Assembly: GCA_016794595.1 (NCBI GenBank)
Contig: JAEUJN010000082.1
Coordinates: 1 to 64,000 of the forward strand
Origin: Kineosporiaceae bacterium
Lineage (GTDB): Bacteria > Actinomycetota > Actinomycetes > Actinomycetales > Kineosporiaceae
Length of the DNA: 64,000 nt
Reading direction: 5' to 3'
Each line of letters starts with the position of its first letter. The stretch's first letter is position 1. Below, piece after piece: positions 1-64,000 of the stretch. The position numbers were made by a program, and so were the translations under genes. The notes beneath the pieces are model-generated. The model had not been told where the DNA came from. It saw only the letters and a list, made by a program, of their open reading frames with translations, and ran no database searches.

Positions 1-88
1 GGTCTTTCCGCTCGCTGGTCCGCCCTTGACACCGGAATTGGGTTGTCTGGCACTGGGTCGTGTCGACGAGTCGGCGCAACGTGGGGTG

Positions 89-1024
89 ATGGCGATCATC
101 ACGACATCCCCGGATCCCGACATCTCCGTAGCGTCCGGCCCCGGCCGGGACGCGCGTCTTCTTGCCGGCGCGGTTGCGGCCTACTTGGGTCGGTTCCAGG
201 GCGCCTCTCGGGCCCATGCCGCCTCTGACCTGGGCGTCTTCCTGGACTGGTGCGCGGTCCGGGGCCTGGGCCCGCTCGCCGTCCACCGCCCGCACCTGGA
301 GTTGTACGTTCGTTGGCTGCAGGAAACCCGCCGGCACAAGCCGTCAACGGTTTCGCGGCGGGTCAGCGTGCTGACCGGGTTCTACCGCACAGCCGTCATC
401 GACGGAGTGCTGGAGGCCTCACCGGCCGAGCACCTGCGCCGGCCCACCGTGCCACCGGAGTCCCCGACACTGGGCTTGACGCACCTGCAGTTCGAGGCCC
501 TCCTCACCGCCGTGAGGCTCTCACCGCACCGCTGCGACTACGCCCTGGTGGCCATGCTCGGCCTGCTGGGGCTGCGGATCTTCGAAGCCACCGGCCTCGA
601 CATTGGCGACCTGGGGGAGGAACACGGCCACCGGGTGCTGCGGGTGGTCGGCAAGGGAACCAAGATCGTCCTTGTACCACTGCCACCCGCAGTCGCCCGA
701 GCGATCGACCAAGCTGTTGCCGATCGCGGGGCTGGACCGATTCTGCTCAACACCCGTGGCGGCCGGATGGACAGGCACGCCGCCACCCGCCGGCTTCGTC
801 ACCTCGCCGACGCGGCAGGAGTCCGATTGCCGCGAATGCACCCGCACATGCTCAGACACACCTATGTCACCACCATGCTCGACGCCGGAGTTGACCTGCG
901 CGATGTCCAGATTGCCGCCCGGCACGCCGACCCGCGCGCGACCATGCGCTACGACCGGGCCCGCAAGAACCTCGACCGCCACGCCAACTACATCCTCGCC
1001 GCATACATGGCCTCCGGAACCTGA
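89..1024 (+). CDS. Tyrosine recombinase (XerC/D-like integrase)
   Basis: Site-specific recombinase that cuts and rejoins DNA through a 3'-phosphotyrosine link. With the ATG at 89 (preceded by GTGGGG) the protein has 311 residues: an N-terminal SAM-like DNA-binding domain (about 20-115) and a C-terminal catalytic domain. The full catalytic set is visible: Arg163 in GLRIFEA, Lys192 in GKGTK, His253 and Arg256 in HMLRH, His279 in ARHADP and Tyr288 in MRYDRA. It therefore looks intact. Short Xer-like integrases occur as chromosomal dimer resolvases and in mobile elements. The toxin-antitoxin genes and tRNA next to it favour a mobile element, but its att site is not visible. An in-frame upstream start at 26 is possible but has no good ribosome site. 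Confidence 0.93.
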   Translation: MAIITTSPDPDISVASGPGRDARLLAGAVAAYLGRFQGASRAHAASDLGVFLDWCAVRGLGPLAVHRPHLELYVRWLQETRRHKPSTVSRRVSVLTGFYRTAVIDGVLEASPAEHLRRPTVPPESPTLGLTHLQFEALLTAVRLSPHRCDYALVAMLGLLGLRIFEATGLDIGDLGEEHGHRVLRVVGKGTKIVLVPLPPAVARAIDQAVADRGAGPILLNTRGGRMDRHAATRRLRHLADAAGVRLPRMHPHMLRHTYVTTMLDAGVDLRDVQIAARHADPRATMRYDRARKNLDRHANYILAAYMASGT

Positions 1025-1105
1025 TGCGACGGGCGTCGAATGCGGCTGTCGGCCCGCGGGAGGACGGCAATCACACCATGGCCACACCCAGGTATGGCTG
1101 CTGTA

Positions 1106-1124
1106 GTACCGCCTGCGGTACCAT
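1106..1124 (+). promoter_or_regulatory. hicAB operator and leaderless promoter
   Basis: The inverted repeat GTACCGC-CT-GCGGTAC (1106-1121) overlaps a TANNNT -10 element, TACCAT (1119-1124). Exactly six bases separate the -10 from the GTG start at 1131, so transcription should begin at the start codon. The palindrome suits the dimeric ribbon-helix-helix domain of the HicB encoded here. Promoter use and operator binding are inferred. Confidence 0.6.
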
Positions 1125-1130
1125 CTGTCT

Positions 1131-1385
1131 GTGGCATCGGTAGCCAAGATCCTCGAGGCCATGCGCGCCAACCCGAAAGGCATCCGCTACGACGAGTTGG
1201 TCAAGGTCTGCCAGCACTACTTCGGTCCGGCCAGGACCGGCGGCGGATCGCACGCCGTGTTCAAGACCCCATGGCCGGGCGACCCGCGAGTGAACATTCA
1301 GAACGACCACGGTAAGGCCAAGGCCTATCAGGTGCGCCAAGTGCTGGCCGCGATCGACAAGTTGGAGGAGGAGGGAGAATCGTGA
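1131..1385 (+). CDS. hicA: HicA-family mRNA interferase toxin
   Basis: Toxin half of a type II toxin-antitoxin pair; HicA proteins cleave mRNA with a small dsRBD-like fold. The 84 residues fit the family length. The conserved glycine-rich loop with the catalytic histidine is visible in GGGSHAVFKTP (about 37-47), followed by the strand carrying VNIQND. The GTG start at 1131 lies six bases after a -10 element, so the transcript is probably leaderless. The stop overlaps the hicB start by four bases (GTGA, 1382-1385), which implies translational coupling. The order hicA then hicB is standard. Toxin activity is inferred from family and context. Confidence 0.88.
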   Translation: MASVAKILEAMRANPKGIRYDELVKVCQHYFGPARTGGGSHAVFKTPWPGDPRVNIQNDHGKAKAYQVRQVLAAIDKLEEEGES

Positions 1386-1726
1386 CCACCACGGACGGCG
1401 ACATCACCCATTACACCTACCGCGTGACTTGGTCCGTCGAGGACGACGAGTACGTCGCTACATGCCTCGAGTTCCCCTCGCTGTCGTGGCTGGCCAACAC
1501 CCAAGAAGACGCCCTTCGCGGGTTGCGGCAACTCCTCGCCGACGTGATCGACGACCTACGAAGCAGCCACGAACCCATCCCCGAGCCCTTGTCGTCGCGG
1601 GTGTACTCCGGCAAATTCAACCTCCGCGTCGGGGAACAACTCCACCGCAAACTGGCGATGGAAGCCGCGGCCGAGAATCTCAGCCTCAACCAATACATCC
1701 TCCGGCGACTTTCCAACGCCTCCTGA
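1382..1726 (+). CDS. hicB: HicB-family antitoxin with ribbon-helix-helix domain
   Basis: Antitoxin that binds and blocks HicA and represses the operon. The 114-residue protein has an N-terminal partial RNase H-like HicB fold (about 8-65, with YVATCLEFPSLS typical of the family). It ends in a C-terminal ribbon-helix-helix DNA-binding segment (about 80-112: KFNLRVGEQLHRKL, then LSLNQYILRRL). The GTG start is coupled to the hicA stop by a 4-base overlap. The RHH domain accounts for the palindrome found at 1106-1121. The 124 bases between its stop and the vapC stop show no gene. Confidence 0.88.
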   Translation: MTTTDGDITHYTYRVTWSVEDDEYVATCLEFPSLSWLANTQEDALRGLRQLLADVIDDLRSSHEPIPEPLSSRVYSGKFNLRVGEQLHRKLAMEAAAENLSLNQYILRRLSNAS

Positions 1727-1850
1727 CCGCGCCGGAACAGACTCCACAACGCACGCTCATGCCGCGAGTGGCGCGGCATATGTCGTGCCGCGCGGCGTCA
1801 CTCTGCGGTGCGAGGGCCGGTGGTCGCTGGCCGGCCCGTGCGGCTTGTCG

Positions 1851-2234
1851 TCAGACAGGGACGATGTCGATCAGGTCTTCGAGACCGCGCAGGTCAGCAC
1901 CGTTGCGGGTGTAGAGGGTGGCGGAGTGCGCGTGGGCGGTGGCCGCGATGAGCAGGTCCATGACGCGTCGGCGCGGCTGGCGTCCCTGGCTCACCGTCCG
2001 GGCTGCGAGTCGGCCGTAGCTGTCGGCCACCGCCTCGTCGACGGGCAGGGGGTCGAAACGCTTCTGCAGTCCGCTCAGTCGGGCCAGGCGTACCGCTCGG
2101 GCCTCGGGCGAGTGCGCCACCAGCACGCCGTAGTGCAGTTCGGCCAGACTGATCACACTGATCGCCAGCTCACCCGGCAGCGGCTGCACGTCCGCCGCGA
2201 TCAGCACGCTGGTGTCGAGAATGCCTCGACTCAC
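1851..2234 (-). CDS. vapC: PIN-domain ribonuclease toxin (VapC family)
   Basis: Likely toxin RNase of a second toxin-antitoxin module. Starting at the GTG at 2234 the protein has 127 residues, normal for VapC. PIN acidic residues are visible: Asp in GILDTSVL near the N-terminus, Glu in SLAELHYG, Asp in RRVMDLLIAATA, and the C-terminal NGADLRGL. The start overlaps the antitoxin stop by four bases (2231-2234). Longer upstream starts would read through the antitoxin gene in another frame and are rejected. The RNA target cannot be told from sequence. Confidence 0.88.
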   Translation of the reverse strand: MSRGILDTSVLIAADVQPLPGELAISVISLAELHYGVLVAHSPEARAVRLARLSGLQKRFDPLPVDEAVADSYGRLAARTVSQGRQPRRRVMDLLIAATAHAHSATLYTRNGADLRGLEDLIDIVPV

Positions 2235-2479
2235 CCGCGCTCCCACGGGTCGGACGGGGCGTCGTCCAGGCGGTCCACGTCGGCCTGCCATTCCTCGTCC
2301 ACGCCCTCGCGGAACAGGTCCGCCAGGTCCTCCCAACGCCGCCACGAGCGCGGTGTGACCGGACCCAACACCGCCGCGGGGCGACCGGCGACGGTGATCG
2401 TCACCTGCTCGCCGGCCTCGGCGCGACGAACGAGATCACTGGCGTTCTGCCGCATCTCACGCAGTCCGACCTCAGCCAT
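2231..2479 (-). CDS. vapB: Phd/YefM-type antitoxin paired with VapC
   Basis: Antitoxin and likely autorepressor of the PIN-toxin module. The 82-residue protein (start ATG 2479) has the Phd/YefM N-terminal DNA-binding fold: VGLREMRQNASDLVRRAEAG, then VTITVAGRPAAVLGPV. An acidic tail (about 50-82, WEDLADLF to DPWERG) should wrap the toxin. An upstream in-frame ATG at 2497 lies inside the promoter palindrome and is rejected, because the -10 element sits six bases before 2479. Antitoxin and toxin genes overlap by four bases. Confidence 0.87.
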   Translation of the reverse strand: MAEVGLREMRQNASDLVRRAEAGEQVTITVAGRPAAVLGPVTPRSWRRWEDLADLFREGVDEEWQADVDRLDDAPSDPWERG

Positions 2480-2485
2480 CCGGCC

Positions 2486-2503
2486 ACTATAGCACAAGTG
2501 CTA
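2486..2503 (-). promoter_or_regulatory. vapBC operator and leaderless promoter
   Basis: On the minus strand a near-consensus -10, TATAGT (2486-2491), ends six bases before the vapB ATG, so the mRNA should start at the start codon. It overlaps the inverted repeat TAGCAC-AA-GTGCTA (2490-2503), a fitting operator for the Phd-type antitoxin. No clear -35 is seen. Confidence 0.6.
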
Positions 2504-2599
2504 CCTTGCGCTGTCGGTCCATCGACTCGGCCATGACGCCACAAGGTGCGGCGAAGCACGACCACCCTCGTGCACCTCAGTCAGCGGCCGTTCTCGATG

Positions 2600-2672
2600 T
2601 GCCCCCGAGAGGATTCGAACCTCCGACACACGGTTTAGGAAACCGTTGCTCTATCCCCTGAGCTACGAGGGC
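2600..2672 (-). tRNA. tRNA-Arg (anticodon CCU)
   Basis: The 73-base gene folds as a cloverleaf. The acceptor stem is GCCCTCG paired with CGGGGGC (one G-U pair), discriminator A. The D arm is in AGCTCAGGGGATAGAGC, the anticodon stem is ACGGT/ACCGT with loop TTCCTAA (anticodon CCT, reading AGG), and the T arm contains GGTTCGAATCC. No CCA is encoded. The 3' end (2600) faces the toxin-antitoxin and integrase genes, the geometry of an element inserted at a tRNA 3' end. Confidence 0.95.
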
Positions 2673-2775
2673 GGGAAGGGCAGGCTCGCGTGGACCCTGC
2701 CGCGGGCAGGCTACCGGCCAGGCGGACGGCGCGACCACTCTGCCCGCCGCGGGCCGGGTCACCCGTGAACATGAT

Positions 2776-2832
2776 CGAGTGGACGGTTCTCGGGCAACAC
2801 GCCGAGCGTGTCGCCCGAGAACCGTCCACTCG
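2776..2832. repeat. 57-base imperfect palindrome
   Basis: Two 27-base arms (2776-2802 and 2806-2832) flank a 3-base loop CGA; only one pair mismatches (2796 A against 2812 C). The arms begin CGAGTGGACGGTTCTCGGGC. The last ten bases of the second arm region, CCACTCGCGG, occur again five bases downstream (2841-2850). It lies in non-coding DNA after the tRNA. It could be a REP-like mobile palindrome or a terminator-like hairpin. Confidence 0.9.
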
Positions 2833-3485
2833 CGGGGCATCCACTCGCGGACCTTCACCAGTGGGCGGGCGACAGGGATCAGCCGACGGCCGACCCACCT
2901 GCGCAGCATGACCACCCCCGGTGTCCCACGACCCGCGGGACGCCGTCCGATCAGCGGGCAGTCTCGGCCAGTTCGCGCAGGTAGGTGCGCAACTCGCTCT
3001 GTCGCGGCACCCTCGGCGTCGGCATCGCCAGCGGGGCACCCGCCACCACGCCTCCTGCCTGGCCCGCGGACCGCCACGGCACGGGCACCCCACCAGCCAC
3101 CATGCCCGACCCAGGGGTGCGGCGACTCACGGACGCCACGCGCATCCTCACAACAGCCGTGACCGGCTGAGCAGACCTCATGACAACCACTGTGGACCTG
3201 AACACCGCGTCAGGAAACACACACCGACAGCTATCAGCCATACTCCTGAGACACCGGTCAGCCGCTCGGCCGCCGCGCTCCCCTGATCCGGCGAGCACGA
3301 CCGCTCACGGGGCCGACCGGGTTCATCGTCACGCTCTGGCTCCGGGCCGCGCCCTCATGCGCGACAATGAACCGACAAGGAACCGCCAAGCAACGTGGTA
3401 CAGCACCACGGGGGCGCTGACGTGCGCCAGCCGCCGTACGATTTTCCCAGACTCCCAGGCCACCGGGGATACGGGGAGGAGGGCC
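2833..3485. other. Non-coding stretch between tRNA/palindrome and FHA gene
   Basis: About 650 bases without a convincing gene. Open frames run through it on both strands, but they have arginine/proline-rich composition, no ribosome sites and no recognisable domain. The last 60 bases carry the leader and strong ribosome site (GGGGAGGAGGG) of the gene at 3486. Confidence 0.55.
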
Positions 3486-4712
3486 ATGGCATCCGCCGGG
3501 CAATTCGTTCGTGAGCGCATCCCGATTCCGGCCAGCGTGCCGGAAGCCGGGCGCTTGGTGCTGGAACTGATCGCCAGCTCGCGAGACTCCCAGGCCGAGG
3601 CCGCCGGTCCGATGACGTTCCGGGTGGTCCGCCGCTTCCGGCCCACCTGGGCCTCTGCGCTCGGCTTCCTGATCGCCCCGCTCTTCGTGCGCAACACCGA
3701 GGTCTGCCGGGTGGCCGTCATCGAGGCCCGGGTCGGCGCCGAGCTGCTGCTCGAGGGCACCATCGACCCCGAGCTGCACGAGCGGCTGGTCCACCTCGGC
3801 CGAGTCCCAGAGGCCGCTCGCGTGGCCACCCTCGGCCCCCGGCCGGTGCCCCAGGTCATCTCCCCCCACGCCGCCGCCCCCGGCCCGGCCCCCCAGCCGC
3901 GCCCGCTGCCGCCGCCGCCCAGCGGCTACCCCGCCGCGCACCGCCCCGACGTGGTCGACCTGCGCGACTCCGCCCGGTCCATCGACCCGGTGCCGGCGCG
4001 CACTCGCCACGACGAGTTCGCCGACCTGGTGCCCCCACCCCTGCTGCCACCGGACGGCGGGCGCCCACAGCCCCCGGCCGGCCCCGCGCCGTCCTTCGCC
4101 CCGCACGACCCCGCACCGCACGCGCCGGGCAACGGCAACGGCTCCTCCAACGGGCGTCTGCCCAGTGCCTTCCGCTCCCCGCGGGACGCCGTCCAGCCCG
4201 AGGGCATGATCGCGGCTCCACCTCCGCCGCCGTCGGCACCGCCCTCCGCGCCGCCCGGCTCGGCCCGGCAGCCGGGGTGGCCCCCGGTTCCCGCGGCCCC
4301 CGACATGCCACCGAACGACCTGTTCACCCCGCCGACCCGGATCGCCCCCAGCATGGGCCAGCAGCCAGGGGCGCCTCGGGTGCCACGGATCGCGGTGTCG
4401 GTCGACACCGGCGAGCAGGGGACCCTCGACCGGTTGCTGATCGTCGGGCGCGCGCCCACCCGCCAGCCCGCCGAGACCGACGCCGTCCTGCTGTCGGTCA
4501 ACGACCCGAGCCTGTCGGTGTCCAAGACCCACCTGGCCATCGAGCTGGATGCGGCCGGCCTCTGGGTCACCGACCGCAACTCGACCAACGGCACCTGGAT
4601 CGACGAGGGCCGCGGCGCGCTGCGCCCGGTTCCCGCCGGTCAGCGGACGCCGGTGCCGCCCGGAGCCCGCGTGCTGATCGGTGAGCGCGTGCTCACCTTC
4701 ACCCGCCAGTAG
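3486..4712 (+). CDS. FHA-domain protein with proline-rich linker
   Basis: FHA domains bind phosphothreonine, so this is a likely reader of Ser/Thr kinase signalling. The start at 3486 follows GGGGAGGAGGG; the frame is open upstream to 3180, but that part has non-coding composition. The 408 residues divide into an N-terminal domain (about 1-115) with a hydrophobic stretch ASALGFLIAPLF, a Pro/Ala-rich linker (about 120-300), and a C-terminal FHA domain (about 305-405). The FHA domain has IVGRAP, then SLSVSKTHLAI (Lys-Thr where Arg is usual before His), then RNSTNGTWI. The N-terminal domain is not recognised. A convergent neighbour is another FHA protein. Confidence 0.85.
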   Translation: MASAGQFVRERIPIPASVPEAGRLVLELIASSRDSQAEAAGPMTFRVVRRFRPTWASALGFLIAPLFVRNTEVCRVAVIEARVGAELLLEGTIDPELHERLVHLGRVPEAARVATLGPRPVPQVISPHAAAPGPAPQPRPLPPPPSGYPAAHRPDVVDLRDSARSIDPVPARTRHDEFADLVPPPLLPPDGGRPQPPAGPAPSFAPHDPAPHAPGNGNGSSNGRLPSAFRSPRDAVQPEGMIAAPPPPPSAPPSAPPGSARQPGWPPVPAAPDMPPNDLFTPPTRIAPSMGQQPGAPRVPRIAVSVDTGEQGTLDRLLIVGRAPTRQPAETDAVLLSVNDPSLSVSKTHLAIELDAAGLWVTDRNSTNGTWIDEGRGALRPVPAGQRTPVPPGARVLIGERVLTFTRQ

Positions 4713-4730
4713 CCCCACCCGACACCCACG

Positions 4731-4770
4731 AACGACGGGCCCGGTTCCTCGAGGAACCGGGCCCGTCGTT
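4731..4770. terminator. Bidirectional terminator, perfect 40-base palindrome
   Basis: Two 20-base arms meet with no spacer: AACGACGGGCCCGGTTCCTC (4731-4750) and its exact reverse complement (4751-4770). T-rich ends appear on both strands. It lies between the convergent FHA genes and should stop both transcripts. Confidence 0.85.
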
Positions 4771-4811
4771 TCGGGCGTCCGCCTGCCGTCGGCCCTCCGG
4801 GCCCGCCCCGG

Positions 4812-6869
4812 TCAGCCGGCGCGGAAGTCGCAGATGAGGTCGGCCACCGTCAACCGGACCCCGGCGACCAGCGGATAGGGCATCCACGAGTCCATCGCGA
4901 CCCGCTCGGCGCCCGGCGCGGTGAGCGTCGACCCGTTGCGGGAGCCCAGGTCGATCGCGAACGGCCCGGTGGTCCCCACGTCGATCCGCAGGTGGTTGCG
5001 GGACACCCCGCGCCCCTCGCCCCGGACGGTCACCAACCGGGCCGGCCGGTCGCGATCGGTCTGGGACGGCGCGCGGCCGATGATCACCGGACCGTCGACC
5101 ACGACCTCCGTGCCGTCGGTGAACACCAGGACGCCGGCCACGCCCGCCCCGAGCAGCGGCGCCGAGTGCGCCCCCGCCGCGAGCGGGGCGACCGACACCT
5201 CGGAACCGGGCACCGGTTCCGGCTCACCGACCGGCTCACGCGCCGGCTCACCAGCTGGGCTGGGCACCGGGGCCTGTGGGGCGATCGGCACCGGTTCGGC
5301 GACCACCGGCCCCGGCGCCACCGGCGCAGCGGCCGGCGGCTCTGGGACCGCCGGTGCTGAGACCACCGCGCCGGGCGCAGCGGCCACCTGTGGCTGCGGC
5401 GCGGGCTGCGCGAATTCCGCGAGATCCTCGTGATCAGGGTGGGAGGACTCCCACGGCTGCTCGACCGTCCAGGGCCGCTCGCCGTCCGGGGCGAACTCCC
5501 CGACCAGCTCGACCGGCTGGTCCCCGGGCTCGTCCGCGCGGGGAGGCGGGGACATCCAGGAGAAGTCCTCCTCCCCCGTCGCCGAGGGCTGCCCGTCCGC
5601 CACGGTCTCCACGGAGTCAACCGGCTCCACGGTCTGGACCACCTCGACCGGCACGACCGGCTCGACCAGTTGCGCAGACTCGACGGTCCGAACGGGCTCG
5701 ACCAGCGCGGCCGGATCGGCCTCACGCGTGAGGTCAGGCACGACCGAGGGCTCGACGTCGGACCCCGCGACGGCCCCGACCACGGCCCCGACCACGGCCC
5801 CGAGGTCGGCCCCGATCCCCAGGTGCGGCCCGTCGGCCGGGGCCGTGGCCTCCGCCGGCGCCCCCTGCCAGCCATCGCTCACCGAAACCCGCTCGGGGGC
5901 ACCGAGTTCCACGGATTCGAGCCGATCATCCAGTGCCACCTCCGCGCCCACGGCAGGCACGGCGGGGGCGGGAGCGGCCTCCTGGCGATGGGCACGCCGG
6001 GGACGGATGGAGGGCTGGGCCTCGACTGCCGGCGACACCCCCTCAGCGACCCCGGCCACCTCCCCCACGGCCAGCTGCGCGCGGACCTCCGGCACCGCCG
6101 TGTCGATGCCCACCCCGTGCAGCGGCGTCTCCTCCGGGGACTCGTGCGGGGTCAACGACCAGTCGGCCGCCCCGTAGCGACGCCGGGGATGGGACCCCAG
6201 CCCCGGCGAACGGCGCGACCGGGGATCCGAGCGCAGTTCCACCGGCCGGAACCCCGCGGCCCGTGACGTGCCGGTGTACAGCGGCTCACGATCGCCCCGC
6301 AGCTCGTCGAGCCCGAGTCCTGCCTTGCGGGCCGACGACGACTGCCTCGGAGCGCCCACCCCCGTACCCGACCGGGTCGCCGCCACCCCGGGGCGCGCCG
6401 GGGCGGGTGCCGCCTCCGGCTCGACCACCGAGCTCTGCCAGGACAGCACGTCGGCGAGCACCGCACCGATCACGATCGGCAGCGCCACGCCGTCCGAGCG
6501 GCCACCGGGACGCAGGAACCACAGCACGTCGTCCAGCGCCGCCCGCTGCTCCTGCCCGCTGGCGCGAACCACCCGCTGGCTGCCCGAGGGCTGGTGGACG
6601 GTGATCTGCAGCGAACCCCCGACCAGCAGGCGCACCGACTCCGGCTCACGGATCGCGATCGCGAAGTCGGGCGTCGGCACGGTCCGGGTGAGCGCCTCCA
6701 GAGCGCGGTCCATCCCCTGGGCGTGCTCCACCGAACGCCAGAGCGCATCCAGCGTCGTGCTGGGAACCTCCGGGTCGATGAGCACGGCGGCACTGCGTGA
6801 CACCAGCGCGATCCACGACCCCGGGGAGTAGGTCGCCCCGGTTCTCATCGCGCCCCCTCTGCGACCCAT
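4812..6869 (-). CDS. Large FHA-domain protein with long acidic Pro/Val/Glu linker
   Basis: Second probable phosphothreonine reader. The 685 residues comprise an N-terminal globular domain (about 8-150, beginning TGATYSPGSWIALVSRSAAV), a long disordered linker rich in Glu, Pro, Val and Ala with repeats such as VEPV (about 180-570), and a C-terminal FHA domain (about 575-685). The FHA domain shows VIIGRAPSQTD, GVSRNHLRID and DLGSRNGSTL, with the usual Gly-Arg, Ser-Arg-Asn-His and Asn-Gly residues. Two starts each have a purine-rich ribosome site: ATG 6869 and ATG 6848; the longer is given. It is divergent from ppx and convergent with the other FHA gene. Its kinase partner is not in the window. 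Confidence 0.85.
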   Translation of the reverse strand: MGRRGGAMRTGATYSPGSWIALVSRSAAVLIDPEVPSTTLDALWRSVEHAQGMDRALEALTRTVPTPDFAIAIREPESVRLLVGGSLQITVHQPSGSQRVVRASGQEQRAALDDVLWFLRPGGRSDGVALPIVIGAVLADVLSWQSSVVEPEAAPAPARPGVAATRSGTGVGAPRQSSSARKAGLGLDELRGDREPLYTGTSRAAGFRPVELRSDPRSRRSPGLGSHPRRRYGAADWSLTPHESPEETPLHGVGIDTAVPEVRAQLAVGEVAGVAEGVSPAVEAQPSIRPRRAHRQEAAPAPAVPAVGAEVALDDRLESVELGAPERVSVSDGWQGAPAEATAPADGPHLGIGADLGAVVGAVVGAVAGSDVEPSVVPDLTREADPAALVEPVRTVESAQLVEPVVPVEVVQTVEPVDSVETVADGQPSATGEEDFSWMSPPPRADEPGDQPVELVGEFAPDGERPWTVEQPWESSHPDHEDLAEFAQPAPQPQVAAAPGAVVSAPAVPEPPAAAPVAPGPVVAEPVPIAPQAPVPSPAGEPAREPVGEPEPVPGSEVSVAPLAAGAHSAPLLGAGVAGVLVFTDGTEVVVDGPVIIGRAPSQTDRDRPARLVTVRGEGRGVSRNHLRIDVGTTGPFAIDLGSRNGSTLTAPGAERVAMDSWMPYPLVAGVRLTVADLICDFRAG

Positions 6870-7103
6870 ATCGCCCCTCGTCTGGTGACTCTTCGTGACA
6901 GGCCTTACCTGACATGGTCACCGGCTCGTGTCATCGCAACGCCGCGTCCGGCGAAAACCGTACCCGTCCGGCGGACCCCGGGGCATCCCCGCATCGGAGG
7001 GTGACCCTGTCTGGCCTGCTTCGATCGGGTCACACCCCCCGCGGCGGCCCGCACACGCCCGCCTCGGCTCGGGGATGATCGTGGGAGCCGTTACCGTGGT
7101 CCC

Positions 7104-8027
7104 GTGCGTCTGGCGGTCCTCGACATCGGGTCCAACACCGGTCACCTGCTCGTCGTCGACGCGCACCGAGGTGCCGCACCGCTGGCCGCCCACTCGATCA
7201 AGCGGGCCCTGCGCCTGTCCGAGCACATCGACGCCTCCGGCAAGCTGGACGACGAGGGCGTCACCTCGCTGATCGACTTCGCGGTCGAGGCCACCCGCGC
7301 CGCCGAGGACAAGGGGTGCGAGTCGGTCCTGGCGTTCGCGACCTCGGCCATCCGGGACGCGACCAACGGTGAGAAGACCCTGGCCGCCGTCCGCAAGAAG
7401 ACCGACCTCGAGCTCCAGGTGCTCTCCGGCACCGACGAGGCCCGGCTGACCTTCCTGGCGGTGCGCCGCTGGCTGGGCTGGAACGCCGGCAAGCTGCTGG
7501 TGTTCGACATCGGCGGCGGCTCGCTGGAGATCGCCGCCGGCGCCGACGAGGCCCCGGACGTCGCCCAGAGCCTGGCCCTGGGCGCGGCCCGGCTGACCCG
7601 GGACTGGTTGCGGACCTCACCCCCCAAGGCGTCGGACGTCGCCGAGCTGCGCAGCTACGTCCGCACCGGGATCGCCCGTGAGGCGGGCGCCGTCCTGCGC
7701 CTGGGGGACATGGACTCGACGGTGGCCACCAGCAAGACCTTCCGGTCGCTGGCCCGGATCTGTGGCGCGGCGCCGTCGGGCGAGGGCCCGCGGATCCGCC
7801 GCGTCATCGCGCGCGAGGCACTCACCGACACGCTGCCGTCCCTGGTCTCCAAGTCCGCCGGCGACCTGGCGAAGCTGCCGGGGGTCTCGGCCAACCGGGC
7901 TCACCAGATGGTCGCCGGCGCCCTGGTCGCCGACGCCGTGATGGACCTGTTCGAGATCGAGGAGCTGGAGATCTGTCCCTGGGCGCTGCGCGAGGGCCTG
8001 ATCCTGTCGACCCTCGACACCCTCTGA
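7104..8027 (+). CDS. ppx: Exopolyphosphatase / Ppx-GppA family phosphatase
   Basis: Hydrolyses terminal phosphates of polyphosphate, or pppGpp in the related GppA. The 307 residues match the short single-module Ppx1 form of actinobacteria. Family motifs are clear: LDIGSNTGHLLVVD at the N-terminus, FATSAIRDATN, LSGTDEARLTF and the phosphate-binding loop VFDIGGGSLEIA. The GTG start at 7104 lies six bases after TACCGT (7092-7097), consistent with a leaderless transcript. The gene is separated by 234 bases from the divergent FHA gene. Polyphosphate versus pppGpp preference cannot be decided here. Confidence 0.9.
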   Translation: MRLAVLDIGSNTGHLLVVDAHRGAAPLAAHSIKRALRLSEHIDASGKLDDEGVTSLIDFAVEATRAAEDKGCESVLAFATSAIRDATNGEKTLAAVRKKTDLELQVLSGTDEARLTFLAVRRWLGWNAGKLLVFDIGGGSLEIAAGADEAPDVAQSLALGAARLTRDWLRTSPPKASDVAELRSYVRTGIAREAGAVLRLGDMDSTVATSKTFRSLARICGAAPSGEGPRIRRVIAREALTDTLPSLVSKSAGDLAKLPGVSANRAHQMVAGALVADAVMDLFEIEELEICPWALREGLILSTLDTL

Positions 8028-8078
8028 TCCGGCCCACCGACAGCGACCGCCCCGGCAGCAGCACCGGCCGCCGGGAGC

Positions 8079-9227
8079 TCAGCGCAGGCTCGCGGCGTCC
8101 CGGTAGGCCCGATCGCACAGCTCCAGCACGACGTCCCAGGTGGTCGGCGGCAGCTGCGTGCGGCAGGCCTGCGCCATCCGGGCTCGCCGCGCGGGGTCCG
8201 CGCACAGTGCGAGCACGGCGTCCGCCAGCGCGGCGTCGTCGGCGACCAGCAGTCCGTGCCGGCCGTGCTCGACGAACTCCCCCACCCCGGTGCCCGACCT
8301 GGCCACCACGGGCACCCCGGCGGTGCGCGCCTCGAGCGCCGCGATCCCGAAGGACTCCAGCGTGGCGGCGCTGACGAACAGATCGGCCCCGCGGTAGAGC
8401 TCGCGGATCGCCTCCGCATCCCACCGGCCGGGCAGTTCCACCCACTGCCGCATCGCCGACGCGGCACCCGGCCCGTCGAGATAGCGCTCCAGCCGGCGCC
8501 GGTCGGGGCCCTCACCCACCACGGTGGCCCGCAGCCCGATCCCGGGCGGCAGCCGGCGCCGGACGTCGCGCAGCGCCCGCAGCAGCGCCAGGCCACGCTT
8601 GCGCGGTGCCAGGCGCATCACCGAGACCACGTGCACCATCGAGGGGCGAGAGCCGTTGTCAGAGAAGGGCTCCGGGCGCCAGAACTGCGGATCGATGCCG
8701 TTCGGCAGCACCCGCACCTCGGCGCCGACGCGGCGCAACGGCTCGGCCGCCACCGCGCTGACCGCGCTGAACACCACCGGGCGGCGCGACCAGCCGAGCA
8801 CCCGGTCCAGGGGCCGGAGCAGCCCCCCGGCCGGACCCCACATCGAGTGCACGCTGACCACCACCGGCACCCCCGCCGCCAGCAGGGCCGGCACCGCGGC
8901 GTAGGCGAACGGCGAGATCACCCCGGCGTGCACGTGCGCCACCTCCACCGGGCGGCCCTCGGCGCGGGCCCGCTCCAGCGCGGCTGCCACCTGGGCCCCG
9001 GTGCGCGGGTGGACCGGCAGCTCGAACGGCAGGTCGGCGCTCGCCCGGCGCACCGGGACCCCGTCGATCACCTCCTCGACCCTCCGGTCGTGCCGGGCCC
9101 TCGGCGTGGCGGTGAGCACCCCGGCGTCCGTGCCCGCCGCTCGCTGGCGCAGGGCGAGGTGGTGCACCTGGGTCTCGATGCCACCCAGCCGGGGCAGGTA
9201 GCAGTCCGAGACGTGCAGCACCCTCAT
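8079..9227 (-). CDS. GT4-family glycosyltransferase
   Basis: Retaining GT-B glycosyltransferase that transfers a sugar from a nucleotide donor. With the ATG at 9227 it has 382 residues. The N-terminal half begins VLHVSDCYLPRLGGIETQV, the acceptor-side glycine loop of GT4 enzymes. The C-terminal half has VLPNGIDPQFW, VMRLAPRKRG and the donor-binding ESFGIAALEARTAGVPVVA (EX7E-type motif). It is divergent by 48 bases from a PIG-L deacetylase; a sugar transfer followed by deacetylation is a common pairing, as in mycothiol-like or lipid-glycan synthesis. The actual substrate is unknown. The frame is open further upstream, but that part runs antisense to the deacetylase. Confidence 0.9.
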   Translation of the reverse strand: MRVLHVSDCYLPRLGGIETQVHHLALRQRAAGTDAGVLTATPRARHDRRVEEVIDGVPVRRASADLPFELPVHPRTGAQVAAALERARAEGRPVEVAHVHAGVISPFAYAAVPALLAAGVPVVVSVHSMWGPAGGLLRPLDRVLGWSRRPVVFSAVSAVAAEPLRRVGAEVRVLPNGIDPQFWRPEPFSDNGSRPSMVHVVSVMRLAPRKRGLALLRALRDVRRRLPPGIGLRATVVGEGPDRRRLERYLDGPGAASAMRQWVELPGRWDAEAIRELYRGADLFVSAATLESFGIAALEARTAGVPVVARSGTGVGEFVEHGRHGLLVADDAALADAVLALCADPARRARMAQACRTQLPPTTWDVVLELCDRAYRDAASLR

Positions 9228-9275
9228 GGAGCCGACCCTAGAGGGGCCGGGGATCCGGGCAGCTAGCGTGCAGCC

Positions 9276-10133
9276 ATGCCGTTCACCGTGGTCTCCTTCC
9301 ACGCGCACCCGGACGACGAGGCCCTGCTGACCGCCGGCACCCTCGCCCGACTGGCGGCCGAGGGACACCGCGTGGTGCTGGTCACCGCGACGGACGGCGG
9401 CGCCGGGCTGGCCGACCCGGCCTACGGCGCCGGATCGCGGCTGGGCGAGCACCGGCTCGCCGAGCTGCACGCCTCGGCCCGCGCGCTGGGAGCGGCCCGG
9501 GTCGCCTGGCTCGGGTACGCCGACTCCGGCCTGGACGGTGCCGAACCGGATCGCCCCGACCCCGAGGCCCCGGGCGGGACCCGCTCGACGTTCACCCACG
9601 CCCCGATCGAGGACGCCGCCCGCGCGCTGGCCGCGGTCCTGCGCGAGGAGTCGGCGGACGCGCTGACCAGCTACGAGCGTCACGGCGGCTACGGCCACCC
9701 CGATCACGTGCGGGTGCACCACGTCGGCCGGCGTGCGGCCGAACTGGCCGGCACGCCGCTGCTGCTGGAGGCCACGGTCGACCGGGACCTGTTCGCACCC
9801 GCGATCCGTATCGCGGCTCGCCTGCACCTGCTGCCCCGGGACCTGTCCGCCTCGATGGCGCGGGCCTACACGCCCCGGCGCGAGCTCACCCACCGGGTCG
9901 ACGTCCGGGCCCACCTGCGGGCCAAGCAGGCTGCCCTGCTCGCCCACGCCAGCCAGACCACCGGTGTCGACGCCGCAGCGCCGGACGCCCGCGGACGGCG
10001 CACCGTCGCCGTCCTGGGCCGGCTCCCCCGGCCGCTGGCCCGGCTCGTCCTGGGCCGGGAGTGGTTCGTCGAGGCCGGGCGAGCCCCGGGCTGGCCGCTG
10101 CTGGACGACATCCTGGCGAGCCTGCGCCGATGA
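9276..10133 (+). CDS. PIG-L/LmbE-family N-deacetylase
   Basis: Zinc-dependent deacetylase of the PIG-L family, which acts on N-acetylglucosaminyl groups (MshB, PIG-L) or related amides. The 285-residue protein carries the Zn-binding signature HAHPDDEALLTAG near residue 10 and the later GHPDHVRVHH motif that supplies the third ligand. It is the right length for MshB-like enzymes, but the genomic setting is not a mycothiol locus. Its stop overlaps the next start (ATGA, 10130-10133), so the two genes are co-translated. The divergent glycosyltransferase may supply its substrate, which is an inference. Confidence 0.9.
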   Translation: MPFTVVSFHAHPDDEALLTAGTLARLAAEGHRVVLVTATDGGAGLADPAYGAGSRLGEHRLAELHASARALGAARVAWLGYADSGLDGAEPDRPDPEAPGGTRSTFTHAPIEDAARALAAVLREESADALTSYERHGGYGHPDHVRVHHVGRRAAELAGTPLLLEATVDRDLFAPAIRIAARLHLLPRDLSASMARAYTPRRELTHRVDVRAHLRAKQAALLAHASQTTGVDAAAPDARGRRTVAVLGRLPRPLARLVLGREWFVEAGRAPGWPLLDDILASLRR

Positions 10134-11044
10134 GCCGCGAGCCTCCCCCGATCCCCGCGGACTGGCTGGCCTGGGTTTCCCGCCTGCGCGCCGACGGCGG
10201 GCCGGACGGCGCCACCTGGGCCCGGGGCCTGCCCCGCCGGCTCACCGACGTGCTCGCCGACTGGGATCTCGAGCCCACCGGCGAGCCGGTGCGCACGGGC
10301 TGGACCGCGGTGGTCGTCCCGGTGCGCCGCCAGGGAGCCGCGGCGATGCTCAAGCTCCTCTGGCCGCACCGGGAGGCCCTCGGCGAGCACCTGGCGCTGC
10401 GCCGCTGGGCGGGTGAGGGCGCCGTCCGGCTGCTCGCGGCGGACCCGGCCCGCCACTGCCTGCTGCTGGAGCGCCTGGACGCCGACCGGGACCTGACCGG
10501 CCTGGACACCGACCAGGCGTGCGCGGTGATCGGCGGGCTCCTGCGCCGGCTGCACGTCCCCGCGCTGCCCCGGCTGGTTCGGCTGGACGATGTCGTCCGG
10601 GACGAACTGGGCGAGCTCGACCGCGAGCCGGGCAGCTTGCCCCGCCGCGTGGTCGACCAGACCCGAGCGCTCTTCCGCGACCTGGACGGCGACCCGGCGA
10701 GCACGGCCACCCTGGTGCACACCGACCTGCACGACGGCAACGTGCTGGCCGGTGAGCGGGAGCCCTGGCTGGCGATCGATCCCAAGCCGATGGCCGGGCA
10801 CCCGGGCTTCGAGGTCGAGCCGATCCTGCGCAACCGCGCGCAGGAGTACCGCCACGCCCCCTCGATCCGCCGCGGCGTCCGGCGGCGGTTCGAGATCGTC
10901 TGCGAGAGCGCGGGTCTGGACCGGTCCCTGGCCCGCGAGTGGACGATCGTGCACGCCACGGTGGACGCCTTCCGGGCCGCACGGGACGGCGAGCGAGATC
11001 AGGTCGGGCTGTTCATCGCGATCCTGAAGGCGCTGGAGGAGTAG
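10130..11044 (+). CDS. APH/hydroxyurea-type small-molecule kinase (streptomycin 6-kinase-like)
   Basis: Phosphotransferase of the aminoglycoside/hydroxyurea antibiotic-resistance kinase family. The 304-residue protein starts at the ATG overlapping the deacetylase stop. The catalytic loop VHTDLHDGNVL (Asp and Asn conserved) and the metal-binding AIDPKPMAG are present, with Lys in AAMLKLLWP as likely ATP-binding lysine. This AIDPKP form is typical of the APH(6)/hydroxyurea group. Coupling to a PIG-L enzyme suggests it phosphorylates an aminosugar-like metabolite rather than giving drug resistance. That role is an inference. Confidence 0.82.
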   Translation: MSREPPPIPADWLAWVSRLRADGGPDGATWARGLPRRLTDVLADWDLEPTGEPVRTGWTAVVVPVRRQGAAAMLKLLWPHREALGEHLALRRWAGEGAVRLLAADPARHCLLLERLDADRDLTGLDTDQACAVIGGLLRRLHVPALPRLVRLDDVVRDELGELDREPGSLPRRVVDQTRALFRDLDGDPASTATLVHTDLHDGNVLAGEREPWLAIDPKPMAGHPGFEVEPILRNRAQEYRHAPSIRRGVRRRFEIVCESAGLDRSLAREWTIVHATVDAFRAARDGERDQVGLFIAILKALEE

Positions 11045-11059
11045 CCCCGGGCGGTCCGC

Positions 11060-11527
11060 TCAGGGCACCGCCAGCTCGACCCCGGCCGAGCTCCACCGCG
11101 ACCGCAGTCGATCGGCCGCCTCGGCCGAGCTGGCATGCAGCAGGACGTGGAAATCGATCCCCGGTCGGTCCCACCACTCGCCGTCCTCGATCGGCAGGGC
11201 CCAGTGCCGGCAGGCACGGACCAGCAGGTCACCGAACAACCCGACCAGCGGGTCCTGCTCCTCGGCGAGGATCTGATCGGCGCTGTCGATCACGATCAGG
11301 TAGGACGGCGCGCGCAACCAGTCGAGGTCGGTCAGGCAGTCCTCCAGCGCCGCCCAGTTGTGGCCGAAATACGGCGGGAAGTCCAGCCGGCGGGCGAACT
11401 CGGCCCACAGCTCCTCGGCCGTGCGCATGCGCGAGCCGTCCAGCCGGCGCACGGCGCCACCGATCTCGAAGGCGGCCTCGACCTGGTCGGCCACGGCCTG
11501 CCCTGCCCACACGAGCTCAACCCTCAT
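11060..11527 (-). CDS. Barstar-family RNase inhibitor
   Basis: Likely cytoplasmic inhibitor of the RNase encoded just upstream. The 155-residue protein has the barstar core (about 20-110): VRRLDGSRMRTAEELWAEFARRL, then FPPYFGHNWAALEDCLTDL, with the aromatic and acidic residues that occupy the RNase active site. A C-terminal extension of about 50 residues is unassigned. Start ATG 11527 overlaps the RNase stop (ATGA, 11524-11527), so enzyme and inhibitor are made from one transcript. The RNase gene comes first and the inhibitor second, as in a toxin-immunity pair. Confidence 0.88.
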   Translation of the reverse strand: MRVELVWAGQAVADQVEAAFEIGGAVRRLDGSRMRTAEELWAEFARRLDFPPYFGHNWAALEDCLTDLDWLRAPSYLIVIDSADQILAEEQDPLVGLFGDLLVRACRHWALPIEDGEWWDRPGIDFHVLLHASSAEAADRLRSRWSSAGVELAVP

Positions 11528-12078
11528 CGGATCCGCTCCCAGGTGACGTAGTGATCGCCGGTCATGTACGCCGACCCGTCGCTGCCCACGACCAGCCGCT
11601 GCGGCCCCCGGTTCACGTCCGGCCGGCGGGGGTTGACGTCGTACTCGCGATAGGTGAGGGCTCGGCCCGCCCGATCGCGCCGGGGCAGGGCGGTGGTGCC
11701 CCCTCGCTCGTCGTTCATGAACTGGCGGCCGCCGACATACCCTGGCGGTGGCTTGCCGGTGGCGTCCAGGACCGCCAGCACGTGATCGCTCTTGGCCCGC
11801 AGGCCGGCCGAGGGCGCCAGCGACGGCGGCGTGGATGCCGAGGGAGAACGGGAGGAGCGGGACGAGGTGCCGGACGCGGCGCCGGGCGAAAGGCCGGAGG
11901 AGGGGGCAGCGGCGCCGGCCGAGGTCGGGGCGACTGTCGCGGTGACGGCAGCGCCACCGTCCGCACCGTTCAGGAACCAGATGATCCCCGCGACGAGTGC
12001 GAAGAGCCCCAGCAGGGCCAGCGCCGTGCGGGACGTGAGCGCACCGGAGCCCGAGGTGGCAGTCCCCGACCTCGCCAC
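11524..12078 (-). CDS. Membrane-anchored guanyl-specific RNase (barnase/RNase Sa family)
   Basis: Microbial ribonuclease of the barnase/RNase Sa family, 184 residues from a GTG behind GGGAGG. One hydrophobic segment (about 18-37, ALALLGLFALVAGIIWF) lacks a clear cleavage site, so the enzyme is probably membrane-anchored with its C-terminus outside. A Ser/Ala/Pro-rich spacer (about 40-95) leads to the RNase domain (about 98-184). The expected catalytic residues are visible: Glu in TYREYDVN, Arg in GPQRLVVGSDG and His in TGDHYVTWERI. The next gene encodes barstar. An inverted repeat CCGCACG/CGTGCGG (12095-12118) lies just upstream. Confidence 0.9.
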   Translation of the reverse strand: MARSGTATSGSGALTSRTALALLGLFALVAGIIWFLNGADGGAAVTATVAPTSAGAAAPSSGLSPGAASGTSSRSSRSPSASTPPSLAPSAGLRAKSDHVLAVLDATGKPPPGYVGGRQFMNDERGGTTALPRRDRAGRALTYREYDVNPRRPDVNRGPQRLVVGSDGSAYMTGDHYVTWERIR

Positions 12079-12175
12079 GTGCTCGACCTCCCGACCGCAC
12101 GCAGCAATCCCCGTGCGGCTGGCAGGCTAGCCGATCATCGCCGGGACGGCGTGCACAGTCGGCTGTCACGCGACC

Positions 12176-13006
12176 TCAGCCGCCCGGACGCAGGCCCTCC
12201 AGCAGGGCCGCGGACCGGGTCTGCATCCGCTCCACGATCGAGTCGGCCACCAGTGGGCCGATCACTCCCCCACTCAGCCAGGCGCAGGTGTCCACCGCGC
12301 GGACGGCGCCGTCGTCGTCGCGGAGGATCGTGTCCGCCAGGGCTCGGGCGATGTGCAGCACCCGCTCGAGAGCGGGCGAGTCCGGGACCGCCGTCCGGTG
12401 GTGACGCCCGACCAGCTCGCAGACGTACTCCGGGACGTGCCAGCTCCGCAGCACCTGGGCGCCGACCTCGTCGTGCCCGCTGCCGTAGTGGCGCTGCTCG
12501 ATGATCGGCAGCACGTCCGCGTCGTCCACGGCCGGCAGGCACAGCCGTACCGGTTCGTTGGCGGGGTCGCAGGCCTGGTGCAGCAGGGCCGTCCCGATCA
12601 GGTGGAGCAGGCCCACGCTGAACGCATCACCCGGGTCCGCGCCGAGCATCGGGGCGATGATCTCCCCGCCGGTCGCGCAGAGCGCCGCGGCCTCCCAGAA
12701 CCCCTCGGGGGCTCCGTGCGGGTCGTCCAGCCCTGCGGCGGCCATCACCGCGATCCCCCGCACCCCCTGGAACCCCAGCACCGAGACCGCGAACGGCAGG
12801 GTGGAGACCCGGCCGCTGAGGCCGTAGTAGGTCGAGTTGGCGGTGCGCAGCACCCGAGCCGCGAGCAGCGGGTCGGTACCGATCGCCCGGGCCAGGTCGC
12901 CTGCTGCGGCGTTCGGGTCGTCCACCATCTGCAGCACCCGCACCGCCGCACCGGCGCGGCTGGTCACATCCTGGCGAGCGCGAACGCGTTCCAGCACCGT
13001 GGTCAT
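12176..13006 (-). CDS. HDOD-domain signalling protein
   Basis: HDOD domains are catalytically degenerate relatives of HD hydrolases, found in bacterial signalling. The 276-residue protein is almost entirely one HDOD module (about 8-205), with DLARAIGTDPLLAARVLRTANS and FAVSVLGFQGVRGIAVMAAA, which closely match the family core. A helical C-terminal part contains GRHHRTAVPDSPALERVLHIARALAD. It overlaps the preceding PAS-GGDEF gene by four bases (ATGA, 13003-13006), so the two are translated together and probably act in one pathway. No metal-binding HD pair is complete in the core. Confidence 0.88.
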   Translation of the reverse strand: MTTVLERVRARQDVTSRAGAAVRVLQMVDDPNAAAGDLARAIGTDPLLAARVLRTANSTYYGLSGRVSTLPFAVSVLGFQGVRGIAVMAAAGLDDPHGAPEGFWEAAALCATGGEIIAPMLGADPGDAFSVGLLHLIGTALLHQACDPANEPVRLCLPAVDDADVLPIIEQRHYGSGHDEVGAQVLRSWHVPEYVCELVGRHHRTAVPDSPALERVLHIARALADTILRDDDGAVRAVDTCAWLSGGVIGPLVADSIVERMQTRSAALLEGLRPGG

Positions 13007-14535
13007 CGGTTCACCTGCCCCTCGCCCTGTCCGGGCCTCGACTGGTCCGGTGCATCCGGCGTCCTGGGCATCAGCGCTGCCTGGTTCCGGCGACGCCGTG
13101 CCCGGGAGTTCTGCCGCTTCGGGGCCGTCGGGTCCAGCAATCCCGTTGCGGCATCGGCGGTTCGGATGGAGAACCGTGCCCCGCCGGCGCTCTTGGCCTC
13201 GTACATCAGGGCGTCGGCCGAGCGCAGCAGGGTCTCGGGGGTGTCCGACCCGGACGGCATCGCGACCCCGATGCTCGCCGAGACGTCGGCCGTGATCCCG
13301 GCGATGACGATCGGCTCCTGCAACGCCTCCAACTGGCGTCGCGCAGCAGCCTCGGCGTCCGTCGGACCCAGCACGCTGCGCAAGATGACCACGAACTCAT
13401 CGCCCGCGATCCGGCAGACCACGTCGTAGTCCCGGGCCACCTTGCGCAACCGCCGGGCCACCTCGACCAGAACCCGGTCGCCGATCTCGTGGCCGTGGGT
13501 GTCGTTGACCAGCTTGAAGCCGTCCAGATCCAGGAACAGCAGCGCGAAGTGCCGGTCGACCGAGCGACGGCTGTCCAGGATCTCGTGCAGCAACTCGACC
13601 AGCCGGCGCCGGTTGACCAGCCCGGTCAACGGATCGTGCTGCGCCTGGTAGGTGATCTTCTCCTCCCAGGCCCGGCGCTCGGTGACGTCCTCGGCGGTGC
13701 CGATGAACCCGGCCGCCCGGGTGGGGGTGGTGGTCGGGGCCAGCCGCAGGTGGATCCAGCGCGGGATCGCGCCGTCCCCGATCACCCGGATGTTGATCTC
13801 CCGGGACTCCCCGCCGAGCACGGCCTCGCCCGCCTCGTAGAGCACCGGCAGATCCTCCTGGTCGATGATCCCGAGCCACTCGGTGCCGAGCAGGTGCGGC
13901 CGGGAGCGGTCGGTCAGCTCACAGAACCGATCGTTGGCATACCCCAGGCGCAACCCGGCCTCGGAGACCACGATGCCCACCGGCGCCGACTCGGCCAGCG
14001 CCCGGAAGCGGTGCTCGGCCTCGCGCAGCGCGGCCGCCAGGTCGGACTGGGCATCGGTCAGGGGGTGCACCTCGATCAGCCAGCCGTCGGTCCCGGTGGC
14101 GAGCTCGCTCAGGTGGCGGGCGTCGATCTGCACCCGCACCTCGGACCCGTCGGGGCGCTGGACGTCGGCCTCACGCTGCCCGCCCCGGGCATTGACCAGG
14201 TCCTGGGCCACCCGGTTCCACGCGGAGGGCGAGTTCGGGTCGGCGCCGATGCCGGCGAGCCGGTCCAGGCTCCCGCCGATCAGCAGGGAGGAGTTCGTCC
14301 CGACCAGCTGGAACAGGGCCTGATTGGCCCACAGCACGGAGGTACCGCACGCTCGGCAGCTCAGGATCAGCGCCGGCGGCCCGGCGTCCGCCGCCGCCTG
14401 CCAGCCGCTGGTCAGCAACGACGAGGGAGCCGGCTGCCCAGCAGAGATCTCGGCCCGGGCCGCCACACACGTGTGGTCGGCAGCGAGCACGAGGCTCCGC
14501 CGCGGCTCGGGTACGCCTGACGTTTGATCGATCAC
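13003..14535 (-). CDS. PAS-GGDEF diguanylate cyclase
   Basis: Predicted to make cyclic di-GMP. The 510-residue protein has a first PAS-like region (about 45-165), a second PAS domain (about 180-295, [20 protein letters not shown]), then a GGDEF domain (about 305-465: [28 protein letters not shown]). The active-site motif is the functional variant AGDEF, and an inhibitory-site RxxD (RDYD) stands exactly five residues before it, so product inhibition is likely. No membrane segment is seen, so sensing is cytoplasmic. The GTG start at 14535 is the best available but has a weak ribosome site. Co-translated with the HDOD gene. Confidence 0.88.
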
Positions 14536-14590
14536 CTCTGCGCCCACACCCCGGCTATCGGGTGATCGACTCCCGACCTGTAGTCGTCCC

Positions 14591-16801
14591 TCAGCCGGCC
14601 TCGGCCAGCCGTCCGGTGAGCGAGGACGGCGGGCTGAACCGTTCGCCGTAGCGTTCGGCCAGCTGCCGGGCCCGGGCCACGAAACCGGCCACACCGCCCG
14701 GGTACCCCTCGATGTACTGCAGCACCCCGCCGGTCCAGGGCGGGAAGCCGATCCCGAGAATGGAGCCCACGTTCGCCTCGGCCACCGAGCGCAACACCCC
14801 CTCGTCCAGGCAGCGCTGCGAGTCGATCGCCTCCGCGAACAGCATCCGCTCCTGCAGGTCACCGAAGGGGACCTGCCCCGGGCCCTCGCGTCCGGCCAGA
14901 GCGGGCGGCGCGGGGGGGAAGTGCTCGACCAGTCCCGGCCACAGGCGTACCCGCCGGCCGTCCTCGCCGTACTCGTAGAAACCGCCGCCACCGGCCCGTC
15001 CCGGCCGGCCGAACTCCTCGACCATCCGGTCGATCACCCGGTGCGAGGCGCGCTGCTCGAACGCCCGACCGCCCTCGGCCGCCTCCCGGGCGAAGCCGGC
15101 CCGGATGTGCCGGGTCAGGGTCAGGCTCACCTCGTCGGTCAGGGCCAGCGGGCCGGTCGGGTAACCCGCCTGCAGCGCTGCCTGCTCGATGGTCTGCGGG
15201 TGCACCCCCTCGGCCAGCATGCCGACCGCCTCGTCCATGAACGCCCCGATCACCCGGCTGGTGAAGAAGCCGCGGGAGTCGTTGACCACGATCGGGGTCT
15301 TGCGGATCAGCTGGACGACGTCGAACGCGCGGGCGAGAGCGGCGTCCCCGGTGGCCCGACCGACCACGATCTCGACCAGCGGCATGCGGTCCACCGGCGA
15401 GAAGAAGTGCAGCCCGAGGAAGTCCTCCGGACGCGAGACCCCTTGGGCCAGAGCGCTGATCGGCAGGGTCGAGGTGTTCGAGGCCAGCAGGGCATCCGGC
15501 GCCAGCACGGTCTGGACCTCGCCGAAGACCTTGCGCTTGAGCTCGGGGTCCTCGAAGACCGCCTCGATCACCAGGTCGCAGCCCGCCAGGTCGTCCAGGT
15601 CGGCGGTCGGGGTGATCCGGTCGAGCATCGCCTCGGCCGCCGTGGCCTCGAGTCGACCGCGACCCACGGCCTTGGCCACCAGGGCCTCGAGGTGGGCCTT
15701 GCCGCGCTCGGCCGCCTCGCGGGTGACGTCCCTCAGGACGACGTCCACTCCCGCGGCGGCCAGGACGTGCGCGATCCCGGCACCCATCATCCCGGCGCCC
15801 AGCACGGCAGCCCGCTGCGGACGCCAGGGCGCGTGGCCGGTGGGCCGGGCCGCGCCCTTGCCGATCACCTGCATGTCGACGAAGAAGGCTTTCATCATGT
15901 TGGTCGAGATCTGGCCGGTGGCCAGGCCGACGAAGTACCGGGTCTCGATCGCCAGCGCCGCCTCCAGGTCGACCTGGGCGCCCTCGACCGCTGCGGCGAG
16001 GATCGAGCGCGGCGCGGGCATCGGAGCGCCGTGCAGCCGCTTGCGCAGGGTGGCCGGGAAGGCCGGAAGGTTGACGGCCAGGGCCGGGGTGGACGGCGTC
16101 CCGCCGGGGATGCGGAACCCCTTGCGGTCCCAGGGCTGGGCGGCCTCGGGATGACCGGCGATCCATTCCCGGGCCGCTGCCAGGGCGGCCTCGGGACCCG
16201 GCACCACCTGGTCGACCAGACCGAGCTCGGCGGCCTGCCGGACGCTGAGGCGGCGGCCCTCCAACAGCACCTTGGTGAGCGCGTCGGTGATCCCCAGCAT
16301 GCGCACGGTCCGGGTGATGCCGCCGGCCCCGGGCAGCAGGCCGAGAGTGACCTCGGGCAGCCCGAACCGGGTCGCCCGGTGGTCCACGGCGACCCGGTGG
16401 TGACAGGCCAGGGCGATCTCGAACCCGCCGCCGAGCGCCGTCCCGGTCAGCACGGCGACCACCGGACGCCCGCAGGTCTCGAGCCGGCGCAACTGTGCCT
16501 TGACCTCCCCGACCCGCGCGGCCAGGGAGGCGGCGTCCTGCGGACCGGCGGCCATCATCGCCGGGATGTCCCCGCCCGCGAAGAACGAGGTCTTGGCACT
16601 GGTGACCAGCACCCCGCGAACCGATCCCGCAGCCTCGTCGGCCAGGTCAGCGTCCAGCCGGTCGAGCGCCGCGGCCATGCCGGCCAGGTAGGCGTCGTTC
16701 ATCGTGTTCGCCGAGGACGCCGGGTCGTCCAGCACCAGGGTGACGATGCGGTCCGCACCGATCTCGTACCGGACGGCCGAATCCGTTGCAGCAGAGGTCA
16801 T
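14591..16801 (-). CDS. fadB: FadB-type enoyl-CoA hydratase / 3-hydroxyacyl-CoA dehydrogenase fusion
   Basis: Bifunctional beta-oxidation enzyme: hydrates enoyl-CoA, then oxidises 3-hydroxyacyl-CoA with NAD. The 736-residue protein has an N-terminal crotonase domain (about 10-200) with oxyanion-loop glycines in [12 protein letters not shown] and [15 protein letters not shown], and both catalytic Glu positions ([13 protein letters not shown]). An NAD-binding domain follows (about 325-500, [19 protein letters not shown]) with SNTSTLPIS and [14 protein letters not shown], then two C-terminal 3HCDH domains. The ATG at 16801 shares one base with the thiolase stop (TGATG). It is last in the three-gene operon. 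Confidence 0.95.
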
Positions 16802-18015
16802 CACACACGCTCCACGATCGTCGCCACACCCATGCCGCCACCGATGCACAACGTGACCAGCCCGCGCCGGGCATCACGCCGTTCGAGTTCGTCGACCACC
16901 GTCCCGAGGATCATCGCGCCGGTGGCCCCCAGGGGATGACCCATCGCGATCGCCCCGCCGTTGACGTTGAGCACGTCCATCGGGATCGAGAGGTCCTTGG
17001 CGAACTTCAGCACCACCGCAGCGAAGGCCTCGTTCAGCTCGAACAGGTCGATGTCACCGACACTCAACCCGGCCAGGTCGAGCACCTTGCGGGTGGCGGG
17101 CGTCGGGCCGGTCAGCATGATGGTCGGCTCGGTCGCGGTCACCGCAGCGGCCACGATCCGCGCCCTCGGGGTCAGGCCCAGCTCGGCCCCGATGCGCTCA
17201 CTGCCCACCAGCACCAGCGCGGCGCCGTCCACGATGCCGGAGGAGTTTCCCGGGGTGTGCACGTGATCGATCCGCTCCACCCAGTGGTACTTCTGCAGGG
17301 CCACCGCGTCGAAGCCACCGGCCTCGCCCATGACCGCGAAGGCCGGCTTCAGTGCGGCCAGCGACTCCATGGTCGTCTCCGGGCGCAGGTGCTCGTCCCG
17401 ATCGAGCACCAGCAGACCGTTGCGGTCGCGAACCGGGATCACCGACCGCGCGAAATGCCCACCGGCCCAGGCCTTCGCAGCCCGCTCCTGGGACTGCAGG
17501 GCGTACAGGTCGCAGTCGCGCCGGCTGATGCCCTCGGTGGTCGCGATCAGGTCGGCACTGATCCCCTGCGGCACGAAGTAGGTGTCGTAGTTGGTCTCCG
17601 GGTCGAGCACCCAGGCGCCGCCGTCGGATCCCATCGGCACCCGGGACATGCTCTCCACCCCACCGGCGACGATCAGCTGCTCCCACCCGGATCGCACCTT
17701 CTGGGCGGCGACGTTGACCGCCTCCAGACCGCTGGCGCAGAACCGGTCCAGCTGGAGCCCGGCCACGGTGTCGGGCAGTCCGGCGGCCACCGCCGCGGCC
17801 CGCGGGATCACCCCACCCTGGTCACCCACCGGCGAGACGACACCCAGGATCACGTCCTCGATCCGGGCCGGGTCCAGCCCGGGGTTGCGCCGCTGCAGCT
17901 CGTGCAGCAGGTCGACCAGCAAGGTGATCGGCTTGACCCCGTACAGGGCGCCGCCGGCACGTCCCCGGCCGCGCGGCGTCCGGATCGCGTCGTAGATGAA
18001 CGCCTCAGAGAGCAC
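16801..18015 (-). CDS. fadA: Acetyl-CoA C-acyltransferase (thiolase)
   Basis: Thiolase that cleaves 3-ketoacyl-CoA to acetyl-CoA and a shortened acyl-CoA. The 404 residues match the family. The nucleophilic Cys lies in [12 protein letters not shown], the catalytic His in [18 protein letters not shown] and the second Cys in [11 protein letters not shown]. The GTG start at 18015 overlaps the acyl-CoA dehydrogenase gene by 11 bases, and the stop overlaps the fadB start by one base. Together with the FadB-type fusion it forms the usual trifunctional beta-oxidation pair. Confidence 0.95.
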
Positions 18016-25339: not shown

Positions 25340-26323
25340 TCAGCCGGTGACGCGCCGGTACACCTTGGTGCCGGCGAACATCGCCCGCTCGGAGATCCGC
25401 TTACCGGTGCGCGGAGAGTCGATCATGCGCCCGCCGCTGGTCACGATGCCCACGTGGTAGGCGTAGCCACCACTGACGTAGAAGACCAGGTCGCCGGCCT
25501 TGGCCTGGGAGGGGGCAATCGGCGTGGTGGCGTTCATCTGCGCCTGAGCGGTTCGCGGCAGGCTGATCCCGGTCTGCTTGAACACGTACTGCACCAGGCC
25601 GGAACAGTCGAATCCCGCCGGGGAGGTGCCGCCGCTGCGGTAGGCGATGCCGATGTACCGCGCGGCCAGGGCGACCACGGCCGAGCCCCGCGCACCCTGG
25701 ACCACCGTGACCGGCTTGGTGGCCGGGGTGGCGGTCTTGGTGGACGGCTTCGCCGCCGGCGCAGACGACTTCCTCGCGCTCGTGGAGCTCTTGGTGGAAC
25801 CGGTGACGGAGGTCGTGGTGGCGTTCGAGGACGCGGCAGGGGTGGCCACGCCGACGCGCGGGGCGAGCACGGCAGCGCCACGCTGGATGACGTCCTGGGC
25901 CTGGACGGCGCGTCGAGCCTTCACCGCGGCGCGGCTGGAGGCGGGGGCGGAGCCGTCGACCTCCCCCTCGTCGAAGGTGACCGTGCCGGTGGACGGCGCA
26001 GTCAACGGGGTCGTCTGCAGGTGGCCGCCCGCACCCACCGTGGCCGTGTTGGCCGCGAGATTGGCGGCCAGTGCAGCGCCGAGGTTGGCGTTCAGGGCCG
26101 ACAGTCCGGAGGTCCGCACCGGGCTGACCGCCGGAGCCTGGATCGCCTGCGCGGGAAGGGCCATGGACGCCACGAGGCCGGAGGAGACGGCGATCGCCGC
26201 CCCACTGCGACCGAGGGTCTCGGCGCGCTCGCCGACGATCTGGGTGATGCCGGTGCTGAGGGTCGCCCAGGGCGTCGAGGCCCGGGCAGGCGCGCGATGG
26301 CGCGCCGTGGCACGATCGGTCAC
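25340..26323 (-). CDS. Secreted NlpC/P60 cell-wall peptidase
   Basis: Peptidoglycan endopeptidase acting outside the cell, 327 residues. GTG 26323 follows GGAGAGG by five bases. A signal peptide precedes the likely cleavage in MALPAQA (about residue 60, so the N-region is long). A low-complexity Ala/Thr/Ser region (about 60-205) leads to the NlpC/P60 domain (about 208-327). Catalytic Cys is in FDCSGLVQYVF and His in YHVGIVTSGG; LPRTAQAQ and KAGDLVFY are typical spacers. A c-di-AMP riboswitch precedes it, the usual actinobacterial control for wall-remodelling hydrolases. Confidence 0.92.
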   Translation of the reverse strand: MTDRATARHRAPARASTPWATLSTGITQIVGERAETLGRSGAAIAVSSGLVASMALPAQAIQAPAVSPVRTSGLSALNANLGAALAANLAANTATVGAGGHLQTTPLTAPSTGTVTFDEGEVDGSAPASSRAAVKARRAVQAQDVIQRGAAVLAPRVGVATPAASSNATTTSVTGSTKSSTSARKSSAPAAKPSTKTATPATKPVTVVQGARGSAVVALAARYIGIAYRSGGTSPAGFDCSGLVQYVFKQTGISLPRTAQAQMNATTPIAPSQAKAGDLVFYVSGGYAYHVGIVTSGGRMIDSPRTGKRISERAMFAGTKVYRRVTG

Positions 26324-26334
26324 GGTTACCTCTC

Positions 26335-26564
26335 CGGACGCCTGCGAAGTGAGCTGTCGGGTTCGGATGGGAGAAGTCACCCGGCCGCGATGTCCGATGC
26401 GGACGCCTGGTTCACGTCCGATGGCCACCGACGGCTTCACCCCGAGGAGTCCCGGCCTGCGATCTCACCTCACGGTTCGATCCCGAGACCCCGGAAGTGG
26501 GTCCCCCGCCTCTGCCAGCGAGCTGTCGACATCTCCCCGGATCGGTGGCAGAGCTCGGCGTCCG
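26335..26564 (-). promoter_or_regulatory. c-di-AMP riboswitch (ydaO/yuaA type)
   Basis: On the minus strand the terminal stem is CGGACGCC (26557-26564) with GGCGTCCG (26335-26342), eight perfect pairs closing about 230 bases. Inside are a CTCTGCCA...TGGCAGAG hairpin, GCGGGGGACCCA, GGGGTGAAGCCG, and the 3' block ACCCGACAGCTCACTTCGC (about 26346-26364), close to the conserved CCGUCAGCUAACCUCG of the class. The last paired base abuts the ribosome site GGAGAGG (26329-26335), so translation could be controlled. Assignment rests on remembered consensus. Confidence 0.85.
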
Positions 26565-26600
26565 CCCGGAGACCCTCCCCGGGAGGGGAAGGCGTGTCGC

Positions 26601-26629
26601 ACGCTACCCGAGGCGTTTGGCAATGTCAC
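26601..26629 (-). promoter_or_regulatory. Promoter of the riboswitch-peptidase transcript
   Basis: On the minus strand GTGACA (26624-26629, five of six to TTGACA) and TAGCGT (26601-26606) are 17 bases apart. The predicted start near 26594 leaves about 30 bases before the riboswitch stem. A perfect palindrome CGACACGCGTGTCG (26644-26657) lies just upstream and may bind a regulator. Confidence 0.55.
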
Positions 26630-26699
26630 ATATCGATAACCCTCGACACGCGTGTCGTAGATGACATGGCGTAGTGCCACCACGGGGTGTAGCGGGAAG

Positions 26700-27431
26700 T
26701 CAGCCCACTGCCTCGACGAACACGTACTGTGCCGCCGCCGGACTCAACTCCAGGTCCCCGAGCCCGGTGCGGACACGGATCGCACGCCCGGAGCGGTGCG
26801 CCGCGACACGCCGTCCGGGGCGGCAGTCCACGGCCAGCAATCTGGCGAGCAGCGCATGGTCGCTCTGCAGGGTCTCGCCGAGGCGCCGGACCACCAGCGG
26901 CAACCCCGGCTCCGGACCGTCGGCGCCGACGCCCGCCCCCGAGGCGGTCCCCACGACGCCGTCCACCATGTCGGTCAACGGGCGCACCGCGCCGGATCCC
27001 TCGGCGCCCGCGCCGCCGAGTTCGTCCAGCCCCGGAATGGGATTGCCGTACGGGGACTCGAAGGGACCGGACAGCAGCCCGAGCAGCTTGCGCTCGACCT
27101 GCTCGCTCATCACGTGCTCCCACCGGCACGCCTCGTCGTGCACCAACTCCCAGTCGAGACCGATCACATCGAGCAGCAGCCGCTCGGCCAGCCGATGCTT
27201 GCGCATGACCCGGGTGGCCTTGAGCCGTCCGGAGTCGGTGAGCTCCAGGTGGCGATCACCGGAGACGTGCAGCAGCCCGTCCCGCTCCATGCGGGCCACC
27301 GTCTGCGAGACCGTCGGACCGGAGTGCCCGATGCGCTCGGCGATCCGGGCGCGCATGGGGACGATCCCCTCCTCCTCCAGCTCGAAGATGGTCCGCAGGT
27401 ACATCTCCGTGGTGTCGATCAGATCGCTCAC
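26700..27431 (-). CDS. DtxR/IdeR-MntR family metal-dependent repressor
   Basis: Metal-sensing repressor of iron or manganese genes, 243 residues. The N-terminal winged helix (about 4-65) matches IdeR closely: [43 protein letters not shown]. The dimer/metal domain (about 66-140) has the expected [26 protein letters not shown] and PYGNPIPG. A Gly/Ala-rich insertion (about 145-180) precedes a C-terminal SH3-like domain. Glu/His positions of both metal sites are present. Fe versus Mn cannot be set from sequence. Expressed alone, 269 bases beyond the riboswitch promoter. Confidence 0.92.
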
Positions 27432-27521
27432 GCGACGGATTCTCCCGGATGAGCCGCGCAGCGGATACCTCAGTAGGCTCGCCGGGGTGAGCGGACGTCA
27501 CCCGACCCCGGCCAGGACCTC

Positions 27522-28901
27522 GTGACCACCGCCGTCCTCTGGCTGCGCCGGGACCTGCGCCTGTCCGACCACCCCGCGCTGCTGGCCGCCGGTCGCGACG
27601 GCCGCGTCGTCCCGCTCTTCGTGCTCGACCCGGCCCTGTGGGAGCCGGCGGGCGCGGCGCGGCGCGCCTGGCTGCTGGAGTCGCTGGGCGCCCTGTCCGC
27701 CCAGCTGGGCGGTGGGCTGGTGGTCCGGACCGGGGATCCGGTGCACGTGGTGGCGCAGGTGGCCGCCGAGGCCGGGGCCGGCGCCGTCCACGTCACTGCC
27801 GACGCCGGACCGTACGGCAGGCGCCGGGACGCCGCAGTGGCGGCGCGACTACAGGAGGCCGGGCGCCGGCTGGTGGCCACCGGGACGCCCTACGCGATCG
27901 GCCCGGGCACCCTGCTCACCGGCGCAGGGACCCCGTTCCAGGTGTTCACCCCCTTCCGGACGGCGTGGCTGACCCGTGGTTGGCCCGCACCGGCACCCCG
28001 GCCGGACCAGGTCGACTGGCATGACGGGCTGCCCACCGAAGACCTGCCCGACGCCCCCGACCTGGGCGGCGTGCGACTGCCACCCGCCGGCGAGCAGGCG
28101 GCACTGGAGCGCTGGGAATCCTTCCGGGACAACGACTTGGCTGACTACGCCGATCGCCGCAACCTGCCGGGGGTCGATGCGACGTCCCAGCTGTCGGCGC
28201 ACCTGAAGTACGGCGAGATCCACCCCCGTACCATCCTGGCCGACCTCGCCGCCGTGGCCGGCCAGGCGGGCTCGGGGGCAGAACTGTTCCGCAGCGAGCT
28301 GTGCTGGCGCGAGTTCTACGCCGACGTGCTCTGGCATCACCCCGACTCGGCCCGGGAGTACCTGCGACCTGCCTACGCCCGCATGCAGTACGACGACCCC
28401 ACCGCCTCCGAGGTGGTGGCCGAACGGCTCGAGGCCTGGCGCGCGGGCCGCACCGGGTACCCGTTCGTGGATGCCGGGATGCGGCAACTGCTGGCCGAGG
28501 GCTGGGTGCACAACCGGGTGCGAATGGTCGTGGCCAGCTTCCTGGTCAAGCACCTGCACATCGAATGGCAGTACGGCGCAAGGCATTTCATGCGCCACCT
28601 GCGGGACGGCGACCTGGCCAGCAACAGCCACGGCTGGCAGTGGACCGCGGGGTCGGGCACCGACGCCGCGCCGTACTTCCGGATCTTCAACCCGGTCGGC
28701 CAGGGGCTGAGGTTCGACCCGGACGGAGCCTATGTGCGCCGGTACGTGCCCGAGCTCGCGCACCTGGCCGGCGGGTCAGCGCACGAACCCTGGGACGCCC
28801 GCGACGGGTACACCCACGGCTACCCCACCCGGCTGATCGACCTGGCCACCGAGCGGACCGAGGCTCTCGCCCGACTCGCCGCGCTGAAGGACCGGCGATG
28901 A
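27522..28901 (+). CDS. phr: Deoxyribodipyrimidine photolyase (CPD class I)
   Basis: Light-driven repair of pyrimidine dimers using FAD. The 459-residue protein starts at a GTG. An N-terminal antenna-binding domain (about 1-130, AVLWLRRDLRLSDHPALL) is followed by the FAD domain (about 190-455): LSAHLKYGEIHPRTI, FRSELCWREFYADVLWH, the GYPFVDAGMRQL and EGWVHNRVRMVVASFLVKHL motifs, DGDLASNSHGWQWTAGSGTD, and the FNPVGQGLRFDPDGAYVR end. All family motifs are intact. Its stop overlaps the next start (28898-28901). Confidence 0.95.
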   Translation: MTTAVLWLRRDLRLSDHPALLAAGRDGRVVPLFVLDPALWEPAGAARRAWLLESLGALSAQLGGGLVVRTGDPVHVVAQVAAEAGAGAVHVTADAGPYGRRRDAAVAARLQEAGRRLVATGTPYAIGPGTLLTGAGTPFQVFTPFRTAWLTRGWPAPAPRPDQVDWHDGLPTEDLPDAPDLGGVRLPPAGEQAALERWESFRDNDLADYADRRNLPGVDATSQLSAHLKYGEIHPRTILADLAAVAGQAGSGAELFRSELCWREFYADVLWHHPDSAREYLRPAYARMQYDDPTASEVVAERLEAWRAGRTGYPFVDAGMRQLLAEGWVHNRVRMVVASFLVKHLHIEWQYGARHFMRHLRDGDLASNSHGWQWTAGSGTDAAPYFRIFNPVGQGLRFDPDGAYVRRYVPELAHLAGGSAHEPWDARDGYTHGYPTRLIDLATERTEALARLAALKDRR

Positions 28902-29683
28902 CCGAGACCCTCGTTGTGCCGCAACGCTTCCGGGGACCCGCCGGGTCAGCGAACGGAGGCTGGACCTGCGGCGCGCTGGCCGCCGTCCTGGGTTCGGGCC
29001 AGACCGCGGTGAGCGTTCGGCTGTCGGCACCGCCACCGCTGGACGTGCCACTGTCGATCACGCGGTTCTCCTTGGGCGGCAGCCGGTTCGGGGCGCGGCT
29101 GCACGAGGTCACGGCCGGCGGCGAGCGGCTGATCGCCGAGGCGACGCGCGCGGATCCCGAGCAGGACGACGACCTGCGCCCGGTGCCGGCCCTCGACCCC
29201 GACCCCGACGTGGCCTTCGACCTGGCGGTGCAGGCCGGTGAGCGCTACGGGGGACGGACCGACCACCCCTTCCCCACCTGCCTGGTCTGCGGCACCGGGC
29301 GTGAGCCGGGCGACGGGCTGCTGCTGCGGCCGGGGCCGGGCGACCCGCCCGACGGCACGGTCAGCGCCGCCTGGACGCCCCATCCCGCACTGGACGACGG
29401 CACCGGGCACGTCGACCTGGCCATGACCTGGGCGGCCCTGGACTGCCCGGGTGGCTGGTCGGCCGACCTGCGCGGACGGCCGATGGTCCTGGGCACCATG
29501 ACCGCCCGGGTCGATCAACGGCCGCGGATCGGCGAGCCGTGCGTCGTCCGCGGCGCCCTGGCCGGCCAGGGGTCGGCGCGCACCGTGCCGACCCGTACCA
29601 CGCTGTACGGGCCGGACGGTGAGATCCTGGCCGTCGCCGGCCAGGTCTGGGTCGTCGTCGACCCAGCACTCTTCAACGGCTGA
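28898..29683 (+). CDS. Hotdog-like thioesterase-family protein of unknown role
   Basis: Conserved actinobacterial-type protein of 261 residues, co-translated with photolyase. Two halves look like repeated hotdog folds: GGWTCGALAAVLGSGQTAVSV (about 20-40), LDVPLSITRFS, and the second with WAALDCPGGWSA (about 184-195). In between, a cysteine pair in FPTCLVCGTGREPGDGLLLR (about 124-143) is characteristic of this group. No catalytic set is clear. Linkage to DNA repair is by position only. The stop sits inside a 20-base tandem duplication. Confidence 0.6.
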   Translation: MTETLVVPQRFRGPAGSANGGWTCGALAAVLGSGQTAVSVRLSAPPPLDVPLSITRFSLGGSRFGARLHEVTAGGERLIAEATRADPEQDDDLRPVPALDPDPDVAFDLAVQAGERYGGRTDHPFPTCLVCGTGREPGDGLLLRPGPGDPPDGTVSAAWTPHPALDDGTGHVDLAMTWAALDCPGGWSADLRGRPMVLGTMTARVDQRPRIGEPCVVRGALAGQGSARTVPTRTTLYGPDGEILAVAGQVWVVVDPALFNG

Positions 29684-29704
29684 GAGCACTCTTCAACGGC
29701 TGAG
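29665..29704. repeat. 20-base tandem duplication across a stop codon
   Basis: AGCACTCTTCAACGGCTGAG occurs twice, head to tail (29665-29684 and 29685-29704). The first copy encodes the last residues and stop of the hotdog-like protein; the second is non-coding. Identical copies suggest a recent slippage or duplication. Confidence 0.95.
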
Positions 29705-29712
29705 GCTGCTGC

Positions 29713-30426
29713 TCAGGATGCGACGGTCTTGGAGTCGTCCGAGTCACGGGTGACCGAGTCGGCGCGATCCTTGACCCGGTGGTCCTCGGCCCCGGCACGG
29801 ACCTTGTCCTTGCCCCGCCCGCCGTTGAGATGGTCGCGGCCCAGACCGCCGGTCAGCACGTCGACCCCTGCCTCGCCCCACAGCCAGTCGCGGCCCTCAC
29901 CGCCGTCCAGGGTGTCCGCACCGTCCTGGCCCCAGAGCCGGTCGTGGCCGGCCTGGCCGAAGAGCTGGTCACCACCCGCCCCGCCCAGGAGCCGGTCGTT
30001 GCCCGGACCGCCCTTCAGCACGTCGTCCCCGTCGCCGCCGAGGAGGCGGTCGTTGCCCTTCTCGCCGTCCAGCGTGTCGGCGCCTGCCCCGCCGGAGACG
30101 GTGTCATTGCCCTTGCCCGCGGCCACGGTGTCGTCCCCGTCGCCCGCCTGGATGACGTCGGAACCGGGTGAGCCACAGATGATGTCGTTGCCGGCACCGG
30201 CCTTGATCACCCGGGCCCGGCCGGTGACCAGGATGACGTCGTCGCCGGGGGTGCCGTTCACCACCCGGCCCTTGGTGGAGGAGGTCACCGTGATGGTCGG
30301 GGTCGACCCCAGACAGGTGGCCACGTCCTCCTGTCCGTGGGCCTGGGCCGGGACCTGGCCGAGCAGGGCGAGAGCCGGGACTGCCACCAGGGCGAGCAGG
30401 GCGGGACGGCGCACAGGACGACGCAC
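29713..30426 (-). CDS. Exported RTX-type calcium-binding repeat protein
   Basis: Secreted protein of 237 residues from a GTG 5 bases after GGAGG. A signal peptide (about 1-29, ALLALVAVPALALLGQVPAQA) is followed by a short N-terminal part and a block of about ten glycine-rich nonapeptide repeats, consensus GGxGxDxLx (for example GGDGDDVLKGGPGNDRLLGG), spanning about 70-215. These fold as a Ca-binding beta-roll. The acidic/basic tail ends SKTVAS. There is no toxin, protease or lipase domain and no type I transporter nearby; it may be structural, surface-bound or antifreeze-like. That is open. Confidence 0.85.
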   Translation of the reverse strand: MRRPVRRPALLALVAVPALALLGQVPAQAHGQEDVATCLGSTPTITVTSSTKGRVVNGTPGDDVILVTGRARVIKAGAGNDIICGSPGSDVIQAGDGDDTVAAGKGNDTVSGGAGADTLDGEKGNDRLLGGDGDDVLKGGPGNDRLLGGAGGDQLFGQAGHDRLWGQDGADTLDGGEGRDWLWGEAGVDVLTGGLGRDHLNGGRGKDKVRAGAEDHRVKDRADSVTRDSDDSKTVAS

Positions 30427-30573
30427 GGGACCTCCAGGGGGTGGGGGGCTACCCGTTGGGTATCGGCCTGCCGGCCGCCCGGGCACAGCGGCTGATCGGG
30501 CGAAGAACCCCGTTGCGAGAGGTGCTCGGCCGACGTAGGTTCCCCGGTACACGGGAAAGGAGGTGGTCCGGAG

Positions 30574-30612
30574 TTGAATGATCAACGGACGCGTGAGGTG
30601 GCTGTCCGCTAG
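30574..30612 (+). CDS. Tiny ORF behind an extended Shine-Dalgarno sequence
   Basis: TTG 30574 opens a 12-codon frame encoding MNDQRTREVAVR and stop TAG. It is preceded by AAAGGAGGTGGTCC (30556-30569), which can pair with the 16S rRNA 3' end over 14 bases with one G-U; almost no ordinary gene has so long a match. A hairpin with arms TTCCC/GGGAA (30540-30557) abuts the site. No other gene follows on this strand, so it appears to be a stand-alone transcript. A similar tiny peptide may be conserved in actinobacteria, which I recall only vaguely. Confidence 0.45.
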   Translation: MNDQRTREVAVR

Positions 30613-30825
30613 CCGCAGACACCGGACGGACTGCCCCACCCGGGTCACCCGGAGCGGGACCGCCGTCGGCCGGCGGCCGGCGACGACCGAGCAGTCACCG
30701 CAGCCCGTGGGAGTCGCGACTCGTCCATCGCGACGCGCCCGCCGGGTCGGGTTCGTGCCCGACCCGCGAGCAACCCACGGGCTGTTCCCTGCCCGCGTCC
30801 CTGCTCGCGTCCCTGCTCGCGGAGC
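30613..30825. other. Non-coding stretch after the tiny ORF
   Basis: No supported gene. It begins with sequence that can pair back to the tiny ORF (GTCCG with CGGAC, 30604-30628), and ends with a short direct repeat CGTCCCTGCTCG (twice, from about 30796). Confidence 0.5.
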
Positions 30826-31104
30826 TCAGCCCCTGGCCGCCGACGGCCTCCGGCGCCGGGGCCGGCCGAAGCCGAAACGGACCCCGAACGCCCGCAGCAC
30901 GGCCCACATCACCAGCCAGAGGATGCTGCCCGCGACCAGGAACTGCACGGTGTGCTCCAGCCCGACGATCGCCGGCTGATCCAGCCCGGGCTCCATCGGC
31001 CGGGGAGTGGGGCTGCCCACCCGGTCGGCGACGAACCAGAGCACCAGCGCGACCACCGACGAGACGCCCAGGACGGCGAGCGCCCGCCCGACGGCCCGGA
31101 TCAC
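30826..31104 (-). CDS. Small two-helix membrane protein
   Basis: Membrane protein of 92 residues from a GTG overlapping the upstream stop (GTGA, 31101-31104). Two hydrophobic helices are seen, ALAVLGVSSVVALVLWFVA (about 7-25) and FLVAGSILWLVMWAVL (about 54-69), with a basic C-terminal tail (GRPRRRRPSAARG). It is co-translated with a DUF4405-like protein and may be its partner. No family recognised. Confidence 0.7.
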   Translation of the reverse strand: MIRAVGRALAVLGVSSVVALVLWFVADRVGSPTPRPMEPGLDQPAIVGLEHTVQFLVAGSILWLVMWAVLRAFGVRFGFGRPRRRRPSAARG

Positions 31105-31601
31105 CGGGCCCTGCCCAGCAGGCCACGGACCTGGGCCAGGATCCAGTCCAGGTGCGAGAGGACGTGGACCGCGAGCACCACCAGCAGCAACATCGACGAC
31201 AGCGCGTGCACCCGCATCCACAACGTGGTCTGCTGCACCTCGATCCCGATCGTCGGCAGGGCAGCCTCGCTGATCACCAACCCGGACAGCATGACCGCGA
31301 TCGCCAGGGTCCACATGGCCAGGTTGACCAGGCGGTTCACCTGGTTCTGCGCCCGGACCCGCAGGCGTTGCAGATGGCGGACCACCCAGGTCCAGTGCAT
31401 CACCACATGGGCGAGCAGGACGGCGATGATCCCCACCGCGATCCACTCGTGCAGGGGGACCCCGGTGGCCCCCGGAACCGCGGCGATCATCCAGGCGGCG
31501 AACAGGCCCAGGTCGACCCAGAACTTGCGGCGGGCCTCCCGGCCGGACCGCGGGGTGTCACCCGGCTCGGCTGCCCGTTCGTCCACGTCGAGTGTGCTCA
31601 T
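31101..31601 (-). CDS. DUF4405/cytochrome b561-like four-helix membrane protein
   Basis: Integral membrane protein of 166 residues with four helices: GLFAAWMIAAVPGATGV, WIAVGIIAVLLAHVVMHWTW, LAMWTLAIAVMLSGLVISEA and ALSSMLLLVVLAVHVLSHLDW. Histidines in or beside the helices (LLAHVVMHW, VHALSS, LAVHVLSH) could ligate haem, as in b561-like proteins. The ATG at 31601 is preferred to an upstream in-frame start at 31652 without coding character. It forms a two-gene unit with the next small protein. Confidence 0.75.
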   Translation of the reverse strand: MSTLDVDERAAEPGDTPRSGREARRKFWVDLGLFAAWMIAAVPGATGVPLHEWIAVGIIAVLLAHVVMHWTWVVRHLQRLRVRAQNQVNRLVNLAMWTLAIAVMLSGLVISEAALPTIGIEVQQTTLWMRVHALSSMLLLVVLAVHVLSHLDWILAQVRGLLGRAR

Positions 31602-31698
31602 GGAGCACACCTTGACGCATCGGGCGAGCCCGCCACATCTCGAACCCCGCAAACCACCTGGAGCCCGTCGACCCTGCCCGAGGCGCCCGCGGCCTCAC

Positions 31699-32187
31699 TC
31701 AGGCCAGCCGGACCTGCTCGAGGGCCGCCGAGCGCAGCCCCGACCACTGGTCATCCACCCTCAGGGTGGCCAGGGTGCAGGGCGGGAACCGCCGCTCGAG
31801 GACCTCCAGCGCACCGGGCTCGGAGGTCGCGGGGTCGGCCAGGTCGTGAGCCAGCGCGGGCAGCCCGGGGGCATGCCCGACGACGACCAGCGCACGGACA
31901 GACTCGGACACCTGGCGGATCTGCTCGAGGATCTCCCCGGCCCCGGCGTTGTAGAGCTCGGGGCACACCCGGACGGCGCAACCCGGCCGCGCGGCGTCCA
32001 GGGTCTGCCGGGCCCGGACCGCCGAGGAGCACAGGGCGAGGTCCACCCCGACCCCCGCTGCCCGCAGGTGATCACCCAGGGCCGCGGCCTGTGCCAGACC
32101 GAGCGGGGTCAGCCGCCGGTCGTGGTCCCCCGCGCCGGGACGGACGTGCTCGGTGTCGGCGTGCCGCAGGACCAGCAGGGTTCGCAC
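31699..32187 (-). CDS. SixA-type histidine phosphatase
   Basis: Branch-2-like small phosphoglycerate-mutase-fold phosphatase, 162 residues, acting on phosphohistidine or another phosphoester. The catalytic RHG-type motif is at the N-terminus (LVLRHADTEH), the second Arg in LCSSAVRARQTLDA, and the second His in VVVGHAPGLPALA. Full length for SixA. It begins 27 bases after the Ehr operon ends and may be its last gene. Substrate unknown. Confidence 0.88.
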   Translation of the reverse strand: MRTLLVLRHADTEHVRPGAGDHDRRLTPLGLAQAAALGDHLRAAGVGVDLALCSSAVRARQTLDAARPGCAVRVCPELYNAGAGEILEQIRQVSESVRALVVVGHAPGLPALAHDLADPATSEPGALEVLERRFPPCTLATLRVDDQWSGLRSAALEQVRLA

Positions 32188-32214
32188 CCGGGCAATTGTG
32201 CCGGGTAGGGCCGC

Positions 32215-33786
32215 TCAGAGGTCGTTGCCCGCGTAGGACTGGTTGAAGCTCTTGTTGGCCAGGGGGAAGTCGGGGACGATCGTGTCCGCCAGCGCCACCG
32301 GCAGGGCCGGCCAGTTCACGAACGAGGGGTCGACGACCCTGACCCTGGCCAGTCGCCCGGCGTCGTCCAGCTCGACCCGGTGACAGATGGTCCCCCGCCA
32401 CCCCTCCACCAGGCCCACCCCGGACCGGGGCCGGCCGAGCCATCCCAGCGGCCCGGTCCCGGCCAGGCCCGGCACCTGGTCGGCCCCGGGGAGGGTCCAG
32501 GCGGGGCTCGGCTCGGGCAGTTCGCGGGTGAGCAGATCGCGAATGACCGCCGCACTCACCGCACACTCGCGCATCCGCACCCGGTAGCGGGCCAGCACGT
32601 CGCCGCCGGGCTCGGTGACCACGCTGAAGGCCGGGCCGAGGTCCAGCTGCGGGTGGTCGCGGCGGGCGTCGACGTCCAGCCCGCTCGCTCGGGCGACGTA
32701 GCCGAGGGTCCCCAGCTGGCTCGCCTGCTCGGCGCTCAGCCTGGCCGTGCCGGTGAACCGGTCGAGCACGACCGCGTGGCCCAGGGTCACCTCCGCGAGT
32801 TCGGCGATCTCCTCGGCGATCTCGGCGAGCTCGCGATCGGTGGGCAGCCGGCGTACCCGGGCACCACCCAGGTACAGGCCCCCGCGCAACAGCCGATGCC
32901 CGGTGACGGATCGATTGAGCCGTAACAGCTTCTCCCGCAGGCGTTGTGCATGGACGCCGGCGATGCCGAAGGCGACGTCGGTACCCAGGGCACCGAGGTC
33001 GGCCACGTGGTTGTGCAGGCGCTCGAGTTCGAGCAGCAGCGCGCGCAGCCGGCGCGCGGGCAGGTCCACCTCGATCCCGGCGGCGTCCTCGACCGCGCTC
33101 AGCAGCGCGTGGGCGTGCCCCACGGCCGTGTCGCCGCTGATCCGTTCGGCCAGTGCGACGGCGTGCTCGACATCGGCGCCCTCGAAGAGCTTCTCGACCC
33201 CGCGGTGGACGAACCACAGCCGGGCCTTCATCCGCAGGATGGTCTCCCCCACGACGGAGAACCGGAAGTGGCCGGGCTCGATCAGGCCGGCGTGCACCGG
33301 CCCCACCGGGATCTCGTACACGCCGTCGCCGGCGACCTCGAGGAAGGGGAACGAGCCGACATCCTCGGCGAAGTCCGGCACCGATCCCTCGTCGTGCCCC
33401 TCGTCGTGTCCCTCGCCACTTCCCCCGTCACGTCTACCGGTGCGGCGCATCGGGTACCAGTCCTGCGGCCAGTGACCGTGCATCACCAGCCGGCGAGGCA
33501 TCGGGTGGCCGACCGGCTCGATCCCGAACATGTCCCGCAGCTCGCGCTCGAACCTGCCCCCCGTGTACGACAGGTGGGCGATCGAGGGCAGCCGGGGGTC
33601 GAGCACGGGCACCGAGACCGAGAGCTCGCGGACCACCGATGCCCGGGTGAGGACGAAGACCACCCGGAACGCGGTGGGATCGTGGTGACCGGCCACCAGG
33701 GCCAGCCGGTAGCCGCCGTCCAGCAGTTCGGCCGCCGCGTCCACCAGCTCGGAGCGGTCGACCAGCCGGTGCACCGCGCGGCTCAT
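32215..33786 (-). CDS. Ehr large subunit: NuoC-NuoD/HycE-like fusion lacking Ni ligands
   Basis: Peripheral subunit, 523 residues. The N-terminal NuoC-like part (about 1-125: HLSYTGGRFERELRDMFGIEPVGHP) joins, via an acidic His/Asp/Glu linker (about 118-140), a NuoD/NiFe-large-subunit-like part. Group 4 hydrogenases place CxxC after RGVEK and at the C-terminus; here these are RISGDTAVGHA and KSFNQSYAGNDL, with no cysteines. It thus cannot bind a NiFe centre and belongs to the energy-converting-hydrogenase-related (Ehr) group. The mycobacterial counterpart, from memory, is Rv0087. Overlaps the upstream gene by four bases. Confidence 0.88.
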   Translation of the reverse strand: MSRAVHRLVDRSELVDAAAELLDGGYRLALVAGHHDPTAFRVVFVLTRASVVRELSVSVPVLDPRLPSIAHLSYTGGRFERELRDMFGIEPVGHPMPRRLVMHGHWPQDWYPMRRTGRRDGGSGEGHDEGHDEGSVPDFAEDVGSFPFLEVAGDGVYEIPVGPVHAGLIEPGHFRFSVVGETILRMKARLWFVHRGVEKLFEGADVEHAVALAERISGDTAVGHAHALLSAVEDAAGIEVDLPARRLRALLLELERLHNHVADLGALGTDVAFGIAGVHAQRLREKLLRLNRSVTGHRLLRGGLYLGGARVRRLPTDRELAEIAEEIAELAEVTLGHAVVLDRFTGTARLSAEQASQLGTLGYVARASGLDVDARRDHPQLDLGPAFSVVTEPGGDVLARYRVRMRECAVSAAVIRDLLTRELPEPSPAWTLPGADQVPGLAGTGPLGWLGRPRSGVGLVEGWRGTICHRVELDDAGRLARVRVVDPSFVNWPALPVALADTIVPDFPLANKSFNQSYAGNDL

Positions 33787-35237
33787 CCCGCACCGGCCAC
33801 GGCGTGGACGGCGCGGGCGATCGGCCCCTGCTCGGGATCCAGCACCAGCGGGACGATGCAGATCACGGCCAGGGCGAGCAGGATCGGCGCCTGCGGTCCG
33901 GTCCGCGCGGCAGGAGCCCGGCCGGCACCGGGGCCCGGCTCGCCGGCCGGACCCAGACTCATCGCGACCACGGCCTGCACCAGTCCGACGAACACCAGCA
34001 GGATCAGCCCGACCGCGACCAGCGCCACCCAGCCCAGCCCCGCCCGCCACGTCGCCAGCAGGATGCCCACCTCGGAGAAGAAGAGCGAGAACGGCGGGAA
34101 CCCGAGCAGGGCGGCCATCCCGGCCAGGAAGGGCCGGCCGATGCCCGGGTGGGTGACCAGCAGCCCGCGCACGTCGGCGATCCGGGTCGACCCGTACCGG
34201 TGCAGGATCCTGCCCGCCAGCACGAAGACCCCGGCCTTGGCCAGGCCGTGACCCAGCACGTGCAGCAGCACCGCCGCCGTGGCCAGCGAGCCACCGACCG
34301 CCAGCCCCAGGGCGATGATGCCCATGTGCTCGATGCTGGAATAGGCCAGCAGCCGCTTGTAGTCACGTTGGCGCAACACCAGCACGCCGGCGATGGCCAG
34401 CGAGCCCAGCGCCCCGACGATCAGCAGCCAGCGCATGAACTGCGGCCCGATCACCGAGTCCGCGATCACCCGCACGCGCAGGACCGCGTAGCCGGCCACC
34501 GCGAGCAACACCCCGGACATCAGCCCCGAGACCGGTGCCGGCGCCTGACCGTGGGCATCGGGCAGCCAGCTGTGCATCGGGAACAGCCCGGCCTTGGTGG
34601 CGAACCCGAGCACGGCCAGCGCGGTGGCGGCCCGTACCAGGTCCGGGTCCAGGCCGGGCACGGCGCCCTGGCTGAGCAACACCCAGGACAGCGTCGGGCG
34701 GCCGGCGGTGCGGGTGGCGGCGTAGAGCAGCACGATGCCCAGGAAGGCGATGGCGATCCCGACCGACCCGAGGATCACGTACTTCCACGCCGCCTCGACG
34801 GCGGCCCGGCTGCGCCGGTGCCCCACCAGGAACGCGGTCGCGATCGTGGTGAACTCCACCGCGACCCAGAGCACGCCGAGGTCGTCCGCGAGCACCGCCA
34901 GGCTCATGGCGGCCAGGAACAGCGTGACCAGCGTGGCGTAGCTGGCCCCGTGCGGGTCGTCGTCCTCGCCCAGGCCACCCCAGGTCGCGGTGACCCCGAC
35001 GGCTCCGATCACCGTGAGCAGGAAGGCTGACAGCGAATCGGCCCGCAGCAGTCCCCCCGCGGTGACCGGCGCCGCCGTCCCTGCGGTCGTGCCGGCGACC
35101 AGCGCGAGCCCACAGGCGAGCGCGCCCCCGCTGGCAGCGACCGGGGCCCAGCGGGTCAGTGACTCCTCGCGCCGCCAGCCGACCGCCCCGGCCAGCGCCA
35201 GGGGCAGCAGCAGTGCGAGCCAGATCAGCACGCTCAT
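33783..35237 (-). CDS. Ehr proton-channel subunit, HyfF/NuoN-like
   Basis: Antiporter-like subunit of 484 residues and about 14 helices. Conserved complex I features include AAVEAAWKYVILGSVGIAIAF (key Lys), LGFATKAGLFPMHSWLPDAH (Lys and the HSWLPDAH motif) and KRLLAYSSIEHMGIIALGL. It should move H+ or Na+ across the membrane. Start overlaps the HyfE-like stop (35234-35237). Confidence 0.9.
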   Translation of the reverse strand: MSVLIWLALLLPLALAGAVGWRREESLTRWAPVAASGGALACGLALVAGTTAGTAAPVTAGGLLRADSLSAFLLTVIGAVGVTATWGGLGEDDDPHGASYATLVTLFLAAMSLAVLADDLGVLWVAVEFTTIATAFLVGHRRSRAAVEAAWKYVILGSVGIAIAFLGIVLLYAATRTAGRPTLSWVLLSQGAVPGLDPDLVRAATALAVLGFATKAGLFPMHSWLPDAHGQAPAPVSGLMSGVLLAVAGYAVLRVRVIADSVIGPQFMRWLLIVGALGSLAIAGVLVLRQRDYKRLLAYSSIEHMGIIALGLAVGGSLATAAVLLHVLGHGLAKAGVFVLAGRILHRYGSTRIADVRGLLVTHPGIGRPFLAGMAALLGFPPFSLFFSEVGILLATWRAGLGWVALVAVGLILLVFVGLVQAVVAMSLGPAGEPGPGAGRAPAARTGPQAPILLALAVICIVPLVLDPEQGPIARAVHAVAGAG

Positions 35238-35896
35238 TCCTCGCGCAGCTCCCTCAGCTCGTCCAGATCGGTGTCCCCGAAGACCGAGCGCATCCGCGTG
35301 GTCAGCACGGCCAGGATCAGCACCACCAGCAGGACGTCCAGCGAGACGCCGAGCTCGACCACCAAGGGGACGCCACCGGCCGTGAGCAGGGCCACGGTCG
35401 CAATGCCGTTGTCCATCATCACGAACCCGATCAGCTGCGACATCGCCCGCCGGCGCGAGGCGATCGTGAGCAGCCCGATCAACACCAGGCTCACCCCGAC
35501 CGGCACCACGCGCAGGGCCGGGTCGTCCCCGATCTCGACCAGCGGGGCGCTGACCACGTAGGCCAGCCCGGCGAGCGCGACGCAGGCCAGCAGGGCCGCG
35601 GTCGGGTTCAGCAGCGGCGCCTCCTCCCGCTCGCCCGCGGCGAGCTGCATGGCCCGCCGGACTGCCCCGGGCAGCACCACGGCCTTGAGGACCAGCACCA
35701 GGACGGCGACCAGCAGCAGGGCGCCCTCACCCGCGTGCAGGGCCATCACCGCGACCAGGACCGCCAACGCCACCCCCTGGAGCGCGAGCAGGCGGACGGC
35801 GGCGATCAGCGAGCGGCGCCAGACCACGAGCACGGCCGAGAGCAGCAGGACGCCGGCCGCGGTCCCGACCAGCTGGGCGTAGGTCGTGGCCGGCAT
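35234..35896 (-). CDS. Ehr membrane subunit, HyfE-like
   Basis: Integral membrane subunit of 220 residues and about seven helices, resembling HyfE and the NuoK/MrpC end of complex I relatives: MSQLIGFVMMDNGIATVALL is the NuoK-like segment, here with MDN where Glu is usual. The ATG at 35896 shares one base with the upstream stop (TGATG). The mycobacterial counterpart, from memory, is Rv0085 (hycP). Confidence 0.87.
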   Translation of the reverse strand: MPATTYAQLVGTAAGVLLLSAVLVVWRRSLIAAVRLLALQGVALAVLVAVMALHAGEGALLLVAVLVLVLKAVVLPGAVRRAMQLAAGEREEAPLLNPTAALLACVALAGLAYVVSAPLVEIGDDPALRVVPVGVSLVLIGLLTIASRRRAMSQLIGFVMMDNGIATVALLTAGGVPLVVELGVSLDVLLVVLILAVLTTRMRSVFGDTDLDELRELREE

Positions 35897-36846
35897 CAGG
35901 TCACCAGGTAGGAGGTCGTCACGGCGAGGAAGGCCAGGGCGAAGGACCCGGCGAGCAGTTCCGGCACCCGGAACAGCCGCACCTTGGCCAGGAAGACCTC
36001 GGCCGCCCCCAGCACCACGGCCGACAGAGCGAGCTTGGCCAGCAGGGTGAGGATGCCGACGAGCAGGGCGCCGGGCGAGGCGGTGGTGGCCTGGCCCCAG
36101 GGCACCAGCAGGTTGCCGACCAGGCCCACCAGGGCCGCCAGCCGCAGCCACGACCCCAGCTCGACCCAGGCCAGGTCGCGGCCGGACGACTCGAGCACCA
36201 TCGCCTCGTGCACCATGGTCAGCTCGAGGTGAGTGGCCGGGTTGTCCACCGGCAGCCGGCCGGTCTCGGCCAGCACGGCGATGCCCAGGGCGACCACGGC
36301 CATCAGGCTGGCCGGGGAGGCGATGGTCGAGGGAGCCGCCAGGCGCTCGTTCATGATCTGCGACAGGGCCGAACTGCCGGCCGGGATCGAGACCGCGAAC
36401 ACCGCCACCAGGACCGTCGGTTCGACCAGCGCGGCGATCGTCATGTGCCGGCTGGACCCCATGCCGCCGAACGCGGTCCCGCTGTCCAGCCCGAGCACCG
36501 CCAGCGCGACGGTGCCCACCAGCAGCACCGAGACCACGACGAACAGGTCGCCCGGCAGCCCGGGCAGCGAGACCGTGCCGACCAGTGGCACCTGGGCGCA
36601 GACCATCAGGCTGGTGGCGAGCAGCACCACGGGGGCGGCCACCTGGAGCCGGGTCCCCTCGGCCTGCACCGGCTCTTTCAGCAGCAGCTTGCGCAGGTCG
36701 CGCCAGGGCTGGAGCACCCCGGCGCCGGCCCGGCCCTCGACCCACGCCCGGGACTGGCGGGCCAGGCCCACCACGAGGGGCGCGGCCGCCACCATGACCA
36801 CGAGCTGGACGGTGACCGCAGCGACCGCGCTCAGCCAGGCGATCAC
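35896..36846 (-). CDS. Ehr membrane subunit, NuoH/HycD-like
   Basis: Eight-helix subunit linking the soluble arm to the ion channels, 316 residues. NuoH hallmarks are visible: RAGAGVLQPWRDLRKLL at the first loop, GMGSSRHMTIAALVEPTVL, AETGRLPVDNPATHLELTM, and HEAMVLESSG with the conserved Glu. The GTG start overlaps the upstream stop by four bases (36843-36846). The mycobacterial counterpart, from memory, is Rv0084 (hycD). Confidence 0.92.
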   Translation of the reverse strand: MIAWLSAVAAVTVQLVVMVAAAPLVVGLARQSRAWVEGRAGAGVLQPWRDLRKLLLKEPVQAEGTRLQVAAPVVLLATSLMVCAQVPLVGTVSLPGLPGDLFVVVSVLLVGTVALAVLGLDSGTAFGGMGSSRHMTIAALVEPTVLVAVFAVSIPAGSSALSQIMNERLAAPSTIASPASLMAVVALGIAVLAETGRLPVDNPATHLELTMVHEAMVLESSGRDLAWVELGSWLRLAALVGLVGNLLVPWGQATTASPGALLVGILTLLAKLALSAVVLGAAEVFLAKVRLFRVPELLAGSFALAFLAVTTSYLVT

Positions 36847-38852
36847 CGGGACACCGCCGCGAGCACGGCGATCAGGGCCGCCAGGGAGTAGGTCAGGTAG
36901 CGGTGGATGCTGCCGTTCTGGACCCCGCGGGCCAGCTCCGCCGTCCGGTTGAGCACAGCCTGCAGCGGGCGGTAGAGCGCCTGCTCGACCACGTCCTCGA
37001 GCTGCTGGTGGAAGCGGACCTCCCGGACGACGAACCACGCCCGGTCGGTTCGGGTGACCGCGACGTCCCGGGTGGGCCGCAGCGCATCCCCGAACACCCG
37101 GACCAGGGGCTCGGCGTAGGAGGTGGCGGTGTACTCCATCCGCGGGCTGGTCCGCACCCCACCGCAACCCCAGGGCAGGGTGGTGCGCCGCCGCGGCCGG
37201 CGACGCTCGAGCAGGATGGCGGGTCCGGCCACCAGGGCCGTGAGCACGAGCACGCCGCCGGTCAGGCGCACGGGCTCGAGCCCGGCGTCGACGGCGGCCA
37301 GGTGCAGGCCCGCGGTGGAGGTGGCCAGGATTCCCCGGGCATCGACGGTGCCGGCCACCGCGACCGCGAGCGGCCCGGCGGCGACGCCGAGGAGCACCAG
37401 CACGCCCGCCCCGGCGAGCATGGCGGTCACCATGGGGGCCGGCGCCTCCCGCGCCGTGGCCACGGCCTCGGATCGGCCGCGGGCCAGGAACGCCACCCCG
37501 ACCGCCTTGACCATGGTGAGCAGGGCCAGGCCGGCCGTCAGGGCCACCGCGGCCAGGGCGAGCGGCATGACCACCGCGACCACTCGGCCCTCCCCGCGGG
37601 CGCCGTGGATGATCGCCTGCAGCAGCACCCACTCGCTGACGAAGCCGGCCGTCACCGGCAGGGCCGCGGCCCCCAGCCCGCCGAGGGCGAACGCGGTCGC
37701 CGTCCAGGGCATGCGCGGCAGCAACCCACCGAGGCGGTCCAGATCGCGCTCCCCGGTGGCATGGACCACCGACCCGGCACCGAGGAACAGCGTGGTCTTG
37801 AACGCCGCGTGGCTGACCGCGAGCATCAGGCAGGCAACCAGGGCCACGTCCGCCGGGCCGGTCTCACCGTCCGCCCGCAGCAGCACCGCCAGACCGAGCG
37901 CGATCGCCATCAGCCCACTGTTCTCGGTGGTCGAGTACCCGAGCAGGCGCTTGACGTCGGTGGCGACCGAGGCCTGCAGGATCCCGTACAGGGCCGAGGC
38001 GATCCCGAGGGCCACCAGCGCCAGGGCCCACCACTGCGGCGGCTCCGGCATCAGGCGGACGGCGATCAGGACCAGGCCGTAGATGCCGGTGCCCGCCATC
38101 GCCCCGCTCATCACGGCCGAGACATGGCTGGGCGCCTCCGGGTGCGCCCGGGGCAGCCAGACGTGCAGCGGCACCAGGCCCGCCTTGGCGGCGAAGCCGA
38201 TCGTCAACAGGGCCAGCGCCCCGTGGTATCGACCACCCTGCTGCCGGTGGCTCTCCACTGCCCGCGCCAGCTCGTCGAGCGTCGTCCCGCCGCTCTCGGC
38301 GACGAGCACGGCGAACCCGGCGAGCAGGGCCAGGAAGCCGAGGTGGGTCATCACCGCGTACCACCGGGTGGCCGAGAGCACCTGGGGACGGTGCTCGTGA
38401 TCGGCGAGCAAGAGCACGGTCGAGGTGATCGCCATCGCCTCCCACACCAGCAGGAAGGAGACCACGTCGGCGGCGGCGGGCACGAGCTGCACCGAGGGCA
38501 GGAACGCGACGAAGGCCGCCCAGGAGGTGGCCGAGGACGACGGGCCGTGCGCGTAGCCGATCCCGAACAGCGCCGCGAGCAGGCCGACCCCACCCGCGAT
38601 GGCCATGAACAGGCCGCCGAGACGATCCGGCGCCAGGGTCAGGGGCGCCAGCGGCAGCGCGGTGGACAGGGTGAGCCGGCCCTCGGTGCCGGCCATCGCG
38701 GCCAGTCCGGTCACCAGGCCGGCCGCCGCCGCGGTCGCCGCGAGCGACCCGGCCCAGCGGGCGCGCCGCTCGGGCGCGGCCGCCAGTGCGACCAGCACCC
38801 CGGCGGCGGCAAGGGCCAGGTGCAGGCGCAGGCCGAGGTCGACTGCCGTCAT
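36843..38852 (-). CDS. Ehr proton-channel subunit, HyfB/NuoL-like
   Basis: Largest membrane subunit, 669 residues with about 16 helices. Antiporter signatures include WEAMAITSTVLLLADHEH (key Glu), TIGFAAKAGLVPLHVWLPRAH (Lys and HVWLPRAH), KRLLGYSTTENSGLMAIAL, and SHAAFKTTLFLGAGSVVHAT. The C-terminal part (WGCGGVRTSPRMEYTATSY) is typical of HyfB-like proteins. Ten bases separate it from the NuoB-like gene. Confidence 0.92.
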   Translation of the reverse strand: MTAVDLGLRLHLALAAAGVLVALAAAPERRARWAGSLAATAAAAGLVTGLAAMAGTEGRLTLSTALPLAPLTLAPDRLGGLFMAIAGGVGLLAALFGIGYAHGPSSSATSWAAFVAFLPSVQLVPAAADVVSFLLVWEAMAITSTVLLLADHEHRPQVLSATRWYAVMTHLGFLALLAGFAVLVAESGGTTLDELARAVESHRQQGGRYHGALALLTIGFAAKAGLVPLHVWLPRAHPEAPSHVSAVMSGAMAGTGIYGLVLIAVRLMPEPPQWWALALVALGIASALYGILQASVATDVKRLLGYSTTENSGLMAIALGLAVLLRADGETGPADVALVACLMLAVSHAAFKTTLFLGAGSVVHATGERDLDRLGGLLPRMPWTATAFALGGLGAAALPVTAGFVSEWVLLQAIIHGARGEGRVVAVVMPLALAAVALTAGLALLTMVKAVGVAFLARGRSEAVATAREAPAPMVTAMLAGAGVLVLLGVAAGPLAVAVAGTVDARGILATSTAGLHLAAVDAGLEPVRLTGGVLVLTALVAGPAILLERRRPRRRTTLPWGCGGVRTSPRMEYTATSYAEPLVRVFGDALRPTRDVAVTRTDRAWFVVREVRFHQQLEDVVEQALYRPLQAVLNRTAELARGVQNGSIHRYLTYSLAALIAVLAAVSR

Positions 38853-38862
38853 CGAGTCTCGC

Positions 38863-39417
38863 TCATCGGCCGGTGACCCGGCGCAGCGCGGCCACGATCT
38901 GCTCCGGCTCGGGCGGGCAGCCGCGGACCTCCAGGTCGACGTCGACCACCGAGGATGCCGGGCCCACCACCGCGTGCCCGCGGGCGAACAGCCCGCAGTC
39001 CACTGCGCAGTCGCCGACGGCCAGCACCACCCGGGGGCGCGGCGTGGCCTCGACGGTGCGCCGCAGGGGCTCGGCCATGTTGCGGGTCACCACTCCGGTG
39101 ACCAGGACGGCGTCCGCGTGCCGCGGGGAGGCGACCAGCCGCGCCCCGTAGCGCTCGGCGTCGTACACCGGCCCGAAGGCGGCGCCCACCTCGATCTCAC
39201 AGCCGTTGCAGGACCCGGCGTCGACGTGGCGTACCTGCACGCTGCCCCGCAGTTCGGACGGCAGCTCGGACGGCAGGGCCCGACCGTCAGTGGGTGGGTC
39301 GGTGGGTGGGTCAGCGGGCAGGGGGGCGGGCAGAGTGATGGGCAGGGGGGCGGGCAGGGCGGGCTCGGCGATCCGGCCGACGCGGCGGATCAGCCGGGCC
39401 AGGCGCAGGGCACTCAT
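38863..39417 (-). CDS. Ehr small subunit, NuoB/HycG-like [4Fe-4S] protein
   Basis: Carries the cluster next to the active-site pocket, 184 residues. All four cluster Cys are visible: GSCNGCEIEV (two), VGDCAVDCGLF, and GCPPEPEQIV. The N-terminus has an unusual Pro-rich insert (about 20-56: LPAPLPITLPAPLPA, PPTDPPTD, SELPSELRG) encoded by short direct repeats. Start overlaps the ArsR stop (ATGA, 39414-39417). No NuoI-like ferredoxin gene follows, so electron entry differs from complex I or formate hydrogenlyase. Confidence 0.9.
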   Translation of the reverse strand: MSALRLARLIRRVGRIAEPALPAPLPITLPAPLPADPPTDPPTDGRALPSELPSELRGSVQVRHVDAGSCNGCEIEVGAAFGPVYDAERYGARLVASPRHADAVLVTGVVTRNMAEPLRRTVEATPRPRVVLAVGDCAVDCGLFARGHAVVGPASSVVDVDLEVRGCPPEPEQIVAALRRVTGR

Positions 39418-39755
39418 GCCGACTCGTGCAGCGAGTCGCGCAGGGCCGCCTGCAAGGCCCCTTGACCGGTGACCTGGTCGAGCAGCACCTCGCGCGCCGT
39501 CCGCAGCAGGTCCCGCACCAGCGGCAGGGCCAGGGTGTAGGTCACCTCGCCGGCGGCGCGCTGCTGGGAGACCAATCCGGCGCGGCGCAACACGGCCAGC
39601 TGCTGGGAGAGGTTGCTCTGCTCGATCTCGATCTGCTCCAGCAGCTCGTGGACGGCATGGTCGCGCTCGGCGAGCAACTCCAGAATCCGGATCCGCGCGG
39701 GGTGGCCCAGGGTGCGGAAGAACTCGGCCTTGACCTGGTACAGCGGCTGGGTCAC
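39414..39755 (-). CDS. ArsR-family regulator of the Ehr operon (Rv0081-like)
   Basis: Winged-helix repressor of 113 residues from a GTG. The sequence begins MTQPLYQVKAEFFRTLGHPA and continues RIRILELLAERDHAVHELLE, then SNLSQQLAVLRRAGLV (recognition helix). It lacks the usual ArsR metal Cys motif. From memory it matches mycobacterial Rv0081, a hypoxia-linked regulator that heads the same set of genes. It is co-translated with the NuoB-like gene and divergent from serC. Confidence 0.88.
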   Translation of the reverse strand: MTQPLYQVKAEFFRTLGHPARIRILELLAERDHAVHELLEQIEIEQSNLSQQLAVLRRAGLVSQQRAAGEVTYTLALPLVRDLLRTAREVLLDQVTGQGALQAALRDSLHESA

Positions 39756-39787
39756 GGGCTCCTCCGGTGCGGATCGCGGCACATTAG

Positions 39788-41021
<1,234 letters not shown>

Positions 41022-41072
41022 GCTCGAGGGACTCGGGTTCAAGGGATTCGGGATGAGCGCCGATAGGGCAGC

Positions 41073-42185
41073 GTGCCCGATGACCGGACCCCCCGCCGCC
41101 TTGTCCCCGGACTGCTGAGCGTCCTGGGTGCCCTGGGAGCCATCGCCCTGGTGGCCGGCGGCATCATGCTGGACCGCTCGTACGCGCAGGCCCGTGGCCA
41201 GGCCCTGGACGGAGCGCAGCGGTCCGCACGGACGCAGGCGGCCGCCCTCGACACCGTGATGGCGATCCCGCCGTCACAGGTACGGTTCGTGGCCGGCCAC
41301 GCACAGACCCGCCGGGCTCTCGCCGCCCGGCAGCGGGACGCGCGCAGCCTGAGCACGATCCTGGGCCGGGCCCGCCGGATCGACTCCGACCTCACCGGAC
41401 TGATCAGCGTGATCGATGCCACCGGCACCGAACGCGTTCGCCAGCAAGGCGACCGGATCCTGCCCGGGGGCTCGCGATCGGTGGCGGCCAGCACGTGGTT
41501 CGCCCCCACGCTGGCCGGCACCGCGGGTGCCGTCCACCGCGACCCGCCCCAGGTCTCGCTGGAGAGCCGGATCTGGATCCTGTCCACCTCGGCCGCCGTC
41601 CGGCAGGGGGCGCAGGCACTGGGCGTGGTCCAGCTCGAGACTCCGCTGGAGGCGCTGCGCCGGCGGTGGACCGCGGGGTTGCCCGCGGGCGCCGAGGCCC
41701 GGGCCGTCGACCCGCGCACCGGCACCGTGGTGCTGGACTCGACCCGGCCGACCCCGCTCCCCGGCCCCGCCGACGACCTGATCACCCAGTGGCTGCCCCG
41801 CGACCGTCCGATGACCGGCAGCGTGGCCGAGGACCTGGAGCGGGTCGGTTCGGCCACCACCGGAGCGGGGTGGAGGGTGGATGTGCTGGCAGCCCCGGTG
41901 GCCGTACCCGACCAGGGACGCACACTGATCACGGCCGGGATCCTCCTGGGCCTGGCTGTTGCTGTGATCACCTTGGCGCGCAAGGCATTTCACGCCGAGC
42001 CGGTGCGAGCCTCACTGCCCCGCCCCCGGCCGGCATCAGAGGCGACGACGGCCGCGGCGGAGCAGGATCAGCACGCCCAGCGCCAGACCACCGACACCGA
42101 GGAAGGTGAGCAGGGACGGCCGGAGGAGCCCGGCGAGCAGGGAGCGCTCGTCTCCGACGGCACCCGATCCCTCACCGGCGGCTGA
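41073..42185 (+). CDS. Membrane sensor-like protein with extracytoplasmic Cache-like domain
   Basis: Protein of 370 residues from a GTG. One N-terminal helix (about 11-32, VPGLLSVLGALGAIALVAGG), an extracytoplasmic region (about 35-285) with a dCache-like layout (DSDLTGLISVIDATGTERV, then SRIWILSTSAAVRQ), and a second helix (about 287-303, ILLGLAVAVITLARKAF). No kinase, HAMP or cyclase output is present. The last 50 residues are Gln/Glu/Thr-rich and antisense to the C-terminus of the next gene (150-base overlap), so the true end may be shorter in related strains. Confidence 0.7.
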   Translation: MPDDRTPRRLVPGLLSVLGALGAIALVAGGIMLDRSYAQARGQALDGAQRSARTQAAALDTVMAIPPSQVRFVAGHAQTRRALAARQRDARSLSTILGRARRIDSDLTGLISVIDATGTERVRQQGDRILPGGSRSVAASTWFAPTLAGTAGAVHRDPPQVSLESRIWILSTSAAVRQGAQALGVVQLETPLEALRRRWTAGLPAGAEARAVDPRTGTVVLDSTRPTPLPGPADDLITQWLPRDRPMTGSVAEDLERVGSATTGAGWRVDVLAAPVAVPDQGRTLITAGILLGLAVAVITLARKAFHAEPVRASLPRPRPASEATTAAAEQDQHAQRQTTDTEEGEQGRPEEPGEQGALVSDGTRSLTGG

Positions 42186-43154
42186 GGCCGCGGGGGTGGG
42201 GCCGCCGGCCGGCCCCGGCCCGGCCGCGGGGGTGGCCGGCGACATCGCCCGGGTGAAGGTGGCCGGCATGGCCATCCGCAGGATCTGCGACGCCTTCCCC
42301 TCGCTGCCCAGGTAGATCGAGCCGCCGTCGGTGGCCAGGCTCTCGCCCTGCCGCTGGGCGGGCAGCGCCACGGAGGCCAGCGGGCGCACCTCGCCGTCCA
42401 GCGGCGCCAGCAGCACCAGGCTGCCGTAGGTGCGCAGCAGCACGTGGCCGGTGGGCAGGACCGTGCCGTCGGTCACCAACTGGACGCCGACCGCCCCGAC
42501 CGGTTCGAGGACCGCGGAGACCACCTGTGCGGGAACGCTTCCGGCGTCCGCCCCGGGCTGCACCGCGGCCGGGACGGCGAACACGCGCGAGCGCAACAGC
42601 CCCTTGGTCACCAGGTACATCCGGGAGGTGCGCGGGTCGATCAGGATCGCCTCCGCATCGGCCGACACCCCGTCGGGGTAACGCAGCTGGATGCGCCTCA
42701 GCGGGGTCACCGTGGAGGTGCCCAGGCGCGCCGGTTCGGCGATGACGTCGATCTCGATCCGGGGCCTGGCCGCGGCGTTGTCGCCGATGTCGGCGATGGC
42801 GATCAGGCCGCGGCCCCGCTCGTCGCGCCAGGAACCGATGGCCTCCCAGTCGGTGGCCGGGACGCCGCGCACGGCGACTCGCGCGACCACCGCGCCGTCC
42901 CGATCGACGGCGTACAGGGTCGGGGAGTTACCGGAATCGTTGTGGGTCCACAGGATTCCGGGGCGGGAGGGACTGGCAGCCAGCCCCGAACTCTCCTGCA
43001 GGTCGGGGTCACGCACGGTGCGGTCGACCACGGCGGACGCCGTGGGGTCGGGAGCCCGGTCGAGGACCGGGGGTGGGGAGCCCGGCTCGCCCGTCGCCGG
43101 AGCGGACAGGGGCAGCAGCCCGAGCAGCACCGCGGCGCCGAACGCCCGGATCAC
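42036..43154 (-). CDS. Exported beta-propeller-like protein with C-terminal anchor
   Basis: Exported protein of 372 residues. Signal peptide at 1-22 (FGAAVLLGLLPLSAPATG), a domain (about 45-285) with repeated strand motifs such as LWTHNDSGNSPTLYAVDRDG, GLIAIADIGDNAA, and SIYLGSEGKASQILRMAMP, suggesting a six-bladed propeller; then a Pro/Ala linker and one C-terminal helix (LLTFLGVGGLALGVLILL) with basic end RRGRRRL. No catalytic residues named. Start overlaps the methyltransferase stop (43151-43154). Confidence 0.75.
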   Translation of the reverse strand: MIRAFGAAVLLGLLPLSAPATGEPGSPPPVLDRAPDPTASAVVDRTVRDPDLQESSGLAASPSRPGILWTHNDSGNSPTLYAVDRDGAVVARVAVRGVPATDWEAIGSWRDERGRGLIAIADIGDNAAARPRIEIDVIAEPARLGTSTVTPLRRIQLRYPDGVSADAEAILIDPRTSRMYLVTKGLLRSRVFAVPAAVQPGADAGSVPAQVVSAVLEPVGAVGVQLVTDGTVLPTGHVLLRTYGSLVLLAPLDGEVRPLASVALPAQRQGESLATDGGSIYLGSEGKASQILRMAMPATFTRAMSPATPAAGPGPAGGPTPAASAAGEGSGAVGDERSLLAGLLRPSLLTFLGVGGLALGVLILLRRGRRRL

Positions 43155-44425
43155 GACCGGTCCTGCGACGGGGCGCTCGCCCCGAGCGTGGCGAGCTCGT
43201 CGAACCGATCCTGGAGCAGCTCGGCCAGGCGGGGACGGACCGACCACTGCCGGGTCAGGTCGTTCAGTTCCGTCACCCGCCGTCGGTACTCCTGCTCGGG
43301 CAGGCCTCCCGGACGTCGCCTCACCCTCAGCAGGGCGTTGCGCGGGGTGTGGCGGGAGTCGACGAACTCGACCACGTCGACCTCGAACCCCACCACCCGC
43401 AGGACGTCCGCACGCAGCGCGTCGGTGAGCACGTCGGCGAACCGCTGGCCCAGGATCCGGTGGCGCCAGATCGCCTGGTAGGGCTCGGGGATCTCGGTTC
43501 CGGCCCGCCGGTTGGCCTGCAGTCGACGCTGGATGTCGTGGTGGCAACAGGGTGCCGCCAGGGCAAGCGGTGTCTGCCACTGCACCGCACGGGCCAGGGC
43601 ATCATCGGTGGCCGTGTCGCAGGCGTGCAGGGCGAGCACCAGGTCGACCGGGGCGGGCCCCGGGTCGGCCGTGGCGATCTCACCGACGCCGAACGCCAGA
43701 CCGTCCAGTCCCAGCTCGGCTGCCAGCCGTGCGTTGCGGGCCACCATGTCCGGCCGCTGGTCGATCCCCACGGTGTGCACGCCGAGCTCGTCCCCCACGC
43801 GCTCGGTGAGGAACCGGTGCGCCGCGAAGGTCAGGTAGGCGTTGCCGCATCCCAGATCCAGCACGTGCACCGGGCGACCCTGGCCACGGGCGGCCTGCAC
43901 GGCGTGGACCACCATCGGTTCCAGTTGACGCAGGAAGGCATCGACCTGGCGGCGCTTGTCGGCGTCGGCACCCAGGGCGTCGAACAGCGGGTCGCCGGGG
44001 TCCAGCAGGCGGTGGCGTTCCCGGTCGTGCGCCCTCGGCGTCGGCTGGACGACCCGGCGCGAGGTGCCGCTGGTGTGGACCTGCGCCTCGCCGCGCTTGG
44101 TCACCCGCAGCTGGACCACCCGGTCGAGGGTCTCGACGAACCAGGTCCCGAACGGCTCGGCCAGCAGGGCATCGACGGCAGCCGCCATTCCCGGCGGGCC
44201 GTGGTTGGTGGTGGTCGGCGTGCGCCCGTCGGTGGTGGTCACCTGCAGGTGACGGCCCGTCTTGAGGTCGACCGGCCGCAGGTCGGCGCGCAGGTGAGCC
44301 GGACTCGCCGCCCGGCGACGGCCGGCAGCCACCGCGCGAACCAGCTGATCGAGATCGCACAGCAGGGGGCGCAACGCCTCCAGTGCGGCGTCCAGGGGTT
44401 CGGGCACCCGCCCATCGTTGCTCAT
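43151..44425 (-). CDS. Class I SAM-dependent methyltransferase
   Basis: Methyltransferase of 424 residues. The SAM site is clear: VLDLGCGNAYLTFAAHRFL (about 190-208), then VGIDQRPDMVARN and LVLALHACDTATDDAL; APCCHHDIQRRL is typical of the Methyltransf_32-like group that methylates RNA or glutathione-like targets. The N-terminal 150 residues are a separate domain (RLLDPGDPLFDALG at its end). Two-gene unit with the exported protein downstream. Target unknown. Confidence 0.85.
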   Translation of the reverse strand: MSNDGRVPEPLDAALEALRPLLCDLDQLVRAVAAGRRRAASPAHLRADLRPVDLKTGRHLQVTTTDGRTPTTTNHGPPGMAAAVDALLAEPFGTWFVETLDRVVQLRVTKRGEAQVHTSGTSRRVVQPTPRAHDRERHRLLDPGDPLFDALGADADKRRQVDAFLRQLEPMVVHAVQAARGQGRPVHVLDLGCGNAYLTFAAHRFLTERVGDELGVHTVGIDQRPDMVARNARLAAELGLDGLAFGVGEIATADPGPAPVDLVLALHACDTATDDALARAVQWQTPLALAAPCCHHDIQRRLQANRRAGTEIPEPYQAIWRHRILGQRFADVLTDALRADVLRVVGFEVDVVEFVDSRHTPRNALLRVRRRPGGLPEQEYRRRVTELNDLTRQWSVRPRLAELLQDRFDELATLGASAPSQDRS

Positions 44426-44449
44426 CGCGCGACCCTCGGGGCGCGCGGG

Positions 44450-45415
44450 TCACTCGACGCGCCAGTCGGCGGCCAGCAGCCGGCGCCACCAGGTGGTCAC
44501 CGCATCGGGGTACACCTCGAGCGCCCCCGGCACCCGCAACCAGGTGAGGATCCGGCCGGCCGGCACCAGCAGGCAGGCCAGGCGGGCCTGTTCGCGCAGC
44601 TCGGCCAGTTCGTCCTGGCCGACCGCGCGGCCGACGAAGGCCATCAGGTAGGCATCGCGCATCACGGCGCGCTCGCCCGGCGTCCCGGGCCGCTGGAGCC
44701 CTGCCCCCAGCGCGGTGCCCAGGCTGGCGAAGGGGTGCGCGAGACTCGCGTCCCCCCAGTCGATCAGCCGCCCGTCGGCGAGCACGTTGCTCGGCTGGAG
44801 GTCGTCGTGCTGCACGGTGGCGGGCATCGCGGCGGTGTCGAGCCGCGCCGCGACGGCGTGGAAGCGCGGGATGAGTGCCCGCACCTCCCGGGCCTCGCGA
44901 TCGGTCAGGCCGTGCGGTTCCCCGACCACGAGCACGTCCTCGCGGGTGGCCAGCTCCGCCAGGGCGCGCCCGGCCTGAACCGGGCGCAGATCCGGGAGCC
45001 CTGCCGCCAGAAGGGTTCCCGGATGCTCGGTGAGCGCCCGCTGGACCTCGGCGTAGCGCAGCAGCATGCTCGTCCAGCCGTCGACGGAGGGGTTCAGGTC
45101 CAGCGTCGGGCCGCCATCGGCCAGCAGCGCGAAGCCGTGTTCGGGCAGCAGGTCCAGCACCGGTGGCGCGGCGTGGGGCGCCAGCGCGGCCAGCACGGCC
45201 AGCAGGCGCATCTCGGGGGCGAAGGGTGGGGCCGCGGCCTTGGCGTAGACCTGCACCGGCGCCGGCTCGCCGCCCTGCGCGGTGACGGTCAGGGCGAGGG
45301 TGGTGGCCCAGGGGTGAGCCCGGCGGACGGCGGCCCCGAGCACCTGCCGCCCCCGGGCCGCCAACGACTCGACGGCCCAGGCGAGCAGGGCGTCGTGGGG
45401 CCAGGCATCATGCAC
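44450..45415 (-). CDS. APH-fold phosphotransferase
   Basis: Kinase-like small-molecule phosphotransferase, 321 residues. Catalytic loop VQHDDLQPSNVL and metal-binding LIDWGDASLAHPF are intact; Lys in VQVYAKAAAPPF is the likely ATP lysine. These features are typical of the general APH family (aminoglycoside, choline, homoserine and sugar kinases). No resistance or sugar cluster is adjacent, so the substrate is open. Convergent-free: it is divergent from the ABC exporter by 77 bases. Confidence 0.85.
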   Translation of the reverse strand: MHDAWPHDALLAWAVESLAARGRQVLGAAVRRAHPWATTLALTVTAQGGEPAPVQVYAKAAAPPFAPEMRLLAVLAALAPHAAPPVLDLLPEHGFALLADGGPTLDLNPSVDGWTSMLLRYAEVQRALTEHPGTLLAAGLPDLRPVQAGRALAELATREDVLVVGEPHGLTDREAREVRALIPRFHAVAARLDTAAMPATVQHDDLQPSNVLADGRLIDWGDASLAHPFASLGTALGAGLQRPGTPGERAVMRDAYLMAFVGRAVGQDELAELREQARLACLLVPAGRILTWLRVPGALEVYPDAVTTWWRRLLAADWRVE

Positions 45416-45492
45416 CGAACCAGCCTAACCAGCCCGATCCGGCAGGTTTCGGGCGGCATAATCGCTACGCCGACCGGCGCCTGCCGGGCAGC

Positions 45493-46479
45493 ATGGTGGT
45501 CATGTCCGCCCTCCCCGACTCCCCGACCGGCCCGGCCATCCAGGCCCGCGGCCTGGTGAGGCGTTTCGGGTCGGGCCCCGCCGCGGTGGAGGCGGTCGCC
45601 GACCTGACGGTCACCGTGGAACAGGGCGAGCGATTGGCCTTCATCGGCCCCAACGGTGCGGGCAAGTCCACCTCCATCAAGATCCTCACCGGCATCCTGC
45701 GTCCCAACGCGGGACATGCTCGGGTGCTCGGGCTGGTGCCCTGGCAGGAGCGCCGACAATTGGCCCGGCGCATCGGCACCCTGTTCGGGCAGAGGTCGCA
45801 GTTGTGGTTCGAGCTCACGGCCCGCCAGACGTTCCACATGCTCGCCGCCATCTACGGGCTCGACCGGGGCACGCAGGTGCGGCGCGTCGCCGAGCTGGGC
45901 GAGCTGCTGGACGCGGCGGACCTGTTCGACGCTCCGGTGCGCACCCTGTCGCTGGGGCAGCGGATGCGCTGTGAACTGACGGCCTGCCTGCTGCACGAAC
46001 CGCAGCTCCTCTTCCTCGACGAGCCCACCATCGGCCTGGACCTGCTGGCCAAGCAACGGCTGCGCGAACTGCTGGTTCAGCTCAACGAGGTGGCCGGCAC
46101 CACGATCTTCCTCACCTCGCACGACGTGGCCGACATCGAACACGTCGCCGACCGGGTGGTGGTGGTGAACGCGGGCCAGGTGATCTACGACGACACCGTC
46201 CCGGCGCTGCGCCGGAACCTGTTGTCCACCAAGCTGATCGACGTGGGTCTGGAACATCCGGCAGCGCCGCTGTCGCTGCCCGGGGTGAGCGTGCTCGATC
46301 AGGGCGAGACCACCCTGCGCCTGGCGGTGGACACGACGGCGACCTCGGTGCGGGAGGTGCTGGACGCCGTCCTGATCGGCTGCGCGGTCAGCGACATCTC
46401 CGTGACCGATCCACCCCTGGAACAGGTGATCTCGCGGATCTACCAGCAGCCGGGGACGCCGGCGGGAGCCGGACCGTGA
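45493..46479 (+). CDS. ABC-2 exporter ATPase
   Basis: ATP-binding subunit of 328 residues. Walker A GPNGAGKSTSIKIL, Q-loop in TLFGQRSQLWF, signature LSLGQRMRCEL (Leu for the usual Gly, a feature of this exporter group), Walker B LLFLDEPTIGLDLL, and switch His TSHDVADIEH. A C-terminal 80-residue domain follows. ATG 45502 is an equally likely start. It couples to the two permeases by 4-base overlaps. Confidence 0.93.
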   Translation: MVVMSALPDSPTGPAIQARGLVRRFGSGPAAVEAVADLTVTVEQGERLAFIGPNGAGKSTSIKILTGILRPNAGHARVLGLVPWQERRQLARRIGTLFGQRSQLWFELTARQTFHMLAAIYGLDRGTQVRRVAELGELLDAADLFDAPVRTLSLGQRMRCELTACLLHEPQLLFLDEPTIGLDLLAKQRLRELLVQLNEVAGTTIFLTSHDVADIEHVADRVVVVNAGQVIYDDTVPALRRNLLSTKLIDVGLEHPAAPLSLPGVSVLDQGETTLRLAVDTTATSVREVLDAVLIGCAVSDISVTDPPLEQVISRIYQQPGTPAGAGP

Positions 46480-47255
46480 CGGCCCGCAGGCTCGCCGTCC
46501 CGCTGCTGACCGCCGGAGGGCGCCTGCTCGCCGACCGCGGCGCCGTCATCGGCGACCTCGGCTTCTACCTGATCGTGACCGTTGTGCTGTCCGCGTTGTG
46601 GCGAGCCGCCGCAGGTCCCGGCGGCGAGATCGTCGGCTACTCCGCCGGCGCACTGACCTGGTACGCCGCGACGTCCGAGGCGGCGATCTGCGCGATCAGC
46701 ATCCGGTTGATCGCCGAGGTGGGCGACGACATCAGCTCCGGTGATGTCGTGACAGAGATGCTGCGCCCGTTGCCGGTGATCGCGGTCCGGCTCTCCGTCC
46801 AGGCCGGGCGCAGCCTCGTCCGGCTGTCGATCCTGGTGGTCGCGGGGGCCGGGTTGTGCTGGATCACGGTCGGTCCGCCGCCCAGTGGCACCGGGGCGCT
46901 GCTCGCCCTGCCCTCACTCGTGCTCGCGGTGGCCGCCAATCTCGTGCTGCAGCACACCGTTGCGGCGGTCGCGTTCTGGTTGCGGGACACGCGCGCCCCC
47001 TGGTTCGTCTACCAGAAGCTGGTGTTCGTTCTCGGCGGCATGCTGCTGCCGCTGCAGGTCCTGCCCGATGCGCTGCAACCGGTCGCCCTCGCGCTGCCGT
47101 TCATGACCATGGCCTACGCCCCGGCCCGGCTGGCCTCGGGCTCGGTGGAGCCCTGGCTGCTGCTGGTCCAGCTCGCCTGGCTGGTGGTGCTGGTGCCAGT
47201 GGTGGTGGCGACCTTCCGGCTCGGGGAGAACCGCGTGCAGGTCGTGGGCGGATGA
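46476..47255 (+). CDS. ABC-2 permease (DUF990/ABC-2 family), first
   Basis: Integral membrane subunit of 259 residues and about six helices, with VIGDLGFYLIVTVVLSALWR, ISSGDVVTEMLRPLPV (the conserved coupling segment) and LVFVLGGMLLPLQVLPD. GTG start overlaps the ATPase stop. Pairs with the next permease to form a heterodimer. Exported substrate unknown. Confidence 0.88.
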   Translation: MTARRLAVPLLTAGGRLLADRGAVIGDLGFYLIVTVVLSALWRAAAGPGGEIVGYSAGALTWYAATSEAAICAISIRLIAEVGDDISSGDVVTEMLRPLPVIAVRLSVQAGRSLVRLSILVVAGAGLCWITVGPPPSGTGALLALPSLVLAVAANLVLQHTVAAVAFWLRDTRAPWFVYQKLVFVLGGMLLPLQVLPDALQPVALALPFMTMAYAPARLASGSVEPWLLLVQLAWLVVLVPVVVATFRLGENRVQVVGG

Positions 47256-48022
47256 GGGGCCTGCTCGCCGTCCTGCGGACCGCGTTGGCGGACGCCCTCG
47301 CTCGTCGGGGCGCCTTCTGGGCACAGATCGTGATGATGGTGCTCAACGACCTGGTGCTGATCGCCTTCTGGTTGATCTTCTTCTCCCGGGTGGACACGGT
47401 CCGCGGTTGGGACGGCCAGCGGGTGCTGGTGCTGTTCGCCGTGCTCGCCACGGGGGCCGGACTGGTGCTCGGCCTGCTGAGCAATTGCCGACGCATCCCG
47501 GAGGCGATCGTCCGGGGACGCCTGGACGAGACGCTCACCCTGCCCGTGCGCCCGCTGCCCCACCTGCTGGTCAGCCGGGTGGACACGATCAACCTGGGCG
47601 ACGTGGTGGTCGGGGTGAGCCTGTTCGCGCTGGTCGCTCATCCCACCCCGTCCCGGGTTGCGCTGTTCGTGATCGGGACCTTGCTGGGGGCCGTGGTGTT
47701 CGCCTCGTTCCTGATCATCGCCGGCTCACTCGCGTTCTTCGTCAACCGGGACGAGCCGGCGGGCCTGGCGTTGCACGCCGTCCTGCTGTTCTCCTCCTAC
47801 CCGGTGGACATCTTCACCGGACCGGCCAAGCTGCTGCTGTACACCGTCGTCCCGGCGGCGTTCGTCGCCGCGGTCCCGGCCCGCCTGGTCGAGCAGCCGA
47901 GTGCCGCCGGAGCGGGGCTGATCCTCGCCGTCGCGGCCGGGTTCGCGGTGGCGGCGTGGGCGGTGTTCACCCTGGGGTTGCGTCGGTACTCCTCCGGGTC
48001 GGTGTGGACCCGAGCGGCCTGA
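47252..48022 (+). CDS. ABC-2 permease (DUF990/ABC-2 family), second
   Basis: Second membrane subunit, 256 residues and six helices: QIVMMVLNDLVLIAFWLIFF, EAIVRGRLDETLTLPVRPLP (coupling segment, parallel to its partner) and LLFSSYPVDIFTGPAKLLL, a motif typical of the DUF990 family. ATG overlaps the upstream stop (ATGA, 47252-47255). Last gene of the exporter. Confidence 0.88.
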   Translation: MRGLLAVLRTALADALARRGAFWAQIVMMVLNDLVLIAFWLIFFSRVDTVRGWDGQRVLVLFAVLATGAGLVLGLLSNCRRIPEAIVRGRLDETLTLPVRPLPHLLVSRVDTINLGDVVVGVSLFALVAHPTPSRVALFVIGTLLGAVVFASFLIIAGSLAFFVNRDEPAGLALHAVLLFSSYPVDIFTGPAKLLLYTVVPAAFVAAVPARLVEQPSAAGAGLILAVAAGFAVAAWAVFTLGLRRYSSGSVWTRAA

Positions 48023-48087
48023 CGAGCGCGCTGTGGCCGGGCCGATCTGACCTTGTCGCCCCACCGGCCTGAGGACAGGATTGACTC

Positions 48088-48441
48088 ATGTCCGGATCCG
48101 AGGAGCGCGCCGTGAACCAGCCCGCCTACGGCTCACCTGGCCCGATCGAGCCGAACGGCGAGTGGACCGTGCAGGACCGGCTGCGCGCGCAGGCAGTGAA
48201 GAACCTGAAGAAGAAGGCCGAGTTCCGCACCCACCTGGTGGTCTACCTGCTGGTGAACCTGCTCCTGGTGGTGATCTGGCTGACGGTGGGCATCTCCAGC
48301 GGGTCGTGGTACCCCTGGTTCATCTTCCCGATGTTCGGCTGGGGCATCGGGCTGGGCACCCACGCCTGGGACGCCTACAAGGGCGAGTCCGTGAGCGAGG
48401 CGCAGATCCGCGAGGAGATGCGACGGATCACCGGCGGCTGA
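48088..48441 (+). CDS. 2TM-domain membrane protein
   Basis: Protein of 117 residues with a hydrophilic N-terminus, the conserved lead RAQAVKNLKKKAEFRTHLVV, two helices (VVYLLVNLLLVVIWLTVG and WFIFPMFGWGIGLGTHAW), and a C-terminal helix EAQIREEMRRI. This matches the 2TM domain often fused to histidine kinases; here it stands alone. It may be a membrane-associated regulator. Downstream gene is convergent. Confidence 0.82.
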   Translation: MSGSEERAVNQPAYGSPGPIEPNGEWTVQDRLRAQAVKNLKKKAEFRTHLVVYLLVNLLLVVIWLTVGISSGSWYPWFIFPMFGWGIGLGTHAWDAYKGESVSEAQIREEMRRITGG

Positions 48442-48473
48442 CCCCTCATGATCGAGTCGTCACCCACGGCTCC

Positions 48474-48776
48474 TCAGGACACCGAGTTGCCCTCGAACAC
48501 CAGCCGTTCGGTTCTCGCCAGCCGACGGCATCGCTCGCTCAGGGCGTGGTAGTCACCGGTGAACCGGGAGCAGAACCGCACCCAGTGGTCGGCGTCCAGC
48601 CATCGGTCGACGACCACGAACCGTCCCGACGGGTGGCCGTCGCGGAACAGCTCGCTGGCCTGGAAACCGCTTCCCCGGGCGAACAGCTCCCCCCAGGGCC
48701 CGTCCGGCCCGTACAGCGCCGTGAACTCGCGCCGATGCTCGGCGTCCACCTCGTACTCCCACACCCGGATGAACAC
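48474..48776 (-). CDS. ABM-like (dimeric alpha-beta barrel) protein
   Basis: Protein of 100 residues matching the antibiotic-biosynthesis-monooxygenase-like ferredoxin fold: FIRVWEYEVDAEHRREFTAL, then PSGRFVVVDRWLDADHWVRF and a final helix-strand. Such domains serve as small monooxygenases or structural dimers. No haem-binding set is evident and no partner is adjacent. Confidence 0.78.
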   Translation of the reverse strand: MFIRVWEYEVDAEHRREFTALYGPDGPWGELFARGSGFQASELFRDGHPSGRFVVVDRWLDADHWVRFCSRFTGDYHALSERCRRLARTERLVFEGNSVS

Positions 48777-48937
48777 CCGGACAGTTCACACCTGCCCCGA
48801 GCCACGCGCCTGTCCAGGCGTGAGGTCCGGCGTCCGGAACCGACAGGGGACGCGCGACGTCGATGTCGGGGCGACCACTCGGCCGCTGTGGATGGCAGGG
48901 TTGGGCGCACCACGGTGAGTCGATCGAGGAGTACGCG

Positions 48938-49726
48938 ATGGTCTTCAAGCGGATGATGCAGGCATTCGGGGTCGGCGGCCCCTCGGTGGACACCCGGCTG
49001 TCCAATCCGAACGCCTACCCCGGCGGGTACCTGGAGGGCGTGGTGCACGTCCAGGGCGGCGATCACGCCGTCGACATCGACTACCTCGCCCTCGGCCTGC
49101 TCACCCGGGTCGAGGTGGAGAGCGGCGACAGCGAGTGGTCGACCGACCAGGAGATCGCCCGGACGCCGATCACCGGACGCTTCGCCCTGGCCGCAGGGGA
49201 GCGCAAGGACATCCCGTTCCGGTTCGCCGTCCCGATCGAGACCCCGATCACCCATGTCTACGGCCAGCCGCTGCGCGGCATGACGATGGGGCTGCGCACC
49301 GACCTCGAGGTCGCCCGGGCCCTGGACAAGGGCGACCTCGACCCGGTCGCGATCCACCCGCTCGCCGCCCAGGAGCGCATCCTGGAGGGCTTGGCACGCT
49401 TGGGCTTCCGGTTCAAGAAGGCCGATCTCGAGCGGGGCCGGATCCACGGCGCTCAGCAGATGCTGCCCTTCTACCAGGAGATCGAGTACTACGCGGCGCC
49501 GCAGTACGCCCGGGCCGTCAACGAACTCGAACTGACCTTCATCGCGACCCCCGCCGCGCTCCAGGTGATCCTCGAGATCGACAAGCGCGGGGGAATGTTC
49601 ACCGAGGGACACGATGCGTACGGCCGGTTCACGGTGGACTACCAGTCCGCCCAGCACACCGACTGGGCGCGCGAGCTGGACGGCTGGCTCCAGCAGGCCG
49701 CCCAGCGGCGCGGCCTGTTCTTCTGA
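48938..49726 (+). CDS. Spo0M-like sporulation-control protein
   Basis: Cytoplasmic arrestin-like protein of 262 residues. The start at 48938 follows GAGGAG. Family features: VFKRMMQAFGVGGPSVDTRL, GGYLEGVVHVQGGDHAVDI, RTDLEVARALDKGDLDPVAI and a C-terminal EIDKRGGMFTEGHDAYGRFTV. Spo0M homologues are widespread in actinobacteria, including non-sporulating ones, so this does not prove sporulation. Confidence 0.9.
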   Translation: MVFKRMMQAFGVGGPSVDTRLSNPNAYPGGYLEGVVHVQGGDHAVDIDYLALGLLTRVEVESGDSEWSTDQEIARTPITGRFALAAGERKDIPFRFAVPIETPITHVYGQPLRGMTMGLRTDLEVARALDKGDLDPVAIHPLAAQERILEGLARLGFRFKKADLERGRIHGAQQMLPFYQEIEYYAAPQYARAVNELELTFIATPAALQVILEIDKRGGMFTEGHDAYGRFTVDYQSAQHTDWARELDGWLQQAAQRRGLFF

Positions 49727-49765
49727 ACCCGGCGGCCCGGGCTCACCGCGAACCGGCCGGTGCGA

Positions 49766-50251
49766 TCAGGCGGCCAGCAGCTCGTCGATCTGCCCCAGGG
49801 CAGCAGTCATGCCCTCCTCCATGCCCATCTCGAGCAGCTGTTGCATGGCCTCGGCACTGGCATACCGGCTGCGGATCGTCATCACGGTGCCCGAGCCCTG
49901 GGGCTCGAGCCGGACCTGCACCGTGGTCACCGGCAGCTCGCGGTTCTCGTTGCCCTGTTCGTCGGAGAAGCCGTCCTCGAACTCGAGGCTGCCCGGTGCC
50001 TCCACGGTCAGCACGCGCCACCAGCCGTGGTACTTCTCTCCCTCGGGGCTGGTCATGTAGTAGCTGACCCGCCCGCCCGGGGCCAGGTCGTGATCGACCA
50101 CGGTCGCCGGGTAGGTCGGCGGTCCCCACCAGCGCTCGAGCTGGCGCGGGTCGGTCCACACCTGCCAGACCCGGTCCACCGGGGCGGTAAACTCGGCGGT
50201 GATGGTCATGCTCAGGTCGTCGGGGTTCTTCTCGACAACGGTCACGGTCAT
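49766..50251 (-). CDS. AHSA1/START-like (SRPBCC) protein
   Basis: Protein of 161 residues with the AHSA1-type START fold: MTITAEFTAPVDRVWQVWTD, PRQLERWWGPPTYPATV (typical tryptophan pair), GGRVSYYMTSPEG, and the long terminal helix. Its start overlaps the arsR stop (ATGA, 50248-50251); ArsR-AHSA1 pairs are a common small operon, where the START protein probably binds a hydrophobic inducer. Confidence 0.9.
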   Translation of the reverse strand: MTVTVVEKNPDDLSMTITAEFTAPVDRVWQVWTDPRQLERWWGPPTYPATVVDHDLAPGGRVSYYMTSPEGEKYHGWWRVLTVEAPGSLEFEDGFSDEQGNENRELPVTTVQVRLEPQGSGTVMTIRSRYASAEAMQQLLEMGMEEGMTAALGQIDELLAA

Positions 50252-50589
50252 GCTGGGTCTCCTCGGTCGGGGTCGGCGAGCAGCTCGTCGATGCGGTCGA
50301 CTCGCTGCCGCCAGCGGATCTCGAGCTGGTCGAGCGCCTCACGGATCTCGTGGACAGCGGCGGGGTTACCCCGAACCCGCTGTTCGCGACCCTGCTTGCG
50401 CTTGACCACCAGGCCTGCTCTCTCCAGGACGGCAACGTGCTTCTGGACTGCGGCAAAGCTCATCGGGAACATCCGGGCAAGTTGGGAGACGGAGTGCTCA
50501 CCGGTCAGGGTCAGGGCCAGGATCTCCCGGCGCGTGCCGTCGGCGAGCGCCCCGAACAACAGGTCCGCGTGCCCAGAATCTACAACCAT
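50248..50589 (-). CDS. ArsR-family regulator
   Basis: Winged-helix repressor of 113 residues: LLFGALADGTRREILALTL, SVSQLARMFPMSFAAVQKHV and EQRVRGNPAAVHEIREALD. Metal-binding Cys residues are absent. ATG 50589 lies inside an inverted repeat and 8 bases from a -10 element, favouring it over the upstream in-frame 50616. Forms an operon with the AHSA1-like gene. Confidence 0.9.
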   Translation of the reverse strand: MVVDSGHADLLFGALADGTRREILALTLTGEHSVSQLARMFPMSFAAVQKHVAVLERAGLVVKRKQGREQRVRGNPAAVHEIREALDQLEIRWRQRVDRIDELLADPDRGDPA

Positions 50590-50603
50590 TGAGTTGTACG
50601 TTA
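50581..50603 (-). promoter_or_regulatory. arsR operator and promoter
   Basis: Inverted repeat TACAAC-CATTGA-GTTGTA (50581-50598) spans the start codon. TAACGT on the minus strand (50598-50603) is a TANNNT -10 eight bases before the ATG, so the mRNA is nearly or fully leaderless. Binding of ArsR here would block its own transcription. Confidence 0.6.
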
Positions 50604-50681
50604 TGCCCTCGCCCATCCCGGGGCAACCCCAGGCAGGCTCAGCCCGCGCGCGGCGAGCCGGCCTGCGCCACGATGGGGGCC

Positions 50682-51068
50682 ATGACGCAGCGGAACGTTC
50701 TCGGCGGCGAACTCGAGCCCTGCGGCAGCGACCCGATGACCGGGTTCTTCCGCGACGGCTGCTGCACCACCTCGGCGCAGGACCTGGGCAGCCACACCAT
50801 CTGCGCCGTCGTCACCACCGAGTTCCTCGCCCATCAGCGCAGCATCGGCAACGACCTGATCACCCCGATGCCCGCCTACCACTTCCCCGGGCTGGTCCCC
50901 GGCGATCGCTGGTGCGTCACCGCACGAAACTGGGCCCGGGCCTACGCGGACGGCGTGGCCGCACCCGTCGTCCTGGCCTCGACCAACGAGGCGGTGCTCG
51001 ACCTGGTGCCACTGGAGGCGCTGCGCGCGCACGCGGTCGACGTCCCCGCCGACCCCAGCTCTCTGTGA
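50682..51068 (+). CDS. DUF2237 protein
   Basis: Conserved small cytoplasmic protein of 128 residues. It matches DUF2237: NVLGGELEPCGSDPMTGFFR, DGCCTTSAQDLGSHTICAVVT, and DRWCVTARNWARAYADGVAA, with conserved Cys pairs. Function of the family is unknown. GGGGGCC precedes ATG 50682; ATG 50673 is an alternative. Its stop overlaps the next start. Confidence 0.88.
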   Translation: MTQRNVLGGELEPCGSDPMTGFFRDGCCTTSAQDLGSHTICAVVTTEFLAHQRSIGNDLITPMPAYHFPGLVPGDRWCVTARNWARAYADGVAAPVVLASTNEAVLDLVPLEALRAHAVDVPADPSSL

Positions 51069-51613
51069 GTGAGCTGCGCACCCCCCGGTTGTGGTTGCGG
51101 CGCTGGCGTGAGGAGGACCGGGCACCCTTCGCGGCCATGAATGCCGATCCCCGGGTGATGCGGCACTTCCCCGCCCCGCTGGACCGCCAGGCCAGCGATG
51201 CCCTGCTGGATCGGATCGAAACCCATTTCGAGACCTTGGGTTTCGGGCTCTGGGCGGTCGAGGTGACCGGCGACGCGCCTGCGAGCGGGCTGATCGGGTT
51301 CACCGGGTTGATGCCGATGCCGGTCGGAGTCCCCGGCGCCGGCGGGATCGAGATCGGTTGGCGCCTGGCGGCTCACGCCTGGCACCGGGGCTACGCCACC
51401 GAGGCGGCGAGCGCCGTCCGCGATCTCGCCCTGGGCGAGCTGGGGCTGGACGAGCTGTGGTCGATGACCGCCGTGCTCAACCGGCCATCCCGAGCGGTGA
51501 TGCGACGGCTCGGCATGGACCACCACGCCACGTTCGAGCACCCCGCCCTGCCACCCGGCCATCGCCTGCGCCCCCACGTGGTCCACCACCTGAGCCGCGA
51601 CCGAGAACGCTGA
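51065..51613 (+). CDS. GNAT-family N-acetyltransferase (RimJ/RimL-like)
   Basis: Acetyltransferase of 182 residues from a GTG overlapping the DUF2237 stop. RimJ-like layout: LRTPRLWLRRWREEDRAPFA, GFGLWAVEVTG, IEIGWRLAAHAWHRGYATEA (acetyl-CoA pyrophosphate loop HRGYATEA) and NRPSRAVMRRLGM. Substrate (ribosomal protein or small amine) not determined. Confidence 0.9.
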   Translation: MSELRTPRLWLRRWREEDRAPFAAMNADPRVMRHFPAPLDRQASDALLDRIETHFETLGFGLWAVEVTGDAPASGLIGFTGLMPMPVGVPGAGGIEIGWRLAAHAWHRGYATEAASAVRDLALGELGLDELWSMTAVLNRPSRAVMRRLGMDHHATFEHPALPPGHRLRPHVVHHLSRDRER

Positions 51614-51629
51614 ACAGCGCTCGATCACC

Positions 51630-53000
51630 TCAGCACTCGATCACGTTCACGGCCAGGCCGCCGCGTGAGGTCTCCTTGTACTTCACCTTCATGTCGGCAC
51701 CGGTCTCGCGCATGGTCTTCACCACGTTGTCGAGGCTGACCACGTGGGTGCCGTCGCCGCGCAGGGCCATCCGGACGGCGTTGATCGCCTTCACCGCGGC
51801 CATCGCGTTGCGCTCGATGCAGGGGATCTGTACCAGCCCGCCCACCGGGTCGCAGGTCAGCCCGAGGTTGTGCTCCATGGCGATCTCGGCGGCGTTCTCG
51901 ACCTGACCCGGGGTGCCGCCCATTGCCTCGGCCAGCCCGGCAGCGGCCATCGAGCAGGCCGAGCCGACCTCGCCCTGACACCCCACCTCGGCCCCCGAGA
52001 TCGAGGCCGTGGTCTTGTAGATCACCCCGATCGCGCCCGCCGTGAGCAGGAAGCGCACCACGCCGTCGTCGGTCGAGCCGGGCACGAAATTGCGGTAGTA
52101 GTGCAGCACCGCGGGGATGATCCCGGCGGCCCCGTTGGTCGGCGCGGTCACCACCCGTCCCCCGGCGGCGTTCTCCTCGTTGACGGCCAGCGCGTAGAGG
52201 TTCACCCAGTCCATCGCGTGCAGCGGGTCGTGCCACTGCCCGGCCTCGGCGGTCAGCTGGGTGAACAGCGCGTGCGCGCGCCGCTCCACCCGCAACCCGC
52301 CGGGCAGCACGCCGTCCGTCGCGCAGCCCCGCCGGACGCAGGCCTGCATGACCTGCCAGATCGCCAGCAGGCCGTCGTGGATCTCGGCCTCACTGCGCCA
52401 GGCCAACTCGTTGCGGCGCATCACCTCGCTGATCGACAGGCCGTGCTCCCGGGTCAGGGCCAGCAACCGATCACCCGTGCTGAACGGCATCGGCAACGCC
52501 GTGGCGTCCGGGGCCACCGGCTCGGCGCCGTCCTCGCCCGCCACGAATCCGCCACCGACCGAGTAGTAGATCCGCGCGGTCAGTTCGGACCCGTCCGCAC
52601 CGAGCGCGGCGAAGCGCATCCCGTTGGGGTGCAACGGAAGTGTCCGGCGCCGGTGCATCACGACGTCCTCGTCGAGGTCGAACGGCAGCTCGCGCCCGCC
52701 GGCCAGCCGCAGCACCCCGGCGGCGCGCACCGCGGCCACCATCGCCGGCGCCGCATCGACGTCCACGCTCTCGGGCGCCTCACCCATCAGGCCCAGGACG
52801 ACGGCACCGACGCTGCCGTGGCCGTGCCCGGTCGCCCCGAGCGAACCGAACAGTTCGGCACGCACGCGCGCCACGCCGTCCAGCAGGTGTTCGGCGGCCA
52901 GCCGCTCGGTGAACATCCGCGCGGCCCGCATCGGGCCGACGGTGTGCGAGCTCGACGGCCCGATGCCGATCGAGAACAGGTCGAACACACTGATCGCCAT
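51630..53000 (-). CDS. sdaA: L-serine ammonia-lyase, iron-sulfur type
   Basis: Deaminates L-serine to pyruvate. The 456-residue single-chain enzyme begins [20 protein letters not shown] (beta domain) and has the alpha-domain cluster region: [20 protein letters not shown] and [17 protein letters not shown], which supply the [4Fe-4S] Cys. The start at 53000 is standard for the family; the frame is open further upstream but overlaps the CPBP gene region. With serC elsewhere in the window the cell can both make and degrade serine. Confidence 0.94.
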
Positions 53001-53050
53001 GAATGCTCGCTCCGGTCCGGCGCAGGGACGCGACGTTGGATGATGGCCCC

Positions 53051-53851
53051 ATGAGCGTCCCCGCGCAACCAGGCGACGCAACCCCACCCGAGCGCGCGGC
53101 CCGGCGGCGGCTGATCGCCGAGATCTGGATCGTGCTCGGGGTGTCCCTGGCGGCCTCGGCGCTCTACGCCGTGATCGACCTGGTCGGCAAGCTCACCGCC
53201 GGCCCGCCCCTGGCCGCCCAGACCGCGACAGTCAACCGCTCGGTCACCCCCCGGCCCTACCTCGACCTGAGCTACCAGCTGGCCGGGATCGCGGTCACGC
53301 TGGTGCCCGTCGTCCTGGTGGTCTGGTTGCTCTCGCAGCCGGCCGGTGACCTGGTGCGCTCGGGGGCTCGCCGGATCGGGCTGGACGGCGCGGCACCGGG
53401 GCGCGACCTGCTGCACGGTGCCGGGCTGGCGGCGGTGATCGGGATCCCGGGGCTGGCCTTCTACCTGGTCGGCCGTGAGCTGGGGATCACGGTGAGCGTG
53501 GTTGCCTCGGCCCTGAACGCGCACTGGTGGACGGTGCCGGTCCTGATCCTGCAGGCGGTCAAGAACGCCGCCCTCGAGGAGGTGATCGTGGTCGGCTACC
53601 TGCTGACCCGTCTGCAGCGGATCGGCTGGCCGACCTGGGCCGCGTTCGGCGCGAGCGCCGTCCTGCGCGGGGCCTATCACCTCTACCAGGGGTTCGGCCC
53701 GTTCCTCGGCAACCTGGTGATGGGCCTGGTGTTCGCCGAGTACTTCCGCCGGCGCAGGCGGGTGATGCCGCTGGTGATCGCCCACACGCTGCTCGACATC
53801 GTGGCGTTCGTGGGCTACCAGTTGTTCGCCGAGGTCCTCGGCCTAGCCTGA
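53051..53851 (+). CDS. CPBP-family intramembrane metalloprotease
   Basis: Intramembrane protease (CAAX/Abi family), 266 residues and about seven helices. Catalytic motifs: [13 protein letters not shown] (Glu-Glu, where most have EExxxR), [11 protein letters not shown] (His) and [11 protein letters not shown] (His). The missing Arg of EExxxR (Tyr here) is a mild departure. Six bases separate it from the lipoprotein gene. Confidence 0.87.
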
Positions 53852-53856
53852 GGGTC

Positions 53857-54441
53857 ATGTCGGTGACCCTGCGAATGACTCGCCCCATGACCCGCTCCGC
53901 GACTCGCTCCGCGACTCGCCCCGCGACCCGCTGCGCCGCGGCGTCCGCCGTGCTGGGCGCTCTCCTGCTCGCCGGGTGTCAGGGCAGCGAGCCGCAGGCC
54001 GCCCCATCCCCGTCCACCTTCCCAGTGGCGTCCACGTCCACGGTGACGACGGTGACCTCGGCGGCACCCTCTGCCACCACGGGCGCGCCGTCCTCGCCCG
54101 CGTCCTCCCCGTCGAGGCCGGCGGCGCCGTCCGGCACCGGCACCGGAGACCCGGAGCAGATCCCCGATCCCTACCGCGGCAGCTGGAACCTCTCCCCTCA
54201 GGACTGCGGCACCGAGAGTGAGGGGCGGCTCGAGATCGAGGCCGACCGGATCACCTTCTACGAGTCGCGCGGCGAGGTCACCCGGCTCTCCCGCGAGGGC
54301 GAGATCCTGACCACCGTCCTGGCGCTGACCGGCGAGGGCACCAGCTGGACCGAGACCTACCGCTGGCAGCTCTCGGCGGACGGCGCCCAGCTCACCGAAC
54401 TCGGCACCGGAAGCGTGCGCCGGCGCTGCCCCGGGTCATGA
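53857..54441 (+). CDS. Predicted lipoprotein
   Basis: Secreted lipoprotein of 194 residues. An unusually long Arg/Thr-rich n-region (about 4-28) precedes the lipobox LLLAGC (Cys41), then a Ser/Thr/Ala/Pro linker (about 45-95), then a compact domain (about 98-194: YRGSWNLSPQDCGTESEGRL and TWRWQLSADGAQ-like strands, with two Cys) resembling a small beta domain. No family recognised. The n-region is made by 12-base repeats. Confidence 0.75.
   Translation: MSVTLRMTRPMTRSATRSATRPATRCAAASAVLGALLLAGCQGSEPQAAPSPSTFPVASTSTVTTVTSAAPSATTGAPSSPASSPSRPAAPSGTGTGDPEQIPDPYRGSWNLSPQDCGTESEGRLEIEADRITFYESRGEVTRLSREGEILTTVLALTGEGTSWTETYRWQLSADGAQLTELGTGSVRRRCPGS
53877..53936. repeat. Five 12-base tandem repeats in the lipoprotein signal region
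   Basis: Units GACTCGCCCCAT, GACCCGCTCCGC, GACTCGCTCCGC, GACTCGCCCCGC and GACCCGCTGCGC run in frame and encode the Thr-Arg-Pro/Ser-Met/Ala series of the signal n-region, so copy changes would preserve frame. Confidence 0.9.
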
Positions 54442-54502
54442 CCGCCGGCCCGCTGCCGTCGGCGTCGGTTTCGGCGGCCGCGACCGCGCCGGCCGCGAGA
54501 GC

Positions 54503-55414
54503 ATGGCCCGCATGGTGATCGACAGCGGGATCAGCCCGGACCTGGCGGACAGCTACGCCCGGGACGGCGTGGCGCTGGTGCGAGGGGTGCTCTCCCCCGA
54601 GGAGGTCGAGCTCGCCCGCACCGGAATCGAGCGAGTGCTCGCCCACCCCGGGCCGCTGGCCCTGGTCGCCAGCGGCCCCGACGACCCGGGCCGCTTCGTC
54701 GAGGACTTCCGGCGGTGGCAGGACGTGCCCGAGATCGAGGCCCTGGCCCTGCGCTCGCGGGTGGGCCGGATCGCCGCCGCCCTGATGCGGGCCGCCGCCG
54801 GTTCGGCCGGCACGGCCGACAGCTCCCCCGGCGACCCGACTGACGACGCGGCGGCCGGCCCGGTGCGCTTCTTCCACGACCACGTGCTGGTCAAGGAAGG
54901 GCACACCCACCAACGCACGCCCTGGCACCAGGACCAGCCGTACTACAACGTCGACGGGATGGGCACCTCGGCCTGGATCCCGGTCGACCCGGTGCCCGAG
55001 GCCGGCTGCCTGGAGCTGGTCGCCGCCACTCACCGGGGGCCGTGGCTCATGCCGCGCACCTTTCTCACCGGCGAGGCCCGGTGGTTCCCCGAGGGATCCC
55101 TGGCCGAGCTGCCGGACATCGACGCCGACCGCACCGCCTTCGACATCCGGCGCTTCGACCTCGCCCCGGGGGACGCGATCTTCTTCGACTTCCTCACCGT
55201 GCACGGCGCGCCCGGGTTCCCGTTCGCCGGACGGCGCCGGGTGCTGTCCCTGCGCTACCTGTCCCCGGCGAGCCGGCACGCTCCGCGGCGCTGGCGCACC
55301 TCGCCGCCGTTCGAGGGCCTGGACGCCGAACTGGCCGCCGGGGCCGAACTCGACCACCCGCTGTTCCCGGTGGTGGAGCCCGCCGAACCGGCCCGCCCGG
55401 ATCGCCTCCCCTAG
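54503..55414 (+). CDS. Phytanoyl-CoA dioxygenase-family Fe/2-oxoglutarate oxygenase
   Basis: Oxygenase of 303 residues. Fe ligands are visible: His and Asp in TPWHQDQPYYN, and the distal His in LTVHGAPGFPF, with Arg in RRRVLSLRYL for 2-oxoglutarate. An Ala/Asp/Gly insert (about 95-120) lies between core strands. PhyH enzymes hydroxylate lipids or natural products; there is no biosynthetic cluster nearby. Substrate unknown. Confidence 0.9.
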   Translation: MARMVIDSGISPDLADSYARDGVALVRGVLSPEEVELARTGIERVLAHPGPLALVASGPDDPGRFVEDFRRWQDVPEIEALALRSRVGRIAAALMRAAAGSAGTADSSPGDPTDDAAAGPVRFFHDHVLVKEGHTHQRTPWHQDQPYYNVDGMGTSAWIPVDPVPEAGCLELVAATHRGPWLMPRTFLTGEARWFPEGSLAELPDIDADRTAFDIRRFDLAPGDAIFFDFLTVHGAPGFPFAGRRRVLSLRYLSPASRHAPRRWRTSPPFEGLDAELAAGAELDHPLFPVVEPAEPARPDRLP

Positions 55415-55423
55415 GCTCCGGGG

Positions 55424-56119
55424 GTGGTCGAGCGGGGGCAGGGGCAGCGGCCTCGGCGGCGAGCCGGGGTGTCCGTGATCGTCGCGGTGTGCTGCGCGGC
55501 GTCCGGCTGCTCGAGCGGCGACCACGTTCCCGCGATGACCAGCTCGAGCACTGCCCCCTCGAGCGCTCCTCCCTCGAGCGCTCCCCCCTCGAGCGCTGCC
55601 CCCTCGACCGCTGGACGAGAGCTGAGCGGGGTCTTCACCACCGGCTACAGCTGGTTCGACAACACCCCTGCCGGCTCGGCCCTGATCTCCCACCCGCGAC
55701 GGCACCAGCGGGCCGGCGGCCTCGGGACCTACGAGGACCCGATCACGCTGGCCGTCGGGCACTCCCGGGCCTCGGGCCGGCACGTCCTCGATCTGCCGGC
55801 GGGCACCAGGGTGTACGTGGCGCACGTGCGGCGCTACTTCATCGTCGAGGACACCTGCGGTGACGGCCCCCGCCCTCAGGACGGCCCGTGCCACGACCTG
55901 TCCGAGGCGCCGGCGGGGGCTCGCCTGTGGCTCGACCTGTACGTGGGCGGCGGCGAGGGGGACCGACGCGAGGACGTGCAGGCCTGCGCCCGGACGATCA
56001 CCTCGGCGGCGAGCAGCCTGCACACCGTGGTGATCGACCCGGGTCCGGGCAGGCCCGTGGTGACGGGCCCGTTGTTCGGCGAGGACGGCTGCACGCCGGT
56101 GTTCCGCGACCGCGGCTGA
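55424..56119 (+). CDS. Secreted lipoprotein with possible DPBB-like domain
   Basis: Protein of 231 residues. Signal with lipobox-like AASGC (Cys29), a Ser/Ala/Pro repeat linker (about 38-63), then a domain (about 68-231) with TGYSWFDNTPAGSALISHP, GTYEDPITLAVGH and YFIVEDTCGDGP. These strands and the paired Cys resemble small secreted double-psi beta-barrel proteins, but I am not certain of the family. GTG start; 9 bases after the oxygenase gene. Confidence 0.6.
   Translation: MVERGQGQRPRRRAGVSVIVAVCCAASGCSSGDHVPAMTSSSTAPSSAPPSSAPPSSAAPSTAGRELSGVFTTGYSWFDNTPAGSALISHPRRHQRAGGLGTYEDPITLAVGHSRASGRHVLDLPAGTRVYVAHVRRYFIVEDTCGDGPRPQDGPCHDLSEAPAGARLWLDLYVGGGEGDRREDVQACARTITSAASSLHTVVIDPGPGRPVVTGPLFGEDGCTPVFRDRG
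55543..55615. repeat. 15-base tandem repeats in a lipoprotein linker
   Basis: About 4.8 copies of CTCGAGCGCTSCYCC (55543-55615) encode Ser-Ser-(Thr/Ala)-(Ala/Pro)-Pro pentapeptides. Units are in frame, like a slippage-prone repeat. Confidence 0.9.
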
Positions 56120-56179
56120 CCGCACCACGGCGCCGCGTCCAGGGCACAGCCCGAGACCCGGCCCGAGTAGGTTGCGCTC

Positions 56180-57130
56180 ATGACGGACGTGCTGGTGGTG
56201 GGCAGCCTGAACGCCGACCTGGTCGCCTACGCCGATCGTCTGCCGGCTGACGGCGAGACGGTCCACGGTCACTCCTTCGCCCGCGCCGCCGGGGGCAAGG
56301 GGCTGAACCAGGCGGTCGCGGCAGCTCGGGCGGGGGCCCGCACGGCCCTCCTCGGCTGTGTCGGCGACGACGATCTCGGTCTGTTCCTGCTGGATCAGGC
56401 GCGGGCCTGCGGGGTCCTGACCGACCTCGTGCGCGTGTCCACCTCCACCGCCTCGGGAGTCGCCGTGATCACGGTCGACGACGCAGGCACCAACCGGATC
56501 GTGGTGATCGCCGGGGCCAACGCCGAGACCGGCGAGGCGATGGTCGCGGCCGGCCTGCCCACCCGGCCGGCACCGCGCGTGGTGCTGTGTCAGCTCGAGA
56601 CCCCGATGGACGGCGTTGCCGCGGCACTGCGGGCGGGAAGGGCCGCCGGCGCCCTCACCGTGCTCAACCCCGCCCCCGCCGCCTCCCTGCCGGAGGAGGT
56701 GCTCGCCGCCCTGGACTGGTTGATCCCCAACGAGTTCGAGGCATCGTTGGTGCTCGGCGAGGCCCTCGAGCTCGACTCGGCGCAGACCGCCCTGGCCGTT
56801 GCCCACCGGCTGCGCGCCCGAGGCCCGCACGGCGTCGTGATCACCCTGGGCGCCCAGGGTGCGGTGGCGGTCGACCCGCACGGCACCGAGCACGTCCTGC
56901 CCGCCGTCCCGGTGACCGCGATCGACACCACCGCCGCCGGGGACGCCTTCTGCGGGGGCTTCGCCGCGGCACTGGCCGGGGGGCTCCCGGTGGCCGACGC
57001 GCTGCGCCGGGCCGGCGCCACCGGTGCGCTGGCCACCACCCGGCGGGGGGCCGTCCCGTCGATCCCGACCTCGACCGAGGTGGACGCCCTGCTCGCCACC
57101 GGTCGCTCCGGCGGGCCTGACGCAGGCTGA
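56180..57130 (+). CDS. Ribokinase-like PfkB sugar kinase
   Basis: PfkB-family kinase of 316 residues, phosphorylating ribose or a related sugar. Both signatures are present: RAAGGKGLNQAVAAARAGA near residue 35-53, and DTTAAGDAFCGGFAAAL (catalytic Asp, about 251-267). NPAPAASLPEE is typical of ribokinase proper. No sugar transporter or pentose operon is adjacent. Confidence 0.9.
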   Translation: MTDVLVVGSLNADLVAYADRLPADGETVHGHSFARAAGGKGLNQAVAAARAGARTALLGCVGDDDLGLFLLDQARACGVLTDLVRVSTSTASGVAVITVDDAGTNRIVVIAGANAETGEAMVAAGLPTRPAPRVVLCQLETPMDGVAAALRAGRAAGALTVLNPAPAASLPEEVLAALDWLIPNEFEASLVLGEALELDSAQTALAVAHRLRARGPHGVVITLGAQGAVAVDPHGTEHVLPAVPVTAIDTTAAGDAFCGGFAAALAGGLPVADALRRAGATGALATTRRGAVPSIPTSTEVDALLATGRSGGPDAG

Positions 57131-57166
57131 CCCCGATGTCCCGGCCCCGGTGAGAGGCTGCCACGC

Positions 57167-58291
57167 ATGGCCGCAGTCACCGAGCTGACCTGGCCGCAGG
57201 TGCACGCCTGGCGCCTGCAGCGCCAGTTCGCCGTCACCTCGGCGGTCGACGCCGCCCGGCGGCTGTGCGGCGTCCAGGCGCAGGTGACCTCGGCCGCCGA
57301 GCTGGCGGTCGCCGTCCGGCTGGACGCCCAGCCGCGCGCCCGCGCAGCGGCCGCGCCCGGTGGCCCTGCCGACACCCTGGCTGCCGCTCTGGCGCGCGGG
57401 GGCCTGCTGCGCACCTGGGCGATGCGTGGCACGCTGCACGTCCTGCACCCGCAGGATGCCGCGGCGTTCCTCGCGCTGGTGGCCGCGGCGCGCACGTGGG
57501 CCAAGGGCTCCTGGCAGAAGACCTTTCTCACCCTCGGCCAGGTGGACGCGCTGGCGGCGGCGGTGACCGACCTGCTGGCGGACGGAGTTCCCCGTACCCG
57601 GGAGCAGTTGGTGGCCCATGTCCGGGACACGACCGCCGGGCAGGAACTCGCCGACCACGTCGCCTCGTCCTGGGGAGCAGCCCTCAAACCCCTTGCCTGG
57701 CAAGGCATCCTGTGCAACGGACCCACCGAGGGCAACGCGGTGACCTTCACCCGCCCGGACATCGCCTGCCCTGGGTGGCCGGGCCTGATGCCTCTGGACG
57801 ACGCCGGGCGGCACGCCATCCGGCGCTACCTGGCCGCCTTCGGGCCGGCCGATCCGGCAACCTTCGACGCGTGGCTGCTGCGCGGTGCCACCTCCAAGCC
57901 CGTTCTGCGACAGTGGTTCGCCGACCTGGACGACGAGCTCGCCCCGGTGGACGTCGCCGGACGCCGCCTGCTAGCCCGCGCGCAGGACGTGCCGGCCCTG
58001 GCCGCGACGGACCCGGCCGCATCCGGGCACGCCGTCCGGTTGCTGCCCGCCTTCGACCAGTTCGTGCTGGGGCCGGGGACCTCCCAGGCGGAGGCGGTCC
58101 CGCCCGCACACCGCGGCGAGGTCAGCCGGGCGGCAGGGTGGATCGCCCCGGTGGTGGCCACGGCGGACGGCGTCGTCGGCACCTGGCAGGCGGAGGCGGG
58201 CCGGATCACGGTCAGCCTGTTCACCGACCGCCCGGCGCCCGCGACCCGCGAGCTGGCCCGCGAGGTGACCCGGGTCGAGGCCCTCCTCTGA
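57167..58291 (+). CDS. AlkZ-like (HTH_42/YcaQ family) DNA glycosylase
   Basis: Winged-helix protein of 374 residues. The family's catalytic Gln motif appears as GVQAQVTS (about 36-43, QxQ). Other parts: RTWAMRGTLHVLHPQD, then AAFGPADPATFDAWL and the C-terminal DQFVLGPG. AlkZ relatives remove alkylated bases or interstrand cross-links, often as self-protection against DNA-damaging natural products. No such cluster is near. Confidence 0.85.
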   Translation: MAAVTELTWPQVHAWRLQRQFAVTSAVDAARRLCGVQAQVTSAAELAVAVRLDAQPRARAAAAPGGPADTLAAALARGGLLRTWAMRGTLHVLHPQDAAAFLALVAAARTWAKGSWQKTFLTLGQVDALAAAVTDLLADGVPRTREQLVAHVRDTTAGQELADHVASSWGAALKPLAWQGILCNGPTEGNAVTFTRPDIACPGWPGLMPLDDAGRHAIRRYLAAFGPADPATFDAWLLRGATSKPVLRQWFADLDDELAPVDVAGRRLLARAQDVPALAATDPAASGHAVRLLPAFDQFVLGPGTSQAEAVPPAHRGEVSRAAGWIAPVVATADGVVGTWQAEAGRITVSLFTDRPAPATRELAREVTRVEALL

Positions 58292-58316
58292 CCCACCCCC
58301 TCCCCCGTCCACCCCC

Positions 58317-58421
58317 CGCTCACCCCGCGCTCACCCCGCGCTCACCCCGCGCTCAACCCCTCGTGATCATGCACTTTCGACTATTCGAAAGTGCATGATC
58401 ACGAGGGGTTGAGCGCGGGGT
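58317..58421. repeat. Perfect 78-base palindrome preceded by 11-base tandem repeats
   Basis: Arms of 37 bases (58344-58380 and 58385-58421) pair perfectly around loop CTAT; the inner arm reads GTGATCATGCACTTTCGA. The left side is led by about four 11-base units, GCGCTCACCCC (58317-58360), the last overlapping the arm. It lies between convergent genes and must also act as a strong transcription stop. Size and perfection exceed an ordinary terminator and suggest a repeat-family element. Confidence 0.92.
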
Positions 58422-58448
58422 TGAGCGGGCGGGGACGGGTGGTACGGC

Positions 58449-59900
58449 TCAGCTCACGCCGAGGGCGTCCTTGACCGGGTCGATGGCGAAGTAGACCACG
58501 AACAGCGCCGACGTCAGCCACATCAGCGGGTGCACGGCGGAGGCCTTGCCGCGCACCACCTTCAACACGACGAACGCGATGAAGCCGGCACCGATCCCGG
58601 CGGTGATCGAGTAGGTGAACGGCATCAGGACGATGGTGAGGAAGGCCGGCAGGGCGATCTCCATGTCGTCCCAGTCGATGCCCTTGACCTGGGTCATCAT
58701 CAGGAATCCGACCACGATCAGGGCCGGCGTCGCTGCCTCGTAGGGCACCACCGCGACCAGCGGGGCGAACACGGTGGCGAGCAGGAAGAGCACCCCGGTG
58801 ACGATGCTGGCCAGCCCGGTCCGGGCACCCTCGCCGACCCCGGCCGCCGACTCGATGTAGCTGGTGTTGCTCGACACGCTGCCGGCCCCCCCGGCGATGG
58901 CGGCGATCGAGTCGACCACCAGGATCCGCTCGGTGTGCGGCGGCGTGCCGTCGGAGTCGAGCAGGTCGGCCTCGGCACCGATGGCGACCATCGTGCCCAT
59001 GGTGTCGAAGAAGTCGGCCAGCATCAGGGTGAAGATCAGCAGGAGCGCGGTCACCGCACCGACGGCCGAGAACGAACCGAGCAGGTCGAACTTGCCCAGC
59101 AGGGAGAAGTCCGGCGCCGCGATCACGGTGTCGGGCAGGGCGGGCACGTTGAGGCCCCAACCGGTCGGGTTGGTCTCCTCCGGCGAGACGAAGCTCGGGC
59201 CGACCTTGGCGACGGCCTCGACGATCACGGCCACGACGGTGGCCGCCACGATGCCGATCAGGATCGCGCCCTTGACCCCGCGCACCATCAGGGTGGCGAT
59301 GATCAGCAGCCCGACGACGAAGACCACGGTCGGCCAGCCGGCCAGGAACCCGCCGACCCCCAGCTCGACCGGCACCGGACCGGTCCCCGTGCGGCGGACG
59401 AACCCGGCGTCCACGAAGCCGATGATGGTGATGAACAGGCCGATCCCCACGCTGATGGCGGTCTTCAACTGCACCGGGACGGCGTGGAAGACGGCCGTGC
59501 GGAATCCGGTCAGCACCAGCACCAGGATGATCACACCCTCGATGACCACCAGCCCCATGGCGTCCGCCCAGGTCATGCCGGGCAGCTTGGCGATCCCGAA
59601 GGTGACGAACGCGTTCAGGCCGAGGCCGGTCGCCAGGGCGAGCGGGTAGTTGGCCACCGCCCCCATGAGAATGGTCAGCAGCCCGGCGATCAGCGCGGTG
59701 GCCGCGGCCACGGTGGCCAGGTCGGGGGCATCGCCCCCACCCAGGAAGGCCCCGGAGGCGTCCTTCTGGGTGCCGATGATCAGAGGGTTGAGCACCACGA
59801 TGTAGGCCATCGTGAAGAAGGTCACCAGGCCGCCGCGCACCTCACGCGCAACGGTCGAGCCACGCTGGCTGATCTGGAAGTAGCGATCGAGAGCGGTCAT
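58449..59900 (-). CDS. NCS2-family purine permease (AzgA-like)
   Basis: Membrane transporter of 483 residues and about 12-14 helices for adenine/guanine/hypoxanthine. AzgA features: LDRYFQISQRGSTVAREVRG at the start, GGLVTFFTMAYIVVLNPLII, LGLNAFVTFGIA (substrate helix), DFFDTMGTMVAIGAEADLLD and AGGAGSVSSNTSYIESAAGV. ATG 59900 is the family start. It probably imports purine bases by H+ symport. Confidence 0.93.
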   Translation of the reverse strand: MTALDRYFQISQRGSTVAREVRGGLVTFFTMAYIVVLNPLIIGTQKDASGAFLGGGDAPDLATVAAATALIAGLLTILMGAVANYPLALATGLGLNAFVTFGIAKLPGMTWADAMGLVVIEGVIILVLVLTGFRTAVFHAVPVQLKTAISVGIGLFITIIGFVDAGFVRRTGTGPVPVELGVGGFLAGWPTVVFVVGLLIIATLMVRGVKGAILIGIVAATVVAVIVEAVAKVGPSFVSPEETNPTGWGLNVPALPDTVIAAPDFSLLGKFDLLGSFSAVGAVTALLLIFTLMLADFFDTMGTMVAIGAEADLLDSDGTPPHTERILVVDSIAAIAGGAGSVSSNTSYIESAAGVGEGARTGLASIVTGVLFLLATVFAPLVAVVPYEAATPALIVVGFLMMTQVKGIDWDDMEIALPAFLTIVLMPFTYSITAGIGAGFIAFVVLKVVRGKASAVHPLMWLTSALFVVYFAIDPVKDALGVS

Positions 59901-60253
59901 CGAGATCCACCCAGGGTCGAGAGGGCGAGCAGCGGGACGACGACGGCCCACGGCGAGCGCCGAACGAGGACGGCGTAAAGCTAGCGGCCTGGCCTGCCGA
60001 TCCGCAGGGACTAGCCCCGGCTGCCCGGTCGGGTGAGACGACCGCACGACGACCGGCGAGAGGATCTCGAGCGAAATGTCACTTTCGCTGGTTTTTGTCG
60101 CACTCGAACGGTCCGATGACTTTGATCACGGTGCAGCCGCATTACAGTGGCGCACAGCGATCTTCGGTTTCGCTCCGTCGACCATCGCGACGTGACATGC
60201 TCGCGCCGCGGGAGAAAGCTCCCGCGCAGTCCGACCCGTCCGTGGAGGGCCAC
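59901..60253. other. Divergent intergenic region before the envelope cluster
   Basis: 353 bases between the permease and the membrane-HhH gene. No supported gene. It holds an AT-richer patch (60075-60155, including TTTTTGTCGC and GACTTTGATCAC) that probably contains promoters for both directions. No recognised purine riboswitch. Confidence 0.5.
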
Positions 60254-61324
60254 GTGTCCTGGTTCATCGGTGAATCAACCCTGATCATCCTGTTGTCGTT
60301 CCTGCTCGGCCTGCTGGTCGGATGGGCGCTGTGGCGCCGGCCGTGGCACAAGCGCTACTTCACCGAGTCCGAGGCGATCACCCGCGTCTCCCGCGAGCAC
60401 TCCCAGTCAGTGGCGGAGCACGGCCGCGCCCTCGCGGCCAAGGACGCCGAGATCTCCCGCCTGCAGGCGCTGCTGGACGACCGCGACGTCGCAGGTGCCG
60501 CCGTCGCCGCTCCCCTGGTCGCCGCAGACGCCGCGGCCGCCGTCGATGACCCGGCCACCTCAGCGGATGCCGCCGACGGCAGCGCGGACGAGACGGTCGT
60601 GGCAGAGGTCGAGCCGGCCGCCGAGCCCGTGGTCGTGGAGTCGGCCGAATCGATCGACATCGCCGAGGTCGAGACCCCGCAGGTCGACGTGGCCGATCAC
60701 GCCGGACCAGCGGTGGACGTCCACGAGGTGTCCACCCCTGCGGTCGACGTGGCGGACGACGCCACGGCCAGCGCCCAGGTGTCCGGCCCCGGAGCCGCAG
60801 CGCCGGTCGCCGAGGACCCCTCCCCTGCCGCTGCCGACGTGGTGACGGATTCGATCACCATCACCCCGGCCGACCTCACCGAGACCCCCGCCGAATCCAC
60901 CGAGAGCACTCCGGAGGACGCAGCTCAGGACGCGGCTGCGGCCCCGGCGGAGGCCACTGCGGAGGCCCCTGCGGAGGACGCCGGCCCGCAGGTGTCGGCC
61001 ATCGCGCCGCTGGTCGGTGACGCCTCCGGCGCCGGCGAGGACGGCAACGCCCCGGTCGAGGACGAGGACCTGGAGCGGGTCGAGGGCATCGGGCCCCGGA
61101 TCGCGGCTGCCCTGCGCGCCGCGGGGATCACCACCTTCCGACGGCTGGCCGACTCCGACGTGGCCTCGTTGCAGGCTGCCCTGGAGGCCGCGGGCCTGCG
61201 GTTCGCCCCCAGCCTGCCGACCTGGTCCCGTCAGGCCCGGCTGCTGGCGGACGGCGACGAGGACGGCTTCCTGCAGCTGACCGAGCAGCTCGTCGGTGGC
61301 CGTGACATCGGCCGGAGGGCCTGA
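60254..61324 (+). CDS. Membrane-anchored protein with acidic linker and C-terminal helix-hairpin-helix
   Basis: Protein of 356 residues from a GTG after GTGGAGGGC. One N-terminal helix (about 4-22, IGESTLIILLSFLLGLLVGW) is followed by a short coiled region (about 35-70, ITRVSREHSQSVAEHGRALA), a long acidic Ala/Pro/Glu linker (about 75-285), and a C-terminal HhH-like domain (about 290-350: LERVEGIGPRIAAALRAAG, then TFRRLADSD). Such HhH ends often bind DNA or mediate contacts. Stop and next start share one base (TGATG). Confidence 0.78.
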   Translation: MSWFIGESTLIILLSFLLGLLVGWALWRRPWHKRYFTESEAITRVSREHSQSVAEHGRALAAKDAEISRLQALLDDRDVAGAAVAAPLVAADAAAAVDDPATSADAADGSADETVVAEVEPAAEPVVVESAESIDIAEVETPQVDVADHAGPAVDVHEVSTPAVDVADDATASAQVSGPGAAAPVAEDPSPAAADVVTDSITITPADLTETPAESTESTPEDAAQDAAAAPAEATAEAPAEDAGPQVSAIAPLVGDASGAGEDGNAPVEDEDLERVEGIGPRIAAALRAAGITTFRRLADSDVASLQAALEAAGLRFAPSLPTWSRQARLLADGDEDGFLQLTEQLVGGRDIGRRA

Positions 61325-62568
61325 TGGCCACCGGCTCCCCCACGCGCTCCCGCGACAGCGTCACCAGCACGACGACCACCACGACCACCACCACGTACTT
61401 CTGGGAGCGGCGCCGGGCGGGCGCGCTGCCCTGGGTCCTCGGGGCGGTCGGCCTGATGGGTCTCGGTCTGGCCCACGACGTTCCGATGCGCCACACCATC
61501 GAGAAGGATCTGGAGACCCGCTCGGCCGCCGCCCTGGCCGACGCCCCCGGGGTCCAGGTCGACTTCACCGGGCGCGACGGCGTCCTGAGCGGCACCCTGC
61601 CCCCCGGGGTGGACGCAGCCGCCCTGATCGCCGAGGTCGAGGCGGTCGAGGGCGTGCGCGTGGTCACGGCGGACTTCGGCGGCTCGGCCGGTACCGGCGG
61701 CGAGGCGACGCCGTCCCCCTCGGCCGGGGCCACCGGCGAGGTCTCGCCCTCGGCCCCCGCACCAGCGGCCTCCACCGCCGGATCCTCGCCCAGCGGCGCC
61801 GGACCGTCGGCGTCCGCCTCGGCGGCGGCAGCACTGCCCGCGGTCACCGCAGTGACCAGCGGGGGCAGCGTGACCCTCAGCGGCACGGTGCCCAACGAGC
61901 AGGCCCGCCAGGCGATGGTGGCCGCGGCCACCGCGACCTTCGGTGCCGGCAAGGTGATCGACCAGCTGACGGTCGACCCGGCGGTCTCCGATCAGGGCCT
62001 GACCGGGTTCGGCACGCTGGTGGGCTCCCTGGGCACCGGCAGCGCGGCGACGGCGGCACTGAAGGACGGTGCACTGACCCTGAGCGGCACCGTGGCGGAC
62101 GCGGCGACCAAGACCGCAGCCGAGACCGCAGCCCAGGCCGTGACCGGGGATCCGGGAGCCGTGACCTCCCAGCTGGCCGTGGCCGGCGCCGGGTCGAACG
62201 CCGGCACCGGGTCGGGCAACGCCCCGCAGCAGCGGCTGAACTCGCTGCCGCAGATCACCTTCCGGACGGGCAGCACCCAGCTCACCCCCGACGGGTTGCG
62301 GGCCGTGCGCCAGGCAGCGGCCGTGCTGAAGGCCAATCCCTCGGTCAAGGTGCGCATCGAGGGCCACACGGACGACGTCGGTCAGGCAGCCACGAACCTG
62401 CGCCTGAGCACGGCGCGGGCGGAGAGGGTGCGCCAGGTGCTGCACAGCCTGGGGATCGCCCACGAGCGCATGTCCTACCGCGGCTATGGCGAGGCCCGGC
62501 CGAAGCTGGCCAACAGCTCGACCGCCAACCGGGCAGTCAACCGGCGGGTGGAGTTCATCGTCCTGTGA
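61324..62568 (+). CDS. OmpA-family protein with BON-like repeats
   Basis: Envelope protein of 414 residues. An N-terminal helix (about 33-50, ALPWVLGAVGLMGLGLAH), two BON-like domains (about 55-120 and 175-290), then an OmpA peptidoglycan-binding domain (about 298-414: ITFRTGSTQLTPDGLRAV, VRIEGHTDDVGQAATNLRLS, YRGYGEARP, NRRVEFIVL). It resembles mycobacterial ArfA (Rv0899). A run of Thr codons (STTTTTTTTT) lies at residues 15-24. Co-translated with the HhH protein. Confidence 0.88.
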   Translation: MATGSPTRSRDSVTSTTTTTTTTTYFWERRRAGALPWVLGAVGLMGLGLAHDVPMRHTIEKDLETRSAAALADAPGVQVDFTGRDGVLSGTLPPGVDAAALIAEVEAVEGVRVVTADFGGSAGTGGEATPSPSAGATGEVSPSAPAPAASTAGSSPSGAGPSASASAAAALPAVTAVTSGGSVTLSGTVPNEQARQAMVAAATATFGAGKVIDQLTVDPAVSDQGLTGFGTLVGSLGTGSAATAALKDGALTLSGTVADAATKTAAETAAQAVTGDPGAVTSQLAVAGAGSNAGTGSGNAPQQRLNSLPQITFRTGSTQLTPDGLRAVRQAAAVLKANPSVKVRIEGHTDDVGQAATNLRLSTARAERVRQVLHSLGIAHERMSYRGYGEARPKLANSSTANRAVNRRVEFIVL

Positions 62569-62617
62569 GGCGTCCGGCCCCCTGTGGGGCCGGGCTGGTC
62601 AGGACGCGGCAGCAACG

Positions 62618-62653
62618 CATCGAGGCGGGTCCCCCCGGGGCCCGCCTCGACGC
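62618..62653 (+). terminator. Terminator after the OmpA gene
   Basis: TCGAGGCGGG (62620-62629) pairs with CCCGCCTCGA (62641-62650) around a C/G-rich loop; TTTCCCC follows. It ends the HhH-OmpA transcript. Confidence 0.75.
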
Positions 62654-62917
62654 TTTCCCCGGTCGGTGCCCGCCTGGACCCGGCCCGCTCGTCGCCCAGC
62701 CATCGGGCTCCCCACCTGATCACGCCACCCAGTGCCGGATCGTCACCGAGCGATGGACTCATCGGGACTTTCCATGACAGTCAGTGATGACGACTCCACC
62801 CGGCGGGACCAGTTGCCGGGTTCGGATACCTTCTGTCACGCGCGCGGTGTTCACTGTTCGATGACGGGGCGAGAGATCGTTGGCGCGCCCCGGGGCACGA
62901 GTCTCGAGGGAGGTCGC

Positions 62918-64000
62918 ATGGCGTGGTTCGCTGTGCACTCCGCACTCATGCTCCTGCTCGCCTTCGTGGTCGGCTTGCTGAGTGGGTGGCTCATCTGGGG
63001 TCTGCGCTGGGTCAGGGCCCAGGAGCACGTCCTCCAGCGGCCCGAGGTGGTCGCCGACCCCGTGACCGGCACCTCCCCGCCGCACCCGGCCGAGGAGCTG
63101 TGGACGGCGTCCGCGGTGCCGGCACCGGCGGGTCACGTGCCTCCTCCTGCGGTGATCCGGATGGCGCCTCAGCCCGTCGGGCCGACGATCGAGAGTCACC
63201 GCGCGATGGCGGCGGAGGTGATCGCGCGCAACGGGTCCACGACCCAATCGCAGGACGCCGCCGCGTCCCCGGTGGGAACGCTGGTCTCCGCCGCGGCGTC
63301 GGCCGGCGCTCGGGGTGGTCTCGGCGTCGAGGTCGGGGGGGACGCGGGCCCCTTCGCCGATCCGGAGCTCGCCGATCGAGCGCCGACCCTGCTGCCCAGA
63401 ACCGGCGAACCGCAGGACTGGCCGGCCACCCCACCCTCCGTGGCCGACGTCCCCGAGGGTGAGGGCGAGGGCGACGCCGCCGAACCGGTCTCGGCGCCGG
63501 AGGCAGTCGGCGACGCCCCGGCCGATGCTCCGGGGGCGACGCTGATCGACGACCTCACCGAGATCGACGGTGTCACGCCGCAGATGGCCGCCGCCCTGGC
63601 CTCCGAAGGTCTCGGCTCCTTCTTCGCCGTGGCCAACGCCTCCGAGGACGAGCTGCGCCGGGCCCTGCGGGTCAACCGCATTCGCTCGGCCCCGGGGATC
63701 GCGTTCTGGGCCTCCCGCGCCGCCGAGCTCGTGGAACAGGCACAGGCCGAGAGCGCGAGCGAGGACGCCGTGGAGGCACTCGACGAGCACCCGGCCGACG
63801 TGCCGGCGGCCGCCGCCGTCCCGGCCACCGCCCCCATCCCCCTGCGACCCCGGGACACACCGCCTCCCATCCCGGCGGCCGCCACGGCACCGGTCGTGGA
63901 GCCCACTGCACCGCCCGCCCTTCCGCCCGCCGTTCCCGCCGCGCCGGCCGAGACCACCCCCCGCACCCTCGACGCCCCCGCCCCCGCCCCCGCCCCCACT
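62918..64000 (+). CDS. Second membrane-anchored HhH-like protein, cut by window end
   Basis: Open from ATG 62918 (ribosome site GAGGGAGG) to the last base, 361 codons with no stop, so it is partial. It begins MAWFAVHSALMLLLAFVVGL then SGWLIWGLRW (one membrane helix), followed by a Pro/Ala/Glu/Val linker. A conserved block, TLIDDLTEIDGVTPQMAAAL (about 208-227) to RRALRVNRIRSAPGIAFWA, looks like a diverged helix-hairpin-helix unit. It shares the layout of the protein at 60254, implying duplication or partnership. The region 62654-62917 upstream is non-coding and probably contains its promoter. Confidence 0.7.
   Translation, partial: MAWFAVHSALMLLLAFVVGLLSGWLIWGLRWVRAQEHVLQRPEVVADPVTGTSPPHPAEELWTASAVPAPAGHVPPPAVIRMAPQPVGPTIESHRAMAAEVIARNGSTTQSQDAAASPVGTLVSAAASAGARGGLGVEVGGDAGPFADPELADRAPTLLPRTGEPQDWPATPPSVADVPEGEGEGDAAEPVSAPEAVGDAPADAPGATLIDDLTEIDGVTPQMAAALASEGLGSFFAVANASEDELRRALRVNRIRSAPGIAFWASRAAELVEQAQAESASEDAVEALDEHPADVPAAAAVPATAPIPLRPRDTPPPIPAAATAPVVEPTAPPALPPAVPAAPAETTPRTLDAPAPAPAPT

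Follow-up and report, generated by a model that had tools for sequence, protein, structure and literature searches.

What does a relative of complex I do if it has neither the Ni ligands of the hydrogenases nor the quinone tyrosine of complex I, and no NuoI-type ferredoxin subunit at its side? The question is raised by an operon of a Kineosporiaceae bacterium located in the window, i.e., the whole 64,000-nucleotide stretch of DNA that was analyzed (contig JAEUJN010000082.1, positions 1 to 64,000). The ORF calls for the window give seven complete, tightly packed ORFs on the minus strand between 32215 and 39755 (Table 1), with 4-bp overlaps at the ArsR/NuoB, HyfE/HyfF and HyfF/NuoCD junctions and no more than about 10 bp at the remaining ones. 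This packing and the Pfam and NCBIfam assignments (ArsR/SmtB, Oxidored_q6, two Proton_antipo_M, NADHdh, hydrogenase-4 HyfE and Complex1_30kDa plus 49kDa) confirm a preliminary description of the locus, made from its letters alone, as six tightly coupled subunits behind an ArsR gene. Elsewhere, the same genome encodes an ordinary nuo operon along with two further loci for NiFe-type small subunits.

Table 1. Features of the Ehr-type operon, in positions of the window
Feature	Position	Strand	Evidence or remark
ArsR/SmtB-family regulator, Rv0081-like, zero Cys	39414..39755	-	NF033788 E 3e-22; 6jmi E 4.6e-28
NuoB-like subunit, N2-type cluster ligands	38863..39417	-	Oxidored_q6 E 1.6e-29; four-Cys alignment
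Codon of NuoB C70 (approximate)	39208-39210	-	
Codon of NuoB C73 (approximate)	39199-39201	-	
Codon of NuoB C137 (approximate)	39007-39009	-	
Codon of NuoB C167 (approximate)	38917-38919	-	
HyfB/NuoL-like antiporter subunit	36843..38852	-	NF005086 E 2e-149; conserved residues
NuoH/HycD-like subunit, family-specific DNPATHLEL motif	35896..36852	-	NADHdh E 4.5e-33
HyfE-like membrane subunit, C-terminal half NuoK-like	35234..35896	-	NF008556 E 1.5e-21; Oxidored_q2 weak match
HyfF/NuoM,N-like antiporter subunit	33783..35237	-	NF005044 E 1e-93; conserved residues
NuoCD/HyfG-like large subunit without Ni ligands	32215..33786	-	Complex1_30kDa + 49kDa; structure model
ERISGDT motif of the large subunit	33127..33147	-	RxCGxC here in hydrogenases, quinone Tyr here in complex I
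C-terminal NKSFNQSYAGNDL of the large subunit	32218..32256	-	DPCxxC here in hydrogenases; protein stops, no cleavable tail

Family identity and distribution

Gene content and missing ligands identify the operon as encoding an Ehr complex, the established name (PMC6349859; PMC7304191) for complexes with group-4-like NuoB, NuoCD, NuoH and antiporter subunits that are devoid of Ni ligands; the identity first proposed for the locus is borne out by the joint occurrence of the NuoB, NuoCD, NuoH and antiporter-like subunits with both CxxC Ni-ligand pairs missing. The phylogenetic check suggested at the same time separates the large subunit from complex I as well as from the Hyc/Hyf hydrogenases. In the large-subunit tree, which was made with quick methods, the window is grouped with a cluster-losing lineage of Microbacteriaceae (support 95), and a single clade of the Ni-less members is not rejected by the AU test after removal of long branches (p 0.225), the wider clade also having four-Cys (CCCC) members. 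The proposed equivalence to Mycobacterium tuberculosis Rv0081-Rv0087 (hycD, hycP, hycQ, hycE) likewise stands, the best PDB match of the ArsR protein being Rv0081 itself and the gene order being the same; published tables list the mycobacterial genes in the order of the window operon (PMC6901956). Papers describe Rv0081-Rv0087 as putatively encoding a [NiFe] hydrogenase or a formate hydrogenlyase, but the related mycobacterial loci in our set are without any Ni ligand.

A scan of GTDB genomes recovered at least 580 relatives, and in ~90 loci, spread over more than 12 phyla, the six genes co-occur without NuoI; this recurrence of genes and motifs goes far beyond what chance would give. The hosts of the loci read include Actinomycetota, Rokubacteria, Nitrospirota, Acidobacteriota, Verrucomicrobiota, Omnitrophota, Chloroflexota, Planctomycetota, Pseudomonadota, Deinococcota and several Patescibacteria groups, and the set is also found on plasmids. 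Two main gene orders prevail, with NuoB either first or last, and ArsR adjoins the operon in 44/92 loci. Presence is patchy, with a NuoB match in 9 of 118 near relatives.

The large subunit and its pocket

The Ni-ligand positions of the window large subunit read S-T-S-G (ERISGDTAVGHA; NKSFNQSYAGNDL), i.e., all four are replaced, as expected from the earlier statement that NiFe cannot be held. The protein ends in ...NDL with a tail length of 0, so that there is no C-terminal extension of the Hyc/Hyf maturation-protease type, and the only HycI-type protease of the genome lies with another hydrogenase at C39. The position of the quinone Tyr of NuoD is taken by Gly219, invariant in all members checked, and the His loop is of the hydrogenase type (EPGHFRF) rather than bearing the complex I quinone His. 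A structure model (pLDDT 86.8) finds its nearest fold in HycE (7z0s_E, TM 0.83). Relative to E. coli Hyc/Hyf (FHL-1, hydrogenase 4), the subunit folds and the HyfB/HyfE/HyfF order are shared and the large subunit is 29-32% identical, but the window has no equivalents of HyfA, HyfD, HyfH or HyfJ, no Ni site and no tail. Thus, three features of the group 4 [NiFe] hydrogenases and FHL are missing, namely the four Cys, the two-cluster ferredoxin subunit (HycF/HyfH) and the cleaved C-terminal extension.

What remains at this site is a polar pocket (H166, H174, G219, D220, R257, H261, Y519 and D523), whose residues are equally invariant in members with and without the NuoB cluster (see below). Another residue of the large subunit, R216, is aligned with what we take to be the complex I arginine beside the N2 cluster; its position is Gln or Ala in 9/9 Microbacteriaceae of the lineage with stepwise cluster loss.

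NuoB cluster ligands and the search for a ferredoxin

Alignment of the window NuoB supports the claim that all four cluster Cys are kept (C70, C73, C137 and C167), and CCCC is found in 61/68 NuoB proteins of our first survey, from which we conclude that selection usually maintains the cluster. A two-cluster ferredoxin was sought inside and beside the window operon and none was found, in line with the preliminary description; the only NuoI-type proteins of the genome belong to the normal nuo operon (C4:67304) and to a split second nuo set (C4:17753). Further, no NuoI scored above the cut-off in any of 15 Patescibacteria or in the four Microbacteriaceae tested from the lineage that is sister to the window. 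These results weaken the objection that NuoI might be encoded elsewhere, and on the same grounds we reject a hidden NuoI partner. Among the loci examined, the sole form in which a two-cluster ferredoxin is present is that of a domain fused to the NuoB N terminus, seen in five relatives (L097, L110, L113, L206 and L207), two of which (L110 and L113) have a Ni-type large subunit.

Repeated loss of the cluster under purifying selection

We found at least two independent lineages in which the cluster ligands of NuoB have also gone. A search of 380 genomes from the phylum of locus L104, together with loci already collected, yielded 15 Patescibacteria genomes, in all of which two to four ligands, the fourth always among them, are missing from the Ehr-type NuoB (patterns TCDD, DCDD, DAEN, TEDD, SEGD, TEGD and DADN; the partial contig G485 starts DC); two other NuoB homologues from this search (L162 and L163) are of a different, CCCC type. 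In Microbacteriaceae, within the lineage that lies nearest the window, the decay is stepwise, from CCCS or CCCN to GCAS or ACAS. The tree shows 4 state changes, and one constrained to unite the cluster-less members of Patescibacteria and Microbacteriaceae is worse by 266 log units (AU p = 6e-42, long branches removed); these losses are therefore independent. Cluster binding might still be conceivable in the CCCS forms, and three sequences reading CCPS (L203, L204 and L216) were left out of the count, their third Cys possibly being misaligned (AACGPACGG). In a further set (L051, L190, L198-L200 and L202), the N2 ligands are gone but NuoB has an N-terminal ferredoxin-like extension, which by sequence may hold one cluster; since one of these (L190) belongs to Patescibacteria, we restrict the strictly cofactor-free class to the Patescibacteria main clade and to Microbacteriaceae of the kind of L077 and L196. 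Such complexes would have no redox center. A substitute metal site is not favored, as the replacing residues differ among genomes (TCDD, DCDD, DAEN, TEDD, SEGD and TEGD), and a model of a cluster-less Patescibacteria NuoB retains the ordinary NuoB fold (pLDDT 91.9, 2.0 A from Mbh J).

Where contig ends do not truncate them, the cluster-less loci contain the full set of six subunits; in one Falkowbacteria locus, HyfB is divided between two ORFs. The dN/dS of NuoB is 0.04-0.15 in cluster-less genome pairs, similar to that of the partner subunits, the pairs being mostly from Microbacteriaceae with one from Patescibacteria, in which dS was not estimable for 4/6 subunits. Sequencing error or pseudogene formation is rejected as the cause of the Cys loss, given the many genomes, the intact ORFs and the low dN/dS.

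Membrane arm and gene neighborhood

The residues predicted to form the ion path are retained throughout. E138, K223, H348, K352 and E407 of the HyfB-like subunit and E128, K215, H330 and K334 of the HyfF-like subunit are invariant in the family, giving the antiporter-like subunits an Mrp-type Glu/Lys/His pathway. With at most single exceptions, the positions matching E. coli NuoL E144, K229, H338 and 399 (Glu here), NuoM E144, K234 and H348, and NuoH E157 and E220 are invariant in both the cluster and the cluster-less classes. As channel and pocket residues are equally conserved without the cluster, the function that constrains them must be independent of it. Complex I shares the NuoB/CD/H and antiporter core and the channel residues; it differs in having the NADH module NuoE/F/G and NuoI, in the quinone Tyr that is Gly here, and in NuoH, where the DNPATHLEL motif of the window replaces E. 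coli E216 by A and E218 by H. The non-redox machines related to the membrane arm of complex I differ as well: Mrp antiporters are without the NuoH/B/D present in the window operon, which accordingly does not have the MrpA-G composition, and DAB2 bears a carbonic-anhydrase-like cap in place of NuoB/CD, no DabA-type Zn-site subunit being found in the window operon.

The operon adjoins or interrupts the F1Fo ATP synthase genes in 6/15 Patescibacteria versus 0/77 other loci (p ~7e-6 in a plain count that ignores shared descent; the six linkages may go back to a single ancestral arrangement instead of six separate events). It directly follows atpA-G-D-C in Magasanikbacteria and atpB-E-F-H-A-G-D-C in Falkowbacteria, follows the atp genes after a gap of 870 bp in G565, lies between atpC and atpD in Daviesbacteria, and stands beside the atp genes in Vogelbacteria and G493. 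UbiA is missing in 12 of the 15 Patescibacteria, a group from which complete electron transport chains are reportedly absent (PMC7507113). Na+ specificity in Patescibacteria is unsupported, the single c-subunit found (L228) being without the Na+ motif. In the loci examined, no electron-donor gene recurs beside the operon; only ArsR and SulP-type anion transporters do, the latter being the commonest flanking family after ArsR (6/103 flanking proteins), with the tested proteins scoring below every named SulP cut-off.

A non-redox machine or a redox pump

The preliminary description took for granted a redox reaction whose donor and acceptor were still to be named. This assumption finds no support: in two or more independent lineages, purifying selection maintains the entire machine although the NuoB cluster has been lost as well, which puts the status of the machine as an oxidoreductase itself in question; it probably need not be an electron-transfer enzyme. 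We posit, with nearly even confidence and from comparative sequence evidence, that its core activity involves no redox chemistry and is tied to the PMF or to ions, the cluster of the window form being an accessory. HyfB, HyfF, HyfE and NuoH would form an ion-translocating membrane arm, and NuoB with NuoCD a cytoplasmic cap with the conserved polar pocket at the former NiFe/quinone site. The core step would most likely be cation/proton exchange, or else a different PMF-coupled process, under the control of a ligand or proton that occupies the cap pocket; this pocket could serve as a gate or a small catalytic site. In the window and mycobacterial NuoB, one [4Fe-4S] cluster may act as an optional redox or oxygen sensor or as a modulatory electron entry. 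The non-redox reading is strong for the cluster-less lineages, and we infer it for the window. We are somewhat more hesitant in extending it to the whole six-subunit Ehr family, the window and M. tuberculosis forms among them, as a PMF-coupled ion machine with a ligand pocket that lineages such as Patescibacteria would run without any redox cofactor next to the ATP synthase. The sequences themselves show the subunits, the missing Ni, quinone and NuoI features, the kept channel residues and pocket, the repeated ligand loss under purifying selection and the ATP-synthase linkage of Patescibacteria; a want of any redox center in the cluster-less complexes, ion translocation, the identity of the ion, the pocket ligand and a core activity shared by the window form are what we infer from these.

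Its main rival, a genuine contender that we nonetheless lean against, is a redox-driven ion pump, in which a soluble partner (ferredoxin, flavodoxin or dehydrogenase) takes the place of NuoI on NuoB and passes electrons via the N2-type cluster to an acceptor in the NuoB/NuoCD cleft, thereby driving ion pumping, with the cluster-less lineages secondarily re-purposed. Those lineages may indeed have changed function, and the pump would be in keeping with the four Cys kept in most members, including the window, with the ferredoxin fusions (with a Ni-type large subunit in L110 and L113), with the FDH partner proposed for Ehr of Margulisbacteria and Saganbacteria (PMC6349859) and with the control of the M. 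tuberculosis operon by hypoxia-linked regulators (PMC5484546). Against it, a recurring donor gene and NuoI are both missing, Gly stands invariantly where the quinone Tyr would be, and the constraint on the pocket is the same with or without the cluster. DAB2 is a PMF-driven, non-redox CO2 hydratase of the NuoL type (PMC13144422), a precedent that non-redox machines exist in this superfamily and one that could be taken further: protons admitted by the antiporter arm might power acid-base chemistry, such as a hydration, in the NuoCD pocket. The invariant, cluster-independent His/Asp/Arg/Tyr pocket and the SulP neighbors, whose family includes bicarbonate transporters, are compatible with such chemistry, but there is no carbonic-anhydrase-like Zn site and no DUF2309 subunit, the pocket has no Cys and no demonstrated metal, and the SulP substrate is unassigned, making this improbable. 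That the operon is vestigial and decaying is very hard to believe: the stepwise cluster loss and patchy distribution are countered by intact ORFs, conservation over more than 12 phyla and strong purifying selection on the six subunits, with dN/dS well below 0.3 wherever a pair allowed an estimate. Least credible of all is the formate hydrogenlyase or hydrogenase 4 of frequent annotations, which we reject for the window operon; although HycE is the nearest structure and hydrogenase-4 models top the matches of the antiporter subunits, the four Ni ligands, the tail, HycB and HycF are gone and the sole HycI-type protease sits with the other hydrogenase.

Novelty and implications

The Ehr complex was named by others, and Jaffe et al. 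2020 describe the CPR Ehr large subunits as monophyletic and without metal-binding Cys (PMC7304191); a search of that paper gave nothing on NuoB cluster loss or ATP synthase linkage, both documented here, and we found no earlier report of either in the open-access literature. New here are the repeated loss of the NuoB cluster ligands and the co-travel of six genes without NuoI in ~90 loci. How the peripheral arm of complex I is coupled to ion pumping is a long-standing question, and a relative that keeps NuoB, NuoCD, NuoH and the antiporters without known redox centers would, if our reading is true, allow coupling to be studied without electron transfer. Rv0081-Rv0087, described as a formate hydrogenlyase, would then have to be read differently, and Patescibacteria, without complete electron transport chains, would gain a candidate partner for their ATP synthase.

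Genomic surroundings and other complex I genes

Two genes follow immediately downstream of the Ehr-type operon on its own strand, one encoding a SixA-like phosphatase and the other a DUF4405/cytochrome b561-like membrane protein. Elsewhere in the same genome, a conventional NuoD of the complex I type is found as an orphan, with no other nuo genes near it, and there is a second, split complex I set from which nuoD is absent.

Coordinates of features in the window, its genome and a plasmid with a related operon
Feature	Location	Coordinates	Strand
DUF4405/cytochrome b561-like membrane protein	window	31101-31652	-
SixA-like phosphatase	window	31699-32187	-
Orphan NuoD (L005)	contig C26	9573-11348	
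Split complex I set (L234): nuoB, nuoC, nuoH, separated from the following nuoI, nuoJ by a TetR gene and ABC transporter genes	contig C4	10000-29900	
NuoB match (100% identity to the query copy, L051)	Allomeiothermus silvanus plasmid pMESIL01	21491-22294	

Variation among related operons

Two sites on the A. silvanus plasmid match its NuoB, which suggests that the operon is duplicated there. This NuoB and those of loci L190, L198-L200 and L202 lack the N2 ligands and display an N-terminal extension like half a ferredoxin (CP...CxxCxxC), which perhaps holds one cluster. L201, whose genome (G239) is classified in the same phylum as the window, has a complex of the Patescibacteria-like type, with TCDD at the four NuoB ligand positions, reflecting either transfer or bin contamination. 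HyfB of a Falkowbacteria locus (L181) is broken into two overlapping ORFs by either a frameshift or an assembly error.

In the related six-gene operons L110, L113 and L208-L212, the large subunit has all four Ni-ligand cysteines and lacks the C-terminal tail of the Hyc/Hyf hydrogenases. NuoB of L110 and L113 is fused to a ferredoxin domain, and no NuoI is encoded within L208-L212. These operons possibly represent unstudied Ni-binding types.
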